This document shows positions 1 through 33,570 of a DNA stretch of 33,570 bases, one piece after another. A program made the translations under genes and the position numbers. Position 1 is the first letter of the stretch. Each line of letters begins with the position of its first letter. The DNA comes from a bacterium (GTDB taxonomy: Bacteria; CLD3; SB21), in the NCBI GenBank assembly GCA_016787925.1, contig JAEUSK010000217.1, positions 1 through 33,570 on the forward strand. Direction: 5' to 3'. The notes under the pieces were generated by a model. It saw only the letters and a program-made list of their open reading frames with translations, did no database searches and was not told where the DNA came from.

Positions 1-253
1 ACGGGGTTTTTGATGTATTCTTCATGCACTCTAAAATCTCTGAAATTGACTTGAATGATAAATCCAATTAACCCATGTTTAAACAAACAACCGTTACCTA
101 TGTCCCCGAACACCTGTTACCTATCTCTCCGGTCTGTACAACGAGGAGAGGGATAGGGTGAGGTTGCATTTCCCCCTTGCGGAGCAATCAGAAATGGGGT
201 AACTTTTTTATTAGATGTGCAAGCGGGTGGTTTAAGACAAAGGGATATAAAAT
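1..253. other. Left-edge region upstream of the helicase gene
   Basis: No complete gene is visible. An open frame on the plus strand runs from the window edge to a TAA at 69-71 and could be the last 22 residues of a truncated protein, but it is too short to recognise. The 9-mer GTTACCTAT occurs at 93-101 and again at 116-124. An imperfect inverted repeat (119-129 against 145-157, two-base bulge) could fold into a hairpin. A good ribosome binding site for the next gene, AGGG at 241-244, ends the region. Confidence 0.4.
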
Positions 254-1687
254 ATGCTAGTAGTATATGGAATTGTTGGGTTCATTTTTCTAGGGCTTGT
301 TTATTATTTTTTAATCAGCAAACGGGAAAAAATTGTAATAACAAACGAGTTTCGGGAGATTCTTGATATTATTGAAACCACCAATCAGAGTTTGTTCATA
401 AGCGGAAAAGCTGGAACTGGTAAATCAACACTTCTCAAGTATTTCGCCTCACATACATTGAAGAACCACGTAATTCTTGCTCCGACAGGTGTCGCTGCTT
501 TGAATGTAAAAGGACAGACAATTCATTCCTTTTTTCGCTTTCCTCCTAAAGTAATTGATCCAAGTACTATTGAGCCCAACTTCGCAAGAAATGCTCTATT
601 CCGAAACATTCAGACCATAGTCATTGATGAGATCTCGATGGTTAACGCGAATGTACTTCATTGTATCGACACATCTCTGCGAATCAACAGAAATACTACA
701 CTTCCTTTTGGTGGGATCCAAATGGTCTTTATTGGGGACCTTTTTCAACTTCCGCCAGTTGTTGCAACGGGAACTCAAGAATATTTCAGGACTAACTACG
801 GAGGGGAATATTTCTTCTATTGCCCGTCACTGAGAGGAGAATTTGAATTCCATAAGAGAGAACTTACAACAGTATTTCGACAAAGGGACGAAGACTTCAA
901 GGAGATTTTGAACAGAGTCAGGTTGTCTGAAACCACTTTCGAGGATTTTGTAAAAATAAACACAAGGCATATTTCAAACATTACCAAAATCGAAGATACA
1001 AATATTGTCCTAACCACGACAAATAGGATTGCAAAGACAATTAACAGGCTGAATATGGAAAGAATTAGCTCTGAAGAATACGTCAATAAGGCCCACATGG
1101 AAGGAAAGATTAAGGAAGATTTTGACAAATTGAATGATAGTTTTAGCAGGGAAGAGATTACTGAAGACGACTTTGATGATAAACTTGAAAACAAATTTCC
1201 TGCAAATGTAATACTTAAACTGCGAAATGGATGCCAAGTAATGATGATTAAGAATGATAGTAGTCGTAGATGGGTTAATGGATCACTTGGGAGGGTAACT
1301 AAACTGACTAATGATAGGATCTGGGTTAAATTGGACAGTGGTACGCATGAAATTGAAAGAGAAGAGTGGACTGACATATCGTATAAGTATGACGCATTAA
1401 AGAAAGAGATAAGAGAAATAGTCAAAGGAACATTCCGACAATTCCCTCTCAAAGCTGCGTGGGCAATAACAATTCACAAAAGCCAAGGTAAAACATTTGA
1501 CAGAATCACTATTGATGTCGGAAATGGGGCATTCTCCCACGGGCAGACATATGTTGCTTTGAGTAGGTGCAAAACGCTCAGTGGCATAACTCTATACAAT
1601 GAAATACAACAGGCTGACATAATCGTTGATCAAAGGGTTGTGGACTACTATAAGGATGAGTTTCCCTCAACTGAAGCTTCTGCATAA
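254..1687 (+). CDS. PIF1-like DNA helicase with N-terminal membrane segment
   Basis: Superfamily 1 helicase of the PIF1/RecD2 type, expected to unwind DNA 5' to 3' using ATP. Visible motifs are Walker A GKAGTGKST (residues 51-59), motif Ia APTGVAA (76-82), Walker B DEIS (125-128), and near the C-terminus HKSQGKTFD (about 407) and YVALSRC (about 433), the usual PIF1 signature end. At 477 residues all core motifs are present. The oddity is residues 3-21, a strongly hydrophobic stretch followed by KREK, which looks like a single membrane anchor with the helicase in the cytoplasm. The ATG at 254 is supported by AGGG nine bases upstream, and no other Met occurs before Walker A. The gene stands alone in an accessory stretch, with a small membrane-protein gene next downstream. 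The helicase family is clear; the membrane location is inferred. Confidence 0.88.
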   Translation: MLVVYGIVGFIFLGLVYYFLISKREKIVITNEFREILDIIETTNQSLFISGKAGTGKSTLLKYFASHTLKNHVILAPTGVAALNVKGQTIHSFFRFPPKVIDPSTIEPNFARNALFRNIQTIVIDEISMVNANVLHCIDTSLRINRNTTLPFGGIQMVFIGDLFQLPPVVATGTQEYFRTNYGGEYFFYCPSLRGEFEFHKRELTTVFRQRDEDFKEILNRVRLSETTFEDFVKINTRHISNITKIEDTNIVLTTTNRIAKTINRLNMERISSEEYVNKAHMEGKIKEDFDKLNDSFSREEITEDDFDDKLENKFPANVILKLRNGCQVMMIKNDSSRRWVNGSLGRVTKLTNDRIWVKLDSGTHEIEREEWTDISYKYDALKKEIREIVKGTFRQFPLKAAWAITIHKSQGKTFDRITIDVGNGAFSHGQTYVALSRCKTLSGITLYNEIQQADIIVDQRVVDYYKDEFPSTEASA

Positions 1688-1742
1688 GCCTTCTAGTATT
1701 GATGTCTTTGCAAGGCTATAATAGAGCAAAGGAGTTGAACAA

Positions 1743-2093
1743 ATGCAAGCTAAACTAAGGCCTGAAATAAAGTCGGGCATCATTTTCACGGTTTTGCTAA
1801 TTGCAGTTGCTGTACTTTATTCTTATCTCCAAAAAAAGGGGTCACTCCATTCAATTGTGGCTGGTGCGGCTGATGTAGATTCCTTTGTTAGACCGCTGTT
1901 GAAAAAATCGCTCGACAACAAATACAGGATACCACGTTATGTACTCTATGCCATGATTGTGGTTCTTTTTCCAGTGGGAATTAAGTTTTGGAGTGATTTG
2001 AAATCTTCAAACCTGGAGGGCAGTCGGGCCGCTATTGTGTTTGTCATTCCAATAATAATAGCGCTTGTAGTTATGGCGTTGTACGAAGCTTGA
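1743..2093 (+). CDS. Small hypothetical membrane protein
   Basis: A 116-residue protein I do not recognise. It has three predicted membrane helices: about residues 9-29, 63-81 and 94-114. A polar, basic stretch links the first two. The start is well supported: AAAGGAG lies eight bases before the ATG. It follows the membrane-anchored helicase by 55 bases on the same strand and could be co-transcribed with it. The product is basic between helices one and two, as in many small inner-membrane proteins. No enzymatic motif is visible. It may be cargo of the decayed mobile element whose integrase remnant lies just downstream on the other strand. Confidence 0.65.
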   Translation: MQAKLRPEIKSGIIFTVLLIAVAVLYSYLQKKGSLHSIVAGAADVDSFVRPLLKKSLDNKYRIPRYVLYAMIVVLFPVGIKFWSDLKSSNLEGSRAAIVFVIPIIIALVVMALYEA

Positions 2094-2167
2094 GGATCAT
2101 TTTTTCGATTGAGAGAGCATTCATCAGTGTGAGTAATGATGGAAGCGTCAAGGTGGTCTTTGGATTT

Positions 2168-2350
2168 CTACCTACAAGCAGTCGTTGCCTTGATATCTGA
2201 ATGTCCAAGAAGCTTCTGGACCTCATAGATTAATACTCCTTGCTGAACAAGCTAAGAAGCGAATGTATGACGGAAGGAGTGAAAGCAAAGTCTATCGGTC
2301 AGGTTAATGAATCGAATATGTGCCTTTGTGATTGTCAAATAGTGCTTCTA
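2168..2350 (-). pseudogene. Tyrosine recombinase (phage-type integrase) remnant, C-terminal part
   Basis: Reading the minus strand in one frame gives the C-terminal catalytic region of a XerC/XerD-like integrase. Recognisable pieces are HSFRHTFAS (the His-x-x-Arg box), then a stop where the family has Trp, then LVQQGVLIYEVQKLLGHS (the second catalytic His box) and DIKATT. The frame then ends in a stop before the catalytic Tyr. A further stop bounds the fragment at its N-terminal side, and the rest of the protein is absent. The internal stop is TAG where TGG would encode the expected Trp, so one base change explains it. This is a dead integrase, about 1.1 kb from an intact tRNA-Leu, which fits an old tRNA-targeted insertion. 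Confidence 0.8.
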
Positions 2351-2389
2351 AGTAAATCATGAATTCAACTAACTAAAACAGAGTAATCG

Positions 2390-2421
2390 GTGGTTACCCA
2401 AGTGGTTACACGGGTGGTTAC
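2390..2421. repeat. Three phased GTGGTTAC repeats
   Basis: The 8-mer GTGGTTAC occurs at 2390-2397, 2402-2409 and 2414-2421, exactly 12 bases apart each time. It lies 40 bases beyond the upstream edge of the integrase remnant. Short phased direct repeats beside a recombinase gene are typical of arm-type integrase binding sites or of iterons, but this assignment is inference. The period of 12 is also compatible with a decayed coding repeat (Val-Thr-Thr-x on the minus strand). Confidence 0.6.
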
Positions 2422-2469
2422 AATGTACATTCAAGTTTCTTAAACATGAGAAAAGTGTGCTGCAAGTAG

Positions 2470-2545
2470 ACCCCTCACACGAGATTTGCCAGTCCGCCTT
2501 TGGCGAAAGTCCTATCCCGCTTTCAGAGCGAGACTCGTCTGCAAC
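2470..2545 (-). pseudogene. tRNA-Leu-derived remnant B with palindromic inserts
   Basis: On the minus strand the segment matches parts of the intact tRNA-Leu at 3431-3516: a GCAGACG piece of the D-arm, TAGGACT and AAATC of the variable arm, and a GTGTG...GGGTC piece leading into the T-arm. The anticodon arm is replaced by a near-palindrome (stem 2515-2521 with 2527-2533). The variable loop is interrupted by about 19 bases containing a second near-palindrome (2493-2507) whose core is CGCCAAAGGCG when read on the minus strand. The 5' acceptor half and the 3' end are missing. It cannot be a functional tRNA. Confidence 0.6.
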
Positions 2546-2634
2546 ACCGTTCTTATATTCTAAACAAAAGCATTTGTATGTGTATCGCCAATTTACTAAC
2601 TTCATAGAAGTTATTAACGTAGAAAGCAAGTCGT

Positions 2635-2865
2635 ATGCAAATTTTTAAACGTATCACTTTTGACCCGCAGGTGATGGGCGGCCAAGCCTGTGTCCGGGGA
2701 ATACGAATTCCGGTGTCTCTCATCATTAATCTGATAGCCAATGGCATGTCTACAGAGGCAATTCTAAAAGAATACCCCGATCTCGAAGCGGAAGACATCA
2801 AGGAATGTCTGCATTATGCCGCGTGGCTTGCCAAAGAAGAATTACACTCGGCTGCAGAGGCTTAG
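2635..2865 (+). CDS. DUF433 antitoxin-like protein
   Basis: A 76-residue protein of the DUF433 family, small winged-helix-like DNA-binding proteins usually found as the antitoxin partner of DUF5615 PIN-like toxins. The family signature is clear: an N-terminal ITFDPQVMGGQACVRGIRIP (residues 7-26), then a helix-turn-helix-like part containing GMSTEAILKEYPDLEAEDI, followed by LHYAAWLA. The ATG at 2635 gives the normal family length. It would bind and neutralise the toxin encoded immediately downstream and repress the shared promoter; that role is known for the family, not shown here. The upstream region holds mobile-element debris, so the pair was probably carried in with it. Confidence 0.85.
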   Translation: MQIFKRITFDPQVMGGQACVRGIRIPVSLIINLIANGMSTEAILKEYPDLEAEDIKECLHYAAWLAKEELHSAAEA

Positions 2866-2866
2866 T

Positions 2867-3229
2867 TTGAAATTTCTTGCAGATATGGGAATATCCCAAA
2901 CAACGGTTCGATGGCTCAAAGATAATGGTTACGATGCCATTCATCTGAGAGAACTTAATCTGCATCGACTGCCGGATTCGAAGATCATCGAAAAAGCAAG
3001 AGATGAAGGAAGAATAATACTCACTTGCGATTTGGATTTTGGCGCGTTGATGTCCGCCTCACAGGGAACTTTGCCAAGTGTCATTATTTTCAGACTGGAA
3101 GATGAAACACCAATCAATATCAACAACAGATTAAAGACCATTCTAAAAGACGTTACCGCCGCTCTTGATCGTGGCGCTATCATAAGTGTAGAAGAAAAGA
3201 GACATCGCGTTCGTTTCTTGCCTGTTTAA
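2867..3229 (+). CDS. DUF5615 PIN-like toxin (probable RNase)
   Basis: A DUF5615 protein, the Mut7-C/PIN-like fold, presumed metal-dependent ribonuclease toxin. I place the start at the TTG at 2867, one base after the antitoxin stop, because this yields MKFLADMGIS, the standard family N-terminus; AGAGG sits about seven bases upstream. An ATG at 2816 in the same frame would add 17 residues read out of the antitoxin gene and is unlikely. The product is then 120 residues. Candidate metal-binding acids are Asp6, Asp37, and Asp55 and Asp57 in TCDLDFG. Its neighbour is the DUF433 antitoxin, the usual partner and usual order. The start codon and the near-zero spacing suggest translational coupling. 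Confidence 0.85.
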   Translation: MKFLADMGISQTTVRWLKDNGYDAIHLRELNLHRLPDSKIIEKARDEGRIILTCDLDFGALMSASQGTLPSVIIFRLEDETPININNRLKTILKDVTAALDRGAIISVEEKRHRVRFLPV

Positions 3230-3261
3230 CGGATTCTTCTTCTATCATTCTATTTGAAAAT

Positions 3262-3288
3262 AAAAAACCCGAGCAATTAACTCGGGTT
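3262..3288 (-). terminator. Intrinsic terminator after the broken tRNA-Leu copy
   Basis: An 8-bp perfect stem (3266-3273 with 3281-3288, AACCCGAG/CTCGGGTT) with a 7-base loop. On the minus strand it is followed by six T residues. It lies immediately beyond tRNA remnant A. It could also serve the converging toxin gene, though the plus-strand side lacks a T-run. Confidence 0.75.
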
Positions 3289-3292
3289 ATAG

Positions 3293-3393
3293 TACCGAAG
3301 GTGGGACTTTCAGCCAGAGGCTGATGCGCCTTTGGCGCAGAACCCACACGAGATTTGAGTCTCATCCCGCCGATGGCGGGACGCGGTCTGCCA
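3293..3393 (-). pseudogene. tRNA-Leu-derived remnant A with three perfect palindromes
   Basis: On the minus strand this repeats the intact tRNA-Leu from the D-arm (TTGGCAGAC) through the variable arm and T-arm to CCCACCTTCGG. The 5' acceptor half is missing. The anticodon arm is replaced by a 17-base perfect palindrome (3365-3381; 7-bp stem, 3-base loop), the same length as the arm it replaces. The T-loop is split between TTC and AAGT by exactly 30 bases, two abutting 15-base palindromes (3310-3324 and 3325-3339; each a 6-bp stem and 3-base loop). The variable-arm stem is GAGA/TCTC rather than AGGA/TCCT, so both sides changed together. This suggests origin from a different, once functional tRNA-Leu. 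Confidence 0.7.
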
Positions 3394-3426
3394 AATAAAA
3401 AATCCCGCCTTGTTCAAACGGGATTT
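3394..3426 (-). terminator. Intrinsic terminator of tRNA-Leu
   Basis: The stem AAATCCCG/CGGGATTT (3400-3407 with 3419-3426) with an 11-base loop is followed on the minus strand by a T-rich run. It begins four bases after the 3' end of the tRNA. Confidence 0.75.
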
Positions 3427-3430
3427 AGAG

Positions 3431-3516
3431 TGCCGAAGGTGGGACTTGAACCCACACAGGATTTGAGTCCTACTGGATTTTGAGTCCAGCGCGTCTGCCA
3501 ATTCCACCACTTCGGC
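3431..3516 (-). tRNA. tRNA-Leu (anticodon CAA)
   Basis: An intact 86-base type II tRNA on the minus strand. Seven-base-pair acceptor stem GCCGAAG/CTTCGGC, discriminator A at 3431, D-arm with TGGCAGAC, and anticodon arm CTGGA-CTCAAAA-TCCAG with anticodon CAA, reading UUG. It has the long variable arm typical of Leu (AGGA/TCCT stem) and a T-arm GTGGG-TTCAAGT-CCCAC. CCA is not encoded. A terminator follows. The leftward-facing 3' end is where tRNA-targeting integrases recombine, and integrase debris and broken copies of this same tRNA lie on that side. Confidence 0.96.
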
Positions 3517-3575
3517 GTATTCAATCGTGGCTTAATTTATAAATTTCCCATTTAATTGCAATAATTTTCTTCAGC

Positions 3576-5003
3576 ATGTTCCACTACAGTTTACATACCG
3601 ATTCGCAGGTTGTCAGAGAAAACTTCGACCGGATTTCGGAGCAGATCATCCAGGCGATCTGGTTCCGTCTCTTTCTTAAAATGGACGAATTAAAGACTAC
3701 GGACGGGAAGCAGGTTAGAATACTCGACCGCGGCGTGTGGAATAAAGACTCGGGCCCGGATTTCAAGCAGGCCAAAATCAGGATCGGCAATGAAGTTCTG
3801 ACCGGCGACGTCGAGGTGCATTGGAAAACGTCCGATTGGGATCATCACCGTCATTCGGAGAATTCAGCCTATAATAAAGTTATTCTGCACGTGGTGTTTG
3901 TTGACGACACGAAAGAGCGGCTCCTTCCGACGCTTGCGATCGGGCAATACCTGAGCGATGATCTGGTCACCGTCATTCAAAAAATTCAATCCATCCAGGA
4001 AGATAGGAAGAATATTTTTTGTCATGATACTATACCGACCTTAGAGGAGGGTTTTCTGCATCATTGGATTCTGGAAAACGGCCTTCAGCGATTTGAATCG
4101 AAGTGCAATAAATTCGAGGAACAGTTAGTCGGTCAAGAAACCGATCTTCATGAACTGCTTTATCAGGGAATGATGGATGCGCTGGGCTTTTCGAAAAATC
4201 GGGAGCCTTTCCGTAAATTATCACATAAGGTGTCTTATAAAGAATTGATGAACGCTATCCGGCATGATACGGAACCCACGGCGTTGATGCGCATTCAGGC
4301 GATCCTGCTCGGAAGCGCCGGCCTTTTGAAAGAAGTAACGTCATTAGAAGCAGTGCCGTTCACACAGCGCCTTGAAAGCCTGTGGGCGGAATTTCAGTCT
4401 AAGCATAAGATCAGATCAATGCTGACGGAAGAATGGAAACTATTCAGATTGCGGCCTGACAATTTTCCAATGATACGTATAGCCGGGTTTTCAAAATTTC
4501 TAGTTCAAAATCGTCATAAGCCGCTACTAGACACTTTTGACCATGCATTTGAGGAACCGTCAGCTGATACTTATAAAGATTGTATGTCTCTCCTGACCAT
4601 TCGATCATTTGGGCACTGGAGTGAACATTATTTCCTCGAAGGTGATTCAAAAAGGCAGCACGGCGATCTGATCGGAAGGCAAAGAGCTTTTGAAATATGG
4701 GTGAATGCGGTCTTACCTGTTGTTGCCCTGCATGCAAAGATAAGTAAAAACAAAGCTCTTCATGAGAAAGTGTTGCAGCTGTATGGCATGTCAACAAGCC
4801 TTGAGAAGAACTCGATCCTGTCCTATATGAAGAAACAATTGGGGCTAAATTCGGAAAAACGTCCGACAGTACAATTCATGCAGGGATTGATTCATTTGCA
4901 CAAGCGGTGCAGTAATTATGCGTGCGCCGATTGTCCTGTCTTAACACGTGTTTGGTCAGAAGAACGCCATGATCTGTTACGATTGGAAAATGAAGAAAGA
5001 TAA
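3576..5003 (+). CDS. DUF2851 family protein
   Basis: A 475-residue DUF2851 protein of unknown function, a family found mainly in Bacteroidetes, Chlorobi and relatives. Recognisable family parts are the N-terminal segment with DRGVWNKDSGPDFKQAKIRI, in which the conserved NxxSGPDF-type core is followed by the GDVEVHWKTSDWDHH block. The middle is helical. Near the end a cysteine cluster, C-x4-C-x2-C, is followed by PV (about residues 450-460), and could bind metal. There is no signal peptide, so it is probably cytoplasmic. The ATG at 3576 gives full family length, although no strong ribosome binding site is visible. It ends eight bases from the converging transglycosylase gene. The fold resembles nothing I can assign with confidence; no reaction is proposed. 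Confidence 0.85.
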   Translation: MFHYSLHTDSQVVRENFDRISEQIIQAIWFRLFLKMDELKTTDGKQVRILDRGVWNKDSGPDFKQAKIRIGNEVLTGDVEVHWKTSDWDHHRHSENSAYNKVILHVVFVDDTKERLLPTLAIGQYLSDDLVTVIQKIQSIQEDRKNIFCHDTIPTLEEGFLHHWILENGLQRFESKCNKFEEQLVGQETDLHELLYQGMMDALGFSKNREPFRKLSHKVSYKELMNAIRHDTEPTALMRIQAILLGSAGLLKEVTSLEAVPFTQRLESLWAEFQSKHKIRSMLTEEWKLFRLRPDNFPMIRIAGFSKFLVQNRHKPLLDTFDHAFEEPSADTYKDCMSLLTIRSFGHWSEHYFLEGDSKRQHGDLIGRQRAFEIWVNAVLPVVALHAKISKNKALHEKVLQLYGMSTSLEKNSILSYMKKQLGLNSEKRPTVQFMQGLIHLHKRCSNYACADCPVLTRVWSEERHDLLRLENEER

Positions 5004-5011
5004 AGAAATGA

Positions 5012-7318
5012 TCATAGGCCGGAATAAATCCACCTGTCGAGCAGGATTTTCTTGATATAATTATTTGTTTCAAAAAGTTCCACGATCTCCGGAAATTCCT
5101 CCGGTTCATCCGGATTATAAAATCTCATCCAGAAATCCGCCCGGTGCGGGCCAGCGTTATAAGCACCCAGCATGGCTGGAATGAAGTTCTGATATGCTCT
5201 AGCTTGATGGTTCAGATAATAAGTCCCCAACATGATATTGTATTCAGGCTGCTGCAAATCCATCATTTCAAAATGATCTAAATTCAATTCCCGTGCCAGT
5301 GTGTTCCCGGTAAATGGCATAATCTGCATTAGTCCGATAGCCCTTGCTTTGGAAATACTGTACGTTTTGAACGCGCTTTCATTTTTTATCAAGGCGAAAA
5401 TGAAGGCTTCATCTAACTTATACTTTTGGGCGTTTTGCCTCACGTAGGATTGATAATAGCGCGGATAAGATAATTTTGCCGATTCCTCATCGGATCTAAA
5501 AAAAGATCTGAATTTTTTCTTCATCGCAACGTTGGTTTCGACTGCCAAATCGTAAGCTTCAAGAAATTCCAGATAATTTCTGAAAAGAACGGCAGACTCA
5601 ATGGACTCAAGGTATTTTTTCCGTAGGGGATAGAGTTCCAACTGCGCATACTTTGGCCCTAGAATTTCCCTGCTTATCCAGGCTTTGATAAATTCTTTTT
5701 CAAGAGACTGCAAAGAACGGTCGTTAAAGTAAAAACGGTCGTTTTCCAGTTCGATTCTGAAATACTGTTTCTTAACCAAGTCGAAATTAAAAACTGATGG
5801 TTTTTCACCCTGTCCCACTAATGAGTTGACATAAAAAAAACTATTATTAGGATGTTTGCGGCTGTTCTGGCGGAGATAATGACTCAGCATACCGTAATAA
5901 TTTCGCGGTTGATCACCCGCTAGTCTTTCATAAATCGCATGGGCTTTTTGCAGTTCATTCTTCTTTTCATACGCTTTGGCAGTCCAAAACTGGCATTTGG
6001 GTTTTAGAAAGTCTACTGCATTTTGAATTTCCGTTAGTAATACGATACAGGAGTCATATTCGGATAATTTATATAAATTAAATGCTGTTCGAAATGCCGC
6101 CGTATAGCCATAGATTGCGGATAAGGGAGTCTTGGTACGAACCTCAGCGTAGTAAAGATTGGCCTGCCGAAGGCTTGCGCTGTCTCCCTTCGCGGAAAAA
6201 TTATTGGCGATCTCGTATGTTATGTAGTTCTTCCAGGCCGCGGTGAGACTCGCTTTCTCCCGGTAGTCACGATAGGCCGCAGTTGACAGGTCTAGGTCAC
6301 CCTGATAGCGCGCAGCCTTGGCTAAATTGAATAACGATTCTTTATGTTGATATTTTTTCCATAAGTATTGATAGCGAGGGATCGCCGCATTATACAAACC
6401 TTGGGCGAAATAGATTCGCGCGATGTTATATTCGATTTCAGCCTGATCGGTGGGGAGTGGGAATCGAGTTTTATTTTCTGCCAGTTCATTGAGTGCCAGC
6501 TGATAATATCCCTGCAGAATAAGCACGTTGTTCCCGTCAATAAATTGATCGATAGTTGTCGGAATACCTGTTTGCTTTCGGATCGATTCGCTCAGCATTT
6601 TGGCCTGATACGCTTCGTCGGTATAACGAAATTCGTTCTGAATTTTACGGAACGATTCGAGCGCACCGTTAGAGTTATTCCTTTGCATATGAATATTGCC
6701 ACGAACCAGAAGAATACGGCTTTGATACAAATTTCTTAAAACAGGATCATTTCTGACATACGCTGCGGCTTGATTCACATATACATCGGCTGCATCGGTT
6801 TGTTTTTGTCGGATCAAGAGGTCGGTAAGGTAAAGATTGGCTTCAACGTAGAAAACCGTTTTTGGAAATTGCTGCAATAATTTTTTGTAATGCGCAATAG
6901 CGAGAGTCGCGCTATCCTGTTTCGAACATAGCTGGGCCAATTGAAATAGCGCGTAATCGCCCATGAGCAGATCGGACGACGCTTTCCGTAAGTAAACCGA
7001 TGCGGAATCAAAGCGGTTGATCGCCTTATAGGAGTAACCGAGTTTAAAACTAAACAAAAAATCATTGGAAATGCCCGGCTCCAATTCTCGGGCAAAGTTA
7101 AAATTATAAATGGCATGGCGATAATCGCGTTGTTTATAGAATTGATCTGCGCGGATCATATAACTGGTATACGGCCGCTCTGATGGATGATCCATAAGAC
7201 TGGTAAATGAATCAATGCCTAGTGCAGTCTGTGCACGGAGCGATGGCCAGACAGACACGCACAAACAGTACATAAGACATAGTATCTGACAACGATTAAA
7301 ATATGGAAAAATAGCCAT
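5012..7318 (-). CDS. Lytic murein transglycosylase with TPR-like repeats
   Basis: A 768-residue exported protein of the Slt70 type that would cleave peptidoglycan glycan strands between MurNAc and GlcNAc in the periplasm, leaving 1,6-anhydro ends. The N-terminus (residues 1-29, ending SLRAQ) is a signal peptide. Residues 50-480 form a long chain of TPR-like helical repeats. The C-terminal SLT domain (about 625-760) shows IKNESAF with the catalytic Glu near residue 645, then GLMQIMP, a YNIMLGTYYL block and AYNAGP, all SLT hallmarks. It is longer than E. coli Slt (645 residues) because of the helical region. It is divergent from the transporter gene across 231 bases and convergent with the DUF2851 gene. 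Confidence 0.9.
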   Translation of the reverse strand: MAIFPYFNRCQILCLMYCLCVSVWPSLRAQTALGIDSFTSLMDHPSERPYTSYMIRADQFYKQRDYRHAIYNFNFARELEPGISNDFLFSFKLGYSYKAINRFDSASVYLRKASSDLLMGDYALFQLAQLCSKQDSATLAIAHYKKLLQQFPKTVFYVEANLYLTDLLIRQKQTDAADVYVNQAAAYVRNDPVLRNLYQSRILLVRGNIHMQRNNSNGALESFRKIQNEFRYTDEAYQAKMLSESIRKQTGIPTTIDQFIDGNNVLILQGYYQLALNELAENKTRFPLPTDQAEIEYNIARIYFAQGLYNAAIPRYQYLWKKYQHKESLFNLAKAARYQGDLDLSTAAYRDYREKASLTAAWKNYITYEIANNFSAKGDSASLRQANLYYAEVRTKTPLSAIYGYTAAFRTAFNLYKLSEYDSCIVLLTEIQNAVDFLKPKCQFWTAKAYEKKNELQKAHAIYERLAGDQPRNYYGMLSHYLRQNSRKHPNNSFFYVNSLVGQGEKPSVFNFDLVKKQYFRIELENDRFYFNDRSLQSLEKEFIKAWISREILGPKYAQLELYPLRKKYLESIESAVLFRNYLEFLEAYDLAVETNVAMKKKFRSFFRSDEESAKLSYPRYYQSYVRQNAQKYKLDEAFIFALIKNESAFKTYSISKARAIGLMQIMPFTGNTLARELNLDHFEMMDLQQPEYNIMLGTYYLNHQARAYQNFIPAMLGAYNAGPHRADFWMRFYNPDEPEEFPEIVELFETNNYIKKILLDRWIYSGL

Positions 7319-7447
7319 ATACTTTTCACTTTAACTGATGAATCGATCAAAAAAATTATAATCAATTGAACGGGTATTATCAAATAGTAATTTGCAGATG
7401 GCCATCACATTGAGTTTTTTATTAAAATACATTTTTTTAATCCGCGT

Positions 7448-7467
7448 TCACTCAATTTCATGAGTGA
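7448..7467. promoter_or_regulatory. Perfect inverted repeat, candidate operator
   Basis: TCACTCA and TGAGTGA are separated by six bases in the divergent intergenic region. It lies about 30 bases before the proposed -35 box of the transporter gene and 130 bases before the transglycosylase start. A dimeric repressor or activator site is plausible; no T-run follows, so it is not an intrinsic terminator. Confidence 0.4.
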
Positions 7468-7496
7468 TCGGGCATCTTACTGGTTTGGAATTATGG

Positions 7497-7525
7497 TTGA
7501 TAATGTACACTAAATATGATATTAT
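7497..7525 (+). promoter_or_regulatory. Candidate sigma-70 promoter for the MMPL transporter
   Basis: TTGATA at 7497-7502 and TATTAT at 7520-7525 are separated by exactly 17 bases. Transcription would start near 7532, giving an 18-base leader that carries the ribosome binding site CGGAGAAG (7539-7546) before the ATG at 7550. FCB-group promoters can differ from this consensus, so confidence is moderate. Confidence 0.45.
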
Positions 7526-7549
7526 TGATCGTCATAATCGGAGAAGTGA

Positions 7550-10189
7550 ATGAAAGCCATCCTGTCTAATGTTGCTGAGTTTTGTTACAAGCATGCCCGC
7601 CTTGTCATACCTGTGGTCGCCGTGTTGACATCCGTTTCGATTTATTATATGCTTCAGATAAAAATAAGCACTAATAATTTTGACCTGCTGCCTCAGAATT
7701 CTAAACTGATCAAAGAATTTTGGGAAGTAAACGAAGATTTCGGAGCCCAGGACCGTCATATTACGTTGATCGAAACGCCGGATTCTCTGTCAGTGAATGC
7801 CGACTTGTTAAAGTCCTTTGCCGGAAAATTAGATGAAGCCCTCATGGGAACGGGCCTGGTCGTGAGCTGTAATTATTCAATCACGGACAATCAAAAAACC
7901 TTCATAGAAGAGTTCTTTATCAAGAACGGTCTTCTGTATCTCTCTTCCGCCGATCTGGATTCAGTGTTGAAAAGGTTTGATGATGCCGAGATCGAAAGAC
8001 TTATTCTCAATTGCAAGAATATATTGAATGCGCCCGTACCGCCCGACCCGTTGCTTAAAAAGATTCTGCGTGAAGACCCTCTGCTGATTTCAGAAATGTT
8101 TTTGCCGTACGTGGAAAAGATGCTTGGGCGGCAGAATGCTTCGCTATTGAAAGACAAAGAAAGTTACTACTTATCCAAAGATAAAAAGACGTTACTCTTT
8201 TTTGTCAAGCCGACGGGAGCGTCCAACGACACGAAGTTCTGCGAGGCGTTTGTTGATCGCAACGACATCATTTGCGATTCTTTGCTGGCGTCGTTGGGCG
8301 AAGATGGCAATCAGATCAAAATTTCATTTGGCGGCAACTATGTATCGGCTTTGTCGAATGCACGCGCGGTAAAGCAGGGCCTGATTGACAGTTCGTTTAT
8401 CGTCATCATATTCATTCTTGTGTTATTCTATTTGTTTTATGGCAATATCCGCGCTCTGTTTTTTATAATGGCGCCGATCATGGTCGGCGTATCATGGGTG
8501 TTTTGTGTGGGCGATTTAATGTTCGAGAAATTCAACATTATTACGGCCGCTGCGGGCGCGATGCTGCTTGGATTAGGAGTCGATTATTCAATTCACATCT
8601 ACAATCGGTTTGTTGAACAGGAGAGGCACTCCAGACACAATACGATTCTGCAAAATCTCATTATTACTTTTAGCGAGACCGGAACCAGCGTTTTCTATGG
8701 CGTGGTAAGCACGGCCTTTGTTTTTGCAGTGCTGATGATAACGAAGTTCAGGGGCTTATATGAACTCGGTTTTATCGGCGGCGTTGGTATTCTGATTCTT
8801 TTTTTGGCTGTTCTAATAATAATGCCGGCCGAAATCAAGTTACGTGACCGGAAACCGCATCCAAAAAGAAATTATTTACAGTTGCTGCTGAGCAAGTTGT
8901 TAGGTCTTCTATCACGATTTGTACTGCGCCATCCGAAATACATTACGACCGGGAGTATTATAATCGCTGGCGTCATGATTGCGATCCTCTTCGGCGCGAT
9001 TCCGAGCCGCGATAAAGGCATTGGCGTGACGTTTGATGAGAACATTGAGAACATTCGAAGCAAAAACGACGTGGATGTGAAAATGATCAAACGTCTTCAG
9101 GAAAAGTTCGGAAGTCATTTCAAGCCTATCAGTGTGGTTTGTTCTGCAACTACGGACGAGGCCCTAATACAAAAACTTCATTTGCTCAACGATAAAATGG
9201 ACCGATTAGAAACTGAAGGCGTGGTAAAAGAGTACAATTCACTATTGCGTTATCTTCCGTCCGTGGAGCACCAAAGGGCAAATCTCGACAAGATCGGCAG
9301 CCTGGACGTCGAAAGTATATTATTTAAGATTCGACTAGAAATGACCAAGCAGGGGCTTCGAATGAACTATTTTCGACTAGAACGGCTTCGAAAGATGCTC
9401 AGCGTGAGCGAGCCGATCACGATCCACAGTTTTCAAAATGAAGGTTTTGGCGATATCATGCAGCATTATTACGTTGAAAAAAACGGACTAAAGAAAGTGG
9501 TCACGCAAGTAGAATTGACCGGCCCAACGTATGATATTGATATAGTCAATAATTTCATAAAGGACTTAGAAACCGATCCAAAACTGGCAGATCAGAACAT
9601 AATCATAACAGGAATCCGTGTTGTCACAGCGGAATTTCTGACATTGGTCAAAAAGGACTTTGTGGTCGCACTGATCGCATCACTCATTGCGGTCTTGGTT
9701 CTTGTGGTTATTAAGTACTGGAATTTGCGGGCCGTGATAGTGTGCATGGTGCCGCTGACGTTCTCCATATTGGCGATTATGGGCACGATGCGGCTTTTAG
9801 GCATTAAGATCAATTTTGTTAATATGATCTCACTGCCGCTGCTTATAGGCTCCGGTGTCGATTACGGCATTTATATTATTTCCAGATATCTCGAAGATCA
9901 GCGTCACGACGTTTTTGCGGCGATTCATGAAACAGGGCAGTCCATGTTCCTCTCGGCGCTAACTACGGTCATGGGATTTGGTTCATTGATTTTTGTTGAC
10001 AACCAAGGATTGTCCAGCCTGGGTTATATGTGCAGCGTTGGAATCATTATTTGTTCTATGTCATCGGTCATTATTCTGCCGGCCATGCTGCGGTTGTGGG
10101 GCAAACGCATATGGAAACCCGATTCGAGTGCAAACGTCGCCGACCGCCCGGCGCAAAGTGTGAAAAAACCCATAACGCAAAAAAAGTAG
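7550..10189 (+). CDS. MMPL/RND-superfamily transporter
   Basis: An 879-residue inner-membrane transporter built from two homologous halves. Each half has one membrane helix (about residues 15-35 and 463-483), a large periplasmic loop, then five helices (about 280-425 and 710-850), the RND plan. The proton-relay region shows GLGVDYSIHIYNRF in the first half (Asp about 344) and GSGVDYGIYIISRY in the second (Asp about 771), as in MMPL and hopanoid-transporter (HpnN) proteins. It is likely to move lipids or other hydrophobic molecules toward the outer membrane using the proton gradient; substrate unknown. It lacks AcrB-like loop size and has no adjacent membrane-fusion or outer-membrane partner. 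The NlpC/P60 lipoprotein gene starts two bases after its stop. Confidence 0.87.
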   Translation: MKAILSNVAEFCYKHARLVIPVVAVLTSVSIYYMLQIKISTNNFDLLPQNSKLIKEFWEVNEDFGAQDRHITLIETPDSLSVNADLLKSFAGKLDEALMGTGLVVSCNYSITDNQKTFIEEFFIKNGLLYLSSADLDSVLKRFDDAEIERLILNCKNILNAPVPPDPLLKKILREDPLLISEMFLPYVEKMLGRQNASLLKDKESYYLSKDKKTLLFFVKPTGASNDTKFCEAFVDRNDIICDSLLASLGEDGNQIKISFGGNYVSALSNARAVKQGLIDSSFIVIIFILVLFYLFYGNIRALFFIMAPIMVGVSWVFCVGDLMFEKFNIITAAAGAMLLGLGVDYSIHIYNRFVEQERHSRHNTILQNLIITFSETGTSVFYGVVSTAFVFAVLMITKFRGLYELGFIGGVGILILFLAVLIIMPAEIKLRDRKPHPKRNYLQLLLSKLLGLLSRFVLRHPKYITTGSIIIAGVMIAILFGAIPSRDKGIGVTFDENIENIRSKNDVDVKMIKRLQEKFGSHFKPISVVCSATTDEALIQKLHLLNDKMDRLETEGVVKEYNSLLRYLPSVEHQRANLDKIGSLDVESILFKIRLEMTKQGLRMNYFRLERLRKMLSVSEPITIHSFQNEGFGDIMQHYYVEKNGLKKVVTQVELTGPTYDIDIVNNFIKDLETDPKLADQNIIITGIRVVTAEFLTLVKKDFVVALIASLIAVLVLVVIKYWNLRAVIVCMVPLTFSILAIMGTMRLLGIKINFVNMISLPLLIGSGVDYGIYIISRYLEDQRHDVFAAIHETGQSMFLSALTTVMGFGSLIFVDNQGLSSLGYMCSVGIIICSMSSVIILPAMLRLWGKRIWKPDSSANVADRPAQSVKKPITQKK

Positions 10190-10191
10190 AT

Positions 10192-10851
10192 ATGAATAAT
10201 TACATGCGATTGATGAGATACGTGTTGTTTAATTCATGCGTAGCTGTTGTTATAATTGTTGCAGCTTTCCTGAACTTTAACTGCACTCCGCAGCCCGTTT
10301 ATCATTCGGTCAAGAAAACAGCTGATGGAACTGTTTCCAGAGTAAGTAAAGGGGGATGGTTTCGCGCGGACAGTTCGGATGCTGGAACAAAAAATACAGG
10401 CCAGCAAGCTGCCGTCACCGGATCAGCCGCGGCGCTAAGTTATACCGGCGGAGCATTGACTCAAGATAAGCAAGATGCCATGATGGCAGAGATAAAATCA
10501 TGGATAGGCACTCCTTATAAATTTGGTGTAGTGGAAAAAGGAAAAGGGACGGATTGTTCGGGGTTTGTAGGATCTATATTCAAAAAAGTTTTGAATATAG
10601 ATCTGCCAAGGCAATCCGCAGAAATGTATGACGCGGGAGAACCCATTGTGCAGAAAGAACTGAAATTTGGCGATCTGGTTTTTTTTCAAAACACCTATAA
10701 AGGAGCAAAAGGGGCTTCTCACGTGGGTATTTGGGTCGGTGACGGTAAATTTGCGCATGCTAGTACGACCGTTGGCGTCACCATCTCGGAATTATCAGAA
10801 GACTACTATACAAAACACTATTTGGGGAGCAGGAAAATATTAAAGAAATAA
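10192..10851 (+). CDS. NlpC/P60 family lipoprotein (putative cell-wall endopeptidase)
   Basis: A 219-residue exported cysteine peptidase expected to cut peptide stems of peptidoglycan. I place the start at the ATG at 10192, two bases after the transporter stop; the longer frame from 10030 overlaps the transporter by 160 bases and lacks an N-terminal signal. From 10192 the protein begins with a basic stretch, a hydrophobic segment (10-27) and a Cys31 that may be lipidated, although the residues before it (FLNFNC) are a poor lipobox. The NlpC/P60 domain covers about 100-219: Cys122 in TDCSGF, His177 in SHVGIWVG and His189 in FAHAS form the usual Cys-His-His triad. A low-complexity linker lies between. 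Its probable operon partner is the MMPL transporter. Confidence 0.88.
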   Translation: MNNYMRLMRYVLFNSCVAVVIIVAAFLNFNCTPQPVYHSVKKTADGTVSRVSKGGWFRADSSDAGTKNTGQQAAVTGSAAALSYTGGALTQDKQDAMMAEIKSWIGTPYKFGVVEKGKGTDCSGFVGSIFKKVLNIDLPRQSAEMYDAGEPIVQKELKFGDLVFFQNTYKGAKGASHVGIWVGDGKFAHASTTVGVTISELSEDYYTKHYLGSRKILKK

Positions 10852-10997
10852 GCGCAGTTTGCGTACCGTGTAATTAAGGAAGCAAATTTGATTTTCCAGA
10901 TTCAATATGATTCGCGCGCCAATGCCTGATCCCACTAAAATAGCTCCGGCTTTTCTCCGCAGCCTATGTTCTTGTGACTAAACGGGTATATTGCTCA

Positions 10998-11654
10998 TCA
11001 TTTCTTATCGACGATATTAAAAAAATTATTAAAAGAAGACCTGCCGCCAAATACCGTCAGCGTAATGAGTATTATTCCCAATGTAATAATGGTAGTTGTA
11101 AATCCAATGATAACGATCATTGGGGCTATGTCTATTTCGACCAATGCCATGGAAGAAAAAAACAACATTGCAACGAATTTAACAAAACGGGAAATAATTG
11201 AATAGTTGGGTACATTCTCTTTAAGCAAAGCGTTATACACGCTTTTGGAAACTCGGGAAGAAATCAGCCAGCCCAATCCAAAAATTACTAACGCAGTTAT
11301 TAATTTGGGAATGAAAACCACGCCTTGCTGAATTAGCGCTGATAGTGCTGTTAATTGCATGGCATCGAGAGCCGCATTCAGGAAAATGAGAAAAATAATA
11401 AAAAAAACTGCGTTTCCCACCAGATTAAATACCGCAAACCTTACGTCTGCTTTGGAAAGGGCGCGTCTCCACTGCAATCGCATAAATAGTTTTTCAAATC
11501 TAAAAACAATCAGTAATTGAATTATTATCCGCTTGGCCAGCCAGCCAACCAACCATCCGACTAATAACAAAATAGTTCCGGCTAACAAGCTTGGCAGATA
11601 ATGGATTATCTGTTTGCCAAAATCGAGAAATAGGCTTTCTAAATTGTTATCCAT
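10998..11654 (-). CDS. Mechanosensitive-channel-related membrane protein (conserved TM helix repeats)
   Basis: A 218-residue integral membrane protein with five predicted helices. It carries the repeated motif seen in the conserved TM-helix family associated with MscS-like channels (CmpX type): a helix ending LLVGWLVGWLAKRI near residues 30-43 and a second copy, ALVIFGLGWLISSRVSK, near 120-136. The MscS beta domain is absent, so it may be a stand-alone pore-like protein or an accessory subunit, not a complete MscS channel. Its start codon is one base beyond the stop of the permease gene, so the two are almost certainly one operon. Known relatives act in osmotic or envelope-stress contexts; that is inference here. 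Confidence 0.75.
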   Translation of the reverse strand: MDNNLESLFLDFGKQIIHYLPSLLAGTILLLVGWLVGWLAKRIIIQLLIVFRFEKLFMRLQWRRALSKADVRFAVFNLVGNAVFFIIFLIFLNAALDAMQLTALSALIQQGVVFIPKLITALVIFGLGWLISSRVSKSVYNALLKENVPNYSIISRFVKFVAMLFFSSMALVEIDIAPMIVIIGFTTTIITLGIILITLTVFGGRSSFNNFFNIVDKK

Positions 11655-11655
11655 A

Positions 11656-13920
11656 TTATTCTCCTATCTGCTTTGGTGATTTTAATAATAATTTCCATAG
11701 CGGTTCTGTCTCCTCGTATTCTTTAACCCACAGAACGGGACAAAAAGACTGTTCTGTTATTTCCTGTGACAATGAACGCCCGAATAGTAATTCCAAAAAA
11801 TCGCCGGTCGATCCGCCCATGACGATCAGATCTACCTTCCTAGATTCATTTACAACGGTTTTAACAACATCGGCATCCTTAATAATTACAATATCTGCGA
11901 GTAGTGAATTTACGCTTATTAGTTCCCGCACTCTTGATTCTCTTTCGTTCTGTTCGGCGATGGTTGTCTGAGGGTCGTAGGCTAGAAGAAAGGTCAATTG
12001 ACATTGGAAATAAGCTACTAACGCCGGAGCTATTTCTGCAGCCAGCAGTGTATGGATATCTATGGTGAAAGGTATTAGTATCTTTTTAATGGATTGCCGT
12101 TCAAACGTACCGTGCAGAACAGCCACTTCACCGGGAAACTTATGTATGACGCTGTCGATGATGGATGAAAAGAACCTTTCAAAAAAATCGGGATCTTTTC
12201 GTCTTCCGACTAAAATAAAATTACATTCCTCTTCTTCGGCGGTATTTACGATGCCTTGGGATATTCTATAAGACACGTTTAAAATTGATCTGGACGGCAC
12301 GCCTTCGCTTGAAGCGATTTCATTGGCTGGATCAAAGAGCGGTTTGACTTTTTCTTGGTCACTTAATTCTGCAGCCAATGGGCTTTTCTCCCTAACTTCA
12401 TCCACATGGAAAAAAAGTATTTCGGCATTTGACCTTTTAGCAACTGCCATAGCTATATGTGTAAGACTAGGTACCGATCTTACGTTTGAAAGCGGCAGCA
12501 GAATTTTGTATTGTTTTCGCTCCAGCCGCTCTAATGAGCGTACTTTTCGGACATGCCTGATTTCTCTATCGGCCGCGTAAAATTTGTAAGTAATTAACCC
12601 GATGCTGACCCAGATAATAGTCACTATCCATGCGGTCGGACTGTAATCAAACATATACACGGCAAGGAACAGCAATAAGAGAATCCCTACAATTGATAAA
12701 TAAGGAAATAACGGAGTAAAAAATCCGCGATCCAAATCCGGCCTCTTTTTCCGCAGTCGAATGAGCGTAATGTTAACCTGAAGAAATAACAAAAGAAACA
12801 TAAGATCAGCTGCGCTGGCCACATCTTCAATTGGCAACGAAACAGCCATAGCTACCACAATAAACAATGAAAAAATAATAGCAAGGTGGGGAGTGCTGTT
12901 TTTTTTGTGAACTCTGCTGAAGAAGGTTGGAAAATTTCTGTCTCTTCCCATTGCAAATGCCACGCGGGACGATGAGTAAATTGTTGCGTTCAGAGCCGAC
13001 ATCGTCGAAATGATACCGCCGACCAGGAGCATTATCCCACCGCCCACAAAAAAAGTGTTTGCAACTTCTACTAGCGCAGTTTCCTTATGCGATGCTAAAT
13101 AGTCCCACGGCGTTATATCGCCATCCGGTTTAACCGCTCCCAAAGATGTAACAGCAATGAGAAGATAGATTGGAACTACAATTAATAACGAGAGAAAGAC
13201 GGCTCTGGGAATATTTTTCTTGGGACTCTTAATTTCTTCAGAACATTGAGAAATAACTTCAAAGCCCTGAAAAGCAATAAATGTCAGTCCCATGGCTTTA
13301 AATACTCCGCCCCAGCCATTTGGAAGGAAGGGAGTAAGAGCATCTTTCCAGTCCGGCCGTTGAAGAATTAGACTCAAACCAAAACCAATAAATATCATCA
13401 GAATTATGATCTTTCCGATCGTTACAATGTTGCCGACCTTGCCTGTTTCTGATGCTCCACGGAAATTCACATAAGCAAAAATAAGGGCGGTGATAACGGC
13501 CAGTATTTTTTGAGGGGACAAATAACCCCAGTGGGGCATTACTATATTGAACTCGTGAAGCACTAATTCAAAATAAGCTCCGAATCCTAGAGCATAAAGA
13601 CTGCAGGCAACGGCGTGTGCAAACCAACTCATCCAGCCCGAAATGAATCCATTCCATTTTGGAAGTCCCTCTTTCACCCACAAGTAACCGCCTCCCGCGT
13701 CATGATAGCAGGACCCCAATTCGGCGTACGAGAATGCAGTAAGAATTGCAACGACGCCATTAAGAGCGAAAACAAGAATTAATCCCGGTCCGGCTACGCC
13801 GGCCGCTATGCCGGTAAGGACAAAAATTCCGGCGCCGATCATTGCTCCTACGCCGATGAGCGTCGCATCCATTAGTCCCATTTCTCGACTGAGGTGAACT
13901 TCCGTATCAAATTTTTTCAT
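11656..13920 (-). CDS. APC-family amino-acid permease fused to two UspA domains
   Basis: A 754-residue protein. Residues 1-445 form a 12-helix APC-superfamily permease of the cationic amino-acid type, with GVGAMIGAGIFVLTG in helix 1, GGGYLWVKEGLP, and FIAFQGFEVISQCSEEIK in helix 6. Residues about 460-600 and 603-745 are two UspA-type nucleotide-binding domains beginning ILLPLSNV and KILIPFTI. The second has MGGSTG followed by GRS, a shortened form of the usual UspA ATP-binding loop. The cytoplasmic UspA pair probably gates transport in response to stress or nucleotide state. The start is supported by AAGGGG just upstream. The TM-repeat protein follows one base after the stop. Confidence 0.9.
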   Translation of the reverse strand: MKKFDTEVHLSREMGLMDATLIGVGAMIGAGIFVLTGIAAGVAGPGLILVFALNGVVAILTAFSYAELGSCYHDAGGGYLWVKEGLPKWNGFISGWMSWFAHAVACSLYALGFGAYFELVLHEFNIVMPHWGYLSPQKILAVITALIFAYVNFRGASETGKVGNIVTIGKIIILMIFIGFGLSLILQRPDWKDALTPFLPNGWGGVFKAMGLTFIAFQGFEVISQCSEEIKSPKKNIPRAVFLSLLIVVPIYLLIAVTSLGAVKPDGDITPWDYLASHKETALVEVANTFFVGGGIMLLVGGIISTMSALNATIYSSSRVAFAMGRDRNFPTFFSRVHKKNSTPHLAIIFSLFIVVAMAVSLPIEDVASAADLMFLLLFLQVNITLIRLRKKRPDLDRGFFTPLFPYLSIVGILLLLFLAVYMFDYSPTAWIVTIIWVSIGLITYKFYAADREIRHVRKVRSLERLERKQYKILLPLSNVRSVPSLTHIAMAVAKRSNAEILFFHVDEVREKSPLAAELSDQEKVKPLFDPANEIASSEGVPSRSILNVSYRISQGIVNTAEEEECNFILVGRRKDPDFFERFFSSIIDSVIHKFPGEVAVLHGTFERQSIKKILIPFTIDIHTLLAAEIAPALVAYFQCQLTFLLAYDPQTTIAEQNERESRVRELISVNSLLADIVIIKDADVVKTVVNESRKVDLIVMGGSTGDFLELLFGRSLSQEITEQSFCPVLWVKEYEETEPLWKLLLKSPKQIGE

Positions 13921-14143
13921 ATATAGACCCCTTGTCTATGTTATTGAAAATACGTCAGACGGTGCAAGAGACTCCGAAGATATCAAGCTAAATTTAGTTG
14001 AGGCCGCGGTAAGGTTCAAATTATATTTTTTGAAAAAGTTCTATGAACAAAACCTGTTCAAGGGCGTGTGACATAACAAAAGCAGCATGGAGGCTTGGCC
14101 TAAGCCGGGAAGGAGGAATAACACAAACTTCTCTGAGTGTATC

Positions 14144-17100
14144 CTATTTAGAATGTTCTGCAAATATCGAATCTATGATCCGCGCCAGTTCTTTAATCTG
14201 ATAGGGCTTAGTCAATACGCCGGTGAATCCGAATTTTTTGAAGTTGGCCATAATAGGATCGTTGGAATAGCCGCTGGAAACTATGGCTTTTACGTCTGGA
14301 TCGAAGTCTTGCAATTGCTTGATCGCTTCCTCTCCGCCCATACCTCCCGGAATAGTCAGATCCATGATAACAACATCGAATGGCGATCCTGAATTTTTAT
14401 GCTTGATGTACATTTCGATAGCCTCTTTTCCGTCCTTTGCCGTACGAACCTGATAGCCGAGTTCTGTAAGCATAGTTTCACTCATCTCTGCTATAATGTC
14501 TTCATCGTCCATGATTAGTATTTTGCCGTGAGCCGGCGCAGGGCGGCTTTCCTGAACCTTTTGTACCGGCATAATATTCTTCGATGCGGGTAATACAATG
14601 ATAAATGTGGTACCTTTACCGGCGATCGACTCGGCGGTGATCGCGCCTTCGTGATTCTTAACAATCGAATATGATGTTGCAAGCCCCAATCCGCTCCCGG
14701 TCTTTTTGGTCGTAAAATACGGATCAAATATTTTCTGCAGATTCTCCGGCGCTATGCCCAGTCCCTGGTCCCGGACGGCGATCTTAATGTAATTTCCCTT
14801 TTTCAAAAGGACACCGTATTTGGTATTATCCGATTCGAAAATAATGTTCATTGCCTCAATTGTAACGATACCGCCATTGGGCATAGCCTGGCGGGCATTA
14901 ATGATCAAATTATTTATCACCTGGCTCATTTGGCCGCCATCCACATCGACCTGCCAGAGATTAGGGGAGATCACGAACTCGCAGCGGACATTCGAACCGG
15001 CAGAGGAAAAGTTAGCTGAATCACGAAGCAGATCTGAAATGCTTGATGTCTTTCTAACCGGCGCTCCGCCTTTTGAAAAAGTTAGTAACTGCTGCGTAAG
15101 GTCGCGCGCCCGCTCCGACGCCTTTTCGGCGCGCGTCAAGAGTTCAAGGGATTTTTCCTTATTGCCGTGTTCCAGTTTCATTTTGGACATGGAGATGTTG
15201 CCAAGAATTGCCGATAAAATATTATTGAAGTCGTGAGCAATGCCGCCGGCCAATATGCCGATGGATTCAATTTTCCGCACCTTCAGAAGTTCTTCTTCCA
15301 TTTTTATACGGTCCGTTGTGTCTCGGAAAACGATCACTACGCCAAGCAGGTTTCCGTCTTTATCCTGAATGGGTGCGGCGTTATCGGTGATAATGTGACG
15401 CTCTTTGTTACTCGTCATTATTAATACATGATCAGCTGCATCGGCAATTCGTTTGGTCTTTAGAACTTTGTCAACGGGATGGTCGATAGGTTCTTCGCTT
15501 TTGATGGATCTGAGAGGGAGAATCTGTCGAATCGGTTTGTCAAACGCTTCTTCCTGCGAATATTGCGTGATCAACTCTGCGCTTTTATTCATCAGCATCA
15601 CACGTCCCAAAATATCCGTCGTGATCACTCCTTCGCCGATCGACCGTAAAGTGACTAATAGGCGGCCCTTTTCTTCGGCCAATGCTTCATTTGCCTTTTT
15701 TCGATCTGAAATGTCTCTAAAATTAAGCACGATAGCTGCAATGCTAGGTTCGGTCAAAAGATTATTGGCCACGCCCTCCATCCATCGCCAGGAACCGTCC
15801 TTATGAAGCATGCGGAACTGTATCGTCACAATATGCCTGGGCCGTTTCAGCAGTTCATTAAACAATGATTCAGTTTGCTTTCTATCATCAGGATGAATGA
15901 ACTTGAATAAGTTGGCAGTCAGCGTTTCTTCCTGAGAATGGCCGACAATATGTGAAAAAGATGGGCCAACGTATGAGATTGTACCGTCAGCGGAAATAAG
16001 CGTTAAGGCATCAGAACTGTTCTCAACTAAAGCCCTGAACCGTTTATCGTTTTCTCTGAAAGCTTCTTCGGTCTCTTTTCGCTCCGTGATGTCCCTGTAA
16101 TTAAATACTATGGCCTGTACGCTGGGTTCGTGCGTCAAATTATTTACGACGCCCTCCATCCATCGCCAAGACGAATCTTTATGTTTGATTCGAAATTGCA
16201 GCGATTGGACGCTGCCTTCCTTTCTTCTCAAAATGGTCATTTGTTCCAACACGGTGGAGAGATCTTCGGTGTGAATCAGATCAAACACATTCGTTCCGAC
16301 AAATTCATTGGCTGAATAGCCCAGCACACGGTTTGTCGAGCGGCTGGTGTATAGCACGATGCCGTACGGATTGATGAGTGAAATAGCGTCGGAGATATTT
16401 TCCAGCAGAGCTCTGAAATGCTTAACACTTTCCCGCAGTGCCTCTTCGGCCCGTTTACGTTTGGTAATTATGCGCGCTACGACGATAATTTGTTGAACAT
16501 GGCCCAGTTCATCTACAGACGCATTCCATTGTGATTCGATATGTTTATATTCATCGTTCTGAATAACCAGGCGATACTCGACCCGTTTATCGGCGGCGCC
16601 TCTTAATATGTCATGAAAAGCCTGAAGCGTCAGACCGCGATCGCCGGGATAAACATCAGAAAAAAAGTCATATCCAGCCTCGATCTTCTTATTGTTAAGT
16701 ATTCTGTGATAAGACGATGAAGCAAAGGTGACATGCCCCTGAGTATCAAGGGTGATGAGCATATCCGAAATGGTATGATCGATCAGCTCGAAAATATCAA
16801 TGCTCCGCTTGTCTGTTTCATTGAGAATTTCGTAAGATTCGGGAAATTTAGACTTCAATAGGGCGCGCTGCATCGCCGGACCCAGCAGATCCAATTGACT
16901 CTTAAAAATATAGTCCGATGCGCCGTTTCTGTAACAGGCTATTGCGGTTTCTTCGCTATTTGGCAGAGTGAGAATTATGACCGGGGTTTTTGGGGATTGC
17001 TCTTTGACTACTTTCAGTACCTTCAAACCGTCCAGCGATGCAACGTTGTAATTAGATATTACGATATCAGGATTAAACCCTTTAAGCTGTTCTTTCAGCT

Positions 17101-17221
17101 CGTCTTCAGTTCCAACTTGTTTCAGTTTGAACAATATCTGTGCGGATAAAAGAGAACTGACAATCAACTTTGCTTCGGAAATGGAATCTTCAACTAAAAG
17201 TACGCGAATATCATTATCCAT
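14144..17221 (-). CDS. Hybrid sensor histidine kinase (REC-PAS4-HisKA-HATPase-REC)
   Basis: A 1025-residue cytoplasmic signalling protein; it has no membrane segment. The order is receiver (1-120), four PAS domains (about 150-640), HisKA with AGGIAHDFNN (about 660), HATPase with NLIINARQAM, DQGLGI and GSGLGLATSYSIV (about 770-890), and a C-terminal receiver with VIMDLTIPGG (about 905-1020). The first receiver has Asn57 (codon 17051-17053) in ISNYN where the phospho-accepting Asp belongs, although the acidic pair, Thr and Lys are kept. PAS2 and PAS3 are near-duplicates. I choose the ATG at 17221; a TTG four codons upstream is possible but has no better ribosome binding site. The TPR gene lies 122 bases upstream on the same strand. 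PAS inputs are unknown. Confidence 0.92.
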   Translation of the reverse strand: MDNDIRVLLVEDSISEAKLIVSSLLSAQILFKLKQVGTEDELKEQLKGFNPDIVISNYNVASLDGLKVLKVVKEQSPKTPVIILTLPNSEETAIACYRNGASDYIFKSQLDLLGPAMQRALLKSKFPESYEILNETDKRSIDIFELIDHTISDMLITLDTQGHVTFASSSYHRILNNKKIEAGYDFFSDVYPGDRGLTLQAFHDILRGAADKRVEYRLVIQNDEYKHIESQWNASVDELGHVQQIIVVARIITKRKRAEEALRESVKHFRALLENISDAISLINPYGIVLYTSRSTNRVLGYSANEFVGTNVFDLIHTEDLSTVLEQMTILRRKEGSVQSLQFRIKHKDSSWRWMEGVVNNLTHEPSVQAIVFNYRDITERKETEEAFRENDKRFRALVENSSDALTLISADGTISYVGPSFSHIVGHSQEETLTANLFKFIHPDDRKQTESLFNELLKRPRHIVTIQFRMLHKDGSWRWMEGVANNLLTEPSIAAIVLNFRDISDRKKANEALAEEKGRLLVTLRSIGEGVITTDILGRVMLMNKSAELITQYSQEEAFDKPIRQILPLRSIKSEEPIDHPVDKVLKTKRIADAADHVLIMTSNKERHIITDNAAPIQDKDGNLLGVVIVFRDTTDRIKMEEELLKVRKIESIGILAGGIAHDFNNILSAILGNISMSKMKLEHGNKEKSLELLTRAEKASERARDLTQQLLTFSKGGAPVRKTSSISDLLRDSANFSSAGSNVRCEFVISPNLWQVDVDGGQMSQVINNLIINARQAMPNGGIVTIEAMNIIFESDNTKYGVLLKKGNYIKIAVRDQGLGIAPENLQKIFDPYFTTKKTGSGLGLATSYSIVKNHEGAITAESIAGKGTTFIIVLPASKNIMPVQKVQESRPAPAHGKILIMDDEDIIAEMSETMLTELGYQVRTAKDGKEAIEMYIKHKNSGSPFDVVIMDLTIPGGMGGEEAIKQLQDFDPDVKAIVSSGYSNDPIMANFKKFGFTGVLTKPYQIKELARIIDSIFAEHSK

Positions 17222-17343
17222 CACATGCCCCAAGAGATATGCAACATTGATTGTTACTTACAAGCTGCCGACTGATATCTAATTTAGTAAAACGACATCG
17301 ATCTTACAAGAACATAGTATTACCGGGGTACAATAATGTCATT

Positions 17344-18495
17344 CTATTTCAGAATAGCCCGGAGCAAATTCAAAAATTCGCGCCCATCATTCTGAACAAG
17401 CCGGAAATTCTTGTAAGCGCTTTTGTATGATGGATTAATTTCATAAGCTTTTTTGAATTGTGTCATCGCTTTAATAAACAAATTACGACACTGGATCAGA
17501 TATACCGTTCCAAGTGAGTTATGCAGATCGGCATACTTTGGGTTTTCTTCAACACCTTTTTCCAAACGTTTTCTATAATCTAATAACACCTTTTCGTCTT
17601 TCCCGGCGCCGCCAAACAGGAACTTCAGATAAAATCCGTGGATCGTTTCATCCAGATTCGGCTTTTGAATAGCATCTTTAATTTCTCTTATTGTTTCAAT
17701 TGCTTGCGGCAACTGATCCGATTGCAGAAGTTTTATAGTTTTTTCAAAACGATAGGTATAAAACCTGTAACCCGAAAATTCAGGAACAGTCGTTACAAGG
17801 TTCTGCAAACTCTCTGTCACTCTGCTTATTCGGATTGCGACAGGGGGTAGATTTTTGTCTTCAGGGCTGTTTTTTACACTTTCCAACAAAAGAGTCGCAA
17901 TATTTAATTGCGGTTCAAGATAATTAGGGTTGATTTTCAGCGACGTTTGCAGCTCTTCTATGGCTTCTTCATATTTCTTGAATTTGCCCAACGCAATGCC
18001 GAGGTTATTTCTCAAATCGGCATAGTTCGGCTCCATGTCTACCGCTTTTTTTAAGATTTCAATAGCATCAGATAAGTCGCCTTTTTGAGCTAAAGCCATA
18101 CCCAGATTGTTGTACGATTCAACTAATTCAGGATTTTTTTCAACCGCATGCTCAAATTCTACAATCGCTTCGTCCAACAATCCTTTACGCATGAATAGAA
18201 GGCCCATCTTATTATGCGAAATAGAGTGTTTGACTGTCCGTATTTTGTCGCGGATAAAGAAGAGTAGTTCAATTTCCCATGCAATATCTTGATGAAAAGA
18301 GCTCACCGTCTCCTTGAAATCTTCCTCGGTAATATTTCTCATTCCATCATCAAGCTTTTTTCTGTGAACCGTTACCACGCGTCCGGCGTCAAATATTTCC
18401 GACTGCATTGTCAACCCGGAAATATTGCCGGCAGTCTGGATATGAAATATCTTGCCTCCGGCAAATACGTTACTGTTCAGTCCTATGTGCTCCAT
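17344..18495 (-). CDS. TPR-repeat protein
   Basis: A 383-residue protein with no signal peptide. Residues 1-70 form an N-terminal region I do not recognise, with a FHIQTAGN segment. A clear run of tetratricopeptide repeats starts at about residue 93, with units such as AIVEFEHAVEKNPE, AIEILKKAVDMEPN and AIEELQTSLKINPN, each with the conserved Gly, Ala and Pro positions. A further repeat pair lies near the C-terminus (about 325-372). TPRs mediate protein-protein contact. The gene is followed at 122 bases by the hybrid kinase gene on the same strand, so a scaffold or input role for that kinase is possible but unproven. The N-terminal FHIQTAG pattern resembles proteins read as metabolic or stress sensors, but I do not assign one. 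Confidence 0.75.
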   Translation of the reverse strand: MEHIGLNSNVFAGGKIFHIQTAGNISGLTMQSEIFDAGRVVTVHRKKLDDGMRNITEEDFKETVSSFHQDIAWEIELLFFIRDKIRTVKHSISHNKMGLLFMRKGLLDEAIVEFEHAVEKNPELVESYNNLGMALAQKGDLSDAIEILKKAVDMEPNYADLRNNLGIALGKFKKYEEAIEELQTSLKINPNYLEPQLNIATLLLESVKNSPEDKNLPPVAIRISRVTESLQNLVTTVPEFSGYRFYTYRFEKTIKLLQSDQLPQAIETIREIKDAIQKPNLDETIHGFYLKFLFGGAGKDEKVLLDYRKRLEKGVEENPKYADLHNSLGTVYLIQCRNLFIKAMTQFKKAYEINPSYKSAYKNFRLVQNDGREFLNLLRAILK

Positions 18496-18858
18496 CAGAA
18501 AATCTTTCTTGTGGCTATGTAGTTATTATAGATTTAATTCGACGAAATTTATTAAGTTAAACCATTACAGTATGAACAAACAACAAACATGCCTAACAAT
18601 AATTCTGTTTATAAACTATTATTATTATACGGGTTGCACGCAAAAAAATTAAATTGGGGTGTTCTTAAATTGATAATTTTATCTTTCAAATGCAACTCAT
18701 TTCTAAACAAATTGTCGCATTCATACGACGCGGTGTCAAACGCTTAATTTTTTATGCCTAATCGAGTTGTTGCGGTAATTAATATTGTAAAAGAAATCTG
18801 CGTTCATTATCTTCATTCCGAAAACACCTTTCATTATTAAGCAGGACGACAAAATCCA
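18496..18858. other. Divergent intergenic region
   Basis: A 363-base AT-rich gap between the TPR gene (minus) and tadA (plus). It must hold the promoters for both. No rRNA, tRNA or riboswitch fold is recognisable. A 26-codon plus-strand frame at 18572-18652 ends in TGCTQKN and looks faintly like a minimal lipoprotein signal, but it has no ribosome binding site; I do not annotate it as a gene. Confidence 0.6.
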
Positions 18859-19329
18859 ATGAGTACACATGATGCATGGATGCACTTCGCGTTTAAAGAA
18901 GCCGAGAATGCATACAAGAAGAATGAGGTTCCGGTAGGCGCTGTGGTCGTTTTTGAAAACAGAATTATCGGCAGGGGACACAATCAGATCGAAATGCTCC
19001 AAGACCCGACAGCCCATGCTGAAATGATAGCAATTACTTCCGCTGCTGCAACTATCGGCTCGAAATGGCTGAATGGCGCGACGCTGTATGTGACTCTCGA
19101 ACCCTGTGTCATGTGCGCAGGGTCAATTGTACTGGCGCGAATGGACGCGGTTGTATTCGGAGCTTACGATACAAAGACCGGTGCATGTACGTCGTTGTAT
19201 AATATCGTCCAAGACGAAAGACTCAATCACCGCGCAGAATTGATCGGCGGGGTCATGGAAGATAAATGTTCGTCCATTCTCAGGGATTTTTTTGCACAAT
19301 TACGAAAACAAACGCCGAATATGAATTGA
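18859..19329 (+). CDS. tadA: tRNA-specific adenosine deaminase (A34 to inosine)
   Basis: A 156-residue zinc-dependent deaminase that converts adenosine at the wobble position of tRNA-Arg(ACG) to inosine. The cytidine-deaminase-fold motifs are intact: HAE at His53 and Glu55, and PCVMC with Cys83 and Cys86 for zinc. The family-typical VPVGAVVV (24-31), GRGHN and the C-terminal GGVMEDKCSSILRDFF are present. Length matches bacterial TadA. The gene ends immediately against the converging sugar-nucleotide gene: the two stop codons touch. Confidence 0.95.
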   Translation: MSTHDAWMHFAFKEAENAYKKNEVPVGAVVVFENRIIGRGHNQIEMLQDPTAHAEMIAITSAAATIGSKWLNGATLYVTLEPCVMCAGSIVLARMDAVVFGAYDTKTGACTSLYNIVQDERLNHRAELIGGVMEDKCSSILRDFFAQLRKQTPNMN

Positions 19330-20265
19330 TCACTTCTGATGCATTAGCGCGCGGTAATATTCTATCGTCCTGCTTAAACCTTCCCGAATATCAACTGTCG
19401 GTTCCCATCCCAGAATTCTTTTTGCCTTACTTATGTCTGGGCGGCGGACAGCCGGATCGTCCTGTGGAAGAGGTTCATGAATAATTTTGCTTTTACTCTT
19501 GGTTAGCTCAATGATTATCTCTGCAAATTGCAGGATGGTCATCTCGTTTGGATTACCTATATTAACGGGCCAATGTTCGTCGGACTTCATCAAGCGGTAA
19601 ATGCCGTCAATGAGGTCACTGACGTAGCAAAACGAACGCGTCTGTTTGCCTTCACCAAAAACCGTAATGGGTTCGTTTCGGATGGCTTGATTAATAAAGG
19701 ACGGCACGACACGCCCGTCATTGGCGCGGTTACGAGGCCCGTAGGTATTAAAGATACGCACAATACGCGTGTCCACTTTATGAAACGTGTAATAGGCCAT
19801 AGTCATGGCCTCCGCGAATCGTTTTGCTTCATCGTAAACGCCACGCGGCCCGACCGGATTAACATTGCCCCAGTATTCTTCATGCTGCGGATTGATCAAT
19901 GGGTCGCCGTACGTCTCGGAAGTCGATGCTAGTAGGAAGCCGGCGTTCTTATGTTTGGCAAGTCCCAGCGCCTTGTGTGTTCCGAGTGATCCGACTTTCA
20001 GGGTTTGTATAGGTAATTCCAGATAGTCGATTGGGCTTGCAGGGCTGGCAAAATGAAAAACAAAATCAACCTGCCCGTCCACATAAAGATAATTCGTTAC
20101 ATCATAGAAAATAAAAGTGAAATTCTTATTTCGGATGTGTTCGATATTGGAAATACTGCCGGTGATCAGATTGTCAATACTAATGACCTCATGTCCTTCT
20201 GCAAGCAAGCGGTCACACAGATGTGAGCCCAAAAATCCGGCGCCTCCTGTAACGACTATTCTCAT
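19330..20265 (-). CDS. UDP-glucuronate decarboxylase-type SDR (UXS)
   Basis: A 311-residue extended short-chain dehydrogenase/reductase. [11 protein letters not shown] (residues 6-16) is the NAD-binding loop, [10 protein letters not shown] supplies the catalytic Ser/Thr region, and GVYDEAKR gives the Tyr-x3-Lys pair (Tyr about 143). Phrases [19 protein letters not shown] and DGRVVPSF are typical of UDP-glucuronate decarboxylase, which makes UDP-xylose from UDP-glucuronate. A dTDP-glucose 4,6-dehydratase-like specificity is less likely but cannot be excluded. It would provide a sugar for LPS or exopolysaccharide. It is the last gene of the recO-lptCAB-rpoN run, 48 bases after rpoN. Confidence 0.88.
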
Positions 20266-20313
20266 GCATGTCTCCGATTTAATTTGTCTGGAGTTGAAAA
20301 TTGTTCAAAACTA

Positions 20314-21981
20314 TCATATTTCTTTTCGTAGCCGGGCGGCCGGAATCATCATTTGCTCGCGATACTTTGTAATGGTTCGCCGTGCTATCGGCGTTCCGCG
20401 GTCTGTGAGCATTTTCGCCAGATCCTCGTCGCTCAACGGTTTCTTCTTATCCTCCTCGTCAACCACTTGCTTTAATAGAGCTTTGATATGTTTGGTGGAC
20501 ACGTCTTCGCCGTCAGAATTGACCATGCCGGTCGAAAAGAAATATTTTAATTCAAAAACCCCGTAGTCCGTCTGCGCGTACTTTCCATTCGTTGCCCTGC
20601 TTATCGTAGAAATATCCATGCCTATTCTCAAAGCAACATCTTCAAGTTTCATGGGTTTGATAAATTCCCTGCCTTTTTCAAAAAAGTCCTTCTGAATATC
20701 GACGATCGTTTCCACAGTTCTGTAGATTGTATCACGGCGGCGGTAAATGGAGTTGATAAGCCATTTGGCGGCCTCCAGCTTATTTTTGATGAATTCTTTT
20801 GCTTCTTTTTTTTCTTTATTCTTTTCCAGCATCATTTTCCTATAAGCGTGATTAATACGCAAATTAGGAACCCCGTAATCGTTTAATATGATCTCAAATT
20901 TGTCGTTCACTTTCTTGATGAGGACGTCCGGTGTGATATAATTTTGTTCGGGCTTGATATATCCGTCGCCCGGCTTTGGATTGAGTTGCAGTATATATCC
21001 GATTACATTCTTGATAGATTCCATGGGTATCTTGAGCTGCCGGCTGACCTTGTCGTAACGGCGGTTGATAAAGTCGTTATAGGCTTCGTTTATGATTTGG
21101 ATAGACAGCGAAATCCCATCGTCATAAAATCCGGTTTTTGATCTTTCAAGCTGAATAAGAATACATTCCCTTAGGTCGCGCGCGGCTATACCCGGCGGAT
21201 CCAATGATTGCACCACTTTCAAAACTTTTTCAACTTCAGCATTTGTTGTATGCAATTCCTCCGCAATGACCTGTAAAGGGTCAATCTTGGCGATAGGCTT
21301 AATTTTTTTTTGAGAAACTTCAGACTCGTTTTGAGCCGGGTGAGAGGAGTTGTTTTCCTGAATAAACGATATATTGTCTCCTTTGAAATCGTCCGCTGCT
21401 TCGGCAAAACTTTTTATTTCTTCGGCCTTTGATCTTTCAAGAACAGGCTCATCAAACATAAGGTAGCCGTCTTCGTTGATATTCCAAATAATGTATTCGC
21501 CGATCTCGCGTTCTTTTTCGTTCAGCGGAGTAAATCGAAGTTGTTCTAAAAGAAAATCCGCCAGCGTCTTTTGATCGGGCTGTATCCATTCCGACTCGTC
21601 CTCTTCACTGCTAAAATCGCGAGGCATTCGTACTTCAAAATTATTCTCATCATTCAAAAACTTGTCCCAGTCAACTTCCTCCTCTTCTTTACGTTCTTTT
21701 TCACGTTCAGCCTTAAGTTGTTCTTCCTCTTTCTCTTTTTCGTCTTTCTCCTGTTTCTGCAGCAGTTCCTCTTTTTCCTCTTCTTCGAGTTCCAATTCCT
21801 CTTCTTGTTCGGCAACTTCTTCTAGTTCCTGAACTTCTTCCAATAGGGGATTCATTTCAAGTTCTTGTTTGAGCCTTTGTTCAAGCTGTTGCAGAGGCAA
21901 TTGCAGCAGACTGGACAGCAATATCTGCTGCGGAGTCATCTTCATCTGCTGGCTCAAAACCTGTTTCATACCCTGGGACAT
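20314..21981 (-). CDS. rpoN: RNA polymerase sigma-54 factor
   Basis: A 555-residue sigma-54. Region I (about 5-50) is the Gln/Leu-rich activator-interacting part with [20 protein letters not shown]. The core-binding domain spans about 140-330 with [25 protein letters not shown] and [14 protein letters not shown]. The DNA-binding part follows, and the RpoN box [10 protein letters not shown] lies at 533-542. At 555 residues it is longer than the usual 470-500. The extra length comes from an acidic Glu/Lys stretch (about 48-105) and an insertion of about 60 residues between NINEDGYL and the helix before SLDPPG. It would direct -24/-12 promoters together with enhancer-binding activators, none of which is in this window. 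It is placed directly after lptB, as in many Proteobacteria, with a 14-base gap. Confidence 0.95.
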
Positions 21982-21995
21982 CCGTCAGTTTCTCC

Positions 21996-22856
21996 TTAGT
22001 GTCTAAGCTTAAATTTATCGCCAAGATATAATTTACGCGCCTCGGGATCATCCGCCAAATATTCGGCAGAACCGCTTTTTAACACTTTGCCGTCGAATAG
22101 CAGATAAGCGCGATTGGTAATAGCGAGCGTTTCGTGAACATTATGGTCAGTAATCAGAATCCCAATGCCGCGCTCGCGCAATTCTTTTACAATGGATTGG
22201 ATGTCTTCTACTGCGATCGGATCTATGCCGGCGAATGGTTCGTCCAGAAGTAAGAATCGGGGATTGGTCACCAATGCCCGCGCGATCTCGGTTCTGCGCC
22301 GCTCGCCGCCGGATAGCGAATACCCTTTGTTCTTCGCAATGCGCGTGATCGTCATGTCCTCCAGTAATTGTTCAAGTCTCTGCTTACGTTCCTGGCGCGA
22401 AATATCCAAGGTCTGCAGAATGGCCATGATGTTTTGCTCGACAGTTAATTTTCGGAATATGGAAGCTTCCTGAGATAGATACCCTATGCCCATGCGCGCC
22501 CGGCGGTACATTGCCATTTTGGTGATATTTTTTTCATCGAGAAATATTCGGCCCACGTTTGGCTTGATCATACCGGTGATCATATAAAACGTTGTAGTTT
22601 TCCCCGCACCGTTGGGACCAAGTAATCCTACGATTTCTCCCTGAGTGACTTGAACATCAACGCCGTTAACTACGCTTCGACCGCCGTATTTCTTAACTAG
22701 CGCCTCCGCGCGCAAGGTCTTTTTTGCTTCACGCTGGTGGTCAATGTAATCTGCTGTCAATTCAATGGCATGCGAAGACACGTGACTCGCAGAGGCGTCA
22801 CGGTTCGCGTTGACATTCTGGTTTTCTAAATCAGTTCTTTCCAACTTTGTCCTCAT
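21996..22856 (-). CDS. lptB: LPS export ABC transporter ATPase
   Basis: The cytoplasmic ATPase that powers LPS extraction from the inner membrane with LptF and LptG. Walker A GPNGAGKT (80-87), Q-loop [12 protein letters not shown] signature [15 protein letters not shown], Walker [12 protein letters not shown] and the switch His in ITDHNV are all present. The usual protein is about 240 residues; this frame is 286 because of a polar N-terminal extension of about 47 residues. The ATG at 22856 overlaps lptA by 26 bases and has no strong ribosome binding site. A TTG at 22715 would give the standard N-terminus ([12 protein letters not shown]) but would leave a 115-base gap. I keep the longer start with caution. 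lptF and lptG are not in the window. Confidence 0.9.
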
Positions 22857-24042
22857 ATTTTTCAGGAAAGTAAGTTCCTTCCGTTCCTCCCACGACTTTA
22901 AATCGGTCTAGCTTACCGGACCCTGCAAAATAAAGTGTGATCTTTGGTCCGGAAATTTCGTTGACGCCGCCATTATTCTCAAGGTAATAAATGTTATATG
23001 CATTTCCTTGGGCCTCCAGCGTTTGCAGCTTGTTGTCGTCAATGGACATCGTCATTTCTTTAGCTCTCAATCGGTGAGTTTTTTTTCCACGTGAGTCTGC
23101 TTCAGAAGAGGCTTCGCCATTACCTTTAATGTAAATAGTATTCACGGCCTTATTCTTGAACTGCACCTGCATAGTGTCGCCAGTCATTAAATTTTTTTCA
23201 TAAGTTGCTGCCGGTTTTTCTTCAAGCAACAAGGTTTCTTTCTTTGTAAAAAATGTTGCCTTCTGCGACGTGGTATGGAGTTTTTCTCTGACAAAAGATA
23301 CGCTGTCTTTAATAATAACTTCGTTTCTTTTGATAAACGACTCCACGAATAGTCCTTTTGCAGATAACTGGTCTTCGGACCGATATGGCGTTGGATGGCC
23401 TGTGCTGTCCAATAGGGGCTTGGAGGTCATGCCCCTGCTTAAACGAGCCGTATTCTGACCTTTGAACTTTGTGCTGTCATATTGTATCATATAAGGGTGA
23501 CCTTTCACGTTTGCATATTCCCTTCTGACGTCGTAGAATGTTTCATCCCCGTAAATAGTAACAGATTCCAGGCTGTCAAATACAACAACATTCCCATAAG
23601 CAAACAGTTGCCCTATATCCTGAAAATAGATCAACGAATCTGCAACCAGCGTTGTAGAACGGTCAATAAATACCACGTTGCCCTGGCATACTGATTTTCT
23701 TTGCTTGGCATAATACCGTGCCTTTTCGCAGAAGATCGTACGGTGACGGTCATTTAGCGCCACATCACCTATCAGGATGGCCATCTGAATATCCCTGAAA
23801 AATGCGGCCTGATCGCATGTTGCCGTTAGGGTGTCCTGAGAAAATTTTACATGTCCTTTGGCTTTGAGAATATCCTTATTGTCAATACGCTGATTTTCAA
23901 TCTCATCGGCCGCGTCAAGCCGCAAAGGATTATATTCCTCCTGTGTTTGCCGTGGTGAATTTGTTTGCGCCCGCAACATTTCATAGGTCAATGTTAAGAG
24001 CATTAGCGCTGCCAGGAGCCTATTTACAAAAAGGATCATCAT
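22831..24042 (-). CDS. lptA: OstA/LptA-like periplasmic LPS transport protein
   Basis: A 403-residue exported protein with an N-terminal signal (residues 1-25, ending LRAQ). The OstA/LptA fold starts near residue 42 with [30 protein letters not shown], written here only as a location: the repeated pattern of beta strands with AKGHV, GDVAL, QGNVVF and YGNVVVFD marks successive jellyroll strands of the periplasmic LPS bridge. E. coli LptA is 185 residues; this longer form is common in FCB bacteria. The C-terminal half continues the same strand pattern with [16 protein letters not shown]. It lies between lptC and lptB, so the bridge role is well supported by context. The exact split between LptA- and LptD-like parts is uncertain. 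Confidence 0.82.
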
Positions 24043-24069
24043 TTCTCATGAGGCATTATACATTGCTCA

Positions 24070-24723
24070 TTATTTGTTTTCCTTCAGCACGTTCTGCATT
24101 TCCTTGTCCATTTCATCATCCTGCTTCCGAACGGTTTTTTCGCTTTTGGATCGGATCGAACCTGTGCGTAGATCTATATCCCGGGCGGACTGTCCGTATG
24201 CATTCTTCATCTTCCAATTGGACAAGTTCTTGTTGGATTCAAATCCATATCCATTGAGCGTGTCTTCGGCAGAGGTCAGAGTCACAAAACCGTCTGCAAA
24301 TACTAATTGTTTCTGGTCATCCCAGTAGATCTTTTGAGTTCGCATCATGAGCCCGCTGTCGGATACGATCACGACATTTCCGAAAGCAGTAAGATTATTC
24401 GTGGCGCCGCGAACTTCTCCGCTGTCGGCGGTCAGCGTCGCATTGTGTTTTCCTTTTTCGTAGAACTCCACTCGCAAGCTCTGCCCGAATGTCGTCAGTT
24501 TTTGAGCATTCCACCGCATCATATGTCTTGAAAAAAGTTCAGCCTCAACCACGCCCCTGGTTGTAAAAACAGCTTTAGAATTCCAGCCTTCCTGATCAGG
24601 GCCGGCCGGTTCTTTATCGGCTGACTCTACGCTTGATTCGGTCAAATCGGAACAGGCAACCACTGATAAGAGCGCTGCAACAAAGACTAAGATGGCCGTG
24701 ATTTTGTTTATATAAAAAACCAT
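24070..24723 (-). CDS. lptC: LptC-like lipoprotein of the LPS transport system
   Basis: A 217-residue protein with a lipoprotein signal: a hydrophobic stretch (8-22) ending LSVVAC, so Cys24 is the likely lipidated residue. The LptC domain follows from about residue 45: FTTRGVVEAELFSRHMMRWN, then DSGEVRGATNNLTAFGNVVI, alternating beta strands as in LptC. E. coli LptC keeps a membrane helix; a lipoprotein version is typical of FCB relatives. It would receive LPS from LptB2FG and pass it to LptA. It starts three bases after the recO stop and ends 27 bases before lptA, which supports a single transcript. The C-terminal 30 residues are highly charged. Confidence 0.85.
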   Translation of the reverse strand: MVFYINKITAILVFVAALLSVVACSDLTESSVESADKEPAGPDQEGWNSKAVFTTRGVVEAELFSRHMMRWNAQKLTTFGQSLRVEFYEKGKHNATLTADSGEVRGATNNLTAFGNVVIVSDSGLMMRTQKIYWDDQKQLVFADGFVTLTSAEDTLNGYGFESNKNLSNWKMKNAYGQSARDIDLRTGSIRSKSEKTVRKQDDEMDKEMQNVLKENK

Positions 24724-24726
24724 TTC

Positions 24727-25488
24727 TTACGCTAATTTCAGGAAAGAGAGCGAATTTAGATTCTGCAATTCCTCCATATGAAACTGCAAATGCCGAAGAA
24801 GCAAGTGATAGACTTCATGGCAAGCTTTCTCTGACATCGCAATATTGTATAATCCATTTCCGTGTGAACGAGCTATTTGTCTCATAATACCCAAAGATTC
24901 TTTTGACAATAGTGCCCCTGAAACATTCCGCAGGTGAGAGGGGCAAGACTCACAAACTACTCGCCCATGTTCCACACTGAAATTCAGCTCTTTGTGATCC
25001 ATCACATCCCGGCAATTTTTGCATGAATCAAAATCCATCGTAAATCCTAATCGAGTCGCGACGTGCAGCATGAAATACAATAACCCATTCACAGGTCTTT
25101 TCTCCGCGCGGTCAATGCCCTGCAGAGTTTGTACCAAGAGGTCAAATATATGTAAATTATCTTCATTGCCGTGGATTAGACGATTGCACATTTCTATAAT
25201 AGCCAGCGCCTCATACGTTCTGTCCAGATCATTATGAATCTGGAGAAACGGATCGATAACGCTCACATCTGAGACATATTGAAGGTCTCTTTCAGTCCGA
25301 TCATAGTAGATGACCGAAATGTAATTAAATAGTTCTAATGAACCTCCGTATTTACTCTTAACGTCGCGCGCGCCTTTTGCAAGCAAATTGACTTTACCCA
25401 TATTTTTCGTAAAAGTGGTAAGGATTTTGCTTGTTTCCCCATAGGGAATGGTCTTGAGAATTATAGCTTCTGTGCGTTGGATCGACAT
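24727..25488 (-). CDS. recO: DNA repair protein RecO
   Basis: A 253-residue RecO, which helps load RecA onto SSB-coated single-stranded DNA with RecR. The N-terminal OB domain is clear (IILKTIPYGETSKILTTFT, GKVNLLAKGARDVKSKYGG). The C-terminal helical part contains a C-x2-C ... C-x2-C zinc site: CKNC (about 156-159) and CESC (about 178-181). Length and both halves match the family. It begins the recO-lptC-lptA-lptB-rpoN-UXS run, so its expression may be tied to LPS transport genes. A 164-base region with a divergent DUF1573 gene lies upstream. Confidence 0.92.
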   Translation of the reverse strand: MSIQRTEAIILKTIPYGETSKILTTFTKNMGKVNLLAKGARDVKSKYGGSLELFNYISVIYYDRTERDLQYVSDVSVIDPFLQIHNDLDRTYEALAIIEMCNRLIHGNEDNLHIFDLLVQTLQGIDRAEKRPVNGLLYFMLHVATRLGFTMDFDSCKNCRDVMDHKELNFSVEHGRVVCESCPSHLRNVSGALLSKESLGIMRQIARSHGNGLYNIAMSEKACHEVYHLLLRHLQFHMEELQNLNSLSFLKLA

Positions 25489-25596
25489 TCTGTTGGCTCA
25501 TTTTTTGCTATCTCGTGCATGTCAACATAAAATTATTTATGTCGAAAATCAACAGTAATTTCAAGCTTCTGTGGCCGGTTTGAAGTCAAAAATACC

Positions 25597-25625
25597 TTGA
25601 TTTTAGCTTTTAAATGGGGTAATAT
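25597..25625 (+). promoter_or_regulatory. Candidate sigma-70 promoter for the DUF1573 gene
   Basis: TTGATT (25597-25602) and TAATAT (25620-25625) are spaced by 17 bases, and the start codon follows 27 bases downstream at 25653. No strong ribosome binding site is visible. It is the only good candidate for the start of the rightward run that includes the B12-subunit operon. Confidence 0.4.
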
Positions 25626-25652
25626 TCTGCAATAAAATCATGCGGTACTGTT

Positions 25653-26093
25653 ATGAAAAAGACAATCATTATTATTAGTTCTGCTGTTGGCCTTTGCGTA
25701 CTGGGTTTTGTTTTTCAATCAAAGTTACATAGCGGAATTTCCTTGTTTCAGGATTTGAAAAAGGCAAAAATAGAGTTTGCCGAGGAAGAGTTTAATTTCG
25801 GTAAGATCAAAGAAGGCGAATTGGTGGAACACGTGTTTACCTTTACCAATATCGGGAATGATACGTTAAAAATAGCCCAAGTTCGTGCCTCATGCGGCTG
25901 CACTGCAACTTTGCTTAGCGCCAATCGGATTCCGCCTAAAGGTAACGGAGAAATCAAGACCACGTTTAATTCAAAAGGCAGATTCGGAACACAAAAGAAA
26001 ACTCTTACTGTTTTTTCAAACGATAGTGACTCACCTGCAATAAAACTCGTATTCCGTGCGGAAATTGAAGCTTCGGGAAACAAAAACCCTTGA
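25653..26093 (+). CDS. DUF1573 domain protein
   Basis: A 146-residue exported protein. Residues 4-22 are a hydrophobic signal or anchor. A DUF1573 domain fills the rest: FNFGKIKEGELVEHVFTFTN, GNDTLKIAQVRASCGCTA, then PPKGNGEIKTTFNSKGRFG. This ASH/MSP-like beta-sandwich family is common in Bacteroidetes and relatives; its function is unknown. The SCGCT sequence is the family hallmark. A single candidate promoter lies upstream. The gene may lead the transcript of the following four-gene run (53-base gap), but a separate unit is equally possible. Confidence 0.85.
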   Translation: MKKTIIIISSAVGLCVLGFVFQSKLHSGISLFQDLKKAKIEFAEEEFNFGKIKEGELVEHVFTFTNIGNDTLKIAQVRASCGCTATLLSANRIPPKGNGEIKTTFNSKGRFGTQKKTLTVFSNDSDSPAIKLVFRAEIEASGNKNP

Positions 26094-26146
26094 GGCGCGT
26101 TCTATGATATGGCGACGGAATTTTTATTAAACCAACAACCTTACAT

Positions 26147-26563
26147 ATGAATAAAAAAATCAAAGTTCTCGTAGCTAAACCTGGCCTGGACGGCCACGAT
26201 CGCGGCGCAAAAATTATAGCCAGCGCGCTTCGGGATGCGGGCATGGAAGTCATTTATACCGGGTTACGTCAAACTCCGGAGATGATTGTGAGCGCAGCAG
26301 TTCAGGAAGACGTTGATGTAGTTGCAGTCAGTATATTATCGGGGTCCCACATGACGTTATTTCCAAAAATCCTGGAACAGATGAAAGAAGAAGAACTTGG
26401 AAACAAGCTGCTGATCGGTGGCGGTATCATCCCGGACAAAGACGCTGAGAAACTCGAAAAAATGGGCGTTGGAAAACTATTCGGTCCTGGAACTGCAACA
26501 ACGGAAGTAGTACAGTTTATTCAAGACTGGATGCGCAGTCACCAAACCGAGCCAATAACTTAA
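26147..26563 (+). CDS. Cobalamin-binding subunit of methylmalonyl-CoA mutase type
   Basis: A 138-residue stand-alone B12-binding domain. [13 protein letters not shown] (residues 10-22) contains the D-x-H-x-x-G motif, with His17 as the lower ligand of cobalt. [12 protein letters not shown] and [16 protein letters not shown] continue the Rossmann-like fold. This corresponds to the small (C-terminal) part of methylmalonyl-CoA mutase, whose large catalytic subunit is not in the window. It would pair with a catalytic subunit encoded elsewhere. It is six bases before the HAD gene and heads a tight run that ends with a deoxyadenosine/MTA-type deaminase. Confidence 0.92.
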
Positions 26564-26569
26564 TTCTCC

Positions 26570-27190
26570 ATGAGTAACATTACTTCGATTTTCTGGGATC
26601 TGGGAGGGGTCGTTTTGACCAATGCATGGGACCGTGAACAACGTGTTCATGTGCTGAATGAATTTAATATCCGCGCCGCTGATGAATTAAACGAATTCGG
26701 CGACCGGCACCGCGAAGTAGCCGCATTGTTTGAAAGCGGCAAATTTTCGCTGCAAGAATATCTAAATTTGACACTGTTTGGAATGCCGCAGATTTTTACT
26801 CACGACCAGTTCAAGGAAAAAATGTTCGAACAGTCGAAATCTTTACCCGGTATGGAAGTGCTAAAACAAGTTGCAGGATCCGGTAAATATTTTTTGGCAT
26901 CGCTGAACAACGAATCGAAAGAACTCAACGAACACCGTATCAGACATTTTGACCTTTTTAATTATTTCGGAGCGTTTTTTTCGTCTTGTTATCTTAACAT
27001 CATGAAGCCTAATCCTGAGATTTATCGTGCCGCCTTAAATATTTCACACCGCAAGGCGGAGGAGTGTGTGTTTATTGATGACCGTTCGCAAAATGTTGAG
27101 GCGGCACGGCATTGCGGGATGCACGCAATCCACTACAAAGATCCGGACCAATTACGGGTCGAACTCGACAAACTCAACATATCCATCTAA
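26570..27190 (+). CDS. HAD-superfamily hydrolase (YihX-like phosphatase)
   Basis: A 206-residue cytoplasmic HAD phosphatase. Motif I is FWDLGGVVLTN with nucleophile Asp10; the second Asp of DxD is replaced by Gly, as in the YihX/DLGGVL branch. Motif II is ASLNNES, motif III is MKPNPEIY, and motif IV is VFIDDRSQNVEAA. The helical cap lies between residues 20 and 95. The substrate is not predictable; sugar phosphates are typical for the branch. It follows the B12 subunit gene by six bases and precedes the methyltransferase gene by 15 bases, so it is probably part of the operon. Confidence 0.88.
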   Translation: MSNITSIFWDLGGVVLTNAWDREQRVHVLNEFNIRAADELNEFGDRHREVAALFESGKFSLQEYLNLTLFGMPQIFTHDQFKEKMFEQSKSLPGMEVLKQVAGSGKYFLASLNNESKELNEHRIRHFDLFNYFGAFFSSCYLNIMKPNPEIYRAALNISHRKAEECVFIDDRSQNVEAARHCGMHAIHYKDPDQLRVELDKLNISI

Positions 27191-27205
27191 GGCTTTGAGT
27201 TCGCT

Positions 27206-28009
27206 ATGGTGACTTTTGAGCGGCTGACCAAAAGCAAACTGCATTACTTTTCTTCGGTTTTGGACAAAAAACAGAGGCAGGCGTCAGGATTATTTCACAT
27301 CGAGGGCATTCATCTCTTTGAGGAATTCCTGAAGAGTGGATTTAGAGCCGACTGGATAGTCCTTCACACCGACTTTATTTCACAACATCCACAGCTGGCG
27401 AATACGATCTGGAACAAATTCTCCGCAATTACATATCAGGCAAACTCTGCGGAATTCCGAAAAATATCCGATACGGAAAATGCGCAGGGAATTGCTGCGG
27501 GTATTCATCAGAAAAAAAACAATGAAGTCGATTTTTCTACTGCAAGTAAAGACATTATCGTGGCATTAGATCAGATTAACGATCCTGGAAATTTAGGAAC
27601 GATTCTTCGCAGCGCCGATTGGTTTGGGATTAAGAAAATTGTATTAAGTAAATCGTCAGTGGATATTTATAATCCGAAAGTGGTTAGGGCAAGCATGGGA
27701 TCGATCTTTCGGGTAACCTGTCAGTCTGTCGACATGCCGCAATTTCTGAGACTGGCAAAAGAGAAAAACTATCGTATTTTCGCGGCCTCCATCGATCCGG
27801 GTGCACCTGTCGAATTAGACAAAACGAATACGTCAAGCGTTATTGTCATCGGGAATGAAGCGCATGGCATTTCGGATCCCATAAAGCAGCTCTGTTCGCA
27901 CGAGATCAGAATTCCTAAATTCGGCCATGCAGAGTCGCTGAATGCCGCCACCGCCTGCGCGATTTTGATGTACGAATTTTCAAAACAACGCTACGGGGAT
28001 GCCAAGTGA
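27206..28009 (+). CDS. SpoU/TrmH-family RNA 2'-O-methyltransferase
   Basis: A 267-residue SPOUT methyltransferase that would methylate a ribose in rRNA or tRNA with S-adenosylmethionine. The N-terminal substrate-binding domain (about 1-100) includes KQRQASGLFHIEGIHLFEE. The catalytic knot shows motif 1 NDPGNLGTILRSADWFG, motif 2 VIGNEAHGI and motif 3 IPKFGHAESLNAATACAI. The architecture fits the RlmB/TrmH/TsnR group rather than TrmL. The target RNA is not known. Its stop codon overlaps the next gene's GTG start in the sequence GTGA, which implies coupled translation. Confidence 0.9.
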   Translation: MVTFERLTKSKLHYFSSVLDKKQRQASGLFHIEGIHLFEEFLKSGFRADWIVLHTDFISQHPQLANTIWNKFSAITYQANSAEFRKISDTENAQGIAAGIHQKKNNEVDFSTASKDIIVALDQINDPGNLGTILRSADWFGIKKIVLSKSSVDIYNPKVVRASMGSIFRVTCQSVDMPQFLRLAKEKNYRIFAASIDPGAPVELDKTNTSSVIVIGNEAHGISDPIKQLCSHEIRIPKFGHAESLNAATACAILMYEFSKQRYGDAK

Positions 28010-29325
28010 AACGGATAATCAAAAACGGAAAAATTGTTACGATGAATGCCGCGCGTGAAGTAGTGCGCGGCGATATTCTGATTGAGGGCGCTGCGATCAA
28101 GAAAGTTGGGCGTTTAAACCGATCTGATTTCAAAAACGCAAAAATCATGGACGCCTCAGGGTTGATTGTTTCGCCGGGTTTTGTCCAAACGCATGTGCAT
28201 TTGTGTCAAACCCTTTTTCGTAATCTTGCGGACGATCTTGAATTGCTTGATTGGCTGAAACTGAAAATCTGGCCGTTCGAGGGCGCTCATTCGCCTCACT
28301 CGATAGCCTTGTCAGCCAGGATCGGGTTGGCCGAACTTATTAAATGCGGAACCACAACGATTATGGATATGGCTTCGGTTCATCACACCGACCAGGTTTT
28401 TGAAGAAATCGAAAAATCCGGCATACGGGCAATTTGCGGGAAAGCCATGATGGATGACTGTACCGGCGCCCCGAAGAGCCTGACGGAATCTATGAGATGG
28501 TCGATCGATGAGAGTTTGCGCCTTAAAAAAGACTGGCATGGAAAGTCGAATGGACGGATACAATTTGCCTTTGCGCCTCGATTTGTGTTGTCCTGCAGTG
28601 AGAAACTCTTGTGTGAAGTGCGTGATATTGCAGCTGACGAGAAATTGATTATTCATACTCATTCTTCCGAAAATCGAAGCGAACTCGACGAAGTTATCCG
28701 TCGCTATCAGATGAGTAATATTGAATATTTTCATCATATCAATTTGACCGGGGAACGATTATGCCTCGCTCACTGCATATGGCTTAATTCGAAGGAAATG
28801 GATATCCTGCAGGAAACGCAAACTAAGGTGCTGCATTGCCCTTCGTCCAATCTAAAATTGGGATCGGGAATCGCTCCCGTTCCGGAAATGCTTGATCGCG
28901 GCATTACAGTGTCTCTGGGCGCCGACGGCGCTCCGTGTAATAATAATCTGGATGTGTTTCAGGAAATGCGTCTGGCAGCGCTTATTCAAAAACCCAGAGT
29001 AGGCCCTAAATCCCTAACAGCGGAAAAAGTATTTGAAATGGCAACCATCCAGGGAGCGCGCGCGCTTGGAATGGAAAAAGAAATCGGGAGCATTGAGCCT
29101 GGGAAAAAAGCAGATCTTGTTTTGATTGACTTAGAGAATGTACACTCTATGCCGGAAGAAAATATATACTCCAGCATTATCTATTCTGCCAGATCCACAG
29201 ATGTTAAAACGGTTATTGTCGACGGCAAAGTTGTAATGAAGAATCGTGAATTGCGAACCATTGACGAACAGCAAGTTGTCAAAAATATTCGTCCACAGAT
29301 CAAAAAACTATTAAATCGGATATGA
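28006..29325 (+). CDS. Amidohydrolase: 5'-deoxyadenosine/MTA/SAH deaminase type
   Basis: A 439-residue metal-dependent deaminase of the ATZ/TRZ group. Metal ligands are in HVHLCQT (His63, His65), the HTHSSEN box and LAHCIW, with the catalytic Asp in LGADGAP; NNNLDVFQEMRLAALIQ follows. The phrases HLCQTLFRNLADDLELLDWL and LHCPSSNLKLGSGIA match the 5'-deoxyadenosine deaminase (DadD) and MTA/SAH deaminase group, which turn adenosine-type nucleosides into inosine forms. Precise substrate cannot be fixed by reading. The start is a GTG at 28006 overlapping the previous stop. Its place in an operon with an adenosylcobalamin-binding subunit is suggestive, since AdoCbl enzymes can release 5'-deoxyadenosine. 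Confidence 0.88.
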   Translation: MKRIIKNGKIVTMNAAREVVRGDILIEGAAIKKVGRLNRSDFKNAKIMDASGLIVSPGFVQTHVHLCQTLFRNLADDLELLDWLKLKIWPFEGAHSPHSIALSARIGLAELIKCGTTTIMDMASVHHTDQVFEEIEKSGIRAICGKAMMDDCTGAPKSLTESMRWSIDESLRLKKDWHGKSNGRIQFAFAPRFVLSCSEKLLCEVRDIAADEKLIIHTHSSENRSELDEVIRRYQMSNIEYFHHINLTGERLCLAHCIWLNSKEMDILQETQTKVLHCPSSNLKLGSGIAPVPEMLDRGITVSLGADGAPCNNNLDVFQEMRLAALIQKPRVGPKSLTAEKVFEMATIQGARALGMEKEIGSIEPGKKADLVLIDLENVHSMPEENIYSSIIYSARSTDVKTVIVDGKVVMKNRELRTIDEQQVVKNIRPQIKKLLNRI

Positions 29326-29400
29326 ACATCAAAAGCTTTGACTGCTCGGGCGTGTATTTTGTATATTTAGTCTAAATAATATCATTGTACAGACTGTGAT

Positions 29401-29739
29401 ATGGAAGACTATATTCTCATCAGTTTATGTGAATCTATCGGCTTTCTGTATTTGTGGCCTCGGACGGTGGAAAAAACAACCGATTGGAGCAGTAAATTCA
29501 CGCAACGGGATAATCCACACCTGCGTATTTGTTACTTTGCCAGAAAGTGGGTGACGCCTTTACTTTTTGTGGCGCTGACAGTCGTGGCTATTGCGGTTGT
29601 TTTGGAGCATGCTAAAGAATTTTTTGATATCATTAATCTTAATTTGCTCGTAGTGATGTCGTCTCTGCTGATGGGATCTCTTGCCAGCCAATATATCGTT
29701 GAACGATATAGAGCTGGTCGCAAACATTTTTTCAGTTAA
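29401..29739 (+). CDS. Small hypothetical membrane protein
   Basis: A 112-residue protein I do not recognise. It has two predicted membrane helices: about residues 50-67 and 76-96. A soluble N-terminal part of about 45 residues contains CESIGFLYLWPR. The C-terminus is basic (ERYRAGRKHFF). It lies 75 bases after the amidohydrolase gene and ends eight bases inside the converging biotin ligase gene. Codon use and composition resemble the neighbours. The frame is open over the full length and has a plausible start, but there is no strong ribosome binding site. Confidence 0.6.
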   Translation: MEDYILISLCESIGFLYLWPRTVEKTTDWSSKFTQRDNPHLRICYFARKWVTPLLFVALTVVAIAVVLEHAKEFFDIINLNLLVVMSSLLMGSLASQYIVERYRAGRKHFFS

Positions 29740-30463
29740 CTGATATATGTACATCCCCGGCGTATAGTTTTTCAGCTTTTCCGTTTCGTTCCACAACTAA
29801 AGCACCGTCTTTCGCGATGTCTATTGCCATTGCTTCAAATGTATAATCACCCTTCATAACCGTAATCCGATGTCCCAGCATACCGGACAGTGATTTCCAT
29901 CGTGTGATAATTTCTGAATTTAAATTTAGGCTGTTCTCGTCAAACTTAGACATTATTCTCTGCAGCAGAGCCGCGCGATCCCATACGGTCTGCGTTTCAA
30001 TAAACAGCGAAGTTGCCGTGCTGTCCAGTGGTTTCGGGAAGTCTTGCTGATTGATGTTTAGGCCGATACCGACAATCAGGAACAACTCCTTGTTCTTATT
30101 CACTGTTTCTAACAAAATACCGCAGATTTTTTTACCGTGAATAAGAATGTCGTTAGGCCATTTAAGTTCCAGAGGCAGCCCGGTCAGTTCCTTAAGCGCC
30201 TCACATACAGTGAGTGAAACCGCAAAATTGATCCAAACCATCTTTTCCTGCTGCTCACCCGGTTTAAGGATAAGTGACATCCAAAGGCCCATGCCTCGAC
30301 GTGATTCCCATCGTCTGCCAAGCCGCCCTTTGCCGCTGGTCTGATGATCCGCAATAACGATGTATTTATATTGATTATCCTCTTGCAGGACGAGTTTTTT
30401 TGCATATTCATTAGTTGAATCAACCTCATCCAGTTGAATAATCTTGTAGTTGGAATTAATCAT
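29732..30463 (-). CDS. birA: Biotin-[acetyl-CoA carboxylase] ligase
   Basis: A 243-residue biotin-protein ligase that attaches biotin to the carrier Lys of acetyl-CoA carboxylase through biotinyl-AMP. GKGRLGR (44-50), KWPNDI and GIGLNIN are the family's biotin- and ATP-binding motifs. It begins directly at the catalytic domain, without the N-terminal helix-turn-helix of E. coli BirA, so it is a monofunctional ligase and not a repressor. It is the last gene of the leftward four-gene run, 12 bases after the XdhC-like gene. Confidence 0.94.
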   Translation of the reverse strand: MINSNYKIIQLDEVDSTNEYAKKLVLQEDNQYKYIVIADHQTSGKGRLGRRWESRRGMGLWMSLILKPGEQQEKMVWINFAVSLTVCEALKELTGLPLELKWPNDILIHGKKICGILLETVNKNKELFLIVGIGLNINQQDFPKPLDSTATSLFIETQTVWDRAALLQRIMSKFDENSLNLNSEIITRWKSLSGMLGHRITVMKGDYTFEAMAIDIAKDGALVVERNGKAEKLYAGDVHISVN

Positions 30464-30475
30464 GAAGCGGGACTA

Positions 30476-31249
30476 TTATCTTTTTTGATTTTTAGTACTG
30501 ATGATCTCGGCAAGAATGCTGATCGCGATCTCTTCCGGTGAATCGCCGCCAATGTCTATTCCTATCGGGGCATGGATTCGTTTGAAAAGGGATGGATCAA
30601 AACCGTCGGCCTGCATATTTTTATACACGGTTTGAACTTTCTTCTTGCTTCCGATCATTCCAATATACCTGGCAGGTGAATTTATTACTTGCCTCAGCGC
30701 CGCTTCGTCCGTTGGGCATCCTTTCGAGACAAGACAGACAAAAGTGTTTTCATTAATTTTTGGAATGGCGCTGAAATCCGGCGGCGTGTGAATCCAATTG
30801 ATTCTTGACTCAGGTTCATTTCCGATCGCGTATTCTTCACGGTCATCGACAATGGTAATATAAAAATCGAGCAGGGAAGCCGCTTTGGCGAGGGCCTTCC
30901 CGACATGGCCTCCGCCGACGATCAATAGGGCTGGGGTATTGGTAACCATTTCAATCATCACCTCCACTTGGCCACCGCATATCGCGCCGGTAGCATATTT
31001 ACCTTCCTGGTTAAAAGAATATTTTTTTATGATAGTTTTGCCATCGCGCAAAACGCCGAGAGCATCTTGAATAACAATGGATTCAAAAATTCCCCCGCCG
31101 ACGGAGTGAAGAAAACTTCCGCCCGGAAAGATAAGCATTTTGGCGCCTTCCTTTCGAGGAGTCGAACCATTTGCACTGACGACGGTTGCGACGGCAATCT
31201 TTTCGTATCGCTCTAATGATTCAAGAATATCTTTATAAATTTGTTTCAT
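30476..31249 (-). CDS. XdhC/CoxI-family protein
   Basis: A 257-residue XdhC/CoxI protein. The N-terminal XdhC domain has ATVVSANGSTPRKEGAKM (about 21-38) and GGIFES; the C-terminal Rossmann part has IVGGGHVGKALAKAA (about 110-124) and IHAPIGIDIGGDSPEEIA. XdhC proteins bind and sulfurate molybdenum cofactor before insertion into xanthine dehydrogenase-type enzymes; no such enzyme is in the window, so its client is elsewhere. It overlaps the previous gene by 17 bases, which suggests co-translation. Confidence 0.9.
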   Translation of the reverse strand: MKQIYKDILESLERYEKIAVATVVSANGSTPRKEGAKMLIFPGGSFLHSVGGGIFESIVIQDALGVLRDGKTIIKKYSFNQEGKYATGAICGGQVEVMIEMVTNTPALLIVGGGHVGKALAKAASLLDFYITIVDDREEYAIGNEPESRINWIHTPPDFSAIPKINENTFVCLVSKGCPTDEAALRQVINSPARYIGMIGSKKKVQTVYKNMQADGFDPSLFKRIHAPIGIDIGGDSPEEIAISILAEIISTKNQKR

Positions 31250-32336
31250 CTCTGCTATCCAATGGCGATAAGGGTTTTATCCTCAAGATCCTGCTCCATA
31301 TGATAAACCCGAGCCCGATAATGAAGATAATGACGGCAAAATATATCATGTTCCAGCTGTACTGCTCCATGATCGTTTTAGCAAAGGACATGACAAGGTG
31401 CCACGTTTCGTTGCCGACAGAATCAACCGATGCTGCGCCACGCGCAATCCGTTGCGAAGATATGGAAAAGACATCATCACTTTTCGCTAATGCGAAAGCA
31501 AAAGGTAGCGAAAGCAGCATACCACTAAGTACGAACGGAAACCCAATACGATGCAGCAAAACGGATAAATTTCCGTAGTTAATGGTTGCAATGAGGATAA
31601 GTAATAACAGCAGTGCGCCGTATCCAAAAACAGCAAATGATTGTGAAAACCGATATAAAGATTTTAATTCACGTATAATTGTTATTTGATCGGTCGCCCC
31701 GCCTGTGCTCTTAAGCAAAATAAGGCTATCGGGTAAAACGTCAACCGACCTGTATATTTGAGTCCGAATTGATTTGAATATTAATTTCTTTATTTCATCC
31801 GGTGGCCTGCATGTGACGTGGAGTTTCCGGATATCGAAATCCACTCCTTTGCGCATGGTCAAAAAACCCGGGCTCATTGTTTTCAGATCCTGCTGCGTGC
31901 ACTCAGGCAGGCTATTTATTTTGTCTTCGATGACCACCGAAAGATTTTCAGTAAGCAGATTTTTACGGTCCTCCAATTGGATTCCAACAAAGAATCGTCC
32001 ATCCGTTACAGGATCTTTCATAAAATTAATCAGATCGGTATGCGCGGCAGATACGTTGTTCAGTAGCCACTCCTCAGGAAATGTTTCTTTAATAACCTCC
32101 TGGAGGTCGTCTCGTGCCGGCATCAATGATGTGTCTGCCAAGAGTCCGGCTTGTTTTTGCCCAATGATTGTTCTAACGGTAAGACGGCAGAGATTTTCAT
32201 GCAAGTTAGCCGATTTGACATTGTCAACCAGCTTCTGCGTATTCATGATCTCATCCAGAAGGCGTTCTATTGGGATAAAAGTTACAGCCAGGAAGGTTAC
32301 AACGAGACCAAAGAAATATGAAAAAAAGGTTCGCAC
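31233..32336 (-). CDS. Hypothetical membrane protein with extracytoplasmic domain
   Basis: A 367-residue protein I do not recognise. An N-terminal helix (about 5-22) is followed by a long extracytoplasmic part of about 200 residues, then three helices (about 240-262, 268-290 and 335-355). The soluble part contains LPECTQQDLKTM and a lone TCRPPDE, with few cysteines. The layout, a signal anchor, a large periplasmic domain and terminal helices, resembles uncharacterised envelope proteins, but I see no family motif that settles it. It sits four bases after the UbiA-type gene and overlaps the XdhC gene by 17, so it is very likely a stable member of that operon. Confidence 0.65.
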   Translation of the reverse strand: MRTFFSYFFGLVVTFLAVTFIPIERLLDEIMNTQKLVDNVKSANLHENLCRLTVRTIIGQKQAGLLADTSLMPARDDLQEVIKETFPEEWLLNNVSAAHTDLINFMKDPVTDGRFFVGIQLEDRKNLLTENLSVVIEDKINSLPECTQQDLKTMSPGFLTMRKGVDFDIRKLHVTCRPPDEIKKLIFKSIRTQIYRSVDVLPDSLILLKSTGGATDQITIIRELKSLYRFSQSFAVFGYGALLLLLILIATINYGNLSVLLHRIGFPFVLSGMLLSLPFAFALAKSDDVFSISSQRIARGAASVDSVGNETWHLVMSFAKTIMEQYSWNMIYFAVIIFIIGLGFIIWSRILRIKPLSPLDSRDETNL

Positions 32337-32340
32337 GGCT

Positions 32341-33273
32341 TTATTCGCCTCTAAAATTAGGATAGATAATGTTAAATCGTCTCCTGTAATAAAACCGAGT
32401 TAATATGAAAAACAAAATTATGAGCACGATGTACCATGGGAAGAAAATACCTACCATTAAAGAAAAAAACAAGAGTCCAAATTTAATAGTTAAGATCGAA
32501 GCAGAAACGTTTTTGAGTACTATGAGTCTAACGTAAAATGGCAACGTCATTAATGATGGAATCAGGATCAGCCAGTCCATAGCTATTCCGGCCAAGGTAA
32601 TGGAAATTAGTTCAAATCCCAATGCCCAATAAATTGTTGTGTGAATGCCATAGACGACGCAAATGGTCTTTTTTTGTGTAAGTTTATCGCCTTCCGCATC
32701 AGGAATAGTCGTTAAGAAGTAAAGTGCAGTATTGAAGAAGAGATAGGGCAAAGATCTTTCGATGAATAAAAGAAAGGAGGAATCGAGCGCAAACCAACCA
32801 AACGCAAATGCAAAAATTCCCATTAGTGAATTGGCTATAAAGCTGCCGAAAGTTCTGTCTTTGAGTGAAAAGGGTTTCAGATTATAGGCTACGGTGATCA
32901 GGAATAAAGCCAGTATATGAATGAACAACATCGGCCATGAGATAAATGCGGCGATGGCAAGTGATAATACTATCAATATCCATGTTTCTATTATCATGGT
33001 TTTTTGATGAGTGACACCTTCAGACAGGAAGAACAGTTTCTGATTGACTCGGTCGGTTTCTTTATCTTTGATCTGGTTAACGATAAAGCCGGCGCCCATA
33101 ACCATTGCGGAAGAAATACATACCAGGATTAACGAAGGATTTGCCTCGAAAAAACCCAAGTGACCTTGGGTGTTACGTGCAGCTAGAAATCCGGCTAATG
33201 TGGTGGTCCATCCCGGAAAGAAAAGGATCGGCCTCAGGACAAAGAAGTAATCCAGTAGATTAAAGAATCGCAT
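32341..33273 (-). CDS. UbiA-superfamily prenyltransferase
   Basis: A 310-residue membrane protein with eight or nine predicted helices. It carries the two UbiA motifs in variant form: NQIKDKETD (residues 66-74) in place of NDxxDxxxD, and TIPDAEGD in place of DxxxDxxxD. The first Asp of each is replaced (Gln67 and Thr) while the later Asps are kept. The family transfers polyprenyl groups to aromatic rings or lipids (menaquinone, heme O, archaeal-type lipids). Substrate cannot be read from sequence. It heads the leftward run UbiA, unknown, XdhC, birA. Confidence 0.85.
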   Translation of the reverse strand: MRFFNLLDYFFVLRPILFFPGWTTTLAGFLAARNTQGHLGFFEANPSLILVCISSAMVMGAGFIVNQIKDKETDRVNQKLFFLSEGVTHQKTMIIETWILIVLSLAIAAFISWPMLFIHILALFLITVAYNLKPFSLKDRTFGSFIANSLMGIFAFAFGWFALDSSFLLFIERSLPYLFFNTALYFLTTIPDAEGDKLTQKKTICVVYGIHTTIYWALGFELISITLAGIAMDWLILIPSLMTLPFYVRLIVLKNVSASILTIKFGLLFFSLMVGIFFPWYIVLIILFFILTRFYYRRRFNIIYPNFRGE

Positions 33274-33353
33274 AGCCTCAAAGTGATGCGGATTTTTTTA
33301 ATAATATAGTTGATTCATGGGCTAGTTTCAAGACATCTGAAATTGCAACTGAA

Positions 33354-33386
33354 GCAAAAAAAAACCTCAAAGCTTGCTTTGAGGTT
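33354..33386 (-). terminator. Strong intrinsic terminator of the RRM gene
   Basis: A perfect stem AACCTCAAAG/CTTTGAGGTT (33363-33372 with 33377-33386) and four-base loop, extendable by two A-T pairs. Read on the minus strand it is followed by a run of T, so it ends the RRM transcript coming from the right. The plus-strand side also has four Ts, but no plus-strand gene ends nearby. Confidence 0.85.
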
Positions 33387-33445
33387 TTATAACGAAAGAT
33401 AATAACGATCGAATCAATAATCTGGAGACATCTCCTTTTTATCGT

Positions 33446-33570
33446 TTATCGTGAATCTCTTCTGCTGAATCGGTCGCCGCGATCGCCGAAACTCTTTTTT
33501 TCTTGCGGCTTGGCTTCATTCACCACCAACTGTCTTTCCATGTAGGAAAAGTTGTTGAACATTTCGATGG
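33446..33570 (-). CDS. RRM RNA-binding protein, C-terminal fragment
   Basis: The window edge cuts this gene; only the last 41 codons are present, ending at the TAA at 33446-33448. The residues IEMFNNFSYMERQLVVNEAK match the final helix and strand of an RRM domain (typically AIExLNGxxxxGRxLxVNEA), and the tail FGDRGDRFSRRDSR is the Gly/Arg-rich end seen in small bacterial RRM proteins of cyanobacteria and FCB bacteria. It would bind RNA. The start and most of the domain lie beyond the window. A strong terminator follows its stop. Confidence 0.78.
   Translation of the reverse strand, partial: IEMFNNFSYMERQLVVNEAKPQEKKSFGDRGDRFSRRDSR

Follow-up and report, generated by a model that had tools for sequence, protein, structure and literature searches.

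A palindrome-marked partial tRNA-Leu copy, probably an ORF-less form of a proposed GIY-YIG element that would rebuild the tRNA gene it interrupts

In the stretch of bacterial DNA analysed here (the window, 33,570 nucleotides), an intact tRNA-Leu gene is followed by a block at positions 3292-3426 that holds a terminator-like hairpin and a partial copy of the same tRNA with two palindrome-altered arms. By analogy with loci of related genomes, where a gene for a free-standing GIY-YIG protein lies between an intact tRNA and its marked copy, this block probably represents a GIY-YIG tRNA-homing element in a miniature or decayed form that has no ORF; such an element would rebuild the tRNA gene it interrupts. 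The features are as follows:

3430-3516, minus strand: intact tRNA-Leu gene, anticodon CAA (ARAGORN; Rfam RF00005, 56.8 bits)
3393-3426, minus strand: terminator-like hairpin AAATCCCGTTTGAACAAGGCGGGATTTTTTATTT, part of the extra block (from the sequence; no counterpart in the sister genome G002, L016/L296)
3292-3392, minus strand: partial tRNA-Leu copy from the D-loop to the 3' end, two arms altered by palindromes (sequence comparison)
3365-3381, minus strand: 17-nt palindrome TCCCGCC-ATC-GGCGGGA at the anticodon arm, tRNA positions 27-43 (comparison by eye; same boundaries in other lineages)
3325-3339, minus strand: T-loop palindrome TGCGCC-AAA-GGCGCA, after TTC (sequence and folding)
3310-3324, minus strand: T-loop palindrome TCAGCC-TCT-GGCTGA, before AAGT (sequence and folding)
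3262-3288, minus strand: original tRNA-Leu terminator AACCCGAGTTAATTGCTCGGGTT with a T run (the G002 counterpart lies directly 3' of the intact tRNA)

Read on the minus strand from 3392 to 3292, the marked copy is GGCAGACCGCG-TCCCGCCATCGGCGGGA-TGAGACTCAAATCTCGTGTGGGTTC-TGCGCCAAAGGCGCA-TCAGCCTCTGGCTGA-AAGTCCCACCTTCGGTAC. It has no 5' end, the acceptor 5' strand and most of the D-arm being missing, and its first bases are those of the D-loop, GGCAGA. The 17-nt palindrome TCCCGCCATCGGCGGGA stands precisely where the intact gene has its anticodon arm, also 17 nt long (CTGGACTCAAAATCCAG). The variable arm is retained, and the changes in its stem are compensated (GAG..CTC for AGG..CCT). Inside the T-loop, with TTC on one side and AAGT on the other, lies the 30-nt palindrome pair. 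The preliminary description of this DNA had placed these two palindromes at 3325-3339 and 3310-3324 and had claimed that taking out exactly 30 nt restores the T-arm. Rereading of the sequence bears out both statements, as the copy without the 30 nt has the T-arm GTGGGTTCAAGTCCCAC, identical to that of the intact tRNA-Leu(CAA); the third palindrome, at the anticodon arm (3365-3381), had been missed. Folded alone, the 30-mer forms two perfect hairpins (-11.9 kcal/mol as DNA, z = -4.5). The 33.6-kb window holds nine perfect hairpins with a 6-bp stem and a 3-nt loop, and three of these lie inside 71 bp in the tRNA-Leu copy, a clustering expected about once per 800 trials for nine random positions. 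The tRNA block is adjoined by a DUF433 gene and an overlapping DUF5615 gene (Mut7-C/PIN-like; 2635-3229, plus strand), a layout usual for small toxin-antitoxin pairs.

A comparison with empty sites in close relatives had been proposed earlier, and the sister genome G002 was found to lack the whole block, copy and extra terminator together. Its tRNA-Leu is directly followed by the terminator that in the window's genome (G000) comes after the copy; the G000 copy and the first terminator are therefore one extra block. Similar extra blocks are present in G000 at tRNA-Val (about 99 bp), Arg-CCG (about 254 bp) and Pro-TGG (about 335 bp), the last of which holds a broken GIY-YIG ORF. At tRNA-Ala, two tandem GIY-YIG units are found in G001 and the site is empty in G002; immediately past the palindrome the two genomes are homologous again, across the final 31 nt of the tRNA.

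The flanks of 129 tRNA genes of G000, G002 and G006, with added G001 loci, were surveyed within 800 bp. Partial tRNA copies were found in 14 cases, and all 14 carry a GC-rich palindrome from one of several palindrome families, although in two of them (L318 and L320) it is imperfect. In G000, G001, G002 and G006, 3' partial copies located downstream of tRNA genes have the 30-nt doublet, or a variant, in their T-loop; the tRNAs concerned are Tyr, Leu, Met/Ile-CAT, Arg, Ser and Pro, and both orientations occur. A tRNA-Lys copy in G006 has both its D-arm and its T-arm replaced while the acceptor stem and the anticodon arm are kept, and a cloverleaf fold is still predicted for it. At another G000 locus (L002, G000:C55, 244-397), two more partial tRNA-Leu copies have a palindromic anticodon arm, and because the T-loop is empty in the L002 copy that reaches the T-arm, arm swap and T-loop insertion look like separate events. 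At L039 in G006 (G006:C161, minus strand, about 3084-3345), the end of tRNA-Pro and its terminator are repeated in tandem; the doublet is present in the T-loop of the two downstream copies and absent from the intact tRNA-Pro, and its orientation is opposite to that in the Leu case.

The position of the palindromes within the tRNA was assessed for 31 automatically scored cases, each with tRNA sequence at both sides. Seven of the 31, at six loci (L081 twice, L283, L360, L375, L376 and L395), have exact 26|44 boundaries, so that positions 27-43 are replaced, and the same exact replacement was recognised by eye in the window copy and in L340. Were the left boundary equally likely at any of 50 positions, at least seven of 31 at one given boundary would have a probability of about 2e-6, which is only a rough guide because the boundary was picked after looking and the seven include two copies of one locus. 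Other replaced arms are the T-arm (L254, L390), the D-arm (L254), the variable arm (L370) and half an anticodon arm, and some palindromes are simply inserted into a D- or T-loop with nothing replaced.

In the window's family, one class of GIY-YIG genes directly adjoins tRNAs (L323, L336, L338, L340 and L347) and another class does not. The full anatomy is seen at L347, where tRNA-Ser is followed by a terminator, the GIY-YIG gene, GTGAGTTC, the palindrome pair, GAATCTCACTCTCTCCGCCA and a near-identical second terminator. The marked copy may lie upstream or downstream of the gene, so the element occurs in two mirror forms. The proteins of the related loci match Pfam PF01541 with 56-64 bits, well over the cut-off; Y5, Y16, G18, R26 and E62 are invariant in 13 sequences, and the motif and the catalytic Glu are conserved. 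Their nearest solved relatives are UPF0213 proteins and SLX1, which is a structure-specific nuclease. A protein profile was built from 13 such GIY-YIG proteins, and its members were found in 91 of 290 genomes. Among the high-scoring independent loci, counted with the profile members excluded, 29 of 44 are no more than 200 bp from a tRNA and share its strand in every case; 27 have a partial tRNA copy and 18 a detected palindrome. Only one of 23 low-scoring stand-alone GIY-YIG genes is as close to a tRNA (Fisher p about 1e-6), and none has a palindrome. As the profile was built mainly from tRNA-adjacent genes, this adjacency applies to the subfamily and not to stand-alone GIY-YIG proteins in general. 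In other phyla, 12 GIY-YIG ORFs were found in 816 kb, and 10 of them are at tRNA-associated sites, 56-741 bp away from the doublet. The other stand-alone class (FTKKY..REKRIKKW), represented by L324, L339 and L346 in G005 and G004, has flanking palindromes of its own, for example CACCCGCGAACGCGGGTG.

A free-standing GIY-YIG domain is thus encoded at the related loci and not in the window block, in which only about 140 bp separate the end of the tRNA from the old terminator and no GIY-YIG gene is present. The ORFs at 3180-3365 and 3310-3510 (minus strand) are short and not GIY-YIG-like by eye. In the whole of G000 the only GIY-YIG gene near a tRNA is the one at tRNA-Pro (G000:C295), and it is broken. 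With no such gene in the block and the sole tRNA-near one broken, the window copy is linked to the element by analogy, which suggests its descent from such an element rather than from another process that spreads palindromes.

The palindromes had previously been read as a mobile or copied mini-element and not as a product of random decay. The second half of this reading holds, as the arrangement is non-random: the 30-mer recurs with few mismatches elsewhere in G000 and in genomes of the same family, where a reversed control pattern gave no matches, and the doublet is found in many phyla, so that it is not the single-copy sequence that would have made a mobile unit unlikely. The larger block, a palindrome-marked partial tRNA copy adjoining an intact tRNA, was overlooked; the T-loop insertion is only one detail of it, and the palindrome may be a part or a footprint of a GIY-YIG element rather than itself the mobile unit. 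For the wider search, GTDB contigs were scanned with the exact pattern GCC-N3-GGCGSATCAGCC-N3-GGCTG, for which less than one chance match is expected (by arithmetic, assuming uniform base composition). A search across the window's own phylum covers only the nine genomes it holds. At least 114 stretches in many phyla carry the pattern, and among the matches listed are those from Patescibacteria, Omnitrophota, Elusimicrobia, WOR-3/Stahlbacteria, Ignavibacteria, Bacteroidota, Chloroflexota, Deltaproteobacteria and others. In the matches listed, the consensus beyond the fixed bases is TCCGCC-NNA-GGCGGA-TCAGCC-TNN-GGCTGA, mostly with TT before and RA after it. A second, uninterrupted copy of the site lies within 1.5 kb at 21 of the 117 sites listed from other phyla (about 18%), compared with one of 1170 random positions, and these 21 sites are mostly tRNA D-loops or T-loops. 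About 80% of the dispersed 30-mers listed from other phyla have no second site copy nearby. As most of the listed doublets of other phyla are away from tRNAs, the palindromes travel or persist also apart from tRNAs and GIY-YIG genes.

Dispersed doublets outside tRNAs are also present in G000, G002 and G006. Those of the family (L035, L040, L046, L048, L050, L051, L006 and L009) lie beside long purine- or pyrimidine-rich inverted repeats, ttctttcttttg..caaaagaaag, and their surroundings are alike, which gives the impression of a larger repeated intergenic unit. General insertion into the loops of inverted repeats was considered and rejected, since flank complementarity at 118 of the sites listed was no higher than with shuffled partners. 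In viral contigs the exact doublet was found in ten stretches (L428-L437), two of them from one contig, and in the stretches examined it was not at GIY-YIG genes.

The sequences show the layout, found again in many lineages, the shared strand of gene and tRNA, the place of the palindromes and the difference between sister genomes; from these comparisons we infer a cycle of cutting and homing. In its full form the element would consist of an intact tRNA gene, a terminator in some cases, a stand-alone GIY-YIG gene and a partial tRNA copy with a palindrome; in the mirror form, the palindrome-marked copy and the GIY-YIG gene would lie upstream of the tRNA. A GC-rich palindrome would be received by a loop of the displaced copy or would stand in place of a whole arm. 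The GIY-YIG enzyme would cut the tRNA gene at or near an arm, and an occupied locus would serve as the template for repair by recombination, the flank shared between the two being the tRNA gene itself. The endonuclease gene would be copied in together with the missing part of the tRNA, so that one complete tRNA would be rebuilt and the displaced part would come to lie on the far side of the gene. The palindrome would mark the joint, and through it the displaced copy would lose its cleavage site. The enzyme should still be able to cut the rebuilt intact tRNA, which is a difficulty for the model, and the tandem units (L323, L083, L039) may result from repeated cutting. Because SLX1 is among the closest solved relatives, action on folded arms is plausible, and the C-NNN-G centre of the common palindromes resembles what we take to be the cleavage motif of the GIY-YIG enzyme I-TevI. 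The exact exchange of whole arms goes beyond what ordinary homing explains. A speculative and rather doubtful extension would be that a minimal SLX1-like GIY-YIG nuclease cuts the base or loop of an arm, that the arm is swapped for a standard hairpin while an intact tRNA is rebuilt alongside, and that the dispersed palindromes are interchangeable parts or footprints of such hairpin exchange.

The 15-nt palindromes or the 30-nt doublet could instead be independent mobile mini-elements, comparable to mitochondrial double-hairpin elements or REP/REPIN units, that insert at TT^RA-like sites, with the GIY-YIG genes a separate matter; insertions in intact tRNA genes would be lethal, so that only those in already duplicated tRNA fragments would survive. 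This explanation would account for the dispersed copies outside tRNAs in G000, G002, G006 and at most of the 117 sites of other phyla, for the TT^RA flank preference and for the two units in inverted order with loops NNA and TNN (all as far as the matches listed go), as well as for T-loop doublets in both orientations. However, all 14 partial tRNA copies carry palindromes, and these are of several different sequences, so that tRNA duplication and palindrome must be linked. Moreover, whole arms are replaced and not merely interrupted, and the GIY-YIG genes lie precisely between the intact and the marked tRNA copies, which together make the explanation unlikely. A RAYT/Y1 transposase was tried as the mover; genes for it are present in G000-G002 and G006, but the examined flanks carry other palindromes.

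The block could also be the scar of a tyrosine integrase, which duplicates the 3' part of a tRNA on integration; a later deletion would leave the tRNA, a short insert and the displaced 3' part. The 3' type of the element does have this geometry (an entire tRNA, then a new terminator, the displaced 3' fragment and the old terminator), but such a scar leaves unexplained the mirror 5' type, the palindromes, the replacement of arms and why unrelated genomes have a GIY-YIG gene at that same place. No integrase was noticed by eye in the short stretches between tRNA copies; the window block is too short for an integrase gene, and the longer blocks elsewhere hold GIY-YIG genes. We consider such a scar very improbable. 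Random tandem duplication and decay of a tRNA gene, with hairpins arising by replication slippage, appears scarcely credible: tandem partial copies with terminators do exist (L039, L002), but identical stem sequences in many phyla contradict it, and exact arm boundaries and three hairpins clustered at one pseudo-tRNA also speak against it.

To our knowledge, what small stand-alone GIY-YIG proteins do in uncultured bacteria is largely open, and the GIY-YIG homing element proposed here would give one subfamily a target, the tRNA genes, and a searchable footprint. That unrelated lineages should have whole arms exactly replaced by a different hairpin is unexpected, and a mechanism of structure-guided cutting or copying would be needed to account for it. 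A testable origin is offered for part of the short palindromic repeats scattered in candidate-phylum genomes, and as a warning for annotation, partial tRNA genes beside tRNAs may be element borders.

A search of the literature on double-hairpin elements, Rickettsia palindromic elements and GIY-YIG genes with tRNAs returned analogues only and no description of this element, and a text search for the letters of the doublet gave unrelated strings only. As in REP and REPIN sequences, which RAYT transposases mobilise, short palindromic units are paired in inverted order, but at the Y1 loci examined the palindromes described here have no link to Y1 transposase genes. We know of no replacement of tRNA arms as a feature of REP sequences. 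In the Allomyces atp6/ORF360 type, an endonuclease gene reportedly comes with a duplicate of one portion of its host gene, which keeps the host gene working while the original portion is displaced; unlike the tRNA elements, this concerns a mitochondrial protein gene, and palindromes are not known at its joints.

The double-hairpin elements of Allomyces mitochondria (Paquin et al. 2000, cited in PMC2800124) and the hairpin elements of sponge mitochondria (PMC2800124) are short and repeated and occupy intergenic regions and structural RNA genes, in Allomyces with no flanking target duplication, according to passages of PMC2800124. Their layout is similar to that of the present doublets, a likeness of description and not of sequence, but those passages describe neither a linked endonuclease gene nor the replacement of whole arms in tRNA copies. 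In phages T4 and T6, the genes of SegB and other free-standing GIY-YIG homing endonucleases lie among or beside tRNA genes, and a SegB-type endonuclease promotes inheritance of the tRNA region (PMC2988022; PMC13096335, both in extract). In T6, SegB drives tandem amplification of tRNA and endonuclease gene by recombination (PMC13096335, in extract). A free-standing GIY-YIG gene by tRNA genes and tandem units are thus common to both systems. Unlike the phage-borne SegB, however, the present gene is chromosomal, encodes about 80-90 aa and abuts the tRNA, and the extracts of these accounts are silent on tRNA copies with palindromes or swapped arms and on any rebuilding of the interrupted tRNA (PMC2988022; PMC13096335). 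Insertions in CPR rRNA genes differ in that rRNA genes are interrupted and that the words 'tRNA' and 'palindrom-' are absent from the text of PMC11270868; a rebuilt gene copy is not described in the sections consulted. According to the same sections, some of these insertions, which fall outside both group I and group II introns, code for GIY-YIG proteins, other unclassified ones are mostly short and ORF-less, and most lie at the top or base of rRNA stem-loops (PMC11270868). They fit the same theme, and a common origin with the present elements is possible.
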